In this document: piece by piece, positions 1 through 64,000 of the stretch
Numbering within the stretch: position 1 is the stretch's first letter
Layout of the letters: each line of letters begins with the position of its first letter
Assembly: GCA_020849475.1 (NCBI GenBank)
Contig: JADLGE010000003.1
Coordinates: forward strand, 1-64,000
Reading direction: 5' to 3'
Length of the DNA: 64,000 nt
From: Gammaproteobacteria bacterium
GTDB taxonomy: Bacteria; Pseudomonadota; Gammaproteobacteria; Ga0077536
The notes under the pieces: model-generated
Seen by the model: only the letters and a program-made list of their open reading frames with translations
What the model was told of the DNA's origin: nothing
Databases searched by the model: none
Translations under genes and position numbers: made by a program

Positions 1-62
1 ACGCAGTCCGCGATGCGCCGTCTGGGTACCTAGTACCCGACAGCACAGCCGTGCACAAAAGG

Positions 63-97
63 CCGCGGGATGGGCAACCACCCCGCGGTTTTTTTTT
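63..97 (+). terminator. Rho-independent terminator
   Basis: An 11-bp GC-rich stem (one A/C mismatch, four-base loop GCAA) at 63-88 is followed by nine consecutive T residues. It would end transcription of a plus-strand gene lying upstream of the window, so the halogenase behind it probably has its own promoter. Confidence 0.85.
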
Positions 98-193
98 GCG
101 CGAGTTGCGCTCCATCAGGCGATGGCGTGAATCGCGAACCATACTGCGGCGAAGCCTGTCCCAAGCGTTGCGACGCGTTCACGAGGTAGAGTG

Positions 194-1732
194 ATGACGA
201 ACCAAGACACATCCACACAGCCCATCGCGGGGCGCAGCATCCTGATTGTCGGCGGCGGCACCGCCGGCTGGATGACCGCCGCCCTGCTCGCCCACGGCTG
301 GGCCAAACACGGCTTTCAGATCACCCTGCTCGAATCCGACAGCATCGGCACCATCGGTGTCGGCGAAGGCTCGACGCCCAAGATGCGGCGCTTCTTTGAG
401 CGCATCGGCATTTCCGAAGCCGAATGGATGCCGCAATGCAATGCCACCTACAAGTGCGGCATACGCTTTCCCGACTGGTCGACGGCGCCCGGATACACGA
501 GCTACTACCACCCGTTCTTTTCGCAGAGTGACGACGGGCCGATACGCGCCTTCTATCAGAACGCGTCACTGCGCAGTCGTAACGTCGATGTGCATGCGCA
601 TCCCGACGACTTCTTCATTTCCAATTTCCTGTCCAACCATCGTCTCGCTCCGCTGCCCGATGAGCGCAGCGGCTACAGCTGTGACTACGCCTATCATTTC
701 GACGCGTCATTGATAGGCGATATGTTGAAGCGCTACTCGACCGCGCGCGGCGTGCGGCACCTGATCGGCACCGTCAACGAAGTGCGGGTCAAGGACAATG
801 GCGACCTCGCGGGCGTCACCACGCCAGAGCATGGCGCGCTCGATGCCGACTTCTTCGTCGATTGCACCGGCTTCGCCAATCTTCTGATCGGCAAGACCCT
901 CGGCGTGCCGTTCAATTCCTACAAGGACATTCTGTTCAACGACAGCGCGGTGGCAATGCCGACGCCGCTCGACAGCGACGGCACGATTCCCTCGGAAACC
1001 CTCTCGAAGGCACTCAAATACGGCTGGGTGTGGAAGATTCCGCTGACCAACCGTTATGGCAACGGCTATGTTTATTCCTCCGACTACATCGACAAGGATG
1101 CCGCCGAGCGCGAGCTGCGCGAGAGCATAGGCATGCTGGATTCACCGGTGGAGGCGCGCCATTTGAAAATGCGCGTCGGGCGCGTGGAAAAGTCCTGGGT
1201 GCGCAACTGCCTGGCGGTCGGCCTCTCGCAAGGCTTCATCGAACCGCTGGAAGCAACCGCGCTCATGATCGTGCAGGACACCGTCGAGACCTTCATGACG
1301 CGCTACGAGCAGGGCGGCTTCAGCGAACGCTACCGCGCCGACTTCAACGAAAAGGTCAATCTCATCTTCGACGGCGTGAAGAACTATGTCTTCACCCATT
1401 ACAAGCTCAACTCGCGCAGCGACACTGATTACTGGATCAATGCGCGCGAGAACACCAAGCTCAACACAGATCTCGAGCGCATTTACTACACCTGGGACCA
1501 CGGCGGCGACCTGTTGGCAGAACTGCGCTCGCAGGCCGCACGCCAGGTCTACAGCCCGACGTCGTGGTTCTGCATTCTGGCCGGCATGGGACGTTTCCAC
1601 GACAAGCCCAAGAAGCCGGCAAAAGATCTGCAGGTCTACCAGCCGGCGCAGATGCGCAAGTTCTGCGAAAGCATGCTCGGGCACTTCCCCGATCACGCGC
1701 AGGCCCTCGCGCGCATGGCACAAGCAGCTTAG
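194..1732 (+). CDS. Flavin-dependent tryptophan halogenase family protein
   Basis: FADH2-dependent halogenase of the PrnA/RebH type, which makes HOCl or HOBr at the flavin and transfers halogen through an active-site lysine. About 512 aa, the usual size. The FAD-binding GGGTAGW lies near residue 20, a conserved Lys sits in TYKCGI (about residue 87), and the family motif WxWxIP is present as WVWKIP (about residue 276). In the PLES motif that carries the catalytic Glu and Ser of PrnA, this protein reads PLEAT, so the Glu is kept and the Ser is not. I recall the same form in substrate-unassigned members of the family. GTG at 191 is possible, but ATG at 194 sits better behind GAGG at 183-186. No flavin reductase or biosynthetic cluster is adjacent, so substrate and halide are unknown. 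Confidence 0.85.
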   Translation: MTNQDTSTQPIAGRSILIVGGGTAGWMTAALLAHGWAKHGFQITLLESDSIGTIGVGEGSTPKMRRFFERIGISEAEWMPQCNATYKCGIRFPDWSTAPGYTSYYHPFFSQSDDGPIRAFYQNASLRSRNVDVHAHPDDFFISNFLSNHRLAPLPDERSGYSCDYAYHFDASLIGDMLKRYSTARGVRHLIGTVNEVRVKDNGDLAGVTTPEHGALDADFFVDCTGFANLLIGKTLGVPFNSYKDILFNDSAVAMPTPLDSDGTIPSETLSKALKYGWVWKIPLTNRYGNGYVYSSDYIDKDAAERELRESIGMLDSPVEARHLKMRVGRVEKSWVRNCLAVGLSQGFIEPLEATALMIVQDTVETFMTRYEQGGFSERYRADFNEKVNLIFDGVKNYVFTHYKLNSRSDTDYWINARENTKLNTDLERIYYTWDHGGDLLAELRSQAARQVYSPTSWFCILAGMGRFHDKPKKPAKDLQVYQPAQMRKFCESMLGHFPDHAQALARMAQAA

Positions 1733-1741
1733 TGCGTGACT

Positions 1742-1769
1742 TGACGGTGCGCCCGGCGGCGCACCGTCA
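1742..1769. terminator. Bidirectional hairpin between convergent genes
   Basis: A perfect 12-bp GC-rich inverted repeat with a four-base loop (CGGC) lies between the halogenase stop and the stop of the convergent gene at 1778. There is no T tract. It could act in both directions or only protect 3' ends. Confidence 0.55.
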
Positions 1770-1777
1770 TGCCGCTC

Positions 1778-2269
1778 TCAATACTGGTCTTTGAAATCCG
1801 GCACCTTCTCGCCCGGAAACCATTTCTGCACGCCGGCGGCATCGAACAGGGTTTCCTGGGAATCGACCTTCCAGCTTTCGCCGTCCTTGACCGTCACATA
1901 GACCTCGAATTCGGTCGTGCCCTGGTTGTTGAACTTGTCGCGTGATTTCAGGATGTTCGGCACGTTGGCCTTGGCCGCGCATTGCGCGTCGTCGTCGCTG
2001 GCCTGCGCCTTGCGGATGTCCATGCTCAAGATGTTGACCTCGCCGCCTTCGTAGAAAAGCTTCTGCTGCGCGGCCCAGTCCTCACGCGATTTGCCGTCCG
2101 TCATGTTGGCCGTGACGAAGTTGTAGGCGTCGTTGAACTTGTGCGCCTGCATGGCGGTGATGTAACTCTCCAGCGCTTTGCGCGGACCGCTGTCATCGGC
2201 ACAGTCAGCGGCCAACGCCGCGTTCGACAGCAGCGCGCCAGCCATCAGTATTGCCGCGTTGAATTTCAT
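1778..2269 (-). CDS. Small exported protein of unknown function
   Basis: About 163 aa. It opens with a clear Sec signal peptide: a Lys, a hydrophobic stretch with AAILMAGALLSNAALA, and probable cleavage after ALA. The mature part contains two Cys and a mixed alpha/beta pattern reminiscent of DUF4019- or SnoaL-like small periplasmic domains, ending in a segment in which a WKVDSQE motif stands out. I do not recognise the family. ATG at 2269 is preceded by GGGGAG at a good distance; the in-frame GTG at 2278 would add three residues. It follows the P450 gene by only a few bases on the same strand, so the two may be cotranscribed. Confidence 0.6.
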   Translation of the reverse strand: MKFNAAILMAGALLSNAALAADCADDSGPRKALESYITAMQAHKFNDAYNFVTANMTDGKSREDWAAQQKLFYEGGEVNILSMDIRKAQASDDDAQCAAKANVPNILKSRDKFNNQGTTEFEVYVTVKDGESWKVDSQETLFDAAGVQKWFPGEKVPDFKDQY

Positions 2270-2283
2270 GATCTTCACTCCCC

Positions 2284-3708
2284 TTACGATGGGCGCTTTT
2301 TCAAACGCACTTGCAGATTCTTCGGCATCATGGTGAAAGCCAGAAGTTCTTCCACCGCGCGGCCGCTGTCGGCCAGACTCACGTCGAAATTACGGCACAG
2401 GGTGGCCAGCACCGTGCGAATTTCCAGCAGCGCCAGGTTGCGCCCCGGGCAAAAGCGCGGGCCGCTGCCAAATGGCACGAAGGCCGTGGTGTCGTGCGGG
2501 CAGCCGCGTTCGGCTTCGCTCTTCAGCCAGCGATCGGGATCGAACTCGGCGGCGTGGCCGAAGCGCGCGTCGTCCATGGCAATCCGGCGCGTCAGCATCA
2601 TGATGATGGTGCCCTTGGGAATGCGATAGCCGTCGAGCTCGATGTCCTCCAGCGGTTCCATGGCATTCAAGGGCGCCACCGGTTTCAAGCGCATGGTCTC
2701 GTTGTAGAAGGCCTCGATGAACGGCAGGGCGGCGGTCTGCTCGATTTCCTGCGGCAGGCGCGCGGCGCCCAGCAGCGCGTCGACCTCGGCGCGGGCGCGC
2801 GCGAAATGCTGCGGGTACTCGATGAAATAGTTGACCGCCCAGGCAATGGTGTTGGCGGTGGTGTCCTCACCCGCGAGCAGCAATGTGCACACGTTGCCAA
2901 AGATGTCAGCGTCGGAAAATTCAACGCCCTCGGTTTCCTTGGCGGCGATGATCGCTTCCAGAAAATTGGTCGGCGCTTGATAGAGCGATGGATCGGCCGC
3001 CATGCGCCGGCGCACATCGGCAATCATTTCGTTGACCTTCGCTTCGATGTCGACCAGCGCGCGGTCAAGATCGCGATCCTTGGGCAGGCGCAGATAACGC
3101 CAATAGGGAAACGGCGCGTTGACGCGCGAATTCAAAATCGGAAAGACCTTGTCGAGCTTCTGTTGAATGACCGGCCCGTCGGTCTCGATGGTGTTGACAT
3201 CGATACCAAACGCGAGCTGGGTGGTGACATCGACCGTGAAGCGCATGAGGTCGCGACACAGGTCGACCACCGAGCCTTCAGCCGCGGCGCGATCCCAGCG
3301 CGCCAACAGACGCTCGGTGGTGACACGCAGCTTGGGAAAGAACGGCTTGAGATGCGCGGTATTGAGCGCCATCGCCACCATTTTGCGCTGGCGCCGCCAG
3401 TCTTCGCCTTCGGCGGAAAACAGGCCGTTGAAGCGCAGTTCCGACACTGCGTTGGCGAGCCGGCGCGTGCGCCGGAACAGGTCCGGTCGCTCGCGGAACA
3501 TGCGCTTGATGGTTTCGGCGTCGCTGGTCACGACGATGGCGCGCGGCCCCATGTGGAAGCGATAGAGCTTGCCGTACTGTTCTGCCCAGTCTTCCAGGAT
3601 CTGATGGAAGGCCTTCAGATCGATTTCATGAATGCTGCCCAACAAGGGCAGACCGCGCGGGCCAGGCATGGCCGCTACCGCGCGCGATTGTTCGTGGACC
3701 GACGCCAT
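2284..3708 (-). CDS. Cytochrome P450
   Basis: Haem-thiolate monooxygenase of 474 aa. The oxygen-activation helix I motif AGEDTT, the K-helix ExxR (ETMR) and the Cys-ligand loop FGSGPRFCPGRNLA near the C-terminus are all present and intact. It has no signal anchor, so it is soluble and needs separate ferredoxin or flavodoxin partners, none of which is adjacent. Length and motifs resemble bacterial P450s that act on fatty acids or terpenoids, but the substrate cannot be read from the sequence. The start is behind a GGGGAGG-like ribosome site. The paa operon lies just upstream on the same strand, separated by 66 bases from paaX. Confidence 0.9.
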   Translation of the reverse strand: MASVHEQSRAVAAMPGPRGLPLLGSIHEIDLKAFHQILEDWAEQYGKLYRFHMGPRAIVVTSDAETIKRMFRERPDLFRRTRRLANAVSELRFNGLFSAEGEDWRRQRKMVAMALNTAHLKPFFPKLRVTTERLLARWDRAAAEGSVVDLCRDLMRFTVDVTTQLAFGIDVNTIETDGPVIQQKLDKVFPILNSRVNAPFPYWRYLRLPKDRDLDRALVDIEAKVNEMIADVRRRMAADPSLYQAPTNFLEAIIAAKETEGVEFSDADIFGNVCTLLLAGEDTTANTIAWAVNYFIEYPQHFARARAEVDALLGAARLPQEIEQTAALPFIEAFYNETMRLKPVAPLNAMEPLEDIELDGYRIPKGTIIMMLTRRIAMDDARFGHAAEFDPDRWLKSEAERGCPHDTTAFVPFGSGPRFCPGRNLALLEIRTVLATLCRNFDVSLADSGRAVEELLAFTMMPKNLQVRLKKRPS

Positions 3709-3773
3709 GCTGACCTGCCTCCCCTGCGCCCAAGCCAGCGGAATGCCGGCCTGAAGGCGGCAACCATGCTACG

Positions 3774-4736
3774 TCAATTCAGCGCGGCGGGGGCGCTCCG
3801 GGGCGTGGCAGCGCGCAGGCCGCCGAAGCGTTCATGGAAGGCGGGACTGGGCGGTGGCAACGGGCCGGCGGCGTTTTCGAGGGCGGCCTCGCAGTAGCCG
3901 CTGGCGGCCGCATGCAGCAGTCGATACAGCCGGGCGGTCAGTGCGCGCGCCGCATGACCGGGCCACGCCGGCGGCAACAATGCCGGCGGCAGCTCGGTGC
4001 TCTTCAACAGCACACGGCGATATTCGTGAATGAGCAGCGTGCGCAGTACGAAGGCCGCGCGCGGCGGCACCTGCGGCGTGGCCCCGAGCAGCGCCTCGAA
4101 CGGTGCGAAGCGAGAGACGAATTCGCTGAAACGCGCCGCCAGTTCATCGAGCCGCCAACTGCCGCGCACCAGCGCCGCGAGCGAGGCATCGAGCGTAGTC
4201 GACGCCCGCCACACCACCACCTGCGCTTCGCATCCGAGTTCACGCAGGACATCCTGCACGGTGGCCGGCACGGCCTGGGGATGGGCCAGCAGGCCGCCGC
4301 CCAGCGCCCCGAAGCCGAGCCAGCCCAGTCGCCGCCGCAGTTCGTCGCGCACCACGCCTTCGAGGGCGACCGTGGTGACCAAGGTCCACAGACCGTCCCA
4401 CTCGGCCGCCTCAGGCGCGTAGATGCGTTCGGCGGCGCGCGCATACTGGCGTGCCCCGTTTTCGGTGAAACTGTAATAGCTGCGGCGACCGCTCAGCGTC
4501 GGGACGAGCCATCCTTCACGGCCGAGGCGAAAAATTGCGGTGCGGGTCTGGCGCGTATTGAGCCCGAAGTCTTCCATGAGCGTCACCAGGCCACCCAGCC
4601 ACACGCTGTTGCCCTGGTGCGCGATGCTGTCACCGAAGATGGTCACCGCCAAGGAGCCGGCGCGCGGTGTCAGCGTCGCCAGCAAGGCGCGCAAGGCCGA
4701 CTCCAGCGTGGGCGACGCCTGCAGCGCCTGGCTCAT
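3774..4736 (-). CDS. paaX: PaaX-type transcriptional repressor of phenylacetate degradation
   Basis: About 320 aa, the expected size for PaaX, a GntR-like repressor that senses phenylacetyl-CoA. The N-terminal part has the characteristic FGDSIAHQGNSVWLGGL region followed by a winged-helix segment (NTRQTRTAIFRLGREGWL). The middle and C-terminal parts match the PaaX effector-binding architecture. The start is four bases after the paaE stop, so it appears to be the last gene of the paaABCDE operon and would be autoregulated. That position makes phenylacetate the likely signal. Confidence 0.85.
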   Translation of the reverse strand: MSQALQASPTLESALRALLATLTPRAGSLAVTIFGDSIAHQGNSVWLGGLVTLMEDFGLNTRQTRTAIFRLGREGWLVPTLSGRRSYYSFTENGARQYARAAERIYAPEAAEWDGLWTLVTTVALEGVVRDELRRRLGWLGFGALGGGLLAHPQAVPATVQDVLRELGCEAQVVVWRASTTLDASLAALVRGSWRLDELAARFSEFVSRFAPFEALLGATPQVPPRAAFVLRTLLIHEYRRVLLKSTELPPALLPPAWPGHAARALTARLYRLLHAAASGYCEAALENAAGPLPPPSPAFHERFGGLRAATPRSAPAALN

Positions 4737-4739
4737 GGC

Positions 4740-5834
4740 TCAGACCGCCTGGTCGAAATCCAGCAACACCTCGTCGGACACCGGATGGGCCTGGCAGCTC
4801 AGCACATAGCCGGCGGCGATCTCGCTGTCTTCCAGCGCATGGCGCACGTCCATCTCGACTTCACCCTTGACCACGCGACACTTGCAGGTGGCGCAGGCGC
4901 CGCCCTTGCACGCATAGGGCAAATCGACGCCGGCTTCGAGCGCCGCATCGAGAATGTTCTCGCCGTCGGGCGACAGGTCGAAATGGGTTTCACGGCCGTC
5001 GGCCTTGACCGTCACGCGGCTGACCCTGCCGGCGTAGCGCCGCGCACGTTCGTGGTGACGTTCAATCACCGTCTGTGCATCGGCCGCCGACGCGCCAAAC
5101 AATTCGTAATGGATACGCGCCTCGTCGACACCGGCGCCGCGCAGACCGCGTGACACTTCCGAAATCATGCCCTCGGGGCCGCACAGGAAGAAATCATCGA
5201 CCGCTTTCAGATCGAGCAGGTTGCGACACAGCGCCGCCCCTTTACGGTTGTCGATGCGGCCGTTCAGGATGTCGACTTCGCGATTCTCTTTACTCAGCAC
5301 GTGAATCAACTGGAAGCGGTCCATGTAGCGGTTCTTGAGCCGCTCCAGTTCGTCGCGAAACATGATGCTGGCAACCCGCTGGTTGCCGTACAGCAAGGTC
5401 ACATGGCTGCGCGGTTCGCGCGACAGTATCGATTTGACGATGGACAGGATAGGCGTGATGCCACTGCCGGCGGCGATGCACAGGTAGTTGTGGTCGTTGT
5501 CGGCCTTGAGCTCGGTGGTGAAGCGCCCTTCGGGCGGCATTACCTCGAGACTGTCGCCGACTTTGAGTTCGGCGTTGGCATATGCCGAGAAACGCCCGCC
5601 CTCGATATGCTTGATGGCCACGCGCAGGGCGTCGTCATCGACGCCGCTGCAAATGGAATAGGAGCGCCGCACGTCTTCGCCGTTGATGGTCTGGCGCAGG
5701 GTCAGGTATTGGCCTTGCCGGAACGCGAACGTGTCGCGCAGCGCGGTGGGCACCTCGAAGCGCACGCACACCGCGTCGTCGGTCTCGCGTTCAACTTCGG
5801 CGACAGTCAGGCGATGAAATCCGGCAACAGCCAT
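4740..5834 (-). CDS. paaE: Phenylacetyl-CoA epoxidase reductase subunit PaaE
   Basis: 364-aa electron-transfer subunit that passes electrons from NADPH to the PaaA di-iron site. Domains in order: an FAD-binding ferredoxin-reductase barrel (RRSYSICS flavin motif), an NAD(P)-binding domain (AAGSGITPILS), and a C-terminal plant-type 2Fe-2S ferredoxin with the cluster motif CKGGACATCKC and a further Cys in LSCQAH. The stop lies three bases before the paaX start, and the paaD stop is seven bases upstream of its own start, as expected in a tight operon. Confidence 0.93.
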   Translation of the reverse strand: MAVAGFHRLTVAEVERETDDAVCVRFEVPTALRDTFAFRQGQYLTLRQTINGEDVRRSYSICSGVDDDALRVAIKHIEGGRFSAYANAELKVGDSLEVMPPEGRFTTELKADNDHNYLCIAAGSGITPILSIVKSILSREPRSHVTLLYGNQRVASIMFRDELERLKNRYMDRFQLIHVLSKENREVDILNGRIDNRKGAALCRNLLDLKAVDDFFLCGPEGMISEVSRGLRGAGVDEARIHYELFGASAADAQTVIERHHERARRYAGRVSRVTVKADGRETHFDLSPDGENILDAALEAGVDLPYACKGGACATCKCRVVKGEVEMDVRHALEDSEIAAGYVLSCQAHPVSDEVLLDFDQAV

Positions 5835-5841
5835 GGCGTCC

Positions 5842-6354
5842 TCACAGGCATTTGAAATAATCGAAAGGCTCGAGACAGTTTCTGCAGCGATATAAAGCCT
5901 TGCAGGCCGTCGAGCCGAACTCGCTGATACGTTCGGTCTGACGCGAGGCGCAGCGTGGACACATCACGTGTTCACCGAGCAGCGCGCGCTTGTCGGTGGT
6001 GATACGGGTCGGCGGCGCGATGCCGACCGAGCGCAGCTTGGCATGGGCGGCCGCGGACATCTGGTCCGTGCTCCAGGCCGGCGCCAATTGCGTTTCCACC
6101 GTAAAGTCACGGTAGCCGGCCGCCGTCAGCGCATGTTCGATGTCATCTTCAATGGCATGCATGGCGGGGCAGCCGCTGTAGGTCGGCGTGATGACCACCA
6201 CCACACGGCCGGCGTCGATACGCACCTCGCGCAGTACGCCGAGATCGGCGATGGTCAGAATCGGAATCTCGGGGTCATGCACTTCGTCCAACACCGAAAG
6301 CAGCGCCGCCATGGCGGCGTCGTCGGCGGGTGGTTGCGCGCTGGCCATTACCAC
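5842..6354 (-). CDS. paaD: Phenylacetyl-CoA epoxidase maturation subunit PaaD
   Basis: About 170 aa. The N-terminal MIP18/DUF59 domain includes VHDPEIP and the TYSGCPAM motif. The C-terminal part has a zinc-ribbon-like cysteine set (CPRC, CKALYRCRNC, terminal KCL). PaaD is required for epoxidase activity and is thought to help Fe-S assembly on PaaE. It overlaps the end of paaC by seven bases, indicating translational coupling. A second Met at position 3 could be the true start. Confidence 0.92.
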   Translation of the reverse strand: MVMASAQPPADDAAMAALLSVLDEVHDPEIPILTIADLGVLREVRIDAGRVVVVITPTYSGCPAMHAIEDDIEHALTAAGYRDFTVETQLAPAWSTDQMSAAAHAKLRSVGIAPPTRITTDKRALLGEHVMCPRCASRQTERISEFGSTACKALYRCRNCLEPFDYFKCL

Positions 6355-7100
6355 TTCTGTCCGGGATAGGCGCGCTGCACGAACTGCAGTTCCGCCAGCA
6401 GGCGGCCCATGTGCTCGGTGTGCAGCCCCTGACGACCGCCGCTGGCCGACCAGTCATCGCGCGGCACACTCAGGGTCGCGAGCGCGAGTTGCGCTTCGAC
6501 TTCATCGCGCCAGGCCGCGGCCAGGCTGCCGGGTGCAACGCCGATGCCGGCCGCCGCCATGGCGTCGTCGATGGCATCGCCATTGAACATCTCGGCGGTG
6601 TAGGCCCACACCTCGTCGAGCGCGGCCTGACAGCGCGCGTGGCTCTCGGCCGTGCCGTCGCCGAGACGCACCACCCAGTCGCCGCTGCGCCGCAGGTGAT
6701 AGGCGCACTCCTTGACCGCCTTGCCGGCGATGGCGGCCAGCCCCGCATCGCTCGACCCACACAGCGTGCTGTACAGCGCATGGTGATAGACATCGACCAG
6801 GTACTGGCGAATGAGCGTGCAGGCGTAGTCGCCGTTGGGCAGTTCGCAGATCAGGAAATTGCCGAATTGACGTTCGTCGCGGCCATAGGCCAGCGCGTCT
6901 TCATCGCGGCCCTGCCCTTCCAGCGCGGCGGCATGCGCATACAGCATGCGCGCACGACCAATCAGGTCGAGCGCGGTGTTGGCCATCGCGATGTCTTCTT
7001 CAAGGAATGGGCTGTGCCCGCACCATTCCGACAGCCGTTGCCCCAAGATCAGCGCGTTGTCGCCGAGCCGTTGCACGTATTCGAAATGCGCGACGTTCAC
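6348..7100 (-). CDS. paaC: Phenylacetyl-CoA epoxidase structural subunit PaaC
   Basis: 250-aa ferritin-like helical protein, the non-catalytic partner that forms the PaaA-PaaC core. It starts in a way typical of the family (FEYVQRLGDNALILGQRLSEW) and keeps the conserved DLIGRARML and YHLRRSGDWVVRLGDGT regions. ATG overlaps the paaB stop codon by four bases (ATGA), and the 3' end overlaps paaD. Confidence 0.93.
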   Translation of the reverse strand: MNVAHFEYVQRLGDNALILGQRLSEWCGHSPFLEEDIAMANTALDLIGRARMLYAHAAALEGQGRDEDALAYGRDERQFGNFLICELPNGDYACTLIRQYLVDVYHHALYSTLCGSSDAGLAAIAGKAVKECAYHLRRSGDWVVRLGDGTAESHARCQAALDEVWAYTAEMFNGDAIDDAMAAAGIGVAPGSLAAAWRDEVEAQLALATLSVPRDDWSASGGRQGLHTEHMGRLLAELQFVQRAYPGQKW

Positions 7101-7381
7101 AGCTTCAACTCTTCCGGCACGTCGTAGAAAGTCGGATGCCGATAGACCTTGTCGGCGGCCGGGTCGAAGAACGCCGAGTCGTCCTCGAACTGGCTGGCGT
7201 GGATGTCACTCGAGCGCACCACCCAGATGCTCACGCCTTCCTGGCGGCGGGTGTAGGTATCGCGCGCCGACTGCATGGCCTGCGCCGCGTCTGCCGCATG
7301 CAGGCTGCCGATGTGCTTGTGATCGAGGCCGCGGCGGCTGCGGATGAAGACTTCCCACAGTGGGAGATGTTTGCTGCTCAT
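7097..7381 (-). CDS. paaB: Phenylacetyl-CoA epoxidase subunit PaaB
   Basis: A 94-aa protein starting MSSKHLPLWEVFIRSRRG, the expected PaaB size and start. Upstream in-frame codons would give a 152-aa product, but that extension runs through the end of paaA and is not family-like. PaaB bridges the heterodimers of the epoxidase complex. The gap to paaA is 19 bases, and it is coupled to paaC by a four-base overlap. Confidence 0.92.
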   Translation of the reverse strand: MSSKHLPLWEVFIRSRRGLDHKHIGSLHAADAAQAMQSARDTYTRRQEGVSIWVVRSSDIHASQFEDDSAFFDPAADKVYRHPTFYDVPEELKL

Positions 7382-7400
7382 GATGGACTGAACCTCGTGA

Positions 7401-8357
7401 TCAAGCCGCGGCGCCGGTGGCGCGGGCGCGTTGTTTGTCGGCATGGGCGAGCATCGCGTCACGCACCCACTCGCCGTCTTCATGGGCCTTGCGCCGCGCC
7501 GCGAGGCGCGCGCGGTTGCATGGGCCGTGACCGGCCAGCACGCGGTTGAATTCATCCCAGTCGATGGGCCCGAAGTCGTAATGGCCGCGAGATTCGTTCC
7601 ATTTCAATAACGGGTCGGGAATGACGAGGCCGATATGCGCGGCCTGCACCGCGGTCTGGTCGACGAACTTCTGCCGAAGTTCATCGTTGGACTGGCGTTT
7701 GATCTTCCACTGCATGGACTGTTGGGTGTGGGCCGATTCAGCATCGTGCGGACCGAACATCATGAGGCTCGGCCACCACCAGCGATTGAGCGCGTCCTGC
7801 GCCATGGCCTTCTGTTCGGCCGAGCCCGCAGCCAAGGTCTGCATGATCTCGAAGCCCTGGCGTTGATGAAAACTCTCTTCCTTGCAGATGCGCACCATGG
7901 CCCGCGCATAGGGACCATAAGACGTGCGGCACAGGGAGATCTGGTTGACGATGGCGGCGCCATCCACCAGCCAGCCGATGGCGCCGACGTCGGCCCAGGA
8001 GAGGGTCGGGTAATTGAAGATGCTGGCGTACTTGGCCTTGCCGGACAGAAGGTCATCGAGCATCTCTTCGCGCGATACGCCCAGGGTCTCGGCGGCGCTG
8101 TACAGATACAGACCATGACCGGCTTCGTCCTGCACCTTGGCCAGCAGGATGGCCTTGCGGCGCAGGCTCGGCGCGCGCGCTATCCAATTGCCTTCGGGCA
8201 ACTGCCCCACCACTTCGGAGTGGGCATGCTGGGAGATCTGGCGCACGAGATTCAGACGGTACTTGTCCGGCATCCAGTCGCGCGGCTCGATCTTCTCTTC
8301 GGCGGCGATGGTGCGCTCGAAACGGGACAGGGCGTCTGGCGGGGAGGTATCAGCCAT
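7401..8357 (-). CDS. paaA: Phenylacetyl-CoA epoxidase catalytic subunit PaaA
   Basis: Di-iron ferritin-like monooxygenase subunit of about 318 aa that forms ring-1,2-epoxyphenylacetyl-CoA, the first committed step after CoA activation. The iron-binding helices show ExxH pairs in [11 protein letters not shown] and [11 protein letters not shown], and the [10 protein letters not shown] segment is typical. I chose MADTS at 8357, preceded by a GAGG-containing site; the upstream ATG at 8375 has no good ribosome site. It is the first gene of paaABCDE-paaX. The rest of the pathway (paaFGHJZ, paaK) is not in this window. Confidence 0.94.
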
Positions 8358-8429
8358 GGGTCTTGCGCCTCGCATGATTGGCAGGGAACGATGACCCGGA
8401 ATGGGACACCGCAGGCGCTAAAGTATTAC

Positions 8430-8466
8430 ATGATGATTCGAAGTGTCTATATTTTTGTAGTATCAG
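8430..8466 (-). promoter_or_regulatory. Possible paaA promoter with a PaaX-like half-site
   Basis: This AT-rich patch stands out from its GC-rich surroundings in the 177-base gap between divergent genes. On the minus strand it reads TAGACA, 15 bases, then TAATAC, with CGAATCAT in between. GAATCA/TGATTC (8434-8439) matches the half-site of the E. coli PaaX operator as I remember it. The spacing is short for a sigma-70 promoter and the second half-site is not obvious. Confidence 0.3.
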
Positions 8467-8551
8467 CTGGCCACAGGCCAATGCCTCCGTGTCGGCGGGC
8501 CTGATCTAGAATCGCCGTGGGGCTAAGGCAAATCAGTGTTGAGGACTGACC

Positions 8552-9154
8552 GTGAAAGAAATGCGCCTGTTCTATACGCCGGTGTGGCAGACCAATGTCG
8601 CGGACAATGAGGCCGAGTGGACGGCGCTACGCGCGGCCATGCTGGAACGCATCAGCGCACTCGAAAGCGCGGGCCACGGTGTACAGCGCACCAATTTCGG
8701 TGGCTGGCAGAGCGATGACGACCTGTACAAGCACCGCGAATTCGGCTGGTTGACCCAGCGCATCATGGCGCTCGCCAACCAAGTCGCGCCGCAGTTCTCG
8801 GCCAAGGCCAGCTTCGACGACGGCATCCTGTGGGCCAACGTCAACCGCCGTGGCGACTTCAACGCCATGCACACCCACCCCGATGCCATCCTGTCGGGCT
8901 GCATCTATCTCAAGGTCGACAGCGCCGAGCAGGGCGCCATCCAGTTCCTCGATGCGCGCGAGGGCAGCCCGACCTCCCACTGGCGCTGCTATACCCGCCT
9001 CAATGATTCGACGCCGCTGACCGAGCAGGCGGTCACGGTCGCGCCGCGCGAGGGCGACATCCTGTTCTTTCCGGGTTGGCTCAGGCATTGGGTCACGCCG
9101 AACATGACCGATCAGGAGAGAGTCTCTGTGGCCTTCAACATCCGCATGAATTAG
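8552..9154 (+). CDS. 2OG-Fe(II) oxygenase-like protein (TIGR02466 type)
   Basis: 200 aa with GTG start behind GAGG. The pattern NAMHTHPDAILSGCIYLKV gives the HxH/D metal ligands, GDILFFPGWLRHWVTPN gives the distal His, and RVSVAFNIRMN gives the Arg expected to bind 2-oxoglutarate. This matches the family of small uncharacterised 2OG-Fe(II) oxygenases. It is divergent from paaA and stands alone. The substrate is unknown. Confidence 0.78.
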   Translation: MKEMRLFYTPVWQTNVADNEAEWTALRAAMLERISALESAGHGVQRTNFGGWQSDDDLYKHREFGWLTQRIMALANQVAPQFSAKASFDDGILWANVNRRGDFNAMHTHPDAILSGCIYLKVDSAEQGAIQFLDAREGSPTSHWRCYTRLNDSTPLTEQAVTVAPREGDILFFPGWLRHWVTPNMTDQERVSVAFNIRMN

Positions 9155-9314
9155 TGCCACGGGCGCCGCGGTCCTCGCCTTGGCCCCCTCGATAGGCTAA
9201 GCTGCCCCCGCAGCGACGCAGTGTCGCTGGTGTCCAGCCCTTCCGTTCCTACGCATCGACTCGACACACTGCTCGCCGGCAGCACGTGCCGGCCTTTGTA
9301 TCAAGGTTAAATCA

Positions 9315-10751
9315 TTGACGACTTTTTCTTCACTCGGCCTCGCCGAGACGCTGTTGCGCGCCGTTGAGGCGCAAGGTTATTCCACCCCTACCCCGATTCA
9401 GTTGCAGGCCATCCCGGCAGTGCTGTCCGGGCGTGACATCATGGCTGCCGCCCAGACCGGCACCGGCAAGACCGCGGCGTTCTCGCTGCCCTTGTTGCAG
9501 CGCCTGTCGGCCGAAGCACCGGCCCAGCGCCGCACGCCGCGTGCGCTGATCCTGACGCCGACCCGTGAGCTGGCCGCGCAGATTCTCGAGTGCCTGACCC
9601 AGTACGGCGCCAATCTCAAGATCAAGAGCGCGGTCATCTTCGGTGGCGTCGGCATCAACCCGCAAATCGACATGCTGCGCCGTGGCGTCGACATCCTGGT
9701 TGCGACCCCCGGCCGCCTGCTCGACCTCTATGGTCAGGGCGAAGTGAATTTCTCCAAGCTCGAAGTGCTGATCCTCGACGAAGCGGATCGCATGCTCGAC
9801 ATGGGCTTCATTCACGACATCCGCAAGATTTTGAAAGTGCTGCCGCCGAAGCGTCAGAACCTGTTGTTCTCGGCAACTTTCTGCGACGAGATTCGCCAGC
9901 TCGGCAAGGGCCTGCTCGACAGACCGCTAGAGATCACCGTGACGCCGGAGCGGGTCGCCGCCGACACCGTCACGCAGGAGATCTACCACGTTGAAAAAGA
10001 TCAGAAGCCGGCCTTGCTGTCGCATCTGATCAAGCAGCACGACTGGCACCAGGTGCTGGTCTTCACGCGCACCAAGCACGGTGCCGACCGACTCGCGCGC
10101 AAGCTCGTGCGCGACGGCATCGAGTCCGCCGCCATCCACGGCAACAAGAGTCAGAACGCCCGCACCCGCGCGCTCGATGACTTCAAGGCCGGCCGCGTGC
10201 AGGTGCTGGTGGCGACCGACATCGCCGCGCGCGGCATCGATATCGATCAGCTGCCGCAGGTGGTCAACTTCGAACTGCCGAACGTTTCGGAAGACTATGT
10301 GCATCGCATCGGTCGCACCGGCCGTGCCGGCGCCAATGGCCACGCGGTGTCATTGGTCGAACGCGAAGAAATGGGTGACCTGCGCGGCATCGAGCGTCTC
10401 TTGAAGCGCCGTCTGCCGGTCGCGACGCCGAACGGCTTCGTGCCGCAATCGGCCAACGCCTTGCGTGAAGACAACGCTGCCGAAGCAGAGCAGCGCCGTG
10501 CTCGCGCCAACCCGCCGCCGGCGGCGCGCAAGCCCAATGCCAACAAGCCTGCCAGTCAGAACAACCGTCGTCGCAAGCCCGGCGCCGGTCACGCCAGCGC
10601 CAATGGCAGCAGCAGTGGCAACGCTAACGGTAACGGCAATCGCGCTGGCAACGGCAATGCCAATGGCAACCGCAGCGGCAACAGCAATGGCAACGTTGCG
10701 CCACGCCACGCCAGTGGCAACGGCAACCAGGCACGACGTCACTCTGCCTGA
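9315..10751 (+). CDS. rhlE: DEAD-box RNA helicase, RhlE-like
   Basis: 478 aa with all helicase motifs in order: Q-motif region ([10 protein letters not shown]), [28 protein letters not shown], then RecA domain 2 with [10 protein letters not shown] and HRIGRTGR. The C-terminal 90 residues are a low-complexity Asn/Gly/Ala/Arg tail of repeated NGN units, the kind of basic unstructured tail used to bind RNA. The start is TTG at 9315, preceded by AAGG; no ATG fits. RhlE proteins act in ribosome assembly and RNA decay. Confidence 0.92.
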
Positions 10752-10757
10752 GTCCTT

Positions 10758-10787
10758 GCGGCTGAGGCGCACCCGCGCTTCAGCCGC
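10758..10787 (+). terminator. GC-rich hairpin after the helicase gene
   Basis: A 13-bp inverted repeat (one G/A mismatch) around a four-base loop begins seven bases after the helicase stop. There is no T tract. It probably ends or stabilises the helicase transcript. Confidence 0.5.
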
Positions 10788-10854
10788 GCCGACTTGGTGA
10801 ACGGGTGGAAGTCATTACAATGGCTTCCACTCCGCTCCACCAAGGAAAACCGGC

Positions 10855-11763
10855 ATGTCGCTCGCCAAACCCGCCTTAAGTCTCGCCGCCGTTCCTGGCC
10901 GCCGTCAGCGCACCCTCGAACTCGCCACCGAAATCGAACAGCGCGGCTACGCCGGCATCTACTGCCCGAGCCTCGGCGACGGTCTGGCCTTGAGCCAGGG
11001 CATCGCCCATGTCACCACTCGCATTCCTTTCGGCACCAGCGTGCAGCCCATTTACTATCGCCAGCCCGAGGACTACGCGCAGACCATCGCCTTCATCAAC
11101 GAAATCGCGCCGGGCCGTTTCAGCTTCGGCATCGGTGTGGCCCATGCGCCGTCGCTCGCCACCCGCGGGCTCGCCGCCGGCAGACCGCTCGCTGACATGG
11201 AGGATTTCGTCACGCGTCTGCGCGCCGCACCGCGCGCGGGCGAGCTGCCGAAGCTGGTGCTGGCGACACTGCGTCGTCGCATGATTGCACTCGCCGCGCG
11301 CGTCGCCGACGGCATGGTGTTTGCCAATGCCGCGCGCAGCCACATGGCCTTCTCGCTCGCCGCGCTGCCGCCGGGGCGTGCGCAGGATCCCGACTTTTAC
11401 ATCGGCAACATGATCCCGACCTGCGTGAACGCTGATCTCGAGGCCGCGCGCGCCATCAATCGCCGCACACTGTCGAGCTACGCGCTGCTGCCGAACTACA
11501 GGAACTACTGGCGCGAAGCGGGCTATGCCAGCGAAATGGACGCAGTGGAACTTTGCATCGCCGAGAACCGCCTCGACCAGGTCGGTCATGCGCTGTCCGA
11601 CCAATGGCTGGACGACACCACCATCGCCGGCCCGCCGTCACGCGTGCGTGAAGAACTGCAGCGCTGGTACGAGGCCGGTGTGAAGACACCGATACTGGTG
11701 CCGAGCGCGGTCAAGGGCGGGCAGATGCAGGCCTTCGAGGAGTTGTTCGCGGTGTTTGATTGA
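10855..11763 (+). CDS. LLM-class flavin-dependent oxidoreductase
   Basis: 302-aa TIM-barrel protein of the bacterial luciferase-like superfamily, whose members use FMN or F420. Typical elements are AGIYCPSLGDGLALSQG after the first strand, TSVQPIYYRQPEDYAQT, and RFSFGIGVAHAPS. The ribosome site AAGGAAA lies before ATG. The substrate and cofactor are undecided. A deazaflavin-type nitroreductase 4 kb away makes F420 an open possibility but does not prove it. Confidence 0.8.
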   Translation: MSLAKPALSLAAVPGRRQRTLELATEIEQRGYAGIYCPSLGDGLALSQGIAHVTTRIPFGTSVQPIYYRQPEDYAQTIAFINEIAPGRFSFGIGVAHAPSLATRGLAAGRPLADMEDFVTRLRAAPRAGELPKLVLATLRRRMIALAARVADGMVFANAARSHMAFSLAALPPGRAQDPDFYIGNMIPTCVNADLEAARAINRRTLSSYALLPNYRNYWREAGYASEMDAVELCIAENRLDQVGHALSDQWLDDTTIAGPPSRVREELQRWYEAGVKTPILVPSAVKGGQMQAFEELFAVFD

Positions 11764-11774
11764 TTCGAACGCTC

Positions 11775-11800
11775 GAATGTCAGACTGAAGTCTGACATTC
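11775..11800. repeat. REP-like palindrome, family B
   Basis: A copy of the palindrome GTCAGACTGAAGTCTGAC with flanks GAAT/ATTC. It lies eleven bases after the LLM gene, facing a family A copy 30 bases on. Arms are perfect. Confidence 0.85.
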
Positions 11801-11829
11801 ACTCGCATACCCCCGCCAACTCAAATTTC

Positions 11830-11853
11830 ATGTGCGAATGAATTCGCACCTAC
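11830..11853. repeat. REP-like palindrome, family A
   Basis: A copy of the palindrome GTGCGAATGAATTCGCAC followed by CTAC. Read on the minus strand its GTAGG edge supplies the TAG stop codon of the DAACS symporter gene. Confidence 0.85.
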
Positions 11854-13145
11854 CCGTCGCGCAGTTCTCCCTCCCATTTCGACACCAGCGCGGTGGCAAT
11901 ACTGTTGCCGATGACATTGGTCGCCGAGCGCCCCATGTCGAGAAAATGATCGATGCCAAGCAGCAGCAGCAATCCCGCCTCGGGGATGTTGAACTGCACG
12001 AGCGTCGCCGCGATCACCACCAGCGATGCGCGCGGCACGCCGGCAATGCCCTTGGAAGTCAGCATGAGAATGGCGAGCATGGCTATCTGCTGGCTCAATG
12101 CCAGTTCGATGCCATAGACCTGCGCGATGAACATCACCGCGAACGTGCAATACATCATCGAGCCGTCGAGATTGAACGAATAGCCCAAGGGCAGCACGAA
12201 ACTCGCAATGCGGTTGCTGGCGCCGAAGCGTTCGACTTCTTCGAGCGTCTTGGGGTAGGCCGCCTCGGAACTCGCGGTCGAGAACGCCAGCAGCAAAGGT
12301 TCGCGCAAACGCCGCACCAGGCGCAGTACGCGCGGGCCGAGAAACAGCGCGCCGAGCGCAATCAACACCGCCCACAGGATCAAGAGACTCAGGTAGAACT
12401 CGGCCATGAACACGCCGTACACCGTCAGGATGTGCAGACCTTCGCGGGCCACGGCGCTGGCCAGCGCGCCGAACACCGCCAGTGGCGCCAGCAACATTAC
12501 GTAGGAAGTGACCTTCAACATCACGTGTCCGACCACGTCGAGCACATCGGCCAGCAAGCGCGTGCGCTCGCCGAGCGCCGCCATGGCGGTGCCGAAGAAC
12601 ACCGCGAACACCACTATCTGCAGGATTTCGTTCCTGGCCATCGCATCGACCACGCTGGCCGGGATGGTGTGCTCGATGAAGCCCTTGAGCGACAGCGCCG
12701 CGGTCTCGACGCCGCTGTGGGCGTCGGCCGGCGGCGTAAGATGCATGACGCGGCCGGGCTCGAACCAGGTCACCAGCAGCAGGCCCAGTGTCAGCGAGAC
12801 CAGCGACGCGAACACGAACCACGCCAAAGCCTTGCCACCGACGCGGCCGACCGTCACCACATCGCCCATGCGCCCGATGCCGACTGCCAGGGTCGCGAAC
12901 ACCAGCGGCGCGATGATCATCTTGATGAGTCGTAAAAAGATGAATGGCAGCAGCGCCACCGCGTCGGCAAAAGCCACGGCGTGATGCGGCCAGATGGCGT
13001 GCACGCCATAGCCGCTGGCGGCGCCGACCAGCAGCGCCAGCACGATGATGACCGTCAGGCGATTGGAGCTGCGGGCCTGGCCCGCCCCATGCGCGCCTCC
13101 ATGCCCGCCGCCATGGACGTGATAGCTGACGGCCGTTTCGCTCAC
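11850..13145 (-). CDS. DAACS-family dicarboxylate/amino acid:cation symporter
   Basis: 431-aa integral membrane protein of the sodium/proton dicarboxylate symporter family (GltP/DctA relatives), which imports acidic amino acids or C4-dicarboxylates. The family signature is complete: SSEAAYPKTLEEVERFGAS, then LPLGYSFNLDGSMMY, and MLTSKGIAGVPRASLVV. The N-terminus has a His/Gly-rich leader (HVHGGGHGGAHG), which is unusual and might bind metal. The start is GTG at 13145, overlapping the stop of the VOC gene (GTGA), so the two are coupled. A longer in-frame reading would only repeat the VOC gene out of frame. The TAG stop lies in a REP element. Confidence 0.9.
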   Translation of the reverse strand: MSETAVSYHVHGGGHGGAHGAGQARSSNRLTVIIVLALLVGAASGYGVHAIWPHHAVAFADAVALLPFIFLRLIKMIIAPLVFATLAVGIGRMGDVVTVGRVGGKALAWFVFASLVSLTLGLLLVTWFEPGRVMHLTPPADAHSGVETAALSLKGFIEHTIPASVVDAMARNEILQIVVFAVFFGTAMAALGERTRLLADVLDVVGHVMLKVTSYVMLLAPLAVFGALASAVAREGLHILTVYGVFMAEFYLSLLILWAVLIALGALFLGPRVLRLVRRLREPLLLAFSTASSEAAYPKTLEEVERFGASNRIASFVLPLGYSFNLDGSMMYCTFAVMFIAQVYGIELALSQQIAMLAILMLTSKGIAGVPRASLVVIAATLVQFNIPEAGLLLLLGIDHFLDMGRSATNVIGNSIATALVSKWEGELRDG

Positions 13146-13666
13146 GCCGGAAACGAACGCACCGGGTCGCGGCCATCCCAGCCCTTGGCCGCATCCTCGA
13201 CCATGAGGAACAAGTCTTTGAACACCGAATGGTTGTCCCACAGTTCGATGTAGTGACCGACGCTGGCGACGGTATCGAAGTAGGTCAGTTCGGCGCCGCC
13301 CAAGGTGCATTGGAATGCGGCGCGGTGGCCGTTGGCGACGTACTGCGCGCAGGTCGCCGCATAGTCGACCGGCATCAAACCGAAGTGGTGCACGCCCACA
13401 CGTCCGGCATCGAGAAACTCCTTGTACACCGACGGCTCGTCGTTGTGCTGCTGTATGAGTTCGATCTGCAGATCGCCGCTGTTGCCGAGCGCGATGGAAA
13501 TATCGACGTTGGACGGTTTGCCGTAGAAGCGCTGGTCGGTGAGCGGTGCGTGGTCCATGCGGAAGAACGGTCCGACTTTCAACATGCCGGTCCAATAATC
13601 GAGCGCGGCATCGAGATCGCGCACCACATAGGCAAGCTGGCGCACGGTGTAAAGGGGTTGGGTCAT
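13142..13666 (-). CDS. VOC-family (glyoxalase-like) protein
   Basis: 174 aa with the vicinal-oxygen-chelate fold. It starts YTVRQLAYVVRDLDAALDYW, the usual beta-alpha opening, and ends in a second module with VGHYIELWDN carrying the metal-ligand Glu. His residues in VGVHHFGLM are also candidate ligands. Members include dioxygenases, glyoxalases and epimerases; nothing here decides between them. It is translationally coupled to the symporter, so it may act on the imported compound. Confidence 0.78.
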   Translation of the reverse strand: MTQPLYTVRQLAYVVRDLDAALDYWTGMLKVGPFFRMDHAPLTDQRFYGKPSNVDISIALGNSGDLQIELIQQHNDEPSVYKEFLDAGRVGVHHFGLMPVDYAATCAQYVANGHRAAFQCTLGGAELTYFDTVASVGHYIELWDNHSVFKDLFLMVEDAAKGWDGRDPVRSFPA

Positions 13667-13769
13667 GGCCTGTCCTCGGCGTGAATGAAGCTTCGATTAG
13701 AGCAAAACACGGCGCAAAGTCGAAGCGCTATGATGCGCTCGACCGAGCAGCTAGAACGAATCACCCATC

Positions 13770-14798
13770 ATGACTGAACGCATCCTCGTCGAAGGCGTGG
13801 GCAGCGTCGGCGGCCTGTTGGCCGGCGAACTCCTGCACCAGGGTCACGCCCTGACCTTGGTGACCGGCAACCCCGCCATCACCGCCGCGATTCGCGCACA
13901 AGGCCTTGCCGTTGCGACCCCGGAGCGTCGCTTCACGGTCGCGGCCGAGGCCTACACGGCGCTCGAAGAACTCCCGTCTGGCGCGCGCTTCGACAGCGCG
14001 TGGCTGTTGATGATGGCGGGCGCGGTGCAAGACGCGGCGCGCGCCACGCTGCCGTGGCTGGTTGCCGACGGCACGCTGGTGTCGTTTCAGAACGGCATGG
14101 TCGGCGAACACATTGCGGCGCTGGCCGGCGCCGCGCGCGTCGTCAATGCCAGCGTGGTGTTCGGCGCGGTGATGACTGCGCCGGGCTGCTATACGCGCAA
14201 TACCCGCGGTGCAATGTTCATCGGCCAGCCGGGCGTGCACGAAGTGACGCCACGCCTCGCGGCCCTCAAAGCCTTGCTCGACATCGCCGCGCCCACCACC
14301 GTCAGCACCAACATCGAAGGCGTGCTGTGGGCCAAGCTCGCCTGGAACTGCGCAGTGTCGGGCCTGTGCGCGGTGGCCGGCATGGCGCTCGGCGAGGTGG
14401 TGACCACGCGCGGCGGACAAGACGCATTTCTTGGCGTGTATCGCGAAGCGCTGGATACCGCGCACGCCTACGGCATCCACGCAGAGCGCATCGTCATCGA
14501 CCATGAACGTTTTTACTTGCCGCCAAGCGCGGATGAAGTGAAGCGTGCGGAATTTCGAGCCGCGGTGGCGGGGCTGGTCGAGCGCTACGGGCAGGTACTG
14601 CCCTCAGCGCTGCAAAGCCTGCGACGCGGGCGTCGCACCGAGATTCCGTTCTTGAATGGCTATCTCGCGCAAAAGGCCGAGGCGATTGGCCGCGCCGCGC
14701 CCTTGAATGCGCGCATCGCGGAGATGGTCGAGGAAATAGAGCGAGGACAGCGAGCAATGGGCGTCATGAATATTGAAGCGTTGGACGCCGCTGTGTGA
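13770..14798 (+). CDS. Ketopantoate reductase family protein (ApbA/PanE)
   Basis: 342-aa NAD(P)-dependent oxidoreductase. The dinucleotide motif is GVGSVGGLLAGELL near the N-terminus, QNGMVGEH carries the conserved Asn-Gly, and the hinge region EGVLWAKLAWNCAVSGLCAV contains the catalytic Lys and Asn of the family. C-terminal helical domain with RGRRTEIPFLNG. The family includes true PanE (pantothenate synthesis) and many paralogues; no other pantothenate gene is nearby, so a paralogue role is equally likely. The TGA stop falls inside a REP-like palindrome. Confidence 0.82.
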   Translation: MTERILVEGVGSVGGLLAGELLHQGHALTLVTGNPAITAAIRAQGLAVATPERRFTVAAEAYTALEELPSGARFDSAWLLMMAGAVQDAARATLPWLVADGTLVSFQNGMVGEHIAALAGAARVVNASVVFGAVMTAPGCYTRNTRGAMFIGQPGVHEVTPRLAALKALLDIAAPTTVSTNIEGVLWAKLAWNCAVSGLCAVAGMALGEVVTTRGGQDAFLGVYREALDTAHAYGIHAERIVIDHERFYLPPSADEVKRAEFRAAVAGLVERYGQVLPSALQSLRRGRRTEIPFLNGYLAQKAEAIGRAAPLNARIAEMVEEIERGQRAMGVMNIEALDAAV

Positions 14799-14826
14799 AT
14801 GTCAGACTGAAGTCTGACATTCACAC
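14793..14826. repeat. REP-like palindrome, family B
   Basis: A 34-base perfect inverted repeat with core GTCAGAC-TGAA-GTCTGAC and flanks GTGTGAAT/ATTCACAC. It contains the stop codon of the preceding ketopantoate-reductase-like gene. Confidence 0.88.
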
Positions 14827-14861
14827 CCACCTCGCCGCGCAAACTGACGACGCCACCCCCC

Positions 14862-15626
14862 TCAATTCAAACTCGACGGCCGCGCCTCAATGGTCGCCAG
14901 TCGCGCCGTCAACTGCGCGCGCAAGGCATCGTTGGGCGCAAGCTTGATGGCGCACTCAAGCTCATGGCGGGCCATGCCCGGCACGCCCAGCGCCAGCCAC
15001 GATTCCACGCGCTCCATGTGTATGCCTAGCGGCTGCGGCGCCACCGCCAGCTGGTAGTCAGACAATTCGATGACCTCGGCATGATCGCCCTTGCCCAAGG
15101 CCAGCAGGCGCAGGTTGTTCAACATGCGCAGCATCACGTCCAGCGGCGAGGCAACCTGAAACGCGCCGTCTTCCGGCAGATCGTTCGCGGCCAGCCACGC
15201 CCGACAGTTGTCGCGCGAGGTGAGTTGCATGCGGAAGGGGTCAATCAATTGACCATCGACGGCGACCAGGAAGTGCTGCGGGAAATTGATGCCGACGGCG
15301 GGCAGACCGCAGCGCTCGGCCACGCCTATCAAGACCATCGCGAGTGAAATCGGAATGCCGCGCCGGCTCTGCAACACCGCGACCAGCGAACTGTTGGCGA
15401 CGCGGTAGTAGTCGTCGGCGCCGGCGAAGCCCAGACGCTTTAAATATCCTGCGACCTCGGCGGCGCTGCGGCCGGCCTCGGCGGCGAGGCGGTCCAGTTC
15501 GGCGCGACACCATGCGGCATCGAAGTCCTTGGCGATGGCGCGCCCGACCAGCAGCGCGGCGTCGACCACGCCACGCGGCGCGGCGGCGAAGGCGCGGAAT
15601 TCTTCCAGCAGTTCGGCGTTACTCAT
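14862..15626 (-). CDS. SirB1 family protein (transglutaminase-like and TPR)
   Basis: 254 aa. It has the SirB1 family N-terminal domain with RRGIPISLAMVLIGVAERCG followed by GINFPQHFLVAV, the transglutaminase-like core, and a C-terminal helical, TPR-like region (LDVMLRMLNNLRLLAL, HELECAIKLAPNDALRAQ). The molecular role of SirB1 proteins is not established. In many gammaproteobacteria the gene lies beside prfA/hemK; here it stands alone. Confidence 0.85.
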   Translation of the reverse strand: MSNAELLEEFRAFAAAPRGVVDAALLVGRAIAKDFDAAWCRAELDRLAAEAGRSAAEVAGYLKRLGFAGADDYYRVANSSLVAVLQSRRGIPISLAMVLIGVAERCGLPAVGINFPQHFLVAVDGQLIDPFRMQLTSRDNCRAWLAANDLPEDGAFQVASPLDVMLRMLNNLRLLALGKGDHAEVIELSDYQLAVAPQPLGIHMERVESWLALGVPGMARHELECAIKLAPNDALRAQLTARLATIEARPSSLN

Positions 15627-15758
15627 GATGCGCTCATTCTAGCGGCAGCCCGCCAGCGGATTCGATCTGTCGCGACAGCTTGCATCATGCGACGAACACC
15701 GGACAATGCGGCGAGCGCGGCCGTCGGCCGCCTGCATCTAACCAGGAGCCCACGAGCC

Positions 15759-16214
15759 ATGAGTGACCCGATACGTGAAGCCAGCGACTCGGGCTGGATT
15801 GCCCAGCACCGTGAAAAATATTTGAAGGACGGCGCCGCCGGCCATCTGTGGGATTCGACCTTTGCCGGCGGCCCGGGCCCGCTGCCGACCCTGCTGTTGA
15901 CCACCATCGGCGCCAAATCGGGCGGCGAGTCGGTGATGCCCTTGCTGTATGGCAAGGTCGACGGTGGCTACGCGATCATTGCCTCCAAGGGCGGCGACCC
16001 CAAGCATCCCGGCTGGTATCACAACCTCGCCAAGCAGCCCGAATGCAAGGTGCAGGTCGCGAACGATGTGTTCAAGGCCCGTTCGCGCATCGCGACCGGC
16101 GCCGAGCGCCAGGCCATCTGGGACCAGATGGCCGCCATGTATCCCCCCTTCACCGCCTACCAGGCCAAGACCGCGCGTGAGATCCCGGTCGTGGTGCTCG
16201 AACCGCTGAAATAA
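15759..16214 (+). CDS. Deazaflavin-type nitroreductase (DDN family)
   Basis: 151-aa protein of the split-barrel family typified by the mycobacterial F420-dependent nitroreductase Ddn. The family hallmark GGDPKHPGWYHNLAKQPE is intact, as is the LLTTIGAKSG segment near the phosphate-binding loop. The start MSDPIREAS at 15759 has an AGGAG site; the upstream in-frame sequence is not family-like. F420 is unusual in gammaproteobacteria, and members in such hosts may bind another flavin. Confidence 0.85.
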   Translation: MSDPIREASDSGWIAQHREKYLKDGAAGHLWDSTFAGGPGPLPTLLLTTIGAKSGGESVMPLLYGKVDGGYAIIASKGGDPKHPGWYHNLAKQPECKVQVANDVFKARSRIATGAERQAIWDQMAAMYPPFTAYQAKTAREIPVVVLEPLK

Positions 16215-16220
16215 GTCCCC

Positions 16221-16249
16221 GGCCGGCGCGTCGTCACGATGCGCCGGCC
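16221..16249. terminator. Hairpin at convergent gene ends
   Basis: A nine-base perfect GC inverted repeat with an eleven-base loop lies between the nitroreductase stop and the last codons of the convergent LysR gene. It has no T tract. Confidence 0.45.
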
Positions 16250-17124
16250 AGGTAGTCCGCCAGGAAATCGACGAACACCCGCACCCGGCTCGGCACGTGG
16301 CGGGTATGCGGATAGACCGCGTAGACGCCGAGATCGTAACCGCTGAATTCCTCCAGCAAGGGCGTCAGACGTCCGGCCTCGAGATCGTCCCGCACCACGA
16401 ATTCCGGGCATAGCCCAATGCCCGCGCCGCTGACCAGGAAGTGACGCACCATCAATGCGCTGTTGACCTGCAGGGCGCCGCTCACGCGCACGTTGATGGT
16501 TCGGGCGCCACGTCGAAAGCGCCAGGTGCCGGGTTGTCTTAAATTGGCGTCGAGCACGAGATCATGCCCGGCAAGCTGCTCGGGGGTGGTCGGCACGCCG
16601 CGTCGCGCGAGATATTCCGGCGCCGCGCAGGTGATGATGGAACTCGAGGCCAGACGCCGCGCCAGCAGGCTGGAATCTTCCAGCTGCCCGACCCGTATCG
16701 CCACATCGAAGCCATTGTCGACCAGGTCGACGATGCGGTCGGTCAATACCAGTTCCACTTTCAACTCGGGAAAGCGCTGCAGGAATTCACGCATGGCCGC
16801 CGACAGATGCAGCTCGGCGAAGGTCTGCGGCCCGGCCACGCGCAGCACGCCGCGCGGTGATGCCTGGCTCTGCTGCACGTTGCTTTCAAGATCGTCCAGT
16901 TCAGCCAGCACCTGCGCGCAACGTTCCTGGTAGCGACGACCGACCTCGGTCAGGCGCACCTGGCGCGTGGTGCGTACCAACAGTTGCACGCCCAGCGATG
17001 CCTCGAGCATCGCAATCTGCTTGCTGACCACCGCCTTGGAACGACCGAGCAGGCGCGCGGCGCTGGAAAAATTACCGCTCTCGGCCACCTTGGCGAAGGC
17101 GCGCATGGCATTGAGCTTATCCAA
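16234..17124 (-). CDS. LysR-family transcriptional regulator
   Basis: 296 aa. The N-terminal winged helix-turn-helix is typical (MDKLNAMRAFAKVAESGNFS, then SKAVVSKQIAMLEASLGVQLL), followed by a periplasmic-binding-like effector domain (SPRGVLRVAGPQTFAELHL). It is divergent from the DODA-type dioxygenase gene, with a 146-base AT-richer gap, the usual arrangement for a LysR regulator and its target. The inducer is unknown. Confidence 0.9.
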   Translation of the reverse strand: MDKLNAMRAFAKVAESGNFSSAARLLGRSKAVVSKQIAMLEASLGVQLLVRTTRQVRLTEVGRRYQERCAQVLAELDDLESNVQQSQASPRGVLRVAGPQTFAELHLSAAMREFLQRFPELKVELVLTDRIVDLVDNGFDVAIRVGQLEDSSLLARRLASSSIITCAAPEYLARRGVPTTPEQLAGHDLVLDANLRQPGTWRFRRGARTINVRVSGALQVNSALMVRHFLVSGAGIGLCPEFVVRDDLEAGRLTPLLEEFSGYDLGVYAVYPHTRHVPSRVRVFVDFLADYLAGAS

Positions 17125-17270
17125 GCGGGGCTCCTATTGTCTTCGTATTCGAAACAACGAATTTCATTTTTGCTGGATTGTATAGCTAATGGCAAAGTCC
17201 ATAATGCCGTGATTAGTGCCCCGCGCACCCCCTCAACCCCGGGACCGCCGTCATCTGCCAGATTGCATCC

Positions 17271-18065
17271 TTGTTCGTCTCGCACGGCGCGCCCACCCTT
17301 GCGCTGGAAGACCGGCCCGCGCGGCACTTTCTCAATTCACTGGGCGCCACCCTCGGCCGCCCGCGCGCCATCGTGGCGGTCACGGCCCATTGGGAAACCG
17401 AGGAAGTACAGGTCGCGAGCGCTGCGCAGCCCGACACCATCCACGATTTCTTTGGTTTCCCGAAAGCCCTGTTCGACATGCGCTACGGCGCACCGGGCGA
17501 CACCGCCCTCGCCCGCGACATCGTCGCGCGCCTCGAAGCAGCCGGCATCGCCGCCCGCTGCGATGACACGCGCGGCTTCGACCACGGCACCTGGATCCCG
17601 CTGGCCTGCATGTATCCGGCCGCCGACATTCCCATCGTGCAGATGTCGGTGTGCCCCAAGCAGCATCCCCTGTTTCACTTTCGACTCGGCCGCGCGCTGG
17701 CGAGCCTGCGTCACGACAATGTGCTGGTGATGGGCTCGGGCTCGGTCACGCACAACCTCGCCGACTTCCGCGCCCAGCGCGGCACCGCCGCGGCGGAACA
17801 CACGCCGCCTTACTGCGACGAATTCTGCGAGTGGCTGGCGGCGCGCCTTGCCGCTGGCGACAGCGACGCGGTGATCGGCTATCGCGACGGCGCACCCCAC
17901 GGTGCGCGCGCCCATCCCAGTCCCGAACATTTCCTGCCCCTGCATGTCGCGCTCGGCGCCGCCGGCGTGTCATGGTCGGGCGAGCGCCTGCACCACAGTT
18001 ACATGTATGGTGTGGTAGCCATGGACTCTTATCTCTTTCGCTCCGGTCACGCAGCCGTTCATTGA
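17271..18065 (+). CDS. DODA-type extradiol aromatic ring-opening dioxygenase
   Basis: 264 aa of the YgiD/4,5-DOPA dioxygenase type (LigB superfamily), a non-haem metal-dependent enzyme that opens catechol rings. Key features: FVSHGAPTLALED at the N-terminus, AVTAHWET, RGFDHGTWIPL and LHVALGAAG, each with metal- or substrate-binding His. The only usable start in this frame is TTG at 17271, which gives a protein a few residues shorter at the N-terminus than relatives. The upstream codons (to a TAG at 17214) contain no ATG or GTG, and a GTG-started reading 55 bases upstream in another frame runs into it. The start may therefore be a non-standard codon or a one-base frame disruption. Confidence 0.82.
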   Translation: MFVSHGAPTLALEDRPARHFLNSLGATLGRPRAIVAVTAHWETEEVQVASAAQPDTIHDFFGFPKALFDMRYGAPGDTALARDIVARLEAAGIAARCDDTRGFDHGTWIPLACMYPAADIPIVQMSVCPKQHPLFHFRLGRALASLRHDNVLVMGSGSVTHNLADFRAQRGTAAAEHTPPYCDEFCEWLAARLAAGDSDAVIGYRDGAPHGARAHPSPEHFLPLHVALGAAGVSWSGERLHHSYMYGVVAMDSYLFRSGHAAVH

Positions 18066-18104
18066 CGGCCACACGACCTTTCATCAACGCACCAGGAGAA
18101 CATC

Positions 18105-18683
18105 ATGCACCTCATTTCCAAGGGCACGCTTGCGGCTGCGGTTTTCGGTCTGACCGGCGCTTTCAGCGCGGTGGCGCCGGCCGCTGATTTCCAGATCGAC
18201 CCGACCCATTCGTTCGTCGAATTCAAGATTCAGCATCTCGGCTATAGCTGGATGTTCGGCCGCTTCGACAAACTGGCTGGCACTTTCAGCTACGACCCGG
18301 CCAAGCCGGAAGCGAGCACCATTGCCATCGAAGTCGACGCGACCTCGATCAACACCAATCATGCCGAGCGTGACAAGCACCTGCGCAGCAAGGATTTCCT
18401 CGAAGTCGACAAGTTCGCCAAGGCGACTTTCAAGAGCACCGGCTACAAGGGCACGGCCGACAAGGGCGTGCTGTCGGGTGTGCTGAGCTTCCACGGCATC
18501 GACAAGCCGATTGAAGTGGCGGTGAGCAAGGTCGGTGAAGGCAAGGATCCGTGGGGCGGCTACCGCGCCGGCTTCATCGGCACCTACACCATGACGCGTG
18601 CCGACTTCGGTGTGAACTACGAGCTCGGGCCGGCCTCGACCACCGTCGAACTGACCTTCGGCATCGAAGGCACCAAGAAGTAA
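18105..18683 (+). CDS. YceI-family periplasmic lipocalin-like protein
   Basis: 192 aa. A signal peptide (LAAAVFGLTGAFSAVAPA, cleavage near ADF) precedes a YceI beta-barrel domain that binds isoprenoid or amphiphilic ligands. Typical motifs: DPTHSFVEFKIQHLGYSWMF, SINTNHAERDKHLRSKDFL, and ADFGVNYELG. The GGAG site is well placed. It may be cotranscribed with the CDGSH gene downstream. Confidence 0.9.
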   Translation: MHLISKGTLAAAVFGLTGAFSAVAPAADFQIDPTHSFVEFKIQHLGYSWMFGRFDKLAGTFSYDPAKPEASTIAIEVDATSINTNHAERDKHLRSKDFLEVDKFAKATFKSTGYKGTADKGVLSGVLSFHGIDKPIEVAVSKVGEGKDPWGGYRAGFIGTYTMTRADFGVNYELGPASTTVELTFGIEGTKK

Positions 18684-18695
18684 AATAACCAGCAC

Positions 18696-18719
18696 GCGCC
18701 CGGCAGTGACGCCGGGCGC
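18696..18719 (+). terminator. GC-rich hairpin after yceI-like gene
   Basis: A nine-base perfect stem with a six-base loop lies 12 bases after the stop. There is no T tract, so termination may be partial. Confidence 0.45.
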
Positions 18720-18748
18720 GACGCGCTACCTACACCAGGGAGATTGAA

Positions 18749-18988
18749 ATGACTGAACCCGTACGCGCCTCGAACACCCCCTACGCCGTCGACGTTGAAG
18801 CCGGCAAGAGCTACTGGTGGTGCGCCTGTGGCAAGAGCGCCAAGCAGCCGTTCTGCGACGGAGCCCACAAGGACACCGGCATCACGCCGCTGAAATACGA
18901 CGCCACCGAAACCAAGAAGGTCTACTTCTGCGGCTGCAAGGCGACCGCCAAGCAACCGATGTGCGACGGCTCGCATTCGAAGGGCTGA
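18749..18988 (+). CDS. CDGSH iron-sulfur domain protein
   Basis: 79 aa with two CDGSH-type Fe-S modules: CACGKSAKQPFCDGAH and CGCKATAKQPMCDGSH, each giving three Cys and one His ligand for a 2Fe-2S cluster. This is the tandem miniature form seen in bacteria. Likely a cytosolic electron or cluster carrier. AGGGAG site before ATG. Confidence 0.92.
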   Translation: MTEPVRASNTPYAVDVEAGKSYWWCACGKSAKQPFCDGAHKDTGITPLKYDATETKKVYFCGCKATAKQPMCDGSHSKG

Positions 18989-19002
18989 TAGCCTTTCACC
19001 GT

Positions 19003-19036
19003 CCTTGTAGGTGCGAATTCATTCGCACCTACAAGG
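19003..19036. repeat. REP-like palindrome, family A (perfect copy)
   Basis: A 34-base perfect inverted repeat: arms CCTTGTAGGTGCGAA and its complement around TTCA. It sits between the CDGSH gene and the convergent CMD gene and shows the GTAGG edge on both sides. Confidence 0.9.
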
Positions 19037-19050
19037 TGATGGTCAGCTTC

Positions 19051-19605
19051 TCAGATCTCCCATCCCGGCAAGCCTTCATCGGGCTGCACGCCGAACGAAT
19101 TCAAGGCCATCGACACCAGGTTGTACTGTCCGACGGTAAACACGAGGTCCATCAACTGCTGCGTGGACAGGTGTTTCTCGAGCGCCTTCCAGGTCACCTC
19201 GCTGACAAACGCATCGGCGTGCAATTCATCGGTGGCCTGCAGCAGCAGGCGATCAAGCTCCGAAATCCCCGGCGTCGACGGTCCGCTCTTGGCACTGCGA
19301 ATCTCGTCATCGCTCATGCCATAACCGCGCGCCACCTGCACATGCTGGCCCCACTCATAGCCGGCCTTGCACAGAAAGCCGATGCGCAGAATCAACAGTT
19401 CACGCTCGCGGGGCGCCAAGCTCTGTTTGAACAGCACGTGATTGGCAAACACCATCCAGCGTTTCATGAGGTCGGGATGGTTGGTCATGGTCTTGAAGAT
19501 ATTGAAGTCGCTGCCGGCCTTGATGAAGGGCTGCATGGCTTCACGGGCGGTGTCGTTCCATTGATTCGATTCAAGCGGCGGAATACGGGGCGCGGACAGG
19601 CGCAT
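19051..19605 (-). CDS. Carboxymuconolactone decarboxylase family protein
   Basis: 184 aa, AhpD-like all-helical fold. LLILRIGFLCKAGYEWGQHVQVARGYGM matches the CMD core, with a Glu and a His in EWGQH placed as in the family. Only a single Cys lies in the core and there is no CxxC, so it is not a classical AhpD peroxidase; a decarboxylase or isomerase role is possible. Confidence 0.8.
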   Translation of the reverse strand: MRLSAPRIPPLESNQWNDTAREAMQPFIKAGSDFNIFKTMTNHPDLMKRWMVFANHVLFKQSLAPRERELLILRIGFLCKAGYEWGQHVQVARGYGMSDDEIRSAKSGPSTPGISELDRLLLQATDELHADAFVSEVTWKALEKHLSTQQLMDLVFTVGQYNLVSMALNSFGVQPDEGLPGWEI

Positions 19606-19723
19606 GGCGGGACTCCCAAGGTTGAAGTGGATGATGGGGACATGATCATGCCACCGCTGCGCATCGCACCACTCCCCGAAGCGGTGTGCGGCGCGGGCAA
19701 AAGTGCGCGCCGCCAGCGGCGCA

Positions 19724-20167
19724 TCAACCCGGGTCGGACGCGCTCTCGCGGCTGTTGTCGTCGCGCACCACCGGCACCGCTTCCGGACGCGTCGCGATGT
19801 ACAACGCGACCAGACTCAGGGTGCCACACACGCCGGCGCTGATCGGCAGCGAGCGGGTCATGATCACGGTGGCGAAGCCCGACAGCGCCATCGCACCGAT
19901 GGCCGCGCGCTTGCCGCGCGCGTCGATGACGCCATGTTCGCGATACCGCCGCAGCGGCGGACCGAAAACCGGGTGCGCCTGGATGCGCTCCGCGAGCGCC
20001 GGATGACTGCGCGCGAAACACGCCACCGCGCCTATCCAGAACACCGTGGTCGGCAGCACCGGCAACACCGCGCCGATCGCGCCCAGCACGAACAGCGCGG
20101 CGCCCGCCAGCATCCACAGCAGGCGCGGCAGTCCACGAACGGGCGGCACGGTGATCATGTGTTCCAT
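19724..20167 (-). CDS. YbaN-family (DUF454) inner-membrane protein
   Basis: About 147 aa. RLLWMLAGAALFVLGAIGAV then LPTTVFWIGAVACFARSHP is the DUF454 signature: a first membrane helix, a PVLPTT turn and a second helix. Two more helices follow. The function of the family is unknown. I chose ATG at 20167 (MEHMITV); a second ATG lies three codons later, and the further in-frame extension is not family-like. Confidence 0.8.
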   Translation of the reverse strand: MEHMITVPPVRGLPRLLWMLAGAALFVLGAIGAVLPVLPTTVFWIGAVACFARSHPALAERIQAHPVFGPPLRRYREHGVIDARGKRAAIGAMALSGFATVIMTRSLPISAGVCGTLSLVALYIATRPEAVPVVRDDNSRESASDPG

Positions 20168-20322
20168 TGTCACGCTGGCGGCCAGCGGAAGACAAACTGT
20201 AGATGCGATTTCATACCCACATTCCATGGCGCACCCGCGATGCGCGCATGCATTCGCACCGGACGGTGTTCGGCGCTGCGCACGGCATTGCATTTCCCCG
20301 CTCCGCCACGCAAGGTGGCGCG

Positions 20323-21525
20323 ATGACTTCAGCGCCCGACACCCATCGCCCCTTGCCGCGCACGGTGTGGGCGCTGGGCATCGTGAGTCTGTTGATGGAT
20401 GCCTCGTCCGAAACCATCCATGCCTTGCTGCCGCTGTTCCTGACCACCACCTTGGGCGCGAGCGTGGCGCTGGTCGGCCTCATCGATGGCATAGCCGAAG
20501 CAACCGCCGCCATCGCCAAGGTTTTTTCTGGTTACGTGTCGGACCGCATCGGCCGGCGCAAGCCGCTCATCCTGCTGGGCTATGGCCTGGGTGCGCTATC
20601 CAAACCTTTATTCCCACTCGCCGCCAGCGCGGGTCTGGTGTTTGGCGCGCGCTTCATCGATCGCATTGGCAAGGGCTTGCGCGGCGCGCCGCGCGATGCG
20701 CTGGTGGCCGACGTCACGCCTTTGGATCAACGCGGCCGCGCCTATGGCCTGCGCCAGGCATTGGATACGGTCGGCGCGTTCATCGGCCCGCTCGCCGCCA
20801 TCGTGCTCATGCAGCTCTATGCCGGCGACATGCGCACGGTGTTCTGGTTCGCGGCGATACCGGCCGCGCTCGCCGTGCTGTGCGTACTATTCGGCGTCGA
20901 AGACGCCGATCACACGCCGGCGCACAAGCCCGCCGCGCTGCCCATGCGCCGCGCTGACCTCAAGGCTTTGGGCGCGCGTTATTGGCGGGTGGTGGCACTC
21001 GGCGTGGTGTTCACGCTGGCGCGCTTCAGCGAAGCCTTTCTGATCCTGAAAGCCCACGCCAGCGGCCTGCCGCTCGCACTTGCGCCCTTGGTGTTGGTGA
21101 CAATGAACATCGTCTACGCGCTGGCCGCCTATCCGGCCGGCGCGTTATCGGACCGCCTCCATGCACGCGGCCTGTTGCTGACGTCACTGGCGGCCTTGCT
21201 GGTCGCCGATGTGACGCTCGCACTCGGCGACGGCCTCGTGTTCGTGTTCAGCGGCATCGCGCTGTGGGGTTTGCACATGGCCTTGAGCCAGGGCCTGCTC
21301 GCCAAGCTGGTGGCAGAGCAGGCGCCCGTCGCCCTGCGCGGCTCGGCCTTCGGCCTGTTCAACCTCACCAGTGGTGTGGCCATGCTGCTGGCAAGCGTGC
21401 TGGCCGGCGCGCTGTGGCAAAGTTTCGGCGCGGCCACCACGTTCTGGGCCGGCGCCCTGTTCGCGCTTGTCGCCGCGCTGCTCGTGCAGTGGCTGGACAC
21501 CGGGCCTGTGAGCGCTTCCCCTTGA
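20323..21525 (+). CDS. Major facilitator superfamily transporter
   Basis: About 400 aa with twelve predicted membrane helices. The cytoplasmic loop 2-3 motif reads GYVSDRIGRRKPLILLGYGL, and FIDRIGKGLRGAPRDALVAD marks the subfamily of MFS exporters of unknown substrate often annotated as drug or metabolite efflux. The true start at 20323 has AAGGTGG in front; the 40 codons upstream are leader sequence, not membrane protein. Confidence 0.85.
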   Translation: MTSAPDTHRPLPRTVWALGIVSLLMDASSETIHALLPLFLTTTLGASVALVGLIDGIAEATAAIAKVFSGYVSDRIGRRKPLILLGYGLGALSKPLFPLAASAGLVFGARFIDRIGKGLRGAPRDALVADVTPLDQRGRAYGLRQALDTVGAFIGPLAAIVLMQLYAGDMRTVFWFAAIPAALAVLCVLFGVEDADHTPAHKPAALPMRRADLKALGARYWRVVALGVVFTLARFSEAFLILKAHASGLPLALAPLVLVTMNIVYALAAYPAGALSDRLHARGLLLTSLAALLVADVTLALGDGLVFVFSGIALWGLHMALSQGLLAKLVAEQAPVALRGSAFGLFNLTSGVAMLLASVLAGALWQSFGAATTFWAGALFALVAALLVQWLDTGPVSASP

Positions 21526-21583
21526 GCGCGCAAAAAGCTTAGATTGCTCCGGCGCACAGCGCGCACCTAAAGAGGACTCGTGC

Positions 21584-22759
21584 ATGGGTACCAGTACCAT
21601 TCTCTATGACGACCGCGTCAGCGAAGGCATCAATGCCAGCGCCGATGGCGCACACCTGTGGCTGACCGCGGCAGACCTGACCAAGGCTACCGGCTGGAAA
21701 GTCGAACCCGAAGGCCTGTGCCGCGGCGACGCCTGCGTGCGTACGCAAGCCGCGTGGACCGACAGCCAGGGCCGCGTCGACCTCGCGGCTTTCGCCAAGT
21801 ACATGGGGCAACCCATGCTCAGCGATGGTCAGGCTTACGCCTTCGGCGAATCGCTCGGCAACCGTCGTGATTCGCTGTTCTCGCTCGAAGCCCCCGACTT
21901 CACTCTGCCCGACATCGACGGCAAGCTGCATAAGCTGTCGGACTTCCGCGGCAAGAAAGTCTTCATGTATTCCTGGGGTTCCTACTGAGGCTGTTCATTT
22001 GACTTGTCCGTGTGGCAGGCAGTGTATGAAGAGCTGAAGGGTCTGAACTTCGAGATTATCGCCGTCGCTTTCGATACCGCGGGCAAGGCCGCCGTCGAAG
22101 CCGGCATCCGTGCCCCTGATTGCAAGGAACGCCCCGCGTTGCTCGCGCGTATCATGGGCTGGTCCGACGAACTCTGGGCGCGGCAAGCGCCGCCAACCTA
22201 TACCTGTCTCATCGACGAGGCCCACGTGGTCGCGGAGCTGTATGGCATGGTCAACGTGCCGCAAGGCGTGTGGATAGATGAGCAAGGGCATATCGTGCGT
22301 CCCGCCGAATCGGCCGGCAGCGCCGACATGGCCAAGCACATGAACCGCGAGACCTTCGAGATCCCCGATGCCATCGCCGCGCAAGGCGTCGAGGTCCGCA
22401 ATGCCTATGTCAACGCGGTGCGCGACTGGGCACGCAATGGCGCCAAGAGTCCCTACGTGCTGCCACCCGATGAAGTGCGCAAGCGCATGCGCGGGCCCAA
22501 GGAAGAAGACGTGCTGGCGGCAACCCATGTGAAGCTCGGGCGCCATCTCTACGCCCGCGGCGAACTCGCGCGCGCCAAGCATCACTTCCAGGAAGCGGTG
22601 CGGCTGTGCCCCGACAGCTGGAACTACCGTCGCCAGTCCAACATGCTCGACCCTGACAAGGTCGGCCAGTTGAACGGGGGCCCGGAGTTCTGGGACGCAG
22701 TTGATGCACTGGGCGATGCGCCCTATTACCCGCCGGCTGATTTCAGCATGGTGAGGTAG
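21584..22759 (+). CDS. Redoxin-domain protein with in-frame UGA, probable selenoprotein
   Basis: Read through the TGA at 21986-21988 this is one 391-residue protein; stopped there it gives a 134-aa fragment ending exactly at the redox site. Residues 1-95 form an uncharacterised domain with C46 and C51. A thioredoxin/AhpC-like domain follows: FSLEAPDFTLPDIDGKLHKL, FRGKKVFMYSWGSY, then U135-G-C137-S-F-D-L, GLNFEIIAVAFD, and NVPQGVWIDEQG. The C-terminal 90 residues hold a TPR-like hairpin (GRHLYARGELARAKHHFQEA). From memory, cysteine homologues read W-x-x-W-C-G-C-x-x-D-L here, so U aligns with the first Cys. Protein similarity continues in the same frame on both sides of the TGA, with no indel. 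No selA, selB, selC or selD lies in the window, so decoding is an inference. Confidence 0.78.
21994..22030 (+). promoter_or_regulatory. Candidate bacterial SECIS element
   Basis: Immediately after the in-frame UGA the mRNA can fold into a two-tier stem-loop. The lower stem UUCAU/AUGAA (21994-21998 with 22026-22030) is 5 bp. An internal loop follows, then the upper stem CUUGUC/GGCAGG (22003-22008 with 22014-22019), 6 bp including three G-U pairs, closing a CGUGU loop. The loop begins 21 nt after the UGA and has G as its second base. Both fit the published bSECIS description (loop G in the first two positions, about 16-37 nt from UGA). Folding was done by eye. Confidence 0.55.
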
Positions 22760-22774
22760 GGAGCGATCTTCTGT

Positions 22775-22810
22775 CTTCTGTGGGTCAGACTTCAGTCTGA
22801 CCCACAGAAG
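22775..22810. repeat. REP-like palindrome, family B (perfect copy)
   Basis: A 36-base perfect inverted repeat: 16-base arms CTTCTGTGGGTCAGAC around TTCA. It lies between the selenoprotein candidate and the MBL hydrolase and could also serve as a terminator-like hairpin for the former. Confidence 0.9.
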
Positions 22811-22841
22811 CTTGCGGCGATTGTCAGCGTATGATGCCGCC

Positions 22842-23834
22842 ATGAGCGAGCGCCCTTTTCATCACACCGATACCGGCTTCCGCAACAACTATCCTGATGG
22901 CTGGAAGCGCGGCAGCTTCTGGGCCTGGCAGCGCGACCGCTGGCGTGATGGCGTGCCGAAGCCGCCGCCCAGTGGCTGGAAATTTCCACACGAAGTGCCG
23001 AACAGCGCGTGGCTGCGCGCTAATCGCGATGTGCCGACCCTGACCTGGCTCGGTCATTCCACGTTCCTGTTGCAGATAGGCGGCTTGAACGTCATCACCG
23101 ATCCGCATCTTTCACCGCGCGCCTCGCCGTTCAAGATGCTCGGGCCGAAACGCTGGATGCCGCCGGCCATCGAAGTCGAGGCCTTGCCGCATATCGACAT
23201 CGCGCTCATCTCGCACAATCACTACGACCATCTCGATGAAGCCACGGTCACGCGCCTCGCGCGTCAGGCCGGCGGTCCGCCGCGCTACATGGTGCCCTTG
23301 AAGCTTGCCGAGTGGTTCAAGCGCCGCGGCTTGAACAGCGTCACCGAACTCGACTGGTGGCAGATTTTTTCCCACGGCGGCGTGACCTTGACCTTCACGC
23401 CGGTGCAGCACTGGAGCGCGCGCGGCACCTGGGACCGCGACCGCTCGTTATGGGGCGGCTGGCGGCTCGATCATCCGGATTTAAGTTTCTTCTTCGCCGG
23501 TGACACCGGCTACTCGCCAGACTTCAAGGACATCCACGCGCGCCTCGGCCCGGTGGACCTCGCCGCACTACCGATAGGCGCCTACGCGCCGCGCTGGTTC
23601 ATGCAGGTCATGCACACCGACCCCGATGACGCGGTGCAGATTCATCAAGATCTGCATGCACGCCATTCCGTCGCCATGCATTGGGGCACGTTCGTGCTGA
23701 CCGATGAGCCGCTGGATGAACCGCCGCAGCGTTTACGCCGAGCCTTGGCCGCGGCGGATTTGAGTGACGAGGATTTCTGGGTGATGAAACATGGCGAGAT
23801 GCGGCGGCTCGCCGGTATTCGAATGTCAGACTGA
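22842..23834 (+). CDS. MBL-fold metallo-hydrolase, NAPE-PLD/RomA-like
   Basis: 330 aa. The metallo-beta-lactamase metal site is complete: LGHSTFLLQIGGLNVITDP, SHNHYDHLD, FAGDTGYSPDF, and MHWGTF near the C-terminus. This architecture is that of the UlaG/NAPE-PLD-like branch, which includes phosphodiesterases. The last four codons (MSD and TGA) are made of a REP-like palindrome, so the natural C-terminus was probably altered by it. Start MSERPFHHTD at 22842. Confidence 0.87.
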   Translation: MSERPFHHTDTGFRNNYPDGWKRGSFWAWQRDRWRDGVPKPPPSGWKFPHEVPNSAWLRANRDVPTLTWLGHSTFLLQIGGLNVITDPHLSPRASPFKMLGPKRWMPPAIEVEALPHIDIALISHNHYDHLDEATVTRLARQAGGPPRYMVPLKLAEWFKRRGLNSVTELDWWQIFSHGGVTLTFTPVQHWSARGTWDRDRSLWGGWRLDHPDLSFFFAGDTGYSPDFKDIHARLGPVDLAALPIGAYAPRWFMQVMHTDPDDAVQIHQDLHARHSVAMHWGTFVLTDEPLDEPPQRLRRALAAADLSDEDFWVMKHGEMRRLAGIRMSD

Positions 23835-23846
23835 AGTCTGACATTC
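23821..23846. repeat. REP-like palindrome, family B
   Basis: Perfect arms GAATGTCAGAC/GTCTGACATTC around TGAA. It supplies the last codons and the TGA stop of the MBL hydrolase gene. Confidence 0.88.
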
Positions 23847-23879
23847 AGAATCTGCCGTTGACCTGTGCATTGCGCATGA

Positions 23880-23903
23880 ATATGCGAATGCATTCGCCCC
23901 TAC
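23880..23903. repeat. REP-like palindrome, family A (diverged copy)
   Basis: A copy with core TGCGAATGCATTCGC followed by CCCTAC. On the minus strand its GTAGG edge provides the TAG stop of the acetolactate synthase gene. Confidence 0.75.
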
Positions 23904-25732
23904 GACTCAAGGATGATGTCCTTATAACTGCCGCCCGCCGGGATCATCGGATACACGTTCTGCTCTTGGTCGACTATCACGTCGACCAGATACGGCTCCT
24001 TCGGATCTTCCAGCATGCGCGCGTAGGCGGCGACCAGTTCGGCGCGCGTGCGCACGCGTTCGGCCTTGACGCGATAGCCGGCCGCGATGGTGACGAAGTC
24101 GGGATAGATGTCGGCGTCGTCACTGCGCTTGACGCTCATCGGGTCGGCCAGTGAAGACTCGGCGCGGTGACCGCCGTAGATCATGTCCTGCCACTGGCGC
24201 ACCATGCCGAGCCATTGATTGTTGATGCACACCACTTTCACGCCGAGCCCATAACGATGCAGGGTCGACAGTTCGTGGATGCTCATGTTGAGCGAGCCGT
24301 CGCCGTCGATGTCGATGACCATGCGTTCGGGCGCGCCGACCTTGGCGCCGATGGCGGCCGGCAGGCCATAGCCCATGGTGCCGAAGCCCGAACTCGACAG
24401 GAAGGAGCGCGTCTGTTTCACCGCGTAGTGCTGCATGGCCCACATCTGGTGCTGACCGACGCCGACTGTCACCAGCGCATTGCCGTCGGTCATTGCCGAC
24501 AGCAACTGGATGGCGGCCGGGCCCGCCAGCTTGTCACCACCGCGCGCGAGCAGCGGATGCTGACGTTTCAAGTCATCGAGGTAATTGCGCCATGCACTGC
24601 ATTCACCCGCCTTCACCGCCGCCAGCAGTTGCGCCATGGCGACGCGCAGATCGGCGCTGACGCCCAAGGTCACGACCTTGTTCTTGTTGATCTCGTTGCG
24701 GTCGATGTCGATGTGGATGATCTGACCGTGCTTGATAAACTCGGCGACATTGCCCGTCACCCGATCGTCAAAACGCACGCCGAGGGCGATGACGAGATCC
24801 GCCTCGTTGACGGCGACGTTGGCGGCGTAGCTGCCATGCATGCCGAGCACATGCAGCCACAGCGGATGGCCGGCGGGCACCGCACCCAGGCCCATGAGGG
24901 TGGTGGTGACCGGACAGCCGAGTTTCTCCGCCAGCGCCACCAGTTGCGCTTCGGTGCCGCTGCTGATGATGCCGCCACCGGCATAGATGACCGGCCGCTC
25001 GGCCTCGGCAATCATGCGCACGCATTGCTTGAGCAAGGGTTCGGCGATGCCGCCCAGGCTCGACTCGGGCGCATCGATAACGGCCGGAATGCGCGGCGCC
25101 ACATAGCGCCCTTCCGGATCGCGCGGCACGTGTTGCTGAATATCTTTCGGCAGATCGATCAAGACCGGGCCTGGGCGGTTACCGCCCGCCAATGCGAAAC
25201 CGCTGCGCACCACCTGCGGAATGTCGACCACGCGCTCGACCTGCAGACTGGCCTTGGTGATGGGCCGCGTGATGGCGCAGATGTCCGCTTCCTGGAAGGC
25301 ATTCTTGCCGAGCAGGTGACTCGGCACATTGCCGGTGATGGCGACTACCGGCGTTGAATCGCTGTTGGCGTCGGCAAGCCCGGTGACGAGATTGCAGGCG
25401 CCCGGCCCCGAAGTCGCGAGACACACGCCGATGCGGCCGGTGGCGCGCGCATAGCCCTGCGCGGCATGCACCGCACCCTGCTCGTGCTCGGTGCGATAGC
25501 AGCGTATGTCGAACTCTTCGAGCACGTCGAAGATTTCGAGATTGGCGCCGCCCGGATAACCAAACAGGCAGTCCACCCCTTCGGCCTTCAAGGCCGCGGC
25601 CAGGATCTGCGCACCACGCCGCGCAACGGCGCGGTCTTCGGCGCGTATCGCCGACAGCGGCCCGCCGGTGACGCTCGGCAGGTCGCCGTAGGTGACGTTG
25701 TCGGACGCCAATGACTCGTGTTCTTTTTTCAT
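23900..25732 (-). CDS. ilvB: Acetolactate synthase large (catalytic) subunit
   Basis: 610-aa ThDP enzyme that condenses two pyruvates to acetolactate (or pyruvate and 2-ketobutyrate) at the start of branched-chain amino acid synthesis. Key sites: the catalytic Glu in RTEHEQGAVHAAQGYA, the FAD-binding middle domain, and the ThDP motif IDGDGSLNM continuing to VCINNQWLGMVRQWQ. An N-terminal extension of about 30 residues makes it slightly long. No small regulatory subunit (ilvN/ilvH) is adjacent, so it may be a second, unregulated copy or use a partner encoded elsewhere. The stop codon lies in a REP element. Confidence 0.9.
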   Translation of the reverse strand: MKKEHESLASDNVTYGDLPSVTGGPLSAIRAEDRAVARRGAQILAAALKAEGVDCLFGYPGGANLEIFDVLEEFDIRCYRTEHEQGAVHAAQGYARATGRIGVCLATSGPGACNLVTGLADANSDSTPVVAITGNVPSHLLGKNAFQEADICAITRPITKASLQVERVVDIPQVVRSGFALAGGNRPGPVLIDLPKDIQQHVPRDPEGRYVAPRIPAVIDAPESSLGGIAEPLLKQCVRMIAEAERPVIYAGGGIISSGTEAQLVALAEKLGCPVTTTLMGLGAVPAGHPLWLHVLGMHGSYAANVAVNEADLVIALGVRFDDRVTGNVAEFIKHGQIIHIDIDRNEINKNKVVTLGVSADLRVAMAQLLAAVKAGECSAWRNYLDDLKRQHPLLARGGDKLAGPAAIQLLSAMTDGNALVTVGVGQHQMWAMQHYAVKQTRSFLSSSGFGTMGYGLPAAIGAKVGAPERMVIDIDGDGSLNMSIHELSTLHRYGLGVKVVCINNQWLGMVRQWQDMIYGGHRAESSLADPMSVKRSDDADIYPDFVTIAAGYRVKAERVRTRAELVAAYARMLEDPKEPYLVDVIVDQEQNVYPMIPAGGSYKDIILES

Positions 25733-25766
25733 GGTGCCTCTGCGCGCGGTAGCGCGATGTCAGGCT

Positions 25767-28091
25767 TCAACGCGAAGGCAGATTCAGAACCTGCTTGGCG
25801 ATGATGTTGCGTTGTATTTCGTTGCTGCCGCCGTAAATGGGCGTCGGCCGCGCGTTGTAATAAGGACTCAGTACGTCGAGGCCCGTAGCGCCGAATTGCG
25901 CAACACCGGCCCGCGCACCGGCCGCGCCCGCGCATTCGAGAATGAATTCAGAGAGGCGCGAAAAAGTTTCGCTGGCAAAAATCTTGAGCAGCGAGACATC
26001 GGCGCCCAAGGTGTCACCGCGCTTGATGATGGCGGCGAACTCTTTATACAGCGACTCCAGATCGGCGACATCCAGCGCATAGCCGCTGAGCCTGTCGACG
26101 AACACCGGGTTGTCATGCAAGGCACGCGCGCTGGCCAGCACCTCGAGACGGTTGAGCGCGTACTGACAGGTCTTGGGGCTGCCAACGAAGATGCGCTCAA
26201 AGCTCAACAAGGCCTTGGCGATGGTCCAGCCGTCGTTCTCGCGGCCGACCAGCGCGCTGACCGGAATGCGCACGCCGTCCAGAAACACTTCGCAGAATTC
26301 TTCATCACCGGCGATGTTGCGTATCGGGCGGATGGTGATGCCGGGCACCGAGAGATCAATCAGCACGAAGCTGATGCCGGCCTGCGGTTTGGCTTCAACA
26401 TCGGTGCGCACCAGGCAGAACATGTGCGTGGCGTCCTGCGCGAGGGTGGTCCAGATCTTCTGGCCGGTGATGATGTATTCATCGCCCTCACGAATCGCGC
26501 GTGTGCGCAGCGACGCGAGGTCAGACCCGGCATTGGGTTCGGAATAACCCTGACACCAGATGTGCTCACCGGACAAGGCGCGCGGCAGGTAATGGGCCTG
26601 CTGCTCTTGCGTGCCGTAACGCATCAGCACCGGGCCGATCATGATGATGCCCTGGTCGGGCGTGCGCGCCACGCCCCAGCGTTCTTTCTCTTCGGTGAAG
26701 ATCATGAGCTTGTCGGCATTCAGGCCCATGCCGCCGTGTTCGCTCGGCCAAGCCGGCGCGGCCCAGCCGCGCGCGAACAGCGCTGCATACCAGTCCCGGC
26801 ACTGTGCCCAGCGCAGGCGCGCCGAGGGATTGCGCAGGTCGGTCGGATAATGGGCTTCGAACCAGCCACGCACGGTGGCGCGGAAAGCATCATCGCTGAG
26901 ATTGTTCCAGTCACCGTCGGGCGCCGACGCCTCGATGTCGACCGTGACGGCCTTATCGCCCTCACTGGCGCCGAACGCGCCGCGCTGCGCGGCGAGCAGC
27001 GCGCGGTGTTCCGCCGCATTGCCGTAGCGCGCCGCCAGCACCAGGGCGCGATTGAGATACAGGCCAACATCGCAATCGTCGGTGTAACCGATGCCGCCGT
27101 GCAATTGCACCGCTTCGCGCGCCACCAGCAGCGCCGCATGACAGGCGCGATGACGCGCGCGACTCGCGGCGCGCGCGGCGACGGCGCCGCCTTGTTCGAT
27201 GAGGCCCGCGCCCTCCGCCACCACCGCATCACCGAGGCGCAGTTGCAGGTACATATCGACCATGCGGTGCTGCAAGACCTGGAAGCTGCCGATGTGCACG
27301 CCGAACTGCTGACGCGTGCCGAGATATTCGCGGGTGATGTCGAACAAAGCGTGGGCGAGACCGAGCAAATAGGCGCTGGACGCGAGTTCGATCATTACGC
27401 GCGCATAACCTGCGGCGTCGCGCGCCACTTCGTCACTGCCCACCAGGCGCGCCGCGCAATCGGTCAGCACCAGGCGCGCGTCGCGACTGCCATCGGCCAG
27501 CGGCAGATCCTCGATGCTGACGCCGGCCGCGCTGCGCGCGACGTGGAACCACGCCGGCTTGCCGGAGATCGTGCCCGGCAGCAGCCAGCCGTCGGCGTCG
27601 CGCCCGAGCGGCAGGTTGTCCATGGCGCCGCTCAACAGGAAGGCGTGTTGACCGGCGCGCACGGTCAGCCGCGAAAACACTTCACCGTCACGTTCGTCGA
27701 GGGCCGCCACCAGCACTTGATGTCCGGACAGCAAGGCCGGCAACAGCACGTCGTCGGGCGCCATTTCACCGAGCAGCGCCGCCGCGCCGACCGCGGTCTC
27801 GAGCAAGGGCTCGGGCGCCGCCACCGCGCCGAGTTGTCGACTCACGGCCAGCAAGGCCGCCACCGGCGCACCGAGGCCGCCGCAATAATCGGGCACCACA
27901 AGACCGGTCCAGCCGAGCTCGGCCATCTCCTGCCAGCGTGCGCGCTCGAAAGCCGGATTGGCGCCGCGCAACGCACGCAGCCGCGCACGCGGCAAGGCGC
28001 GCGTGCAGAAGTCCGCGGCGCTGTCGGCCATGAGCTGCGCGAGATCCTGATCGGCGTCGCTGTCGCCATGGCTGGGGGCTGGTTGATTCAC
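25767..28091 (-). CDS. Two-module acyl-CoA dehydrogenase (fused)
   Basis: About 774 aa, twice the normal size, made of two acyl-CoA dehydrogenase units in one chain. The N-terminal unit (to about residue 365) has the helical start, middle barrel and C-terminal four-helix bundle but a poor FAD signature. The C-terminal unit is canonical, with GYSEPNAGSDLASLRTRA, TGQKIWTT and GGSNEIQRNIIAKQVL near the end. In many bacteria these two chains are separate and form an alpha2-beta2 enzyme (ChsE1-ChsE2 in steroid degradation, PimC-PimD in dicarboxylate degradation); here they are one polypeptide. GTG at 28091 (VNQPAPS) has GGAG ahead; ATG at 28127 is the alternative. The substrate may be a bulky CoA ester. 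Confidence 0.85.
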   Translation of the reverse strand: MNQPAPSHGDSDADQDLAQLMADSAADFCTRALPRARLRALRGANPAFERARWQEMAELGWTGLVVPDYCGGLGAPVAALLAVSRQLGAVAAPEPLLETAVGAAALLGEMAPDDVLLPALLSGHQVLVAALDERDGEVFSRLTVRAGQHAFLLSGAMDNLPLGRDADGWLLPGTISGKPAWFHVARSAAGVSIEDLPLADGSRDARLVLTDCAARLVGSDEVARDAAGYARVMIELASSAYLLGLAHALFDITREYLGTRQQFGVHIGSFQVLQHRMVDMYLQLRLGDAVVAEGAGLIEQGGAVAARAASRARHRACHAALLVAREAVQLHGGIGYTDDCDVGLYLNRALVLAARYGNAAEHRALLAAQRGAFGASEGDKAVTVDIEASAPDGDWNNLSDDAFRATVRGWFEAHYPTDLRNPSARLRWAQCRDWYAALFARGWAAPAWPSEHGGMGLNADKLMIFTEEKERWGVARTPDQGIIMIGPVLMRYGTQEQQAHYLPRALSGEHIWCQGYSEPNAGSDLASLRTRAIREGDEYIITGQKIWTTLAQDATHMFCLVRTDVEAKPQAGISFVLIDLSVPGITIRPIRNIAGDEEFCEVFLDGVRIPVSALVGRENDGWTIAKALLSFERIFVGSPKTCQYALNRLEVLASARALHDNPVFVDRLSGYALDVADLESLYKEFAAIIKRGDTLGADVSLLKIFASETFSRLSEFILECAGAAGARAGVAQFGATGLDVLSPYYNARPTPIYGGSNEIQRNIIAKQVLNLPSR

Positions 28092-28158
28092 GCGGCAATG
28101 CTCCGGGTAATGCGGCGCTCGCGGCATCGTGACGATGCGCGGCGAGTTTCATCCGCGG

Positions 28159-29502
28159 TCAAAACAGGAATTTGATGGCGACGCCGGCAAGCGCCGAGGC
28201 CGCCAGCACACGCACGAGACCGATGCGCCACTGGAACAAGGCGACAAAGGCCATTACCGCCACACCGACAGACGGCCAGTCCGGCGCGTGGTCCAGGCCC
28301 TGCGGCCAGAACGTGTGGTGGGCGAAGAATACCGCGAGACTTGCCACCACGCCGACCACGGCCGCGGTGATGGCGGTCAGCGGCGCGGTGAAATGCAGCG
28401 CGTCGCGCGTCGATTCCACCAGCGGCGCGCCGGCCAGGATGAACAGGAAGGACGGCAGGAAGGTGAACCACGTGACCAGCAGCGCCGCCAACACCGCATT
28501 GGCGGCGGGCGACACACCGACCGGCAGCGCCGCACCGTGACCACCGACAAACGCGACGAAGGCCACCACCATGATCAGCGGCCCGGGCGTGGTCTCGCCC
28601 AGCGCCAGACCGTCGATCATCTGCGCCGGTGTCAGCCAGCCGAAATGCGCGACCGCGCCCTGGTAGACATAGGGCAGCACCGCGTAAGCGCCGCCGAAGG
28701 TCAGGAGCGCGGCCTTGGTGAAGAACCAGCCCATGTGCGTGAGCGTGTCGCCGGCGCCGCGCCAGAAATGCAGCGCCGCCATCGGCAAGGCCCACAGCGC
28801 CACACCGATGAGCGCCACGCCGAGCAGGCGCGACCAGCGAAAGTGCGCGTGGGCCGGGCGCGGCGTGTGATCGTCGATGAGCGCCGCGCCGTAATGGGCC
28901 TGACGGGCGGCGTGCCGTCCACCGCCGTCGAACAGCGCCGGTCGCCAGCGACCGCCGGCGGCGCCAAGCACGGCCGCCATCAAGACGATGTAGGGAAACG
29001 GCACATGCAGCAGCGCAATCGCCACGAACGACAGGGCCGCGAGGCCCCATAGCCAGCGGTTGGCGAGCGCGCGCGTGCCGATGCGATGCGCGGCCTGCAA
29101 CACGATGGCGGTGACCGCCGGCTTCAAACCGTAGAACAAGGCCGCCAGCAGCGGCAGGTTGCCGTAGCTGACATACAGCCACGACAAGGCGATGAGCAAC
29201 AGCAACGAGGGCAATACGAACAACACGCCGGCCGCGACGCCGCCGGGCGTGCGATGCAACAGCCAGCCGATATAGGTCGCAAGCTGCTGGGCCTCGGGGC
29301 CTGGCAGCAACATGCAGTAATTGAGCGCGTGCAGGAAACGGCCTTCGGAAATCCAGCGGCGCTTCTCCACCAGTTCCTGGTGCATGATGGCTATCTGCCC
29401 GGCCGGCCCACCGAAGCTGATAAGGCCGAGCCGAAACCAGTAGCGCAGGGCTTCACGGAATCTTGGCGCGTCCGGCGCGCCTTCCTGCAGGTGCGAATTC
29501 AT
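28159..29502 (-). CDS. chrA: Chromate transporter ChrA
   Basis: About 447-aa membrane protein with the two CHR repeat halves of long-chain ChrA, which exports chromate. Signature motifs: FGGPAGQIAIMHQELVEKRR with LLPGPEAQQLATYIG in the first half, and TFGGAYAVLPYVYQGAVAHFG with GETTPGPLIMVVAFVAF in the second. The reading frame runs upstream into a REP palindrome. The first in-frame ATG (29502, MNSHLQEG) and alternatives GTG 29508 and TTG 29514 all lie inside that element. No chrB regulator is adjacent. Confidence 0.88.
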   Translation of the reverse strand: MNSHLQEGAPDAPRFREALRYWFRLGLISFGGPAGQIAIMHQELVEKRRWISEGRFLHALNYCMLLPGPEAQQLATYIGWLLHRTPGGVAAGVLFVLPSLLLLIALSWLYVSYGNLPLLAALFYGLKPAVTAIVLQAAHRIGTRALANRWLWGLAALSFVAIALLHVPFPYIVLMAAVLGAAGGRWRPALFDGGGRHAARQAHYGAALIDDHTPRPAHAHFRWSRLLGVALIGVALWALPMAALHFWRGAGDTLTHMGWFFTKAALLTFGGAYAVLPYVYQGAVAHFGWLTPAQMIDGLALGETTPGPLIMVVAFVAFVGGHGAALPVGVSPAANAVLAALLVTWFTFLPSFLFILAGAPLVESTRDALHFTAPLTAITAAVVGVVASLAVFFAHHTFWPQGLDHAPDWPSVGVAVMAFVALFQWRIGLVRVLAASALAGVAIKFLF

Positions 29503-29513
29503 TCGCACATTCA
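29486..29513. repeat. REP-like palindrome, family A
   Basis: CTGCAGGTGCGAATTC followed by ATTCGCACATTC; one flank is changed from GTAG to GCAG. It encodes the candidate start codons and first residues of the chromate transporter on the minus strand. Confidence 0.85.
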
Positions 29514-29637
29514 ACCACCTCGTCGAACACCATTGTCCCGGCGTCGAAGGTTCGATATCCGGCGGCCAATCCTAACGGAGTTCGCGCAACGCGCCTATGG
29601 CGCTTGAAATGTCCGGCGCCGTCGCCATCTAAGCGCC

Positions 29638-30093
29638 ATGAACGAAGCCGTCATCCTGGTGTGCGCCCACTGCGCACAATTGAACCGCATCCCCACCGCC
29701 CGCCTGGCCGATCAGCCGCGCTGCGGCAGTTGCAAACGCGCCCTCATCGGCAGCGCGCCCATCACCCTCGACGATCACAATTTCGAACGCTACGTCAGCC
29801 GCAGCGAACTGCCGGTGGTGGTCGACTTCTGGGCGGCGTGGTGCGGCCCGTGCAAGATGATGGCGCCGGTCTTCGCCCAAGCGGCGCAGCGCCTCGCGCC
29901 GCGCGTGATCCTGGCCAAGGTCGACACCGAGACCGCACCGCTGACCGCCAGCCAGTACAACATCCGCAGCATCCCGACCCTGCTGGTGTTCCGTGATGGG
30001 TTCGAAGTGGCGCGGCAATGCGGCGCGGTCGATCTGTCGCGCCTGCTGGCCTTCATCGCACCGCATGTGGATATGGACAGCGGGCATGCGTGA
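29638..30093 (+). CDS. trxC: Thioredoxin 2 (zinc-finger thioredoxin)
   Basis: 151 aa. An N-terminal zinc ribbon with two CxxC pairs (CAHC and CGSC) precedes a normal thioredoxin domain with active site WCGPCKMM and the cis-Pro loop RSIPTLLVF. This is the TrxC architecture, a cytosolic disulfide reductase often induced by oxidative stress. Possible operon partner: none; a REP palindrome follows. Confidence 0.93.
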   Translation: MNEAVILVCAHCAQLNRIPTARLADQPRCGSCKRALIGSAPITLDDHNFERYVSRSELPVVVDFWAAWCGPCKMMAPVFAQAAQRLAPRVILAKVDTETAPLTASQYNIRSIPTLLVFRDGFEVARQCGAVDLSRLLAFIAPHVDMDSGHA

Positions 30094-30112
30094 CCTGGCC
30101 TGTTGTTTCTTT

Positions 30113-30138
30113 GTGGGTCAGACTTCAGTCTGACCCAT
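30113..30138. repeat. REP-like palindrome, family B
   Basis: GTGGGTCAGAC/GTCTGACCCAT around TTCA, 20 bases after trxC; one flank mismatch. It may double as a transcript 3' hairpin. Confidence 0.85.
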
Positions 30139-30182
30139 AACGCTCGCTATCGTGCCCCCACCTTCAGCAACAGGTTCACGCC

Positions 30183-31034
30183 ATGGCTCCCACCCCTACT
30201 GAACGCTCCGTCACCCGCATCGTGCAAGGCCAGGCGACTTCCGATGGCGCCGGCGTGCGGCTGTTTCGTGTCATCGGTGGCCAGACGCTGCCGGAGCTAG
30301 ACCCGTTCCTGTTGCTGGATGAATTCGTGTCGGACGACCCCGACGATTACATCGGCGGCTTTCCCGAGCATCCCCATCGCGGCTTCGAGACCGTCACCTA
30401 CATGCTGGCGGGGCGCATGCGCCACGGCGACAACCAGGGCAACAGCGGCCTGCTGCAGCCCGGCAGCGTGCAATGGATGACGGCCGGACGCGGCATCCTG
30501 CATTCGGAAATGCCAGAGCAGGAAAACGGCCTCATGTGGGGCTTTCAGCTGTGGGTGAATCTGCCGGCGCGCTCAAAAATGACAGCGCCGCGCTACCAGG
30601 ACATTCCACCGGCCGACATTCCGTCGGTCACCACGCCCGCCGGCAATCCCATGAAAGTCATCGCCGGCGCATTTCATGGCGTCAGCGGCCCGGTGCAGGG
30701 CATCGAAGCCGAGCCGGTCTATGTGGATCTCGAACTCGGCGCCGGCGCCCGCGAAACCCTGAGCCTGCCAAGCACGCACAATGCCTTCGTGTATTGCTAT
30801 CAGGGTGCGGTGACGGTCGGTGATGCCGACCCGACCTTGATCGGTCACCGCCGATTGGCGGTATTGTCCGGCGGTCCTGAGGTCTCGCTCAGCGCCGGCA
30901 ACGACGGCGCGAAAGTGATCGTGGTGGCCGGCAAGCCCTTCAATGAACCGGTGGCGCGCTATGGCCCGTTCGTGATGAACACTCGCGAAGAGTTGATGCA
31001 GGCGGTCGACGACCTGCGCAATGGCCGCTTCTGA
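30183..31034 (+). CDS. Pirin-family protein
   Basis: 283 aa with the bicupin pirin fold. FPEHPHRGFETVTYMLAGRM carries the two iron-ligand His, and MTAGRGILHSEMPE carries the third His and Glu. Bacterial members include quercetin dioxygenase (YhhW) and metabolic regulators. The C-terminal cupin ends with AKVIVVAGKPFNEPVARYGPF, a typical pirin ending. Confidence 0.92.
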   Translation: MAPTPTERSVTRIVQGQATSDGAGVRLFRVIGGQTLPELDPFLLLDEFVSDDPDDYIGGFPEHPHRGFETVTYMLAGRMRHGDNQGNSGLLQPGSVQWMTAGRGILHSEMPEQENGLMWGFQLWVNLPARSKMTAPRYQDIPPADIPSVTTPAGNPMKVIAGAFHGVSGPVQGIEAEPVYVDLELGAGARETLSLPSTHNAFVYCYQGAVTVGDADPTLIGHRRLAVLSGGPEVSLSAGNDGAKVIVVAGKPFNEPVARYGPFVMNTREELMQAVDDLRNGRF

Positions 31035-31046
31035 AGCGGCGCGCGT

Positions 31047-31493
31047 TCAGCCCGGAAAGGCAGCGCGCGTCGCCACCCACAGATAGCCGCAGGCGAACGC
31101 GACCAGCAGCAGGACGCCGAGCTGGTCGCCGGCCGACAAGGAACGCTCGTCTTCCCAGCGCCGCGCCAGGGCACGCTCGCGTGCAAACATGAATAAAGGC
31201 AGGGCTGAACTGAAGGCAATCAGACAGCCGTAGACGACATACAGCCACACCATGCCGATGCGCAGTCGGCGCGCCTCGCTGACCATCCACACGGTGGCCG
31301 CGGCACACACGAACACCAGATCGATGGTCGCAAAGCGACTGGCGGGATGCAGCAAGGTGTCGCGCCAGAACTGCGTCTGCGCCTGCATGAAGGGCAGCTT
31401 GAGATAGTCGAGGATCTGCGCCCAGGTGCCGAGCAGCGCGGTCAAGGCCAGCAGCAACCAGCACGCCTGGCGCACATGGGTATTCAAGCGCAT
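31047..31493 (-). CDS. Small membrane protein, DUF2834-like
   Basis: 148 aa with four predicted membrane helices: CWLLLALTALLGTWAQIL, IDLVFVCAAATVWMV, MVWLYVVYGCLIAFSSALPLF, and GVLLLVAFACGYLWVA. The pattern and the acidic/aromatic loop between helices one and two resemble DUF2834 proteins of unknown role. It is convergent with the pirin gene, ending 12 bases from its stop. Confidence 0.6.
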   Translation of the reverse strand: MRLNTHVRQACWLLLALTALLGTWAQILDYLKLPFMQAQTQFWRDTLLHPASRFATIDLVFVCAAATVWMVSEARRLRIGMVWLYVVYGCLIAFSSALPLFMFARERALARRWEDERSLSAGDQLGVLLLVAFACGYLWVATRAAFPG

Positions 31494-31529
31494 GACGGGC
31501 TCCCCGCGAGTGGTCGATGGACGGCCGGC

Positions 31530-32021
31530 TCAGGCCGCCGGCTTGTTGCGTTTGATACCGATGGAGCGCCCCACCGCCGCCGGTCGCGCGAGCCGCGCCT
31601 GCGCGCCGTGCAACTGTTCAAGGCTGGCGCGCACCGCTGGCGTAAAGACACTGCCGCGGCGCGCGGCCGTATCGAAATGCAGGCCCAACTGTTCGTGGGT
31701 GGCAAGCAGTTCATCGCCGCGCGACATCTCCTGGTAGATGTGCATTTTCTTGTCGTCGAAATCGAGCACGCGCGATTCGATACGCAGCTCATCGCCAAGC
31801 AAAGCTTCGTTCTGAAACGTGATATGGCTTTCGAGCGCGACCCAGGAATTGTTGGTGCGGCGCGTGTAGTCGGCGCCCATGCCGATGATGAGGGTCAGCC
31901 CTTCACCGGCGTCGTCGAAGGCCTTGAGGTAATAGGCCACGTTCATGTGCTCGTTGTAATCGAGCCAGTCGCGGCCGACCGTCACGCGGTATTCGCACAG
32001 ACCGTTTTCGGGAAGCGTCAT
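31530..32021 (-). CDS. Hotdog-fold thioesterase
   Basis: 163 aa of the 4-hydroxybenzoyl-CoA/acyl-CoA thioesterase superfamily. VTVGRDWLDYNEHMNVAYYLKAFDDAGEG has the family's Asp and His near the start of the hot-dog helix. The pattern is close to betainyl-CoA and carnitine-related thioesterases as I recall them. The start MTLPENGLCEYRV at 32021 fits the fold; the upstream extension to 32099 overlaps the next gene's end and looks like leader sequence. Confidence 0.78.
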   Translation of the reverse strand: MTLPENGLCEYRVTVGRDWLDYNEHMNVAYYLKAFDDAGEGLTLIIGMGADYTRRTNNSWVALESHITFQNEALLGDELRIESRVLDFDDKKMHIYQEMSRGDELLATHEQLGLHFDTAARRGSVFTPAVRASLEQLHGAQARLARPAAVGRSIGIKRNKPAA

Positions 32022-32092
32022 GCCCTGTCCTTCAAGTTTCATCGCAGCGCGGCATTCTGCCCGAGCGCGCTGCGCAGGGTCCAGCGTGGTGC

Positions 32093-32722
32093 TTAGCACT
32101 GATAGCGCAGGCGATAGGCCGCATGGGTGCCAGGCGGCGCGACGTCGAGCGCCTCGAAGCCATCATGGCCCTCGCCCGCCACCGCTTCATGCACTGCCGC
32201 GGTCAACAGAATCTCGCCGGCCACGGCGGTGTCTTCGCCGAGCTTGGCGGCGGCGTTGACCTCGGCGCCGAATACGTCGGCATCACCGATGCGCAACACG
32301 TCGCCATAGCCCACGCCGACGCCCAGCAACACATGCTCGGCGCGCGGCCGCACGGCGTTATAGGCCGACAGGCAGCGTTGCATGTCGATGGCGGCGCGCA
32401 CGGCATCGGCGGGGCTGCGGAAGATCACCAGCATGCTGTCGCCTTCGGTCTTGAGCAGGATGCCTGCGCCGCGTTCCAGGCACGGCACCAGCAGCCGATG
32501 GGATATATGGATGGTCTGCAGGAACTGCACGATGCCGAACTCGGCAACGTTGCGCGAGAAGCCGATGAGATCGGTGAACATCACCGCCCAGCGTTCACCG
32601 AACAGCTTCCAGATCACGGCGTCGATGGCGGCGGTGTCGGCGCCCGGTAACAAGCGTTCCTCGATCAGGCGTTCGAGGCGGTCCTGCGAGGCGTGGGATT
32701 CAATGCGGTCGAACAGCGGCAT
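32093..32722 (-). CDS. Class III adenylate/guanylate cyclase domain protein
   Basis: 209 aa, a single cyclase catalytic domain without an obvious sensor. WAVMFTDLIGFSRNVAEF carries the first metal-binding Asp; LLKTEGDSMLVIFRSPADAV and VGYGDVLRIGDADVFGAEVNAAAKL carry the other metal and base/ribose elements (the second Asp is in the EGDS loop). An N-terminal helix of about 35 residues may dimerise. It starts MPLFDRIES at 32722; upstream in-frame sequence is noise from the greB region. A second cyclase lies at 41947. Confidence 0.8.
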   Translation of the reverse strand: MPLFDRIESHASQDRLERLIEERLLPGADTAAIDAVIWKLFGERWAVMFTDLIGFSRNVAEFGIVQFLQTIHISHRLLVPCLERGAGILLKTEGDSMLVIFRSPADAVRAAIDMQRCLSAYNAVRPRAEHVLLGVGVGYGDVLRIGDADVFGAEVNAAAKLGEDTAVAGEILLTAAVHEAVAGEGHDGFEALDVAPPGTHAAYRLRYQC

Positions 32723-32753
32723 GGCAAGTCCTGTGGGGTATTGCGCCTGAATG

Positions 32754-32779
32754 AATGTGCGATTGAAATCGCACCTACA
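32754..32779. repeat. REP-like palindrome, family A (diverged centre)
   Basis: AATGTGCGATTGAAATCGCACCTACA: same edges as family A but the central bases are changed on both arms in a compensating way (GCGATT/AATCGC). It supplies the TAG stop codon of greB. Confidence 0.85.
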
Positions 32780-33275
32780 GATTCGGATCGGGATAGCGGA
32801 TATCGACGATGATGCAACGCTTGAGCACATCGCCCAGGGCCACTTCATCATCGAGGCCGCGGCCCAGCAGCGCGCGCGCCACCGGCGCATCGATGCTGAT
32901 CTCGCCGCGCCCGGCATCGGCTTCGTCGGCGCCGACGATGCGCAGGCTGCGCAGTTCGCCGCGTTCATCCTCGACCTCGACCAATGCACCAAAGAACACC
33001 CGCGAGGCATCGTCCGGCACCGTGCGCACCACGGTCAGCGTCGGCATGCGTCGTTGCAGGTAGCCGAGCCGTCGGTCGATTTCGCGCAGTTCTTTCTTGC
33101 GATAGATGTACTCGGCGTTTTCCGAGCGGTCGCCCTCGGCGGCAGCGGCGGCGAGATGCACCACCACTTCGCGGCGACGCGTCCACAGCGCACGCGCCTC
33201 GGCCTCCAGCGCACGATAGCCGCGCGCGGTGATGTAAGGCGTGGTCGCTTCACGCGGCGGACGCCAGCGACTCAT
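32775..33275 (-). CDS. greB: Transcript cleavage/elongation factor GreB
   Basis: 166 aa starting [20 protein letters not shown]. The N-terminal coiled-coil with acidic tip reads [21 protein letters not shown], the Gre factor hallmark, followed by the C-terminal FKBP-like domain ([22 protein letters not shown]). GreB restarts backtracked RNA polymerase. The C-terminus ends in DIRYPDPNL with its stop codon borrowed from a REP element. Confidence 0.92.
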
Positions 33276-33364
33276 GGCAGCGGTGTCGTAATCAACATGG
33301 CCGCAAGCATACGAGCGACGCGCGATGAATACACCTCCAGCAACGCGCTGGACGCACCGCGACC

Positions 33365-34444
33365 TCAGGCGGCCGACGTGCTGAACCACGGCCACACCAG
33401 GCGCTCGTTGATGGCGTCTGTGTAGGCATGGCCCCATTCCGGCAACTCAGTGTAGGTGAGTTGGTAGCCGAGCTTGTCGAGCAAGGCGCAGTGGGAACGC
33501 ACGCTGCGCACATCGAAGATGAAATCGCGTGCGCCGTGCACCACCAGCAGCGGCAGTTCGAGTCCGTGTCTGGCGCGCAGCAAGGCATCCATGATGGGAT
33601 GCAGCACGCCGGCGATGGGCGCCACGGCGCTGAACAGGGACGGACACGACAGCCCCAGGCAATAGGCGAAGCTGCCACCGTCGGACAAGCCCGACAACAG
33701 CACGCGCTGCGCGTCGTAGTGATACTGCGCGGCCACGGCGCCAAGCATGGCGCGCACCGAGCTTATGTCCACGTCCGGTTCGAGCAGTGACCAGGTCGGC
33801 GCTCGGGACTTCGGCGCCAGCAGCAGGGCGCCCGCGCTGTGCGCGACGCGCATCCACGTCCACAGATATTCATGGCCGTGACCATAGGCGCCGTGCAGCG
33901 CCACGATCAGTGGCAAACGATTGCTCGGCGTATGGCTTTCCGGCACGTACAGCGCATAACCGGCGTGAACGTCAGTGGCGGCCTGCAGCATCACGCCGGT
34001 GGGCGGCAGTGCGTCGGCCGGTGCATGGTTCACGGGCCGCGTCAGCGGCGCGCACTCGGCACTCGACCAATAGTCTTCGAGCACATGACACTCATTGCGC
34101 AGCCCGTAGGCAAGCGCCAGGCCCTCGCACCACAGGCGGCGACTCTCGATGAAGGCCAAGGGGAAATCGGCGCCGGCGCCGGCCAGCAGACGAGCGACCG
34201 CACGCGACCACAGCGCCTCGATGGCCTGCAGTTGACGAGCGGCCGACCTTAGCGCGGCGTGCGGCGCAAGCTGCGCCGGCAGCGTCGCGAGAGTGCTGGC
34301 GTGACATTCACGCAGACGCTGCTGCGCGGCGCCAGGCTGTCGGAAATCGATGTCCTGCTGCCACTGCTCGAAAAAGCGCATGAAGCGCACGAGTTCCAGG
34401 GTGATGGCCGCGAAGCCGTCGTCGTCCTGTGGGTTGTCAGACAT
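33365..34444 (-). CDS. Alpha/beta hydrolase of the PHB-depolymerase/esterase type
   Basis: 359 aa. A helical N-terminal region of about 150 residues precedes a hydrolase domain: oxyanion segment [21 protein letters not shown], nucleophile elbow GLSDGGSF (the Ser is the catalytic residue), the acid region [11 protein letters not shown], and the His in [10 protein letters not shown]. The N-terminal helical domain is not one I recognise and sets it apart from standard esterases. Confidence 0.75.
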
Positions 34445-34595
34445 CCTTGCGCTCCGCCGCTCGCCACCATCGGTCGACGCCGATTTACGCGCGTCGCGGC
34501 GTCCAGGTCAACGTCAGCACGCAGAGCGCCGCGCGCTTGCGGCTACAATCGAAACGCACAGTGCTTCATGCTCGGCCCAACACAGGAACCTCATC

Positions 34596-35357
34596 ATGCA
34601 ATTGCAAGGCAGAATCGCGCTCGTGACCGGTGGCGGCCGCGGCATCGGTCAGGCCATATCCTTAGGTCTCGCCCGACAGGGCGCCGACATCGTGATCTTT
34701 TACCGACGCGATGCCGAGGCGGCCGCCGACACCGTCAGACAGATTGAAGCCATGGGCCGGCGCGCGCGCGCCTACGCAGCCTCGGTGGACGATCTCGAAG
34801 CGTGTCGCCTGGCGGTCGACGAAGCCTGCCGCGATGTCGGCCCGATCAGCATCCTCATCAATAACGCCGGCATCGCCAGCCGCGGGCGCAGCGTCGCCGA
34901 CACCGACCCGGCCGAGATGGAACGGGTGGTGCGCACCCATGCCTTCGGGCCGTTCTATCTTTCGCATCTGCTGGTGCCGGTCATGCGCACCCAGCCGCGC
35001 GGCGACATCATCATGATCTCGAGCATCGCCACCCGCCACATGAGCGCCAACGGCGCGCCCTACAACATGGGCAAGGCGGCCCTCGAAGCCTTGAGCGCAA
35101 CGCTCGCCAAGGAAGTCCATGGCGATGGCATTTTCGTCAACACGGTATGCGCGCCGCTGACCGCGACGGAGATGGGCGAACGACTGGCCAAGGCCGTGTA
35201 TGGCGTCAAGCAGGACATCCATGAGTTGAACGCGGAGATGGGCTTCGGCCGCATCTGCGAGCCGGAGGATCTGGCGGGACTGGTGAGTTACCTGGTCTCA
35301 CCGGGCAACACCTACGTGAGCGGCGAGCGCATCTACGTGCACGGCGGCGTGCAGTAA
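34596..35357 (+). CDS. SDR-family oxidoreductase
   Basis: 253 aa, classical short-chain dehydrogenase. TGGGRGIGQAI binds NAD(P), INNAGIA is the NNAG motif, and the catalytic Ser-Tyr-Lys falls in MISSIATRHMSANGAPYNMGKAA. The C-terminal YVSGERIYVHGGVQ is typical of the FabG-like group. The start MQLQGRIAL at 34596 fits the family. It stands alone between convergent/divergent genes. Confidence 0.87.
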   Translation: MQLQGRIALVTGGGRGIGQAISLGLARQGADIVIFYRRDAEAAADTVRQIEAMGRRARAYAASVDDLEACRLAVDEACRDVGPISILINNAGIASRGRSVADTDPAEMERVVRTHAFGPFYLSHLLVPVMRTQPRGDIIMISSIATRHMSANGAPYNMGKAALEALSATLAKEVHGDGIFVNTVCAPLTATEMGERLAKAVYGVKQDIHELNAEMGFGRICEPEDLAGLVSYLVSPGNTYVSGERIYVHGGVQ

Positions 35358-35367
35358 TCGAAGCCTG

Positions 35368-35402
35368 CGCCCTGCCCGCGCACACCGCGCGTGGGCAGGG
35401 CG
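35368..35402. terminator. Hairpin between convergent genes
   Basis: CGCCCTGCCC and its complement GGGCAGGGCG form a ten-base perfect outer stem, with further GC pairing inside, between the SDR stop and the GFA gene stop. There is no T tract. Confidence 0.5.
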
Positions 35403-35413
35403 ACAGCCGCGCC

Positions 35414-35821
35414 TCAGCCCGGCATGCGCTCGAAGGCCGGCATGCCGGCCGGCACGTGATGAAAGCTCTGGGCGTCGCAGGTGAAGATGGCGAGGTCAGG
35501 CGTGAACAGCGCGGGATTGTCCATGGTGCCGACTTTCAGCAGCACCACGTCGGGCAGCGCGTGGGGCGCGCGGCTCAGCAACTGCGTGCCGCAATCCGGG
35601 CAGAACTCGCGAGTAACGGGGTTGGCCAGTTCGGCGCGCGCGAATTGTTTGGGCGTGCCCTTGGTGTATTTGAAGCCTGCCGCCGGCATGCCGATGGTGA
35701 CGTTGGCGCTGCCGCCCGACAGGTACTGGCATTCGCGGCAGTGACACTGCAGCTTGATGACCGGCTCGCCCGCGACCTGGTAGTGAATCTTGCCGCAATA
35801 GCAATGACCCGAAAATTCCAT
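35414..35821 (-). CDS. GFA-family (glutathione-dependent formaldehyde-activating-like) protein
   Basis: 135 aa with the zinc-binding pattern of the GFA/CENP-V family: GHCYCGKIHYQ, QCHCRECQYLSGG and FCPDCGTQLLSR. ATG at 35821 has GGAGAAGG immediately upstream, preferred over ATG at 35839. The family includes S-(hydroxymethyl)glutathione synthase but most members have unassigned roles. Confidence 0.87.
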   Translation of the reverse strand: MEFSGHCYCGKIHYQVAGEPVIKLQCHCRECQYLSGGSANVTIGMPAAGFKYTKGTPKQFARAELANPVTREFCPDCGTQLLSRAPHALPDVVLLKVGTMDNPALFTPDLAIFTCDAQSFHHVPAGMPAFERMPG

Positions 35822-35952
35822 GACCTTCTCCCATTTCATGTTGGATTGAAAACGGCGCCAGTCTACGCCACCTGCCCGATAGCGGCATGACGGCGCGCCC
35901 ATGCTTCTGCCTATACTCAAGGCCATCGTCCATGCGCCCGAGGAGTGCCACC

Positions 35953-36822
35953 ATGTCGCTGTCCCTGCGCCCCACCGACGCCACGCTCGGCGCGGTCATC
36001 ACCGACGTCAAGCTCAGCGCCCTCGATGCCGCCGCATGGCATGACATCGAAAGCGCGTTCCTCGACTACGGCCTCTTGATTTTCCCCGGCCAGCATTTGA
36101 ACGCCAAGGCGCAGCTCGAATTCGCGCTGCGCTTCGGCGAGATTGAAGTGCTGGCGGAAGGCATGACCACCATCCCGATAGCCAACAAGACGCCCGACGG
36201 CAAATTGCTGGAAGCGGAATCAGATCGCATGAAGCTGCTGCGCGGCAATGAAGGCTGGCACACCGACAGCTCCTACATGCGCCTCGCCTCCAAGGCCGCG
36301 GTGCTGTCGGCGCACGTGGTGCCCGCTTCCGGCAGCCAGACCCAATGGGCCGATGCGCGCGCCGCCTACGATGCCCTGGACGACGCCACGCGCGCGCGCA
36401 TCGCCGGCCTTGCCGCCCATCATTCCTATTTCTATTCGCAGGCCAAAATCGGCCACCAAGTCGAGGTCGGCGCCGCCTATGGCTTCTTTGCCGGAGAGTC
36501 GCCGCTGCGGCCACTGGTCAAGATTCATCCCGTCACCGGCCGCGCGGCGCTGTATGCGGGCCGCCATGCGGCCCGCATTCCGGGCATGGAGCAGGCCGAA
36601 GCCGAGGCGCTCATCAAGCACCTCAACGAATTCATCTGCCAGCCGCCACGCGTCCACACCCATCACTGGCAGCCGGGTGACGTGGTGGTGTGGGACAACC
36701 GCCGCCTGCTGCACCGCGCCTGTCCTTACGATTACAGCCAGGAGCGCGTGATGATGCATACCCGCATCAAGGGCGACATCGAAACCGAGAGCGCGCTCAA
36801 CGCGCGCCTGATGGCGGCCTGA
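35953..36822 (+). CDS. TauD/TfdA-family 2-oxoglutarate dioxygenase
   Basis: 289 aa. The metal ligands are in GWHTDSSYM (HxD) and NRRLLHRACPYDY (distal His), with an Arg in MMHTRIKGD for 2-oxoglutarate binding. ATLGAVITDVKLSALD at the N-terminus is family-typical. The substrates of the family include taurine, sulfonates, alkyl sulfates and phenoxyacetates; none is indicated here. The GAGGAG site is strong. The HEAT-repeat gene starts five bases after its stop. Confidence 0.88.
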   Translation: MSLSLRPTDATLGAVITDVKLSALDAAAWHDIESAFLDYGLLIFPGQHLNAKAQLEFALRFGEIEVLAEGMTTIPIANKTPDGKLLEAESDRMKLLRGNEGWHTDSSYMRLASKAAVLSAHVVPASGSQTQWADARAAYDALDDATRARIAGLAAHHSYFYSQAKIGHQVEVGAAYGFFAGESPLRPLVKIHPVTGRAALYAGRHAARIPGMEQAEAEALIKHLNEFICQPPRVHTHHWQPGDVVVWDNRRLLHRACPYDYSQERVMMHTRIKGDIETESALNARLMAA

Positions 36823-36826
36823 GTGG

Positions 36827-37216
36827 GTGAGTTTTCGCGCCTACATCGCCGCTGAAGTGCAGCGACTGGCGTCGCCCGAAGCGCAGCAGGCCATCGGCAA
36901 CCTGCTGGCGCTGTCGCCGCTGGTCATCGGCGACCTCATCGATGAAGTCTGGCGCGCCCGCAATGCCGATATCCGCGCCGGCATCGTGTTTGTCATCGCG
37001 CAGTTTGGCGATGAAACGGCGCTGGAATTCTTTATCAGCGCACTCGACGATGTGCACGACCAGACCTGGATGAACGCGCTCGACGGGCTGGTCAATATCG
37101 GCAGCCCAGCGGTCATCAAGCGCCTGACCACCTTCATGGTGTCCATCAACCCCGACGACATTCGCGGCGCCTGGACCATGGAAGCGATTGAGCAGATAAG
37201 CCACGCGCTGTCGTGA
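36827..37216 (+). CDS. HEAT-repeat protein
   Basis: 129 aa, all alpha-helical with helix pairs such as AIGNLLALSPLVIGDLIDEV, AGIVFVIAQFGDETALEFF, and GLVNIGSPAVIKRLTTFM, typical of HEAT-like repeats that serve as protein-binding scaffolds. GTG start, five bases after the TauD-like gene, so it is cotranscribed with it. The partner is unknown. Confidence 0.7.
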   Translation: MSFRAYIAAEVQRLASPEAQQAIGNLLALSPLVIGDLIDEVWRARNADIRAGIVFVIAQFGDETALEFFISALDDVHDQTWMNALDGLVNIGSPAVIKRLTTFMVSINPDDIRGAWTMEAIEQISHALS

Positions 37217-37254
37217 TGCGCGTGACGGTGTTTGACCAGGCGCGATGCGCCGGG

Positions 37255-37521
37255 CTAGCGCCTGCTGAACAGCAAGCGCGCGCCGGCCGGGCCGCACTCC
37301 TCGTGATGGCTAATGCCAGCGCCGAGGCTGAAGGTGTCGCCCGGTCCGCAGGTGGTGGTGGCGTCGGCGGTCACGACACTGATGCGGCCATCGAGGATGA
37401 GCGCGCAGGCGCTGAAGTCATGCACGTGGTCGCTGGTCACGAGATTGGCCTCGCGCTCGATCACGCTCGGCTCGGGGAAGCCCTGGCTGGCCAACATTTC
37501 GCGGAAAGCGCTTTCGTTCAT
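37255..37521 (-). CDS. Small cupin-domain protein
   Basis: 88 aa single cupin barrel. TSDHVHDFSACALILDGRISV gives the first cupin motif (two His, though the second is followed by Asp-Phe rather than the usual x4-Glu) and CGPGDTFSLGAGISHHEECG gives the second. Likely a metal-binding sensor or enzyme; AraC-type cupin domains look similar. Convergent with the HEAT-repeat gene. Confidence 0.75.
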   Translation of the reverse strand: MNESAFREMLASQGFPEPSVIEREANLVTSDHVHDFSACALILDGRISVVTADATTTCGPGDTFSLGAGISHHEECGPAGARLLFSRR

Positions 37522-37607
37522 GGGGCAGGACTCCGTGACTCGGGGGCGCCACTATAAACCGCTCATTGCCCGTTGTGGCACCGATAGATGACAGGAGATC
37601 CACTGCC

Positions 37608-38600
37608 ATGCAGTACACCCAATTCGGCAACACCGGTCTGCGCGTTTCGCGCCTGTGCCTGGGCTGCATGAGCTACGGCTCGCCGGGCTGGCGCGACTGG
37701 GTGCTGGACGAGGCTGCCTCCATGCCGTTTTTCGAACGCGCGTTCGAACTCGGCATCAATTTCTTCGACACCGCCGACGTCTACTCGCTGGGCGAAAGCG
37801 AACGCATCCTCGGCCGCGCCATGCGTGCCTACGGCGCACGCCGTGAAGACCTCGTGATCGCGACCAAGGTGTTCTTCCCGATGGGCGCCGGAGAGAACAA
37901 CCGCGGCCTGTCGCGCAAGCACATCATGCACGCCATCGATGAATCGCTGCGGCGCCTCGGCACCGACTACGTCGACATCTACCAGATTCATCGCCTCGAT
38001 CGCGTCACGCCCATGGCGGAAATACTGGACGCGCTCCACGACGTGGTGAAGGCCGGCAAGGCGCGCTATCTCGGCGCCTCGAGCATGTACGCGTGGGAGT
38101 TCTCGCGCCTGTTGCACCTCGCCGAACAGCGCGGCCTCACGCGTTTCGTGTCGATGCAGAACCACTACAACCTCGTCTACCGCGAGGAAGAACGCGAGAT
38201 GCTGCCGCTGTGCCGCGCCGAAGGGGTGGCGGTGATCCCGTGGAGTCCGCTGGCGCGCGGCTTTCTGACCGGCAGCCGCACGCGCAGCGACGGCAAGGCC
38301 AGCGGCGCCACCGTGCGCGCCGCGAGCGACGCCTTCGCCGATGAAATGTATTTCCAGGACGACGACTTCGCGGTGGTCGACGCGGTCAGCGCGATTGCCA
38401 AGGCGCGCGGCGTGCCCAATGCGCAGGTTGCGCTGGCGTGGCTGCTCGCGCAGCCCGGCGTCACCGCGCCCATCATCGGCGCCACCAAGCTGCCCCATCT
38501 CGAAGACGCCGCGGCGGCGCTGGACATCCCACTGACGGCCGAAGAACTCGCGGCGCTGGCCGCGCCCTACCGGCCGCACCCGGTGCTCGGCAACCTGTAG
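37608..38600 (+). CDS. Aldo/keto reductase
   Basis: 330 aa TIM-barrel NADPH reductase of the YajO/Tas-like (AKR12/13) group. GNTGLRVSRLCLGCMSYGSPGW at the N-terminus, the catalytic Asp-Tyr in NFFDTADVYSLGESE, Lys in LVIATKVF, and His in IYQIHRLDRVTPM. The NADPH site is toward the end (PIIGATKLPHLEDA). AGGAG site in front of ATG. Confidence 0.92.
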   Translation: MQYTQFGNTGLRVSRLCLGCMSYGSPGWRDWVLDEAASMPFFERAFELGINFFDTADVYSLGESERILGRAMRAYGARREDLVIATKVFFPMGAGENNRGLSRKHIMHAIDESLRRLGTDYVDIYQIHRLDRVTPMAEILDALHDVVKAGKARYLGASSMYAWEFSRLLHLAEQRGLTRFVSMQNHYNLVYREEEREMLPLCRAEGVAVIPWSPLARGFLTGSRTRSDGKASGATVRAASDAFADEMYFQDDDFAVVDAVSAIAKARGVPNAQVALAWLLAQPGVTAPIIGATKLPHLEDAAAALDIPLTAEELAALAAPYRPHPVLGNL

Positions 38601-38680
38601 CCGCTGGCTTTCGGTCCGCCGCGCCGTTTATCTTTGTGCCTCAAGTCTTTTAATCACCAAATCTTGCGAGGGGAAATCTC

Positions 38681-39574
38681 ATGCGTCGCGATATCGATTT
38701 CAAATCAGAAGGCCTGACGCTGCGCGGTTGGCTGTACAAGCCGTCCAAGGGCAAGGGCCCGTTCCCGACCGTGGTCATGGCCCACGGCTTTTCGGGCGTC
38801 AAGGAAATGGGCCTGGATGAATACGCCGAAGTATTCTGCAAGGCCGGCATGGCGGTGCTGGTCTACGACAACCGCTGCCTGGGCGAGTCCGAGGGCAAGC
38901 CGCGTTCCGACATCGACCCGGTGATGCAGATGCGCGACTACCGCAGCGCCATCACCTTCGCACAGTCGCAAAAGGAATGCGATGCCAACCGCATCGGCGT
39001 GTGGGGCACGAGCTATACCGGCGGCACGGTGTGCGCGGTGGCGGCACTCGATCGGCGCGTGAAGGCAGTGGTCAGCCAGGTGCCGTTCATGAACGGCGTA
39101 CGCAACCTGCAGCAGTTCCTGCCGGTGGTGAACATGAAGGGCTTCCGCCAGATGCTCGACGAAGACCGTCAGCGCCGCGTCGAAGGCAAGCCTTCGCAGT
39201 ACATGAAGATGTGCACGCTCGACCCGACCGAACCGCACCTGTTCCCCGGTGAGCAGACCTATAACTTCATCCACCGCTATGTCGGCAAGGGCAAGAAGTC
39301 GACCTGGGAAAACCGCGTCACCCTGCGCTCGATTGACTACATGCTGGAATACGATGTGAGCGGCTACATGAAGCTCATCAGCCCCACGCCGCTGCTCATG
39401 ATCGTCTCGGAGTTCGACACCTGCACGCCGACCGACATCGCGCTCGACCATTTCAACATGGTGCCGGGCCCGAAGAAGCTGCACATCATCGACTCGGATC
39501 ACTACGAGGCCTACGTCGAGAAGTTCGACGAAACCAGCGCCGTGGCGCGGGATTTCTTCGTCGAGAATCTCTGA
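38681..39574 (+). CDS. Alpha/beta hydrolase, dienelactone-hydrolase-like
   Basis: 297 aa. PTVVMAHGFSGVKEM carries the oxyanion hole, GVWGTSYTGGTVCA the nucleophile Ser, SEFDTCTPTDIALD the acid, and IDSDHYEAYVE the His. The group is often annotated as a peptidase or acetyl xylan esterase (YcjY-like). AGGGGA site is close to ATG. It lies alone between the AKR and a REP palindrome. Confidence 0.85.
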   Translation: MRRDIDFKSEGLTLRGWLYKPSKGKGPFPTVVMAHGFSGVKEMGLDEYAEVFCKAGMAVLVYDNRCLGESEGKPRSDIDPVMQMRDYRSAITFAQSQKECDANRIGVWGTSYTGGTVCAVAALDRRVKAVVSQVPFMNGVRNLQQFLPVVNMKGFRQMLDEDRQRRVEGKPSQYMKMCTLDPTEPHLFPGEQTYNFIHRYVGKGKKSTWENRVTLRSIDYMLEYDVSGYMKLISPTPLLMIVSEFDTCTPTDIALDHFNMVPGPKKLHIIDSDHYEAYVEKFDETSAVARDFFVENL

Positions 39575-39630
39575 CTCCCTTGATGATCCGCGCGTCACCG
39601 ATGCGCGGGCCATCAACATTCCGCCAGCGC

Positions 39631-39666
39631 GCATTGAATGTCAGCCTGAAGTCTGACATTCAATGC
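39631..39666. repeat. REP-like palindrome, family B (extended arms)
   Basis: A 36-base inverted repeat, GCATTGAATGTCAG followed by CCTGAAGT, with one mismatch in the core. It sits between convergent genes. Confidence 0.85.
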
Positions 39667-39697
39667 AATGACCGGCTGCAGCGCAGCGGTCCCGCCT

Positions 39698-40864
39698 TCA
39701 GCAGACGGCTACGCGCCTTCCCAGGCGTCTCTGGAACCACACTCCCAACGTAATCACGCCCACGCCCGCCGCGCTGAAGGCCGCGCCGTAGCCGCCGCGG
39801 TCGATGACGGCGCCGATCAGCAAGACGCCGAAGCCCTGGCCCAGGAACATCATGAACACCCACAGCGCGAGCGCGGTGCCGCGTGCATTGGGATCGAGTT
39901 CGGTGGCCTGGGTCTGCATGGTGTTGTGAAAGGTGTAGAAGCCGAAGCCAGCCAGGAACAGCAGCGGTGGCGCCAGCCACCAGTGCGGCAGCATCGGCAG
40001 CAGCAGGTAGCAACTGCCGAGCAAGGCCGTGCCCGCCACCACCATGCGCCGCTCGCCGAGCCGCGCCACCAGCGGCCGCACCATCGCGCTGTAGGCCATG
40101 CCGCCCACGCCATACATGCTCAGCACGGCGCCGATGACCGCATAACCGAGTTCGAAGCGCTGGCGCAGGTAAGCGCCGTAAAACGCCGCGACGCCGAAAA
40201 TGAACACGCCTTCCAGGGTGCCGGTGATGACCACCGCACGACTGTGGGGAGCGCGCAGCACCGCCCAGTAGATGCGCAGGATCTCGCCCACCGAGCGCTG
40301 GTGCGCGGCATGGGCAGGTGGTTGCTGGCTGGCGCGCATCCACAGCGCCACCGACACCAGCGCGCAGCACGCCGCGAACAGGTAGAAAATCGAGCGCCAC
40401 TCCAGGTACTCGGCGACCAGCCCGCCCAGGCAGCCGCCGCCGATCTGGCCCAGCACCAGGCCGTTCAGAAAACGCCCGATGACGAGCTGACGGGTCTCAT
40501 AGGGCACTTCGTCGGCGATATAGGCCATCGCCAGCGGCACCGTGCCCGCCATCGCGGTGCCGCACAGAAAGCGCATGCTGGCCAGGCCTTCGAGACTGTC
40601 GGTCAGACCCGAAGCCAGCACGAACACGGTGGAGACCGTCATCGCACCGGCGATCACGCGCAGCTTGCCGGCGCGATCACCGAGCGGGCCGAACACGATC
40701 TGGAAGGCGCCATAGGGCACCGCGAAGGCGCTGACCACGATGCCGGCGGCGCCGACGCTGGTGCCAAAATCGTGGGCGATGAGCGGCAGCAACGGTCCGG
40801 TCACCGTCATCACGGCCACCACCACGAAGCTGGCCGCGCCGAGCAGAAAGACTATCGATGGCAC
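39698..40864 (-). CDS. MFS transporter
   Basis: 388 aa, twelve predicted helices. FGPLGDRAGKLRVIAGAM is the conserved loop 2-3 motif of DHA1-type drug/sugar exporters. It is close to arabinose-efflux-like permeases in pattern, with VPLAMAYIADEVPYETRQ after helix four. Substrate not deducible. Confidence 0.85.
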   Translation of the reverse strand: MPSIVFLLGAASFVVVAVMTVTGPLLPLIAHDFGTSVGAAGIVVSAFAVPYGAFQIVFGPLGDRAGKLRVIAGAMTVSTVFVLASGLTDSLEGLASMRFLCGTAMAGTVPLAMAYIADEVPYETRQLVIGRFLNGLVLGQIGGGCLGGLVAEYLEWRSIFYLFAACCALVSVALWMRASQQPPAHAAHQRSVGEILRIYWAVLRAPHSRAVVITGTLEGVFIFGVAAFYGAYLRQRFELGYAVIGAVLSMYGVGGMAYSAMVRPLVARLGERRMVVAGTALLGSCYLLLPMLPHWWLAPPLLFLAGFGFYTFHNTMQTQATELDPNARGTALALWVFMMFLGQGFGVLLIGAVIDRGGYGAAFSAAGVGVITLGVWFQRRLGRRVAVC

Positions 40865-41027
40865 CGTCGATGGGGTCCTGTGGAAGGCGTTGTCGGCCGC
40901 GGGCGCTGGCCGCCGCGCGGCGGGCCCGCGACCTTAAGCCCTGGGCGCGTGACTGTCCAGGCAGTGCCTGTGCTGTGCGCCAGTGCCTTTGGGGCGCCGA
41001 TATTGATGCACTAGAATCGTCGCAGCC

Positions 41028-41882
41028 ATGGAGTCAGATGCATCGATGCAACCCCTCTTGCCCAAGCCGCCACTGTCGCGACTCGAGGAGATCGGCTTCG
41101 AGTTGGCCGGCGAGTGGCTGCTGGAGGATGGCGAACCACGCATCGAAGTGCGTCGCTACGCAGCGGCGGCCAATGTTCTGTATGTCTTCGTCAGCGAGCA
41201 GGAACTGCTCTACATCGGCCGCTCGGGGCGCGCGCTCGGGCTGCGCATGCAGGGCTATGAGCAGGGCGGCCCGGCGCGTTCGGTGCGGGCGCGCAATCGC
41301 GAACGGGTGGTGGCGATGCTGATGCTCGATCAGCAGGTGGCGCTGTACGCGATGCCGGATCCGGGCTCGATGTTGTACGGCAGTTTCCGCGTCAACCTCG
41401 CGGCGGGCCTGCAGCACAGTCTCATCGATGCCCTCGACCCCCCCTGGAACAAACTCGGCGGCGGCCTGCTGGAAGCGGTCGACCCGACCCCGCTGCACCA
41501 GGTGCCAGTGGCGGCGCGGCGCCGCGCGGTGGGCGGGCGCCTCGACGACCAGGCCACCAACGACACCTCCGAGCGTCCGAGCTACCGTTTCCTGGTCGGC
41601 TACATGTACATGGACAAAGGCTTCTTCAACGTGCCGGTGCGCTATTCGCGCCTGTTCGGCAACGACCGCGAAAAGATCAAAATCCTGTGCGGCCGCGAGA
41701 AGTCGACCATTCATGGCCACATCGACCGCGCCTGCAATACCAACGCCGCGCCGCGCATCGTCGGCGGCACGGCCCTGAAACTGTGGTTCGAGGAGCATGC
41801 CGGCCTCAACAACCCGGTCGATATCGACATCCTGGCGCCCAACGCGGTGTGGATCCGCAATCCCGGCACCCGTTTCGAATGA
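41028..41882 (+). CDS. GIY-YIG-like nuclease fused to an uncharacterised C-terminal domain
   Basis: 284 aa. Residues 48-75 read VLYVFVSEQELLYIGRSGRA then LGLRMQGYEQG. This matches the GIY-YIG fold, with a Tyr of the first strand, YIG and a following Arg, though the canonical downstream Glu and Asn are not obvious. The C-terminal third (VPVRYSRLFGNDREKIKILCG, then STIHGHIDRACNTNAAPRIVGG) looks like a beta-barrel DNA-binding domain, perhaps B3-like. I do not recognise the combination. No toxin, phage or restriction gene is next to it. Confidence 0.6.
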   Translation: MESDASMQPLLPKPPLSRLEEIGFELAGEWLLEDGEPRIEVRRYAAAANVLYVFVSEQELLYIGRSGRALGLRMQGYEQGGPARSVRARNRERVVAMLMLDQQVALYAMPDPGSMLYGSFRVNLAAGLQHSLIDALDPPWNKLGGGLLEAVDPTPLHQVPVAARRRAVGGRLDDQATNDTSERPSYRFLVGYMYMDKGFFNVPVRYSRLFGNDREKIKILCGREKSTIHGHIDRACNTNAAPRIVGGTALKLWFEEHAGLNNPVDIDILAPNAVWIRNPGTRFE

Positions 41883-41946
41883 GTGACAGCGCGCGCGGGC
41901 CGATGCCCATCACCGACGCATTGCTTTAGACTTGGGCGCCAGCGCC

Positions 41947-42852
41947 ATGGATAAATCATTAAAACAACTTGCCGTGTTGTACGCCGACGTGTCGGGCAGC
42001 ACACGTCTGTATGAGCAGTACGGGGACGCCATCGCGCGCACCGATCTGGCCTTGTGCATCGACATCCTGCGCGACATCGCGCGCGGCCTGTCGGGCGAAA
42101 CCCTGAAAACCATCGGCGACGAAATCATGGTGGCCTTCGCCGAACCGGTGAAGGCCGCGCTGTGCGCGACCGAGATGCAGGCCAGCCTGCGCCGCAGCGG
42201 CGAAGAAGGCCGTTTCAAGATGGGCGTGCTGCACATCAAGATTGGCTGGCATTACGGCGCTGTCGCGTGGCGCGACAACGACCTCATCGGCGAAGCGCCG
42301 ATCACCGCCCAGCAGATCATCAAGCTCGCCAAGGCCGACGAGATCCTGACCTCGCGCCAGGCGGTCGACACCCTGCCGCCGCCGTTGTTTCCCGATATCC
42401 ATCCCATCGAGAAAGTGCCGGCCGAAGCCTGGAACGGCGAGCTGTCGATTTACAAGATGCCGTGGGAGCGCACCGGCGAAGAAACCCAGATCTCCTCGCG
42501 CCCGCGCCTCGCCGCGACCGCCGGCGAAATCGCGCTCATCCTCACCTACGGCGAACAGCGCCTGCGTATCGACTCACGCAACACCGGCTGTAGCGTCGGC
42601 CGCGGCAAACAGGCCGGCATGCAGGTCAACGGCCGCCTCACTTCGCGCCAGCACGCCGAAGTGTCATTTCGCAACGGCCGCTTCTACCTGCGCGATGAAA
42701 GCACCAACGGCAGCTACATCATCAGCGAAGACGGCGCGCGCAAACATCTGCGTCGCGAGGAAGACGTGCTGGCAGGCCGCGGGCGCATCGGCTTCGGCGC
42801 GTGGCCGGATGACGATGTCGACGGCAGCGTGGGGTTTGATTGCGGGGGCTGA
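41947..42852 (+). CDS. Class III nucleotide cyclase with C-terminal FHA domain
   Basis: 301 aa. A cyclase catalytic domain (LAVLYADVSGSTRLYEQYGD, LKTIGDEIMVAF) is followed near residue 215 by a forkhead-associated domain with the consensus SVGRGKQAGMQVNGRLTSRQHAEV and STNGSYI. The metal Asp in YADVSG and the GDE loop are kept. FHA domains bind phospho-threonine, so activity may be tied to Ser/Thr kinase signalling, but no kinase is in the window. ATG at 41947. Confidence 0.87.
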   Translation: MDKSLKQLAVLYADVSGSTRLYEQYGDAIARTDLALCIDILRDIARGLSGETLKTIGDEIMVAFAEPVKAALCATEMQASLRRSGEEGRFKMGVLHIKIGWHYGAVAWRDNDLIGEAPITAQQIIKLAKADEILTSRQAVDTLPPPLFPDIHPIEKVPAEAWNGELSIYKMPWERTGEETQISSRPRLAATAGEIALILTYGEQRLRIDSRNTGCSVGRGKQAGMQVNGRLTSRQHAEVSFRNGRFYLRDESTNGSYIISEDGARKHLRREEDVLAGRGRIGFGAWPDDDVDGSVGFDCGG

Positions 42853-42858
42853 TCGGCC

Positions 42859-42988
42859 GTAAATGTGAATTCATTCGCACACTCCGGGCGCGTGCACTCG
42901 TTTTGAATGTCAGACTGAAGTCTGACATTCACGCGCACGGCACACGCCTGTCAGCCAGGCGCAATGTGCGAATGAATCCGCGCCTACA
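42859..42988. repeat. Cluster of three REP-like palindromes
   Basis: Three copies in 130 bases. A family A copy shortened on one arm lies at 42859-42880. A perfect family B copy lies at 42904-42931. A diverged family A copy in the other orientation lies at 42963-42988, with CCTACA. The last provides the TAG stop codon of the MFS gene on the minus strand. Confidence 0.88.
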
Positions 42989-44222
42989 ATGCGCGCCGCG
43001 CCGTCACCCGCGCCACCTGCCACGCGATCACCACGCCGCCGGCAAGGCACAGCGCCACGCCATAGAACACTTCCACCGCCAGGCCATGGTCGAGCATCTT
43101 GCCGAACACCAATGGTCCGGCGGCGATGCCGGCGTCGAGGCCTGAATACACCACGCCATACACGCGCCCGGTGGCGCCGGGCGGTGAGGCGCTGCGAATC
43201 AGCATGTCGCGCGACGGGCCGGACAGGCCCGAGCCGAAGCCCATCACCACCATGAACACCATCGCCACGGGGCCCGGCACCAGTTTCATGGCCACCGCCA
43301 CGGCCGCCAGCACCGACAGCGCGAGCGCAGGGGTGATGTTGCGTTCCAGCGCGCGGCTGCGCGACACCAGCCAGCCGCCCGCCAGCATGCCGGTGGCGCT
43401 GGCCAGCATGTAGACGGTGATGCTCATGGCGGCGGCATGCCTGTCGAGGCCATAGCCCGGCATGAACACGGTGGGCGAAAAACTCTGCACGCCGCCGAGC
43501 GCCGCGGCGACGAAGAAAAAGAATCCGAAGCACAACCAGATCACCGGCAGCTTCAAAAACGCCAAGGGTGATTCGGCGACGCTCGGCGCACCGCCAGCCG
43601 GCGCGCTGACCGTGGTCGCGGGCGCGTCCAGTATTTCGCGATACACGAATACCAGCGCTATCACCAGCACCGGCAACAGCGCCGCCGCCAGCACCGCCGC
43701 ACGCCAGCCGAAAGGCGCCGCAATGCCGACCAGGAACACCGGCGCAAAGGCCCAGCCGAGACTGCCCGACAGACCATGGACCGAATAGGCCGGCCCCAGG
43801 CGCGGCGCGCTCACGCGATGGTTGATGAACCAGTAATCGACCGGATGAAACACGCAGTTGCCCAAGCCCGCGAACACCGCGCCAAGCACGAAGCCCCAAT
43901 AGCTGTGACTCAAACCGAACAGCGTCGCGCCGGCGGCCAGGCAGGCCAGCCCGCCGCACAGCGTGGCGCGTGGTCCGTAGTGATCGACCACGAAACCGGC
44001 CGCCGCCTGGCCGAGGCCCGAGACCATGAACATCACCGAGACGATGAAACCGAGTTCGGCGTAGCTCCAGCCGAACTCAGCCTTGATCCAGGGGAACAGC
44101 GGCGCCAGCACCAGTTGGAAAAAATGACTGACCAGATGCGCGCCCGCCACCAGGCCGACGATCAGCGCATCGGCACGCCACGGCACGGGCGTGCTTTCGA
44201 GACTCTCGGCTTGCGTATTCAT
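42984..44222 (-). CDS. MFS transporter
   Basis: 412 aa, twelve membrane helices. VVDHYGPRATLCGGLACLAAG is the loop 2-3 motif and GLGNCVFHPVDYWFINHRVS is typical of the monocarboxylate/FSR-like branch. Its start MNTQAESLES at 44222 is the family-like one; a long upstream in-frame extension overlaps the opposite-strand quinone reductase and is not protein-like. Convergent with the cyclase-FHA gene through a REP cluster. Confidence 0.88.
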   Translation of the reverse strand: MNTQAESLESTPVPWRADALIVGLVAGAHLVSHFFQLVLAPLFPWIKAEFGWSYAELGFIVSVMFMVSGLGQAAAGFVVDHYGPRATLCGGLACLAAGATLFGLSHSYWGFVLGAVFAGLGNCVFHPVDYWFINHRVSAPRLGPAYSVHGLSGSLGWAFAPVFLVGIAAPFGWRAAVLAAALLPVLVIALVFVYREILDAPATTVSAPAGGAPSVAESPLAFLKLPVIWLCFGFFFFVAAALGGVQSFSPTVFMPGYGLDRHAAAMSITVYMLASATGMLAGGWLVSRSRALERNITPALALSVLAAVAVAMKLVPGPVAMVFMVVMGFGSGLSGPSRDMLIRSASPPGATGRVYGVVYSGLDAGIAAGPLVFGKMLDHGLAVEVFYGVALCLAGGVVIAWQVARVTARRAL

Positions 44223-44411
44223 GGCGCGGCACGGACCTCTGCTTGCGCGGATTTCCCCTTGTCGGACATCATGCGGGACGGTGTCGCGGCTCGGTGACGA
44301 AGCGCGCACCATAACCCAGTGCACGGCCTTGAATCCACGCACTGCGCGGCCACGCCCGCAGCGCCGTGCACAGCACAACGCAAGAATTTTGCTCACGAAC
44401 GGAGATCCCGA

Positions 44412-45413
44412 ATGAAAGCCATGCTCAGCACCGCGCCAGGCGGCCCGTCCACCTTGGTCTTGAGTGAACTGCCGTCGCCCACCGCCGGCCCGGGCGAGGT
44501 GCGCATCCGGGTGCGCGCCTGCGGTGTGAACTATCCCGACACCCTCATCATTGAAGACAAGTACCAGTTCCGCCCCGCGCGCCCGTTCGCGCCCGGCGGT
44601 GAAGTGTCGGGCGAGATTGATCAACTCGGCGAAGGCGTCAGCGATCTCAAAATCGGCGACCACGTGATCGCGATGCTCGGCCATGGCGGCATGGCCGAAC
44701 AGGTGGTGACCAAGGCGGCCAAGGTGTTCAAGGCGCCGGCCAACATGCCCTTCGACGAAGCCGCGACCTTCATCCTCACTTACGGCACGTCCTACCATGC
44801 GCTCAAGCAGCGCGGCACCTTGAAGCCGGGCGAAACCCTGCTGGTGCTGGGCGCGGCGGGCGGCGTCGGCCTCGCGGCGGTGGAACTCGGCAAGGCCATG
44901 GGCGCGAAAGTGATCGCGGCCGTGTCCAGCGAAGAAAAATTGGCGCTGGCCAAGGCCCATGGCGCCGACTCGGGCGTCATCTATCCCACCGGACCATTCG
45001 ACAAAGACGGCACCAAGGCCCTCGCGGCCCTGTTCAAGGACGCCTGCGGCGCGAACGGCGCGGACGTAGTCTATGACGCGGTCGGCGGTGATTACGCTGA
45101 AGCCGCGCTGCGCTCGACAGCCTGGGAAGGGCGCTTCCTGGTGGTAGGCTTTCCTGCCGGCATTCCGCGCATTCCGCTCAATCTCGCGCTGCTCAAGAAC
45201 TGCGCCATCGTCGGCATCTTCTGGGGCGCGTGGACCGAGCGCGACCCGCAGGCGAGCCAGCAGAACAATCGCGAGCTCGTCGATTTCTACACCCAGGGCA
45301 AGATCAAGCCGCACATTTCCGGCCGCTATCCGCTGGCCCAGGCCGGCCAGGCGATAGCCGACTTGGCGGCGCGCAAGGCGCTCGGCAAACTGGTGGTGAT
45401 GACTGACCAATAA
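44412..45413 (+). CDS. NADPH:quinone oxidoreductase (zinc-independent MDR family)
   Basis: 333 aa. GroES-like N-terminal domain with VRACGVNYPDTLIIEDKYQ, and a Rossmann domain with LVLGAAGGVGLAAVELGKAMG. It has no zinc-binding Cys cluster, as in quinone reductases and crotonyl-type enzymes. The start MKAMLSTAPGGPS at 44412 is preceded by GAGATCC-like sequence. Divergent from the MFS gene. Confidence 0.9.
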   Translation: MKAMLSTAPGGPSTLVLSELPSPTAGPGEVRIRVRACGVNYPDTLIIEDKYQFRPARPFAPGGEVSGEIDQLGEGVSDLKIGDHVIAMLGHGGMAEQVVTKAAKVFKAPANMPFDEAATFILTYGTSYHALKQRGTLKPGETLLVLGAAGGVGLAAVELGKAMGAKVIAAVSSEEKLALAKAHGADSGVIYPTGPFDKDGTKALAALFKDACGANGADVVYDAVGGDYAEAALRSTAWEGRFLVVGFPAGIPRIPLNLALLKNCAIVGIFWGAWTERDPQASQQNNRELVDFYTQGKIKPHISGRYPLAQAGQAIADLAARKALGKLVVMTDQ

Positions 45414-45505
45414 CGTGATTGAGCGGCGCCGCGCTGCACACTGCGTGCGCGGCAGCCGCCAGACGCGCGACCCAATTCATCGCGAACCAATTGAAGGATA
45501 GGGAC

Positions 45506-46384
45506 ATGTCCCACACAGATGGCATCGCAGAACGGGGCGCCCGCAGCCTGCCGGGGTGGATGGCCCTGCTGGTCTTCATCGGCGTCGCCGGCTGGGCGGC
45601 TGTCGGTTTCGTCGCGCCACTGGTGCTTGGCCACGGCAACCCCAACGGTGCGCTGCTGTTTCTCGTGCCACCGCTGCTGTTTGCCTTGAAAGGCTTCGTG
45701 GTGCTCGAGCCCAACAAGGCCACGGTGCTGAATTTCTTCGGCAACTATGCCGGCACCCTGCGCGAACCCGGCTTCTTCTACGTCAACCCGTTCAATCACA
45801 AGCATCCGATTTCGCTGCGCGCGCACAACCTCAACACGCCGACTCTCAAGGTCAACGACCGCGCCGGCAATCCCATCGAAGTGGCGGCGGTGATCGTGTG
45901 GCGGGTGTATGACACCGCGCGTGCGGTGTTCGATGTCGAGGACTACCGCGCCTATGTCACCATGCAGAGCGAATCGGCGGTGCGCAAGGTCGCGAGTGCG
46001 CGCTGGTACGACGGTGACGAACACGGCGCCGACAGTCTGCGTTCCGATCTCGAAGCGGTGGCGCGCCTGCTGGTGGAAAGCATTCAGAGCCACTGCGCGC
46101 TGGCCGGTCTCGAAATTCTTGAAGCGCGCATTTCCCATCTCGCCTATGCGCCGGAGATCGCCGGCGCGATGCTGCGCCGTCAGCAGGCGGTGGCGGTGGT
46201 GGCGGCGCGCACGCAAATCGTCGAAGGCGCGGTGGGCATGGTCAGGCTTGCCATCGAACGTCTCGAGACCGACGGCGTGGTGAAACTCGCTGACGACGAC
46301 AAGGTGAAGCTCGTCACCAACCTCATGACCGTGCTGGTCGGCGACAACGAAGCGCAGCCGGTATTGTCGGTGGAGCATTCGTGA
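45506..46384 (+). CDS. SPFH/Band-7 domain membrane protein
   Basis: 292 aa. Two N-terminal hydrophobic segments (WMALLVFIGVAGWAAVGFVA and ALLFLVPPLLFALKGFVVL) anchor an SPFH domain (KATVLNFFGNYAGTLREPG, VTMQSESAVRKVAS). The C-terminal helical region has the repeated QQAVAVVAARTQIVEGA pattern that mediates oligomerisation. Likely a raft-like scaffold, related to prohibitin/stomatin proteins. Its stop overlaps the start of a tiny membrane gene. Confidence 0.88.
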   Translation: MSHTDGIAERGARSLPGWMALLVFIGVAGWAAVGFVAPLVLGHGNPNGALLFLVPPLLFALKGFVVLEPNKATVLNFFGNYAGTLREPGFFYVNPFNHKHPISLRAHNLNTPTLKVNDRAGNPIEVAAVIVWRVYDTARAVFDVEDYRAYVTMQSESAVRKVASARWYDGDEHGADSLRSDLEAVARLLVESIQSHCALAGLEILEARISHLAYAPEIAGAMLRRQQAVAVVAARTQIVEGAVGMVRLAIERLETDGVVKLADDDKVKLVTNLMTVLVGDNEAQPVLSVEHS

Positions 46385-46620
46385 GTCGCCCCTCCCCGTT
46401 CGCCGCCGTGCCGCGTCGCACGCTGCTGGCCGGCGGCGCCCTGTCGGCCTGCGGCGTGTCGATGCTGACGGCAGGCGCGCTCGCGCTCACCCAGCCCGCA
46501 TGGTTGCCGGCCCTTGCCACGCCATCGATTGCGTGGCCGCTGGTGATAGTCGGCAGCCTGCTCGAAACCGGCGCCATGACCATGCTGCTCGGCGCGCTGC
46601 GCGCCGCCCGCTCAGGATAA
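46381..46620 (+). CDS. Small two-helix membrane protein coupled to the SPFH gene
   Basis: 79 aa, GTG start overlapping the SPFH stop by four bases (GTGA). It has a basic start followed by LAGGALSACGVSMLTAGALAL and a second hydrophobic stretch (WPLVIVGSLLETGAMTMLL). The coupling suggests it is a partner of the SPFH protein. It overlaps the end of the convergent kinase gene by nine bases. Family not recognised. Confidence 0.55.
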   Translation: MSRPSPFAAVPRRTLLAGGALSACGVSMLTAGALALTQPAWLPALATPSIAWPLVIVGSLLETGAMTMLLGALRAARSG

Positions 46621-47961
46621 TTCCAGGGTGAAGCGCGCGCCGGCGCCCGGCGCGCTTTCCAGTGCGATGCGCCAACCCAGGCGATCGCAGATGCGCTTGA
46701 CGAGATTCAGCCCCACGCCCTCCCCCTGGCTGTCGGGCCCGCGCCTATCGGGCTCGAAGACCTGCTCCTGGGCGTGCTCATCGATGCCACGGCCATAGTC
46801 CTGAATCACCAAGCGCGGCGCATCGAGTTCAACGTCGATGCGCCGGCTCTGGCTGTGGTCGAGCGCATTGCGCAAGAGATTGTTGACCACGCACAGCAGC
46901 AGACCGCGCGGCACGCTGACCTCGCAATCGCGCGTGATGCTGACACTCAAGGCCGGCGCACGCCGCCCGGCGGCAATGGTCAGGGTGCGCACCGCCTCGT
47001 GCAGCAGACCGCCAACGCTGAACGCCGCGGTGGCGCGCCCGAGCTCTTCACCGCGCGACAGAAACAGCAGCCCTTCGACCAAGGCCTGCATCTGCGCGGC
47101 GGCGGCCTGCGCGCGTGCCAAGCGTGTGCGTTGCTCGGGCGCCAGATTCGGATCGCTGTCCATCAATTGCATGCCGCTCGCGATCACCGCCAGCGGCGTG
47201 CGCAATTCATGGCTGGCGTCGCGTGTGAAAGCGCGCTCGCGCTCGGCGAACTCATCGAAGCGCGCGAGCGTCGCGTCGAAAGCACGGGCGATGACCGCAA
47301 TCTCCTGCTGATCGTTCGGCGTGAGCAAAGGTTCACGGTGGCGACCGGGCGCAATCGCGGCGATATTGCGCGCCAGGCGTTCCACCGGCCGCATCACCAC
47401 CTGCGACAGCCACAGCGCGAGCCCAAGATCGAGCAACAGGGCAATGAGTCCGACCCATAGCGCGATGCCGAGCAGGCGCCGCTGCAGCCGCACCACCGGG
47501 TCGTGGGCCTGGTCGAACACCACGTACAGCATTCCGCCGTCGACCGCGGTCTTGGCCACCGACAGCACGCGACGCCCATCGGTCACACGCTCATGCACGC
47601 CTGCCGGCAAGGCGCGCAGCGTAGCGTCGAGGTGCGCGTCGTTGGCACTGGCGGCAACGAAAGCCGTGAAGCCCGGCGGGAACGGCAGCGAAAATTTCTC
47701 GCGGTCGCGGTAGTCGGACAGCAAGCGCTGATATTCCGAGCGAAACTCCGCGCCAATGAACTCGACTTCGATGATGTCGAGAAAATGCTTGATGCCGAGC
47801 GCAAACACGCCGAGCAACAGAGCCGACAGCAGCAGGAACGCGACCAGGAAGCGATCGCGCAGGGCGAAACGGGAAAGCGGGGAAGTCGACGACAGACCAC
47901 GTATGTGCCGGTGCAAAAACGTGGTCTGTCCCCGCTTTCGATCCTCGCTAGACTTCTCCAT
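46612..47961 (-). CDS. Sensor histidine kinase (EnvZ/PhoR type)
   Basis: About 449 aa with ATG at 47961, overlapping the response-regulator stop. Layout: residues 1-30 are encoded by an inverted repeat (see 47873-47939), then a membrane helix (FLVAFLLLSALLLGVFALG), a periplasmic sensor, a second helix with HAMP (VVMRPVERLARNIAA), HisKA with phospho-acceptor His in RDASHELRTPLA, N box VNNLLRNALDHSQ and G boxes DYGRGIDE and GEGVGLNLVKRI. The signal is unknown. Confidence 0.9.
   Translation of the reverse strand: MEKSSEDRKRGQTTFLHRHIRGLSSTSPLSRFALRDRFLVAFLLLSALLLGVFALGIKHFLDIIEVEFIGAEFRSEYQRLLSDYRDREKFSLPFPPGFTAFVAASANDAHLDATLRALPAGVHERVTDGRRVLSVAKTAVDGGMLYVVFDQAHDPVVRLQRRLLGIALWVGLIALLLDLGLALWLSQVVMRPVERLARNIAAIAPGRHREPLLTPNDQQEIAVIARAFDATLARFDEFAERERAFTRDASHELRTPLAVIASGMQLMDSDPNLAPEQRTRLARAQAAAAQMQALVEGLLFLSRGEELGRATAAFSVGGLLHEAVRTLTIAAGRRAPALSVSITRDCEVSVPRGLLLCVVNNLLRNALDHSQSRRIDVELDAPRLVIQDYGRGIDEHAQEQVFEPDRRGPDSQGEGVGLNLVKRICDRLGWRIALESAPGAGARFTLELS
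47873..47939. repeat. Imperfect inverted repeat inside the kinase N-terminal codons
   Basis: Left arm GAAAGCGGGGA then GACAGACCACGT (split by seven extra bases plus a doubled GAC step), a 16-base loop, and right arm ACGTGGTCTGTCC-CCGCTTTC. The motif GGGGACAGACCACGT is one I remember as a recurrent dispersed element in proteobacterial genomes. It is translated as KRGQTTF and neighbouring residues of the kinase. Confidence 0.75.
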
Positions 47962-48628
47962 GCGGCGCCAGGCGATAGCCAATGCCCGGCACGGTGTGCA
48001 GCAGCTTGATATCAAACGGCCGGTCGAGCGCCACGCGCAGACCATGCACGTGTACGCGCAGCGCCGCATCACTGTCGGGCGGCTCATCGCCCCAGATGGC
48101 GCGTTCCATCTCCTGACGACTGACCACTTCGGGCGCGCGGCGCATCAACAGTTCCAGCATGCGCAGGCCGGTGCGCGTAAGTTTGACCGGGGCGGCGCCG
48201 CGGCGCACCGCCAGCGTGCCGGTGTCGTAGACAAGATCGCCCAGCGCCAGCACGCGGTTGCCGCCGCCGGCGCGCCGCACCAGTGCTTTCAGGCGCGCGC
48301 GCAGTTCCAGCAGATCGAAGGGCTTGGTCAGGTAATCGTCACCGCCGGCCTCGAAGCCGTCGAGCTTGTCTTTCAAGGTGTCGCGCGCGGTGAGCATGAG
48401 AATCGGCGTGCGGCGTGAAGAATTGGCGCGCAGCTGCGTGGCCAGCTGCAGGCCGTCGAGGCCGGGCAGCATGAGGTCCAGCACCAGTGCGTCATAGGCA
48501 TTGGCCTCGGCCAGGCGCAGGCCGCTCAGGCCGTCGTGGGCGAAATCGACGATGTCGCCCTCCTGCTCAAGATACTCGCCGATGTTGGCGGCCAGCGCGT
48601 CGTTGTCTTCGACCAGCAGTATCCACAT
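47948..48628 (-). CDS. OmpR-family response regulator
   Basis: 226 aa. Receiver domain with WILLVEDNDALAANI, the phospho-acceptor Asp in LVLDLMLPGLDG, and Lys in DDYLTKPFD; then a winged-helix DNA-binding domain ending RVHVHGLRVALDRP and VPGIGYRLAP. The start MWILLVEDN at 48628 has GAGG just upstream. It is translationally coupled to the kinase. Confidence 0.93.
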   Translation of the reverse strand: MWILLVEDNDALAANIGEYLEQEGDIVDFAHDGLSGLRLAEANAYDALVLDLMLPGLDGLQLATQLRANSSRRTPILMLTARDTLKDKLDGFEAGGDDYLTKPFDLLELRARLKALVRRAGGGNRVLALGDLVYDTGTLAVRRGAAPVKLTRTGLRMLELLMRRAPEVVSRQEMERAIWGDEPPDSDAALRVHVHGLRVALDRPFDIKLLHTVPGIGYRLAPHGEV

Positions 48629-48684
48629 CGCCGTCACCTCATCGCTTGCACGCGACCACGCCGCGCTGTGTGGGAGGACCGCCC

Positions 48685-49128
48685 TCAGCGCTCGAAGTTC
48701 TTCGGCCACTCGTCCATGCGTACCGCGTAGAAGCGACGCGCCTGGAATTTCCAGCCCTCGGCGGTCTTCACATAGTTGTCCTCGTAGTAGCCGGCGCCGA
48801 TCCAGCCCATGTCGTGGCTGGCGCAGCGCAGGTCCAGGTAGCAGCGGCCGCTGGCGCTGTGGGCGCTCTGGTGATCGATGACGTGATTGTGGATGTAGGG
48901 CCGCGGTTTGAAATCCATGGCGCCGTTGAAGAAGCTGGCGAGATTGTCGCGGCCGGTGATGGTGGTCTCGCCCTTGTCCGAGATGGCGGTGAAGCTGGCG
49001 TCCTGGGCGAACAGTTGCGCGATGCCGGCACTGTCGTTGCGCCACACGCAATCGCAATAGCGGTTCGGCAGATCGCGGATGGCCTCGCGCGCCAGCAGGG
49101 CGTCGAGGCTTTGTTCCAAAGTGCTCAT
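48685..49128 (-). CDS. SnoaL-like/NTF2-fold protein
   Basis: 147 aa with the bile-acid-dehydratase-like SnoaL_4 pattern: AREAIRDLPNRYCDCVWRND at the N-terminus, a cone-shaped fold with ITGRDNLASFF and IHNHVIDHQSAHSASG, and a final VKTAEGWKFQARRFYA strand. Such proteins are dehydratases, isomerases or ring-hydroxylating dioxygenase small subunits. It ends 56 bases before the response regulator start but is not obviously related to it. Confidence 0.78.
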   Translation of the reverse strand: MSTLEQSLDALLAREAIRDLPNRYCDCVWRNDSAGIAQLFAQDASFTAISDKGETTITGRDNLASFFNGAMDFKPRPYIHNHVIDHQSAHSASGRCYLDLRCASHDMGWIGAGYYEDNYVKTAEGWKFQARRFYAVRMDEWPKNFER

Positions 49129-49321
49129 GCGGATTCTCCCCGGGAAGAGTGGTTGTTGGTCTGACCGCGCCGCTTTCGCGATTTGGCGCGAGGCCGGACC
49201 GTGGGGATTATGGCATGGCCCCAGGCTCGCCACGCCGCGCCATCGCAGCGCCCATGAGGCATAATTGCGCCAAACCGAGCAGCCAGCCGCGCGTTGCGTC
49301 GCCGGCCAACACGGGGGAGCC

Positions 49322-50095
49322 ATGAGCGACACACCGAAAACCTCACGACTGGAATTAGCCAGTGACTCATTGCCGCAGGATCGCGTGTTCGTCGATCCGT
49401 CCAGCGCCGGCGTCGATTTCCAGTTCGACGGCAAGACCGCCGCGGTATTCGACGACATGGTCGGCCGCTCGGTGCCGATGTACGACGAGATCCAGCGCCT
49501 GACCGTCGAACTCGCCAACGACTTCGCGGTGCCGCGCACGCGCCTCTACGATCTCGGCTGCTCAACCGGCACCACCCTGCTCAATCTCGACGCCGTGTTG
49601 CCGCAGGATGTGTCCTTCGTCGGCGTCGACAACGCCCCCGAGATGCTGGCCAAGGCGCGCACCAAGTTCACGGCGCGTGGCGCGCAGCGCGACATCGATT
49701 TCATCACCGCCGACCTGCAGCAGGACCGGGTGGTGGAAGACGCCTCGGTGGTGATCATTCTCCTGACCCTGCAGTTCATCCGTCCCTTGAACCGCGCCAG
49801 CGTCATCCGCCGCATCTACGAAGGCATGCGCGAGCAGGCCGCGCTCATCCTGGTCGAGAAAATCATCGTCGACAACGGCCTGTTCAACCGCATGTTCATC
49901 CGCCACTACTACGACATGAAGCGCCGCAACGGCTATTCGGAATCCGAGATAGCCAACAAGCGCGAGGCCCTGGAAAACGTGCTCATTCCCTATCGTCCGG
50001 AAGAGAACGTGGCGCTGCTCAAGGAGGCGGGCTTCAACCAGGTCGAGGAATTTTTCCGCTGGTACAACTTCAACGGCATGATTGCGGTGAAGTAG
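49322..50095 (+). CDS. cmoA: Carboxy-S-adenosyl-L-methionine synthase CmoA
   Basis: 257 aa. [17 protein letters not shown] at the N-terminus, SAM-binding [24 protein letters not shown], and the final [10 protein letters not shown] are strong CmoA marks. CmoA converts SAM and prephenate to carboxy-SAM for wobble uridine modification (cmo5U34) in tRNA. Its usual partner cmoB is not next to it; two membrane methyltransferases follow instead. Start at 49322 behind GGGGGAG. Confidence 0.92.
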
Positions 50096-50096
50096 C

Positions 50097-50849
50097 GTGA
50101 CGCAGGGAACGCCAAGCCTCGCGGTGCGCTATGGCCGCTGGCTGTTCAAGCATCGCAACAAAGTTTTCACGGTCGTGATGCTGGTGCTGCTGCTCGGCCT
50201 GCCGCCGGTGACCTTCGCCCACGACGTGGCGCTCGACCGCTGGCTGGACGTGCTCGGCATCGCCATCGCCGCCAGCGGCCAGATTCTGCGCGCGGCGGTG
50301 ATCGGGCTCGAATACATCAAGCGCGGCGGCGTCAACAAACAGCCCCATGCCGACAAGCTCGTCACCGGCGGCATGTTCGCGCACTGCCGCAACCCGCTGT
50401 ACGTCGGCAATCTGCTGATCCTGGCCGGCCTGTTCGTGATCCATAACCATCCCCTGGTCTACCTCATCGGCGGTCTGTTCTATCTCAGCGCCTACTACGC
50501 CATCGTCGCCGCTGAAGAAGATTATCTGCGCAACAAGTTCGGCGCTGACTTCGACGCCTACTGCCGCGAAGTGCCGCGCTGGAATATTCGCTGGGCGGGC
50601 CTCGGCGCGACCATGGCGTCGATGGAAATGAATTGGAAGCGCATGGTGCAGAAGGATTACGGCACGGCCTATTTCTGGATGGCGGGCGCGGCCTTGTTGT
50701 TGACGGTCGAGCGCTTGCGCGCCGGCAGCACTGGTTATGTCGGCGACAGCATGCTCGCGCCGCTGGCCGGCCTCGCCGCGCTGACGGCGCTGTTCTTCGT
50801 GGTCTGGCGTCTCAAGCGCGCCCGCTATTTTCAAACCAGCAATGGCTGA
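50097..50849 (+). CDS. Isoprenylcysteine carboxyl methyltransferase-like membrane protein
   Basis: 250 aa, GTG start one base after the cmoA stop. Several membrane helices and the ICMT/PEMT SAM motif GGMFAHCRNPLYVGNLLILAG, then EEDYLRNKFGADFDAYCREVPRW. Members methylate lipids or small thiols; the substrate is unknown. It overlaps the next gene by eight bases. Confidence 0.8.
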   Translation: MTQGTPSLAVRYGRWLFKHRNKVFTVVMLVLLLGLPPVTFAHDVALDRWLDVLGIAIAASGQILRAAVIGLEYIKRGGVNKQPHADKLVTGGMFAHCRNPLYVGNLLILAGLFVIHNHPLVYLIGGLFYLSAYYAIVAAEEDYLRNKFGADFDAYCREVPRWNIRWAGLGATMASMEMNWKRMVQKDYGTAYFWMAGAALLLTVERLRAGSTGYVGDSMLAPLAGLAALTALFFVVWRLKRARYFQTSNG

Positions 50850-51477
50850 GTCCTCGACGGCCGCGCAGGCCGAAACGGCGCTGTTGCGCAGGCGCGGCAC
50901 CCACACGCGCCTGTTCGCGCTGGCGGTATTCACCGCCTTTCTGTTCGCCGCCCCGGTCAGCGCCCAGCATCCAGCCCTGGAACGCGTGATGGTGGCGCTC
51001 GGCAATCTCCTCATCGTCGGCGGTGGACTGGTGCGAGTCTACGCCGCACTCTTCATCGGCGGCTGGAAGAATCAGCGCCTGGCGGCCGTCGGCCCCTACG
51101 CGATGACACGCAATCCGCTCTACGTCGGTTCTTTGTGCGCGACCTTGGGCGTCGGCCTGGTGACCGCCAGCGTCACCCTGACGGTGCTGTTGTGGGCATT
51201 CATCATGGCCTACTACAGCCGCACCGTGGCACGCGAAGAGGCTTATCTCGAACAGCAGTTCGGCGAGGAATATCTCGCCTACAAACGCAGCGTGCCGCGC
51301 TGGCTGCCGAAGGCCGGCGCACGCCTGGTGCTGCCCGCCGAAGTCACCGCCAAGCCGCGCTATGTGTTGAACGGCATCCGCGACATCACGCTCATCATCC
51401 TCGCCTATCCGCTGTGCGAACTGGTGCGCGTCGCCCATCTCGTGGGCTGGTTGCCGGGCTTGTTCCGGCTTTGGTGA
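50842..51477 (+). CDS. Second ICMT-like membrane methyltransferase
   Basis: 211 aa with the same motifs as its neighbour (GPYAMTRNPLYVGSLCATLG, EEAYLEQQFGEEYLAYKRSVPRW), so the pair looks like an ancient tandem duplication. The eight-base overlap suggests translational coupling and a possible heterodimer. The start ATG falls inside the end of the previous gene. Confidence 0.8.
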   Translation: MAESSTAAQAETALLRRRGTHTRLFALAVFTAFLFAAPVSAQHPALERVMVALGNLLIVGGGLVRVYAALFIGGWKNQRLAAVGPYAMTRNPLYVGSLCATLGVGLVTASVTLTVLLWAFIMAYYSRTVAREEAYLEQQFGEEYLAYKRSVPRWLPKAGARLVLPAEVTAKPRYVLNGIRDITLIILAYPLCELVRVAHLVGWLPGLFRLW

Positions 51478-51530
51478 GAACCATCGTTGATCGCACCCAG
51501 CCTGTGCCTGGCCACGAGTAATCAATTCTG

Positions 51531-51601
51531 AATGTCAGACTGAAGTCTGACCCACAGTAGAGCGAGGCTTGATTTTGTGGGTCAGACTTCCGTCTGACAT
51601 T
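51531..51601. repeat. Inverted pair of family B palindromes (REPIN-like)
   Basis: Two family B copies face each other across 19 bases: AATGTCAGAC... at 51531-51556 and its mirror at 51576-51601 (one core base differs). The whole unit can fold into one long hairpin. It fills most of the gap upstream of the PQQ gene. Confidence 0.88.
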
Positions 51602-51726
51602 GATGAAGCGACGCTGGAGCGCCGCCGGCCAGGGTTTTCCGCTCCCCTATCGGTTACCTATCTCGCCCTTCGGCGATGGTGCAATAATCGCCCCTGCTTC
51701 GTGTCGGACTTTTGGGGAGAAGTGCC

Positions 51727-53565
51727 GTGCGCCTGTTGGCTCTAGCCTGTTTGTTTGTGTGTGTGGCCATCGAAGCCCACGCCACCGACGCCAAGGTCGA
51801 TGGCAAGATGTTGTTCGACAGCGCGTGCGCGCGTTGCCATGACCGCGACCTGCCGCGCATGCCGTCGCGCACCGCGCTGAAAGAGAAACCGCCGCAGGAC
51901 ATCTTCACGACCATCAGCGCCGGCGTGATGGCGCCCTATGCGCGCGGACTCGGCCACGCCGAGCGGCGCGCCATCGCCGAATACGCGTCGGGCAAATCGC
52001 TGGGCGAATTTGCCTCGGGCGCGGCCGCGATTCCACAAAGCGCCTACTGCAAGGCGCCACCCGCGCAAGCGCTGAACAATCTCGACGCGGGCTGGAACGG
52101 TTGGGGCAACGGCCTTGCCAACACGCGCTTCCAGGACGCCGCACGCGCTGGCCTGTCGGCGGCCGACGTGCCCAGGCTCAAATTGAAATGGGCCTTCGGC
52201 ATTCCGGCGGTGTCGACCATGTCCGGTCATCCGGTCGAGGCCGAAGGCCGCCTGTTCTTCGGCACCTTCTCCGGTCTCGTCATCGCACTCGATGCCAGCA
52301 GCGGCTGCGCGCTGTGGGTGTACGAGGCCCATGCCGGCGTGCGCACCTCGCTGACTCTCGCCAAGGGTGAAGACGGCAACAACAATCTCTTCTTCGGCGA
52401 TTTGTCGGGCAAGGTCTACGCGCTGGACCCGGCCACCGGCAAGGAACGCTGGTCGATGGTGGCGGACGATCATCCGCATATCCGCATCACCGGCACGCCG
52501 GTCTATCACGGCGGACGCCTGTTCGTACCCTTGTCGTCGCTGGAAGAAGTGGCGGGCGCCATGCCCGACTACGAGTGCTGCACTTTCCGCGGCGGCGTGC
52601 TGGCGGTCGACGCGGTGAGCGGCAAGGAGATCTGGAAGACCCGCACCATTGCCGAAGCGCCCAGCAAACGCGACAAGAACGCTGCCGGCGCGCAGCTGTG
52701 GGGCCCGTCCGGTGCGGCGGTGTGGTCGGCGCCGACCCTCGACCCTGAGCACGACACGCTCTATATCACCACCGGCGACAGCTACTCCGACCCGCCGGCG
52801 CCGGAATCCGACGCCATCATGGCGCTGGCCATGAGCACGGGCAAAATTCGCTGGATCCACCAAGCCCTCGCCGGCGACGCCTACACCATCGCCTGCGCCG
52901 ATCCGTCGGCCAAGGCCAAGGTCGCCTGCCCGAAGTCCAACGGCCCCGATCTCGACTTCGGCGCGTCGCCGGTGCTGGTCACCCTGAAGGACGGCAAGCG
53001 CGTGCTGCTGGCCGGCCAGAAATCCGGTGAACTGCACGCCCTCGAGCCCGACACCGGCAAAGCGCTGTGGAAGATCAAGGTCGGCGAAGGCGGCATCGTC
53101 GGCGGCATCGAATGGGGCTTCGCGGTTGATGATGAAAAAGCCTATGTCGCCATCGCCGAAGCCTGGGAAAAGGCCGCCGATGAAGCGGGCGGCGTCGCTG
53201 CGGTCAATCTCGCCGACGGCAAGCTCGCCTGGGAAGTCGGCCCGGTGAAGGGCGGCTGCGCCGGACGCGAACGCTGCAATACCGGTCAGCTGGCGGCGGT
53301 CAGCGCCATGCCGGGCGTGTTGTTCTCCGGCAGCCTCGACGGCCATCTGCGCGCCTACAGCACGACCGACGGCCACGTGCTGTGGGATGTCGACACCCAC
53401 CAGCAGTTCACCACCGCCAATGGCATCGCCGCCCACGGCGGCTCCCTGAACGGCCCGGGCCCGGCCATCGCCCACGGTCAGGTCTACGTGGTGTCGGGCT
53501 ACGCAATGTGGAACAAGTGGATGCCGGGCAATGTGCTGCTGGCGTTCAGCGTCGACGGCAAATAA
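51727..53565 (+). CDS. Cytochrome c/PQQ beta-propeller dehydrogenase (PVA-dehydrogenase-like)
   Basis: 612 aa, exported by a signal peptide (LLALACLFVCVAIEAHA). A short cytochrome c domain with CARCHD (haem c, CxxCH) comes first, then an eight-bladed PQQ-type propeller with blades such as GSLDGHLRAYSTTDGHVLWDV and YALDPATGKERWSM. This order (cytochrome first) matches polyvinyl-alcohol dehydrogenase-like enzymes. Vicinal Cys pairs (YECCTF) and CAGRERC may be structural. GTG at 51727 has GGGGAGAAG upstream. No PQQ synthesis genes are here. Confidence 0.85.
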   Translation: MRLLALACLFVCVAIEAHATDAKVDGKMLFDSACARCHDRDLPRMPSRTALKEKPPQDIFTTISAGVMAPYARGLGHAERRAIAEYASGKSLGEFASGAAAIPQSAYCKAPPAQALNNLDAGWNGWGNGLANTRFQDAARAGLSAADVPRLKLKWAFGIPAVSTMSGHPVEAEGRLFFGTFSGLVIALDASSGCALWVYEAHAGVRTSLTLAKGEDGNNNLFFGDLSGKVYALDPATGKERWSMVADDHPHIRITGTPVYHGGRLFVPLSSLEEVAGAMPDYECCTFRGGVLAVDAVSGKEIWKTRTIAEAPSKRDKNAAGAQLWGPSGAAVWSAPTLDPEHDTLYITTGDSYSDPPAPESDAIMALAMSTGKIRWIHQALAGDAYTIACADPSAKAKVACPKSNGPDLDFGASPVLVTLKDGKRVLLAGQKSGELHALEPDTGKALWKIKVGEGGIVGGIEWGFAVDDEKAYVAIAEAWEKAADEAGGVAAVNLADGKLAWEVGPVKGGCAGRERCNTGQLAAVSAMPGVLFSGSLDGHLRAYSTTDGHVLWDVDTHQQFTTANGIAAHGGSLNGPGPAIAHGQVYVVSGYAMWNKWMPGNVLLAFSVDGK

Positions 53566-53599
53566 GCCAACCCTTCAGCCATCAACGGGAGAGCATTTC

Positions 53600-54445
53600 G
53601 TGTCAACCACCATCCAACCCACCGACATCAAGCTCAATTACGTCAGCATCGCCAGCGCGCGCAAGATGAGCGGGCTGCGCCTGGTGCTCGGCGCCTACAG
53701 CATTCCCGGACCGTGGCGCGAGGCCTGCAAAGGCCTATTCCATGTAAAGGGTATTCCCTACACGCCGGTGGTGACCGCCGACGAAGGCAAGTCCGATCTC
53801 GCCATCGGCATGGACGGCTCACAGAGCGAGCTCATCGCCTGGACCGGCCAGGCCAGCGCGCCGGTCGCCATCTGGAACGACGAGCGGCCGCGCTCGAGCT
53901 GGATAGACCAACTCAACCTCGCGGAGCGCCTCAACCCCGAGCCGCCGCTGATCCCGGCCAACATCCATGACCGCGTTCTAATGTTCGGCTTGATCAACGA
54001 ACTGGCCGGCGAGAACGGCATCGCCTGGGAAAAGCGCCTGCTGATGGTGCACGGTCCGCTCACGAACATGCCGCCGGGCGCTGAAGGACGCGCGTTCTTC
54101 GAATACCTGGGCTCGAAATACGGCTACACACCGGCGCTGGCCGAGGCCGCCGTGCGCCGCATCGTCGACATCCTCAACACCTTCGACGCGCAGCTCGCCA
54201 GCCAGAAACGCGCCGGCCGCGACTACCTGGTCGGTGACCGCTTTTCCGCCGTCGACATTTACTGGGCGACGTTCTGCGGCCTCATCGACCCGATGCCTGA
54301 AGACCGCTGCCCGATGGCGAGCTCGTTCCGCGGCGGCGCCTATGGCAACGACAACGCTGACGTCGCACGCGCGCTGACGCCGGCCCTGCTCGCCCATCGC
54401 GACAAGGTCTACGAAAAGCATCTTGAGCTGCCGATAGTGTTCTGA
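53600..54445 (+). CDS. Glutathione S-transferase-like protein
   Basis: 281 aa. An N-terminal thioredoxin-like segment (LRLVLGAYSIPGPWREACKGLF) followed by a C-terminal helical domain with the GST hydrophobic-lock motif DYLVGDRFSAVDIYWAT. The N-terminal domain lacks an obvious catalytic Ser/Cys/Tyr in the standard position, so enzymatic GST activity is uncertain. GTG at 53600 behind GGGAGAG. It follows the PQQ gene by 34 bases and is probably cotranscribed. Confidence 0.8.
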   Translation: MSTTIQPTDIKLNYVSIASARKMSGLRLVLGAYSIPGPWREACKGLFHVKGIPYTPVVTADEGKSDLAIGMDGSQSELIAWTGQASAPVAIWNDERPRSSWIDQLNLAERLNPEPPLIPANIHDRVLMFGLINELAGENGIAWEKRLLMVHGPLTNMPPGAEGRAFFEYLGSKYGYTPALAEAAVRRIVDILNTFDAQLASQKRAGRDYLVGDRFSAVDIYWATFCGLIDPMPEDRCPMASSFRGGAYGNDNADVARALTPALLAHRDKVYEKHLELPIVF

Positions 54446-54455
54446 TGCGCCGGAA

Positions 54456-54480
54456 GGGGTGGTGTCAAAGCCACCACCCC
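54456..54480 (+). terminator. Strong hairpin after the GST-like gene
   Basis: A perfect nine-base stem GGGGTGGTG/CACCACCCC with a seven-base loop starts eleven bases after the stop. No T tract follows. It probably separates the PQQ-GST unit from the glycolipid region. Confidence 0.6.
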
Positions 54481-54568
54481 GCACTCGCAACGACTTGATC
54501 TAACGGATCTCTAATCATTTTTTGTGTATCCTGCGCGCCTTTTCACTCAACGCTCTCCGCCTACACGC

Positions 54569-55432
54569 ATGTCTCAAGTGACGCTGGTCTCCAACGGCCT
54601 TCCGCTTCCCCGCTCTTCTCAGTATGTCGCCCCGCTGCATGCCTCGCCTTCGAGTGCGCTCGAGGACGGCAGCGCGAGCGCGCAGCTCGCCGAACACGGA
54701 TATGTGTATGTGCGTGGCCTGTTGCCGCGCGAGCTGGTGCTGGCCATGCGCGAACGCTATTTCCAGCGTTTTCCGGCGAGTTTCGTGCAGGACGGCGACA
54801 GCCGGCGCGCGGCTTTCTCCGGCTTTGAACCCGACGGCCTGCCGCCCCATGGCACGCGCGGCCATCCCGCTTACGACTTCGTGCGCGACCCCGCTTTCGC
54901 CGAATTTGCCGAACACCCCTTGCTGCGCGGCGCCGCCGAGGCGGTATTGGGCGGGCCGGTGGAGCGTCTGCGCCGCACGCCCATCCGGCATTTCGTGCCG
55001 GGCCGACCGGCTTCTTCCCGCGCCCATATCGACGGCACCTACGTCGAGGCCAAGGCCGCTGATCTCGTAACACTGTGGGTGCCGCTCGGCGATTGCCCGC
55101 TGTCCAGTGGCGGCCTGGTGTACCTCGAAGACTCGCACGAGGAGCAGGACATCTCTGAACGCGTGCGCAACCTCGCACCCTATGATCGCCCCGGCGATCG
55201 CCGTCCCTTGACCCATGATCTGAAATGGATGGCGGAGCACACCCAAAGGCGCTGGCTGGTCACCGACTATGCGGCGGGGGACGTCGTCATCCATTCACCT
55301 TTGATCGTGCACGCCTCGCTGGATTGCCAAAGCGAGGAAATGCGTCTGTCGACCGACATCCGTTACCTGCGTCAGGGCACCCATTACGATCCGCGCTGGC
55401 GCGGTGACTGGGCCGCCGACGACAGCTACTGA
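54569..55432 (+). CDS. Phytanoyl-CoA dioxygenase (PhyH) family protein
   Basis: 287 aa 2OG-Fe(II) enzyme. After an N-terminal helical part (AQLAEHGYVYVRGLLPREL) come the metal ligands HIDGTY (His-x-Asp) and the distal His in IHSPLIVHASLDC, with an Arg in MRLSTDIRYLRQG. PhyH-like enzymes hydroxylate CoA esters or small natural products. It precedes the glycolipid genes but is separated by about 100 bases, so a link is only suggestive. Confidence 0.85.
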   Translation: MSQVTLVSNGLPLPRSSQYVAPLHASPSSALEDGSASAQLAEHGYVYVRGLLPRELVLAMRERYFQRFPASFVQDGDSRRAAFSGFEPDGLPPHGTRGHPAYDFVRDPAFAEFAEHPLLRGAAEAVLGGPVERLRRTPIRHFVPGRPASSRAHIDGTYVEAKAADLVTLWVPLGDCPLSSGGLVYLEDSHEEQDISERVRNLAPYDRPGDRRPLTHDLKWMAEHTQRRWLVTDYAAGDVVIHSPLIVHASLDCQSEEMRLSTDIRYLRQGTHYDPRWRGDWAADDSY

Positions 55433-55533
55433 GGTCACTCCCAATCCGCCTGACGCGCAGCCGCGACCGTGCGGCTGCGATTGCTTTGCGGACGCGCTGG
55501 TTCTAAGTTGCGGCCGACCCGCATTAAAAGCTT

Positions 55534-56688
55534 ATGAGTGGCTTATCCATGTTCACCCTCGTGCTGCTGATACCCGTGGTGAGCGGATCAATCTTCAGTG
55601 TGCTGACGGTGCTGGCCACGTGGCGTTTCTACACGCGCCGGGTCAGCGAGTCCGCCGCGCCGCTGCCGCCACTCACCGTGCTCAAACCCATCTACGGTCT
55701 CGATCGCGAACTCGAGCCCGGCCTGCGCAGTTTCTGTGAGCAGGATTACCCCGAGCTGCAGATAGTGATGTCGCTGCAACGCCGCGACGATCCGGCCCTG
55801 CCCCTGCTACGCACGCTCGAGGCCGAATATCCAGAACGCGTGACGGTGGTGATCGGTGAAAGCCCGCCGAGCGTCAATGGCAAGGTGCAGAACATGGTGA
55901 TCGGCATGACGGCCGCGCGCCACCAGCACCTGGTGGTGAGTGACAGCGATGTGTTCGCGCCGCGCGATTACCTCAAGCGCATGGTGGCGCCGCTCGCCGA
56001 TGCGCGCATCGGCTTCGTGTGCAGCCTGTATCGCATCCGCGGTGCGCGCAATGTCGCGGAGCGACTCGATCTGTTATCCATCAACGCCGACTTCATGCCG
56101 AGCGTGATCTTCACCTACATGACGCGCGCGGCGATTTTCTGTCTCGGCGCCTCCATCGCTTTCCGTCGCAGCGATTTGGAAGCGGTCGGCGGCATGGGCG
56201 CGTTCGCCGACTACCTGGTCGAAGATCACGAACTCGGTCGCCGCCTGCACGAACGCGGCCTCGATGTGCGCCTGCTGCCGCTGACCATCGATCTGACCCC
56301 CGATTACGCCGATCTCGGCGCGTGGTGGCGACACCAGGTGTATTGGGATCAGAACACCCGCGCCGCCAACCTGCCGGGCTTCGCGCTGACCATTCTCACC
56401 CGCGCGGTGCCGTTCGCGCTGCTCTACGCCCTGGCGAGCGGACTATCGGGCGCGGGCCTCGCGGTGTTGACGGCCAGCGTCGCGCTGCGCGTGCTGTGTG
56501 CGGCGCTGGTCGCCGCCATTCAGCGCGACTTTGAAACCCTGCGCACGCTGCCGTGGCTGCCACTGCGCGATGTGCTGGCGCTGGCGTCATGGGCGCTGGC
56601 GCTGACGCGCAACACCTTTGAATGGCGCGGCAATACCTTCAAGCTGACACGCGGCGGACGCATCGTGCCACGCGATGGAACGCCATGA
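55534..56688 (+). CDS. hpnI: GT2/ceramide-glucosyltransferase-like glycosyltransferase, HpnI-type
   Basis: 384 aa, membrane-bound. N-terminal helix (FTLVLLIPVVSGSIFSVLTV), then the family-21-like core: LTVLKPIYGLDRELEPGL, metal Asp pair in VSDSDVFAP, ED motif in LVEDHELGRRL, and C-terminal helices. The (Q/R)xxRW motif reads QVYW, so its Arg is replaced by Tyr. HpnI adds N-acetylglucosamine to bacteriohopanetetrol; ceramide or other lipid glucosylation is the alternative. The next gene overlaps it by ATGA. HpnK- and HpnL-like genes nearby support the hopanoid reading. Confidence 0.8.
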   Translation: MSGLSMFTLVLLIPVVSGSIFSVLTVLATWRFYTRRVSESAAPLPPLTVLKPIYGLDRELEPGLRSFCEQDYPELQIVMSLQRRDDPALPLLRTLEAEYPERVTVVIGESPPSVNGKVQNMVIGMTAARHQHLVVSDSDVFAPRDYLKRMVAPLADARIGFVCSLYRIRGARNVAERLDLLSINADFMPSVIFTYMTRAAIFCLGASIAFRRSDLEAVGGMGAFADYLVEDHELGRRLHERGLDVRLLPLTIDLTPDYADLGAWWRHQVYWDQNTRAANLPGFALTILTRAVPFALLYALASGLSGAGLAVLTASVALRVLCAALVAAIQRDFETLRTLPWLPLRDVLALASWALALTRNTFEWRGNTFKLTRGGRIVPRDGTP

Positions 56689-57680
56689 AGCTGGGCGGCT
56701 TGGTCGCGCTGCTCGTCGGCCTCGCACTGCTGGGCGCGGTCATCGCCCACAGCGACCTCGCGCTGGTCGGCCAGCTTCTGTCCCGTCTTTCCTTCACTGG
56801 TGCGCTGGCGGTGCTGGGCCTGTTCACGCTGGCATGGGCCGCCGAGATCGGCGCCTGGGCCTTGACCTTCACCCAGCGCGCGCTGCGCCTCACCTGGCTG
56901 TGGCAGCTGTGGCTGGTGAACATGGTCGGCGAAGCGATGAACGTGGTCATGCCTTTCGGCTCGCTGGGTGGCGAGCCCGTCAAGGCATGGCTGCTGAAAA
57001 AGCACTACGCGATCGGCTATCGCGAAGTCACCGTCACGCTGATCTTGATGCAGACCCTGTTGGCGGTGGCCGAAGCCATCTTCGTCTCCATCGGTGCGCT
57101 GCTGGCGGTGCAGCTCGCGATTCTGCCGGTGCGGGTCGCCGATTTGCTGAGCGGCGCGGCCGTCAGTTTGCTGCTGCTGATGGCATTGGCCATCATCGCC
57201 ATGCATCAACGCTGGCTACGCCATGCGCTGGCAGCCTTCGAACGGCGTCACAACAGCGCCCGTTACGCCGCCGCCAAACGCGCCCTCGACGATATCGAAC
57301 TCGAGCTGGCGGAGTTCGCGCGCGGACGGCCGCGGCGCTTTGCCGCCAGCACGCTGCTGTATTTCCTGAACTGGGCAGGCGGCGCCGCGGAAGTGTGGCT
57401 GCTGCTGAAATTGCTCGATGCGGCCCTGCCGTTCAGCCATTGCTGGGTGGCGGAGGCGGCGGTGGTCTCCATCCGCTCACTGACTTTCTTCCTGCCGGCA
57501 CAGCTCGGCTCGGTCGAAGCGGTGACGGTCTATGTCATCGGCGCCCTGGGTGGCAGCACCGAAATCGGTCTCGCCCTCGCGGCCCTGCGCCGCGCCCGCG
57601 AACTCGCATGGGCGGTGCTGGGATTGGGCGTCGGCACCGCGTATCACCTCGACTGGCGCGGCGCGACGAAATCGTCCTAG
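56685..57680 (+). CDS. Lysylphosphatidylglycerol-synthase-TM-like protein, HpnL-type
   Basis: 331 aa with about eight membrane helices. MVGEAMNVVMPFGSLGGEPVKAWLL and FFLPAQLGSVEAVTVYVIGAL are the conserved segments of this flippase-like family. HpnL members are found in hopanoid gene clusters and have been proposed to transport hopanoids or glycolipids across membranes. Translational coupling (ATGA) to the HpnI-like gene supports a shared pathway. Confidence 0.82.
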   Translation: MKLGGLVALLVGLALLGAVIAHSDLALVGQLLSRLSFTGALAVLGLFTLAWAAEIGAWALTFTQRALRLTWLWQLWLVNMVGEAMNVVMPFGSLGGEPVKAWLLKKHYAIGYREVTVTLILMQTLLAVAEAIFVSIGALLAVQLAILPVRVADLLSGAAVSLLLLMALAIIAMHQRWLRHALAAFERRHNSARYAAAKRALDDIELELAEFARGRPRRFAASTLLYFLNWAGGAAEVWLLLKLLDAALPFSHCWVAEAAVVSIRSLTFFLPAQLGSVEAVTVYVIGALGGSTEIGLALAALRRARELAWAVLGLGVGTAYHLDWRGATKSS

Positions 57681-57728
57681 CAGCCATCTCGAACACAGGG
57701 GCCTTGGCGCTCGTCGCCATGCCATCAA

Positions 57729-57806
57729 ATTCAGACTCAAGTCTGCCCCACAAACAGTCTCAGCCTTCCTCTGTGGGTCAGACTTCAGTCTGACATTCGC
57801 ACCTAC
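57729..57806. repeat. Inverted pair of family B palindromes with a hybrid edge
   Basis: A diverged family B copy (57729-57752) faces a second copy at 57772-57806. The latter ends ATTCGCACCTAC, the outer part of family A, so it looks like a recombinant. On the minus strand its GTAGG edge supplies the TAG stop codon of the aminotransferase gene. Confidence 0.85.
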
Positions 57807-58966
57807 CCCAGCAAGCCCTTGGCCTTCGCATCCGCCAGCGCCGCCAGCACCCGGTCCACTTCCTCGGCCGTCATGCTCGCAAACATCGGCAGGCAGATAT
57901 GCCGCGCGCACAGGTATTGCGACTGTTCCAGCCCCGGCCCCGCGAGGTGCGCCAGCGCCGGGTGTTCATGCAACGGCTTTTCATAGACCTCGCCTGCGCA
58001 GATCACACCGTGGGTCTCACGCAGCCAGCTCTTCACAGCCGCGCGATCCACGCCGTCGCGCAGCATCACCGGGTACTTGTAGTAATTGGCGTGGCAGTTG
58101 GCGGGCGGCGCGATGGGACACAGGCCGTAGTCGTTGGCCGCGAACGCGGCGTCGTAGCGCGCCGCCCATTGACGCCGGTCCGCGACCATCTGCTCGAGAT
58201 GGCTGTGGTGGCGCAGGCCGATGATGGCGTGAGGTTCGGACATGCGCCAGTTGCTGCCCAGACGCACATGCAGGTTCTGATGGAAGCTGGCCTTGCCCTG
58301 GTCGCGATAGATGCGCGCCTCCTTGGCAAGTTCGTCATCGTCGGTGACGATCATGCCGCCTTCGGCGCTGGTCATGACCTTGGTCGGATAAAAGCTGAAT
58401 GAGCCGGCGATGCCGAAAGTGCCGGCATGCTTGCCGTCGAGGCGCGAGGCGTGGGCGTGGGCGGCGTCTTCCACCAGCCACAGGCCCTTGTCTTTGGCGA
58501 GCTGCGCGATGGCCGGCATGGCATCGGTGACGATGCCGGCGATGTGCACAATCATGATGCCGACGGTGTTGGGCGTCAGCTTGCGCAGGATCTCTTCGGG
58601 ACTGGTCGACATGGTGCGCACGTCGCTGTCCATGAGGATGGGTTTGCCGCCGGCGGCGATGACCGCGGTGGCGGTGGCCATGAAGGTGTCGGCCGGCACC
58701 AGCACATCACGCCCGTCTACTTTCAGCACGCGCAGAATGATCTCGAGAGACGATGTCCCGCTGCTGACCGCAATCGCATGTCTGGCGCCCGACTGGCGGG
58801 CGAACTCCGCTTCGAACTGCTCGCCGTACTTGCCGAGCGTGAGTTGGCCATTGGCCAGCACTTCATCGATGCGCTCGGTGATCCAGCGGCGATCCTCGGC
58901 GCTGAAATCGATACGAATGGGGGGAACCGGCGGGCGTGGGTTGCCCGATGCGGGAGTGGAAGCCAT
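57803..58966 (-). CDS. DegT/DnrJ/EryC1/StrS-family PLP aminotransferase
   Basis: 387 aa. AIAVSSGTSSLEIILRVLKV is the PLP phosphate-binding region, VEDAAHAHAS gives the Asp that contacts the pyridine ring, and the catalytic Lys lies in SFYPTKVMTSAEGG. These enzymes make amino sugars on nucleotides or lipids. Between the HpnI/HpnL pair and the HpnK-like deacetylase it might provide an amino-sugar donor. The usual aminohopanoid enzyme HpnO is of another fold, so it is not that. Start MASTPASGN at 58966. Confidence 0.85.
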   Translation of the reverse strand: MASTPASGNPRPPVPPIRIDFSAEDRRWITERIDEVLANGQLTLGKYGEQFEAEFARQSGARHAIAVSSGTSSLEIILRVLKVDGRDVLVPADTFMATATAVIAAGGKPILMDSDVRTMSTSPEEILRKLTPNTVGIMIVHIAGIVTDAMPAIAQLAKDKGLWLVEDAAHAHASRLDGKHAGTFGIAGSFSFYPTKVMTSAEGGMIVTDDDELAKEARIYRDQGKASFHQNLHVRLGSNWRMSEPHAIIGLRHHSHLEQMVADRRQWAARYDAAFAANDYGLCPIAPPANCHANYYKYPVMLRDGVDRAAVKSWLRETHGVICAGEVYEKPLHEHPALAHLAGPGLEQSQYLCARHICLPMFASMTAEEVDRVLAALADAKAKGLLG

Positions 58967-59040
58967 GGCACTATCCGTCACGTTGTCGAGGTTGAAATGG
59001 AGGGCGCGATCATCGCCGAGCGCGCGCCCGAGGTCGAATG

Positions 59041-59859
59041 CTATTGCAGATCCATGAAGCCGCCGGGCTCGATGCCGAGCGCACGCAGCCGTGCCGCGAC
59101 CGCCGGGCTTTGCAGCGCCGCGCACTCGGCCTCGTTGAAATAGCCGGGCATGGCGGCGGCCACGGTGGCATCGCGGGTCACGGCCGGATGTAGATGTATC
59201 TCGACCCGCCCGGCCGGCAGCCGTTCCAGGTAGCCGAGCAGGCAGGCCTCGTCGACGCGGCCGCTGTCGCGTATGCCGAGCAGCCAGTCGTTATGGACGA
59301 GCCCGGCGCGCGCGAGGCGCGCGGCCATGAGGCCAATCCACGGCGCCAGCAGCACACCGGCCACGCCGGCCAGCGCGAGCGGCTCGCGCGGCAGACGCAC
59401 CGCCGCTTCGCCGGGCCTCAAGTTAGCGATGATTTCGCTCAACACCGAGGGGTGCAGATGCATGTGATTGTGCACATCGACATGATCGAGCGTGAGCCCG
59501 GTGGCGCGGAAGGCGGCGAACTGGGCGGCGATTTCGCGCTTCAAAGCGCGACGGGTGGGGCCGTGGAAAAACCAGCCCAGGGCGGCGCGCAGCAGGTTGT
59601 CTGGGAAGCGGCCATCGGCATCGACCAGCTGCGGGATGTCGGCCGCCGGCAGCACCGGCACGCCCTGCACCACCGTCACATGCAGCCCGACCCGCAGACC
59701 CGTCAGGCGCCGCGCCCGCGCGATGGCGTCGGCCGCCGCCGGCGCCGACACCATGAGGCTGGCGCTGCGCAGCACGCCGTCGCGAAAACCGCGCTCGACG
59801 GCTTCATTGACCGATTCGCTGAAGCCGAAATCGTCGGCCGTGATGACTATCCTGCGCAT
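59041..59859 (-). CDS. hpnK: ChbG/HpnK-family deacetylase
   Basis: 272 aa YdjC-type carbohydrate deacetylase. RIVITADDFGFSESVNEAVE carries the metal-binding Asp-Asp, LRVGLHVTVVQGVPV the next His, and HVDVHNHMHLHPSVL the metal-binding His residues. ChbG acts on chitobiose; HpnK removes acetyl from N-acetylglucosaminyl bacteriohopanetetrol. The HpnI-like neighbour makes HpnK more likely. It lies divergently from the sensor kinase. Confidence 0.83.
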   Translation of the reverse strand: MRRIVITADDFGFSESVNEAVERGFRDGVLRSASLMVSAPAAADAIARARRLTGLRVGLHVTVVQGVPVLPAADIPQLVDADGRFPDNLLRAALGWFFHGPTRRALKREIAAQFAAFRATGLTLDHVDVHNHMHLHPSVLSEIIANLRPGEAAVRLPREPLALAGVAGVLLAPWIGLMAARLARAGLVHNDWLLGIRDSGRVDEACLLGYLERLPAGRVEIHLHPAVTRDATVAAAMPGYFNEAECAALQSPAVAARLRALGIEPGGFMDLQ

Positions 59860-59905
59860 GGGGGGCGGAGTTTACTATGGGCTGCCCCGACCGCGGGACG
59901 TCCGC

Positions 59906-59971
59906 TGCGGGTGCGAACTCATTCGCACATTGGGGCGCGCCATGGAATGTGCGCATGAATTCGCACCCGCA
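59906..59971. repeat. Inverted pair of family A palindromes (REPIN-like)
   Basis: TGCGGGTGCGAACTC... and its mirror GCGCATGAATTCGCACCCGCA face each other across about 15 bases. The outer edges TGCGGGTGCGAA/TTCGCACCCGCA are perfect. It sits in the 290-base gap before the sensor kinase. The rest of that gap shows no further element I can name. Confidence 0.88.
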
Positions 59972-60149
59972 ACGCCATCGGCGAATCGCTGCCCCGGTCG
60001 CATCCGCCGCCGTACGGGTCTACCATAGGGCCCGGTCGCCGCGCGGACGGCGCCTTCACAGGGGAGAGACACAGCATGCCGCACAGCGCCTTTCGACGCG
60101 GCTCGACATTCGCCATCGGCCCGGCCTGCCCGGGCGCGTAAGTCTGGCC

Positions 60150-61859
60150 ATGTCCGCCATCGGAACACCTCGCACTTTCGGGCGCAGCGCCGCCGTCACC
60201 ACGCCGTCGCGGCTGCGGCTGTTCAGTGGCAACTCCGGCATGGCCATGCGCATGCGCCAGATAGACTGGGAGCACACCGAGCTCGGCGCGCCCGAGCACT
60301 GGTCCCACGCCATGCGCACCGCGCTGACCCTGTGCCTGGGCTCCAGGCTGTGCAGCTGCATCTACTGGGGCCCGCAGCACCTGTTGCTGTACAACGACGC
60401 GTTCGCCTCCCTGCTCGGCACCAAGCATCCGTGGGCGCTGCTGCAACCGGCCGACGTGGTGTGGCCCGAGATTTTCGAGACCATGCAGCCGCAGCTCGAA
60501 GCGACCCTGTACCGGGGCGAGTCGAGCGGCACCGTCGATTCGCCGAGCTTCATCAATCGCCGCGGCTATCTGGAAGAGTTCTACTGCACCTATAGCTACG
60601 CGCCCATCGTCAACGAATACGAGCAGATTGAAGGCGCCTTCGTGACGGTGCCGGAAACCTCCACGCGCGTGATCGCCGAGCGGCGCCTGCACACCTTGCA
60701 GCGCCTCGGTCTTTCCACCCGGCGCGCGCGGCGCAGCGAAGAGACGCTGCGGGTGGCGGCCGAAGTGCTGACCGAGAATCCCTACGACATTCCGTTCGCC
60801 GCGCTCTACCTGTGCGATGAAGACGGTGAGCAGGCGCAGCTGCACGCGGTCGCCATCATCGACAGCGAGCATCCCCTCTGCCCGGCGCTGCTGCGCGCCG
60901 ACAGCGCGTCGCCGCTCGCCCATTTTGTGACGCGCGACGTGCGCCCGCTGCTGCAATTTCTCGATGTCTCGTCGACCATGCATCCCCTGCCGCTCGGCGC
61001 ATGGCGCATTCCGGCGCAGCAGCTCGCGGTGCTGTCGCTGGTCTCGCCCGACACCCGCGCGCCGCGCGCCATCGTGGTGGCGGGCGTCAGCCCGCACAAA
61101 CGTCTGGACGATGACCACATCACCTTCTTCCGCATGCTCGCCGATCAGATCATGCGTGCGCTCGGCGAAGCTTTCGCCCATCAGCAGGAAGACGCGCGCA
61201 TCAAGGCCCTGCAGACCCGCGCGCGGGTCGCGCAGCAGGAAGAGCGTCTGCGCATCGCGCGCGATCTGCACGACACCCTCTTGCAGAGCGTGCAAGGCAT
61301 GCAGTTCATGCTCGAAGCCGGTCTCGAACGCGTCAAGGCCGGCGACCCGTCGGCGGCCGATCTGTTCACGCGCGCGCTGGCGGCGTCCGGCCATGCGGTG
61401 ACCGAAGGACGCGAAGTGCTGTCGCTGCTGCGTTCGTCGTCGCACGGCGTGTATGAACTGTCGGCGCGCCTCGACAACCTGTGCGCCGAGCTCACCACCG
61501 AGGCCGATGCGCGCTGCGTGGTTGAAATCGAAGGTCTGGAACGCAACATCAACCCCAGCATCTCGAGCGAAATCCAGGTCATCTGCCGCGAGGCCGGCCT
61601 GAACGCAGTGCGGCATGCCAATGCGCGAGTGATACGCCTGCATGTGCAGTTCGGCGACGATCTCACGGTCGAAGTGAGCGATGACGGCGCTGGCATCCGC
61701 GAAGAATTCATGATCAATGGCCGGCCAGGCCACTATGGCATCCGTGGCATGCGCGAACGCGCCGCCACCATCGGCGCACAGCTGCAATTGCAGCGGCGAC
61801 AGTGCGGTGGCACCGCGGTAAGATTGACCCTGCCGGGCAGCTCGGCATATCTGGATTGA
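60150..61859 (+). CDS. Sensor histidine kinase, NarL-type, cytosolic
   Basis: 569 aa, no membrane helix. A PAS-like N-terminal domain (CSCIYWGPQHLLLYNDAFA), then a GAF-like domain (FAALYLCDEDGEQAQLHAVA), then HisKA_3 with phospho-acceptor in RIARDLHDTLLQSVQG and an HATPase with EAGLNAVRHANA and GIRGMRERA. PAS plus GAF suggests a small-molecule or redox signal. The start at 60150 is a judgement, with ATG 60240 possible. The regulator follows ten bases downstream. Confidence 0.87.
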   Translation: MSAIGTPRTFGRSAAVTTPSRLRLFSGNSGMAMRMRQIDWEHTELGAPEHWSHAMRTALTLCLGSRLCSCIYWGPQHLLLYNDAFASLLGTKHPWALLQPADVVWPEIFETMQPQLEATLYRGESSGTVDSPSFINRRGYLEEFYCTYSYAPIVNEYEQIEGAFVTVPETSTRVIAERRLHTLQRLGLSTRRARRSEETLRVAAEVLTENPYDIPFAALYLCDEDGEQAQLHAVAIIDSEHPLCPALLRADSASPLAHFVTRDVRPLLQFLDVSSTMHPLPLGAWRIPAQQLAVLSLVSPDTRAPRAIVVAGVSPHKRLDDDHITFFRMLADQIMRALGEAFAHQQEDARIKALQTRARVAQQEERLRIARDLHDTLLQSVQGMQFMLEAGLERVKAGDPSAADLFTRALAASGHAVTEGREVLSLLRSSSHGVYELSARLDNLCAELTTEADARCVVEIEGLERNINPSISSEIQVICREAGLNAVRHANARVIRLHVQFGDDLTVEVSDDGAGIREEFMINGRPGHYGIRGMRERAATIGAQLQLQRRQCGGTAVRLTLPGSSAYLD

Positions 61860-61869
61860 AGGACAGCAC

Positions 61870-62511
61870 GTGTTGGCACAAAACATCACCCCCTCGGCCA
61901 TCCGCGTCATGTGCGTGGACGACCATCCGATTTTCCGCGAAGGCCTGTCGGCGGTGCTCGCCAATGACCCCGGCTTCGAGCTGGTGGCCGAAGCCGGCAC
62001 CGGCGAAGAAGCGATCGAGAAATTCCGCACCTTCCGGCCCGACGTCACGCTCATGGACCTGCGCCTGCCGGGCATCTCGGGCACCGAGGCCATCGCCGCC
62101 ATCCGCGCCGAGTTTCCCGACGCGCGCATCGTGGTGCTGACCACCGAGACCGGCGATGTGCCCATGCAGCGCACGCTCAACGCCGGCGCCAAAGGCTATG
62201 TGCTGAAGGGCATGGCGATGTCGGAACTGCTGGACATCATCCGCAGCGTCAACGCCGGCAAGACCCGCATTCCGGAGCGCGTCGCGACCCATATCGCCGA
62301 GCATCTCACCGACAAGAACCTGTCGGCGCGAGAACTCGAAGTGCTGAAGCTGATTGCCGGCGGCCATCGCAATCGCGAAATCGCCCACAAGCTTTCGATC
62401 AGCGAAGAAACGGTCAAGATGCACGTGCGCAACATCATGGTGAAACTCAACGCCAATGATCGCACCCACGCTGTCACCATCGCGGTGCGGCGCGGCTTCA
62501 TCACCCTCTAG
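61870..62511 (+). CDS. LuxR/NarL-family response regulator
   Basis: 213 aa with GTG start behind AAGGACAG. Receiver: CVDDHPIFREGL, phospho-acceptor Asp in VTLMDLRLPG, Lys in GYVLKGMAMSE. C-terminal LuxR-type HTH: LSARELEVLKLIAGGHRNREIAHKL. It pairs with the kinase ten bases upstream. Confidence 0.94.
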   Translation: MLAQNITPSAIRVMCVDDHPIFREGLSAVLANDPGFELVAEAGTGEEAIEKFRTFRPDVTLMDLRLPGISGTEAIAAIRAEFPDARIVVLTTETGDVPMQRTLNAGAKGYVLKGMAMSELLDIIRSVNAGKTRIPERVATHIAEHLTDKNLSARELEVLKLIAGGHRNREIAHKLSISEETVKMHVRNIMVKLNANDRTHAVTIAVRRGFITL

Positions 62512-62584
62512 TCAACACGCGCGCTGCCGGCCCCTGCCGCAGCGCGCTTCGCACGGAAGCCGTCGGCCGGCCCCATTCCCGTCT

Positions 62585-64000
62585 GTGACCCCGCGCCCCG
62601 AAATCACGTTCACACGCGAGACCTGGCAGCACTGGCTGGCCCAGATTCACGCCTTCGCGCGCGCGCCGGACGCCGGCCTCATGGCGCGCACCCTGTTCGC
62701 GGTGGTGATCTTTTTTGCGCTGGCGTGCAATGGCTTGAACGTCGTCAACAGCTACGTCGGGCGCAATTTCATGACCGCGCTGGCCGAGAAAGATCACCAC
62801 GGCTTCATGGCCCAGGCGCTGGTGTGGGTCGGTGTGTTCGCGGTGGCCACGGTGATGTCGGTGCTCGGCCGTTACTACGAAGACCGCCTCGGCCTTATGT
62901 GGCGCAACTGGGCGACCACTCGCCTCATCGAGCGCTACATGGCGCGGCGTAATTACCTCAAGGTCGCGACCGTCGCCGGCATCGAGAATCCCGATCAGCG
63001 CATCGCCGAGGACGTCAAATCCTTCACCACCGTGACCCTCTCGTTCGTGCTGATGATTTTCAACGGCAGCCTGACGGTGATCTCGTTCGCCGCCGTGTTG
63101 TGGTCAATCAGTCCCGCCCTGTTCGGCGTGGGCGTGCTGTATGCGGCGGTCGGCACTTTGCTCAGCCTGCTGCTCGGCCGACCCTTGGTGCGTTTGAACT
63201 ATCAGCAGCTGGATCGCGAAGCGGACTTTCGCGCGGCGCTGGTGCACGTCAAGGAAAACGCCGCGCTCGTTGCGCTGACCGGACGCGAAGGCAATTTCTC
63301 CGGGCATCTGCGCCGCCATCTCGATCACCTGGTGGAAAATGCCGGGCGCGTGATCGTGGTCCAGCGTAACCTGAGTTTCTTCACCACCGGCTACAACTGG
63401 CTCATCCAGATCATTCCGGCGCTGATGGTCGCACCGCTGTTCATGCGCGGCGACATCGAGTTCGGCGTCATCACGCAGTCAGCCGTGGCCTTCACCCATC
63501 TGCTCGGCGCGTTTTCATTGATAGTCACCCAGACCCAGTTGCTGTCGTCGCTGGCGGCGGTGGTGACGCGCCTCGACGCCTTGATCATGGCCATCGACAA
63601 CGGCGAGCACGATCCACACCACGGCATCACCACCGTTGAAGACGACGGCCGCCTGGCGTTTGAAAACGTCACCATGCTCTCGGCCCACCGCCACCGCATC
63701 CTGATTGCGGATCTGAACCTGGTGCTGCTGCCGGGCGCCTGCCTGCTGGTGCGCGGCGCGCAGAACGACGTGCGCGCGGTGCTGATGCGCACCACCGCCG
63801 GCATCCGCAACTGGGGCCGCGGTCGCATCATCCGCCCACGCAACGAGCAGATGATGTTCGTCACCGAGCAGCCCTATCTGCCGGACGGCACCTTGCTCGA
63901 AGTGCTGCTGGCCGACGACCGCGAGCAGGCCGACGTGCAGTCCTATCGCGACACCGTGCTCGCCACTTTGCGCATGGTCGGGCTGGAAGCCGTGCTGGCG
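62585..64000 (+). CDS. ABC transporter permease/ATPase of the SbmA/YddA type, partial, with abnormal NBD
   Basis: The gene runs off the window; 472 residues are visible. The N-terminal membrane part matches ABC_membrane_2/SbmA-like exporters (WRNWATTRLIERYMA, then ENPDQRIAEDVKSF). The nucleotide-binding domain starts near residue 365 (RLAFENVTMLS). Where a Walker A GxxGxGKS/T is expected after LVLLPGACLLV, it reads GAQNDVRA (residues 391-398), and the Q-loop position in FVTEQPYLPDGT is Glu. The family context WGRGRI downstream is kept, so this is sequence decay or specialisation rather than a misread frame. The GTG start is inferred from the family pattern. Confidence 0.82.
   Translation, partial: MTPRPEITFTRETWQHWLAQIHAFARAPDAGLMARTLFAVVIFFALACNGLNVVNSYVGRNFMTALAEKDHHGFMAQALVWVGVFAVATVMSVLGRYYEDRLGLMWRNWATTRLIERYMARRNYLKVATVAGIENPDQRIAEDVKSFTTVTLSFVLMIFNGSLTVISFAAVLWSISPALFGVGVLYAAVGTLLSLLLGRPLVRLNYQQLDREADFRAALVHVKENAALVALTGREGNFSGHLRRHLDHLVENAGRVIVVQRNLSFFTTGYNWLIQIIPALMVAPLFMRGDIEFGVITQSAVAFTHLLGAFSLIVTQTQLLSSLAAVVTRLDALIMAIDNGEHDPHHGITTVEDDGRLAFENVTMLSAHRHRILIADLNLVLLPGACLLVRGAQNDVRAVLMRTTAGIRNWGRGRIIRPRNEQMMFVTEQPYLPDGTLLEVLLADDREQADVQSYRDTVLATLRMVGLEAVLA

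Follow-up and report, generated by a model that had tools for sequence, protein, structure and literature searches.

A widespread family of ABC half-transporters retains a nucleotide-binding domain with a degenerate ATP site

Does an ABC transporter gene without a usable P-loop encode a broken protein, the inactive half of a pair, or a half-transporter with a new role? This question is raised by a gene at the end of a 64,000-nucleotide stretch of gammaproteobacterial DNA (contig JADLGE010000003.1, positions 1 to 64,000), referred to here as the window. An earlier note made from this sequence had read GAQNDVRA, with no Lys, in the P-loop position and Glu for the Q-loop Gln in an open frame. It proposed either an ATPase-dead half with a new role or a protein working with a second, active partner. 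The gene, which starts near GTG 62585 or ATG 62456, runs out of the window and was read further on the same contig (C3), where the frame stays open and the gene is complete with a stop at base 64324 (full gene, L003:586-2325; product of about 580 aa). Its product is a half transporter of the YddA/BclA/ABCD type, composed of a transmembrane domain (TMD) and a nucleotide-binding domain (NBD). The TMD scores 126.9 bits with PF06472 (Pfam cut-off 24.4); the NBD gave no PF00005 match in the Pfam search, while residues 348-561 still hit the NBD portion of the ABCD profile TIGR00954. Its fusion C-terminal to the TMD is supported by the TIGR00954 match, by the predicted structure of an orthologue with 89% identity and by whole-length matches to 6tqe and the ABCD proteins. 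In the AlphaFold model of this orthologue the NBD is well folded (pLDDT mostly 79-93), and the top Foldseek matches of the modelled transporter are Rv1819c and ABCD1/3/4.

Table 1. Positions of the transporter gene, its motifs and the upstream regulatory genes in the window
Feature	Position	Strand	Basis
Sensor histidine kinase-like gene	60240..61859	+	Upstream of regulator; gene calls, comparison with L035, L036, L037, L038
NarL-type response regulator gene	61870..62511	+	Just upstream of transporter; gene calls, comparison with L035, L036, L037, L038
ABC half-transporter gene with dead NBD	62585..64000	+	Open frame; PF06472 E 1.2e-36; runs on to base 64324
Transmembrane domain, ABC_membrane_2 (PF06472)	62684..63442	+	Pfam match; AlphaFold helices
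Degenerate Walker A, GAQNDVRA for GxxGxGKS/T	63755..63778	+	Alignment with paralogue and homologues
Q-loop position, Gln replaced by Glu	63866..63868	+	Alignment; in the family Glu 60/79, Gln 16/79

The P-loop reading was borne out by the translation and by alignment with the canonical paralogue of the same genome, in which GAQNDVRA falls column for column on GPSGSGKS; there is no N among the bases of the motif. G4, G6 and S/T8 of GxxGxGKS/T are lost and the K7 position is occupied by Arg. The Q-loop exchange stands as well. Where the paralogue has GPSGSGKST, FLPQRPY, LSPGEQQ, LDEATSALD and SIAHRP, the window's protein displays GAQNDVRAV, FVTEQPY, LTIGEQQ, LERLSVTLE and no His. Hence the Walker B Asp and the catalytic Glu are replaced (ER for DE), as are the D-loop Asp and the H-loop His, while the signature is kept. 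None of the elements that make up a working ATP site remains: Walker A, Walker B including its catalytic Glu and the H-loop His are all replaced, and the degeneration of the NBD goes further than the window alone shows. The view that the remaining NBD is conserved in pattern therefore holds for the fold and the signature but not for Walker B, the D-loop and the H-loop.

Five genomes of the same family carry orthologues with 89, 68, 50, 48 and 46% identity, over a total of three genera. Their frames are open, and all five are dead at the same NBD positions as the window's protein. The dN/dS between the window's gene and its nearest orthologue is 0.117 for the NBD and 0.069 for the TMD. For the intact paralogue the NBD value is similar, 0.102, which indicates that the dead NBD is under purifying selection. 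Sequencing error, frameshift and pseudogene are ruled out by the dead but open orthologues together with the NBD dN/dS. Of the findings that the earlier note held fatal to its reading, there is no frameshift or error whose correction would restore a P-loop, and no intact orthologue was found in these close relatives; the first of its proposals, an ATPase-dead half that took on a new role, is thus supported. The 89% orthologue, with its operon, is carried by a record titled as a Klebsiella pneumoniae MAG (L042, CAMCBY010000122.1), a title that looks wrong. In-frame stop codons were seen in two genes of the dead family, one at L110:5766-5768 and one at L062:11393-11395 (Thiocystis violacea DSM 207); the latter lies inside the NBD, past the Q-loop, and this isolate may be losing its NBD.

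To assess the extent of the family, 84,980 species genomes were scanned with a pair of TMD peptides, so that the state of the NBD had no influence on retrieval; this yielded 117 relatives. The best 80 of the 117 were retained by similarity to the query, so that more distant or intermediate members were possibly missed. According to record titles, the hosts among these best 80 loci include Chromatiaceae, Methylococcales, Rhizobium/Phyllobacterium/Mesorhizobium, Verrucomicrobia, Gemmatimonadetes (Gemmatimonadota), 'Deltaproteobacteria', Polyangiaceae and Binatia. Motifs were scored in 79 dead-family sequences, including the window's gene, and in 29 canonical relatives. GxxGxGK[ST] occurs in 0/79 of the former and 29/29 of the latter; the degeneration seen in GAQNDVRA is thus not due to chance. 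The catalytic Glu is likewise absent from 79/79 and present in 29/29. Furthermore, nearly all dead-family members have lost the P-loop glycines, Walker A T9 is Ala in 74/79, and the eight most frequent residues at the H-loop position do not include His. The Walker A Lys (K7) is retained in 30/79, the Walker B Asp in 59/79 and the first signature Gln in 75/79. The window's protein thus lacks the P-loop Lys, a loss that the family as a whole does not share, and with Lys surviving in part of the family weak nucleotide binding would be conceivable. These proteins form a widespread and overlooked family of dead-NBD transporters.

In the TMD trees all dead members fall into a single clade (SH-aLRT 100; bootstrap/aLRT 100/100 in a second tree). 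Proteins with an intact NBD lie just outside it, L147-L149 and L178 as the nearest group, followed by L146. Given this topology, the simplest reading is that the ATPase was lost before the clade radiated. Dead members are more alike in the TMD than in the NBD in 2988/2988 pairs (means 0.58 vs 0.41), whereas canonical members are more alike in the NBD in 71% of pairs; the constraint is hence reversed in the dead family. Three residues, T89, D210 and Q275, do not vary within the dead clade and differ from those of both canonical and sister proteins, which would make them the best candidates for residues changed along with the energy source. Two other PF06472 groups were observed. Rhizobiales proteins L195 and L200-L204 make up a second group, in which Walker A is broken (GDHNVNRKL, SEAGIDRTL) and the H-loop His missing while the Walker B DE is kept; they form a clade of their own (100/100) apart from the window's family. 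L150, L151 and L152 ('Deltaproteobacteria'/Polyangiaceae) form a further clade, in which L152 is partly degenerate (GSGKRT, Q-loop Glu, LDG, and DRA for HRP).

The family could represent a stage after ATPase loss and before NBD loss, that is, a proton-coupled secondary transporter similar to SbmA/BacA. The TMD of SbmA/BacA works without an ATPase, and SbmA has been proposed to descend from a YddA-like ancestor that lost its NBD; its glutamate ladder comprises E193, E203, E269, E276, E287 and E378 (PMC13316013). The positions of E193 and E276 are acidic in nearly all dead-family members, and the new invariant D210, which is Arg in canonical relatives, is found two residues before the second acidic ladder position. 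However, the positions of E203, E269, E287 and E378 are mostly Leu, Asn, Arg/Lys and Ser/Ala/Thr/Asn, respectively, and the dead clade does not group with SbmA, a long branch, in the TMD tree. With two of the six positions acidic and four absent, an SbmA-type ladder was rejected and the known proton route is inapplicable. Proton coupling of the SbmA/BacA kind is thus unlikely, with about one chance in its favour for every several against.

Each of six close genomes contains one dead and exactly one intact YddA-type PF06472 protein, as expected if the dead protein were half of a heterodimer with one working site, as in TM287/288. In the window's own genome (G000), which does have the intact paralogue, the latter sits on a different contig (C106). 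PF06472 proteins were counted in 43 other genomes with the dead gene, in two sets sharing G407. The dead protein is the only PF06472 protein in 12/43 (eleven in one set and G436 in the other), while G170 (complete, one contig), G407 and G434 have two each, both dead. Hence an intact YddA-type partner is not required: at least 15/43 genomes, including complete G170, have no PF06472 protein with an intact NBD, and an obligate partner of this type was rejected as a general rule. Moreover, the intact gene is also kept in genomes from which the dead gene is absent, and no partner from other ABC families is encoded within the window's operon. The second, active partner is therefore unsupported as a general mechanism, and we grant a heterodimer with the YddA-type paralogue a small chance.

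The gene neighbourhood was examined next to the transporter and across the family. Directly 3' of the transporter gene follow genes for a 1016-aa and then a 1113-aa protein (C3 64321-67371 and 67368-70709), with overlapping stop and start codons. From its SOGP_N, SOGP_2nd and SOGP_4th domains and its match to 5h3z (2e-165), the 1113-aa protein is a predicted homologue of 1,2-β-oligoglucan phosphorylase (SOGP). The 1016-aa protein matched no catalytic Pfam family, but a structural model built for its orthologue (pLDDT 88.7) is similar to GH94 phosphorylases, GH15-type enzymes and cyclic glucan synthase, with modest TM-scores of 0.39-0.46 among the top matches; it is called the GH94-fold enzyme below. 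Inspection of the sequences revealed no obvious signal peptide at the start of either enzyme. The order dead ABC, GH94-fold enzyme, SOGP homologue is kept in three genera. An endo-β-1,2-glucanase gene (PF10091/GH144 or MdoG/GH186) is not adjacent here, whereas MdoG or PF10091 is present in many relatives' loci. The window's genome has no PF10091 match but contains two MdoG/OpgG genes elsewhere than this locus, and periplasmic β-1,2-glucan is consequently likely to be present.

At least one of eight scanned glucan or linked families is found at 58/80 loci and none at 22/80. The raw counts over the 80 loci, with no background rate, are 31 for the GH94-fold enzyme, 18 for GH1, 17 for GH94, 15 for phosphoketolase, 13 for PF10091, 12 for SOGP and 10 each for OpgG and OpgH-like GT2; phosphoketolase, not a glucan enzyme, was counted as linked only. 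Neighbours are unrelated at several Methylococcales loci, and at Rhizobiales loci the counted neighbour is often phosphoketolase rather than a glucan enzyme. At the Rhizobiales loci L080, L083, L094, L101, L103, L108, L113-L115, L118 and L119, phosphoketolase (XFP) and PF10091 genes recur in the vicinity of the dead transporter. When the search started from the GH94-fold enzyme, PF10091 was close by in 9/11 distant loci examined, and those with annotation also encode, between these two genes or next to them, components of a binding-protein-dependent sugar importer: a solute-binding protein, permeases or a MalK-like ATPase. Thiocapsa sp. KS1 displays the row SOGP, enzyme, ABC, whose ABC member has an intact NBD (GASGTGKSS ... 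LDEATSALD) and is a sister of the dead family. Together with the distant importer loci, this indicates that bacteria differ in what occupies the transporter slot beside the enzyme, some having ATP-driven machines there and others the dead-NBD protein.

The linkage to these enzymes, the dead NBD and the histidine kinase/response regulator pair alongside in this genus would also suit a protein that is no longer a transporter and acts as a membrane scaffold or sensor for β-glucan enzymes or the glucan level. Yet the TMD is the most constrained part, with many invariant positions, in other bacteria genuine transporters occupy this operon position, and the kinase pair is unlinked in other genera. 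We give such a role a chance that is small at best. The pair (60240-62511), which is linked to the transporter also in G002, was set aside as a part of the system, being absent there in other genera; it possibly serves local regulation of the operon. That the protein is still an ATPase, or ATP-gated, through non-canonical residues (the Lys of part of the family, the Q-loop Glu, a Walker B Glu/Asp) is very improbable: K7, the Walker B Asp and the first signature Gln do persist in the proportions given above, but no member has the catalytic Glu and hardly any the P-loop glycines, and Lys, Walker B Asp and His are jointly missing from the window's protein.

An operon with sugar-polymer enzymes and a dead but retained ATPase suggests a pump turned into an ATP-free transporter. 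The explanation that we favour builds on the dead motifs, the single clade, the purifying selection, the genomes without an intact PF06472 partner and the β-glucan linkage; homodimer, cargo, direction and energy source are what we infer from there. In this explanation the common ancestor of the dead clade lost its ATPase, the NBD was retained as a folded domain, and the protein acts as an ATP-independent homodimer for β-1,2-glucan oligosaccharides, a proposal that we hold to be evenly balanced between right and wrong. The NBD would be kept as a structural domain, folded, probably dimer-forming and coupled to the TMD, which holds the dimer together and couples the TMD halves without ATP hydrolysis. 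The homodimer would pass β-1,2-glucan-derived oligosaccharides over the inner membrane either by facilitated passage or by coupling to an ion gradient along a route that differs from SbmA's. In the cytoplasm the GH94-type enzymes (the SOGP homologue and its GH94-fold partner) would trap the sugar as glucose-1-phosphate, and this phosphorolytic trapping would pull oligosaccharide inward. The transporter is thus probably an importer; direction and cargo are read from the gene neighbourhood, and phosphorylases are reversible, which counts against reading a direction from them. The fuller proposal, in which a single ATPase loss in a multi-phylum clade left a structural or gating NBD in a homodimer moving β-1,2-gluco-oligosaccharides by phosphorolytic pull, as an extant transitional form linking ABC pumps to SbmA-like secondary carriers, falls somewhat short of an even chance.

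If true, a clade with a retained NBD and every ATP site dead would illustrate how a primary pump comes by a different energy source. The transition from pump to carrier would then be open to testing, since intact-NBD relatives lie just outside the clade and one of them (Thiocapsa) is beside homologues of the same enzymes. The family also provides a candidate transporter for the turnover of osmoregulated periplasmic glucans. Furthermore, it is an annotation trap, as automatic pipelines would label all its members ATP-driven.

It is well established that one of an ABC transporter's ATP sites can be dead. YddA/BclA with an ATPase, SbmA without an NBD and half-degenerate heterodimers have all been described (PMC13316013, PMC12003926, PMC7756269). 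A literature search found no clade or homodimer with a fully dead, retained NBD of this kind, which is weak evidence given that subscription journals were mostly outside its coverage. Rv1819c of M. tuberculosis (PDB 6tqe) and human ABCD1/3/4, the best sequence (E 4.5e-43) and structure matches, are like the window's protein in TMD type, domain order and NBD fold, but in the alignments they retain the ATP site that it has lost. YddA/BclA, to which the intact paralogue of the window's genome belongs, share the ABC_membrane_2 TMD and the fused NBD, and BclA transport depends on ATP hydrolysis (PMC12003926); in the dead family, by contrast, the P-loop and the catalytic Glu are lost in all 79 sequences and His is not among the commonest H-loop residues. 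TM287/288, TmrAB and MsRv1273c/72c have also lost catalytic residues in a retained NBD (PMC7756269), but one site of each dimer is active, whereas many genomes with the dead family have no intact-NBD PF06472 partner. Cgt, the cyclic β-glucan exporter of Brucella, is an ABC transporter for β-1,2-glucan, from which the cargo proposed here would derive; however, it is ATP-driven and only a lower-ranked fold match (7zo8). SbmA/BacA (SLiPT) share an ABC-type TMD with the dead family but have no NBD, whereas the dead family retains its NBD under purifying selection.
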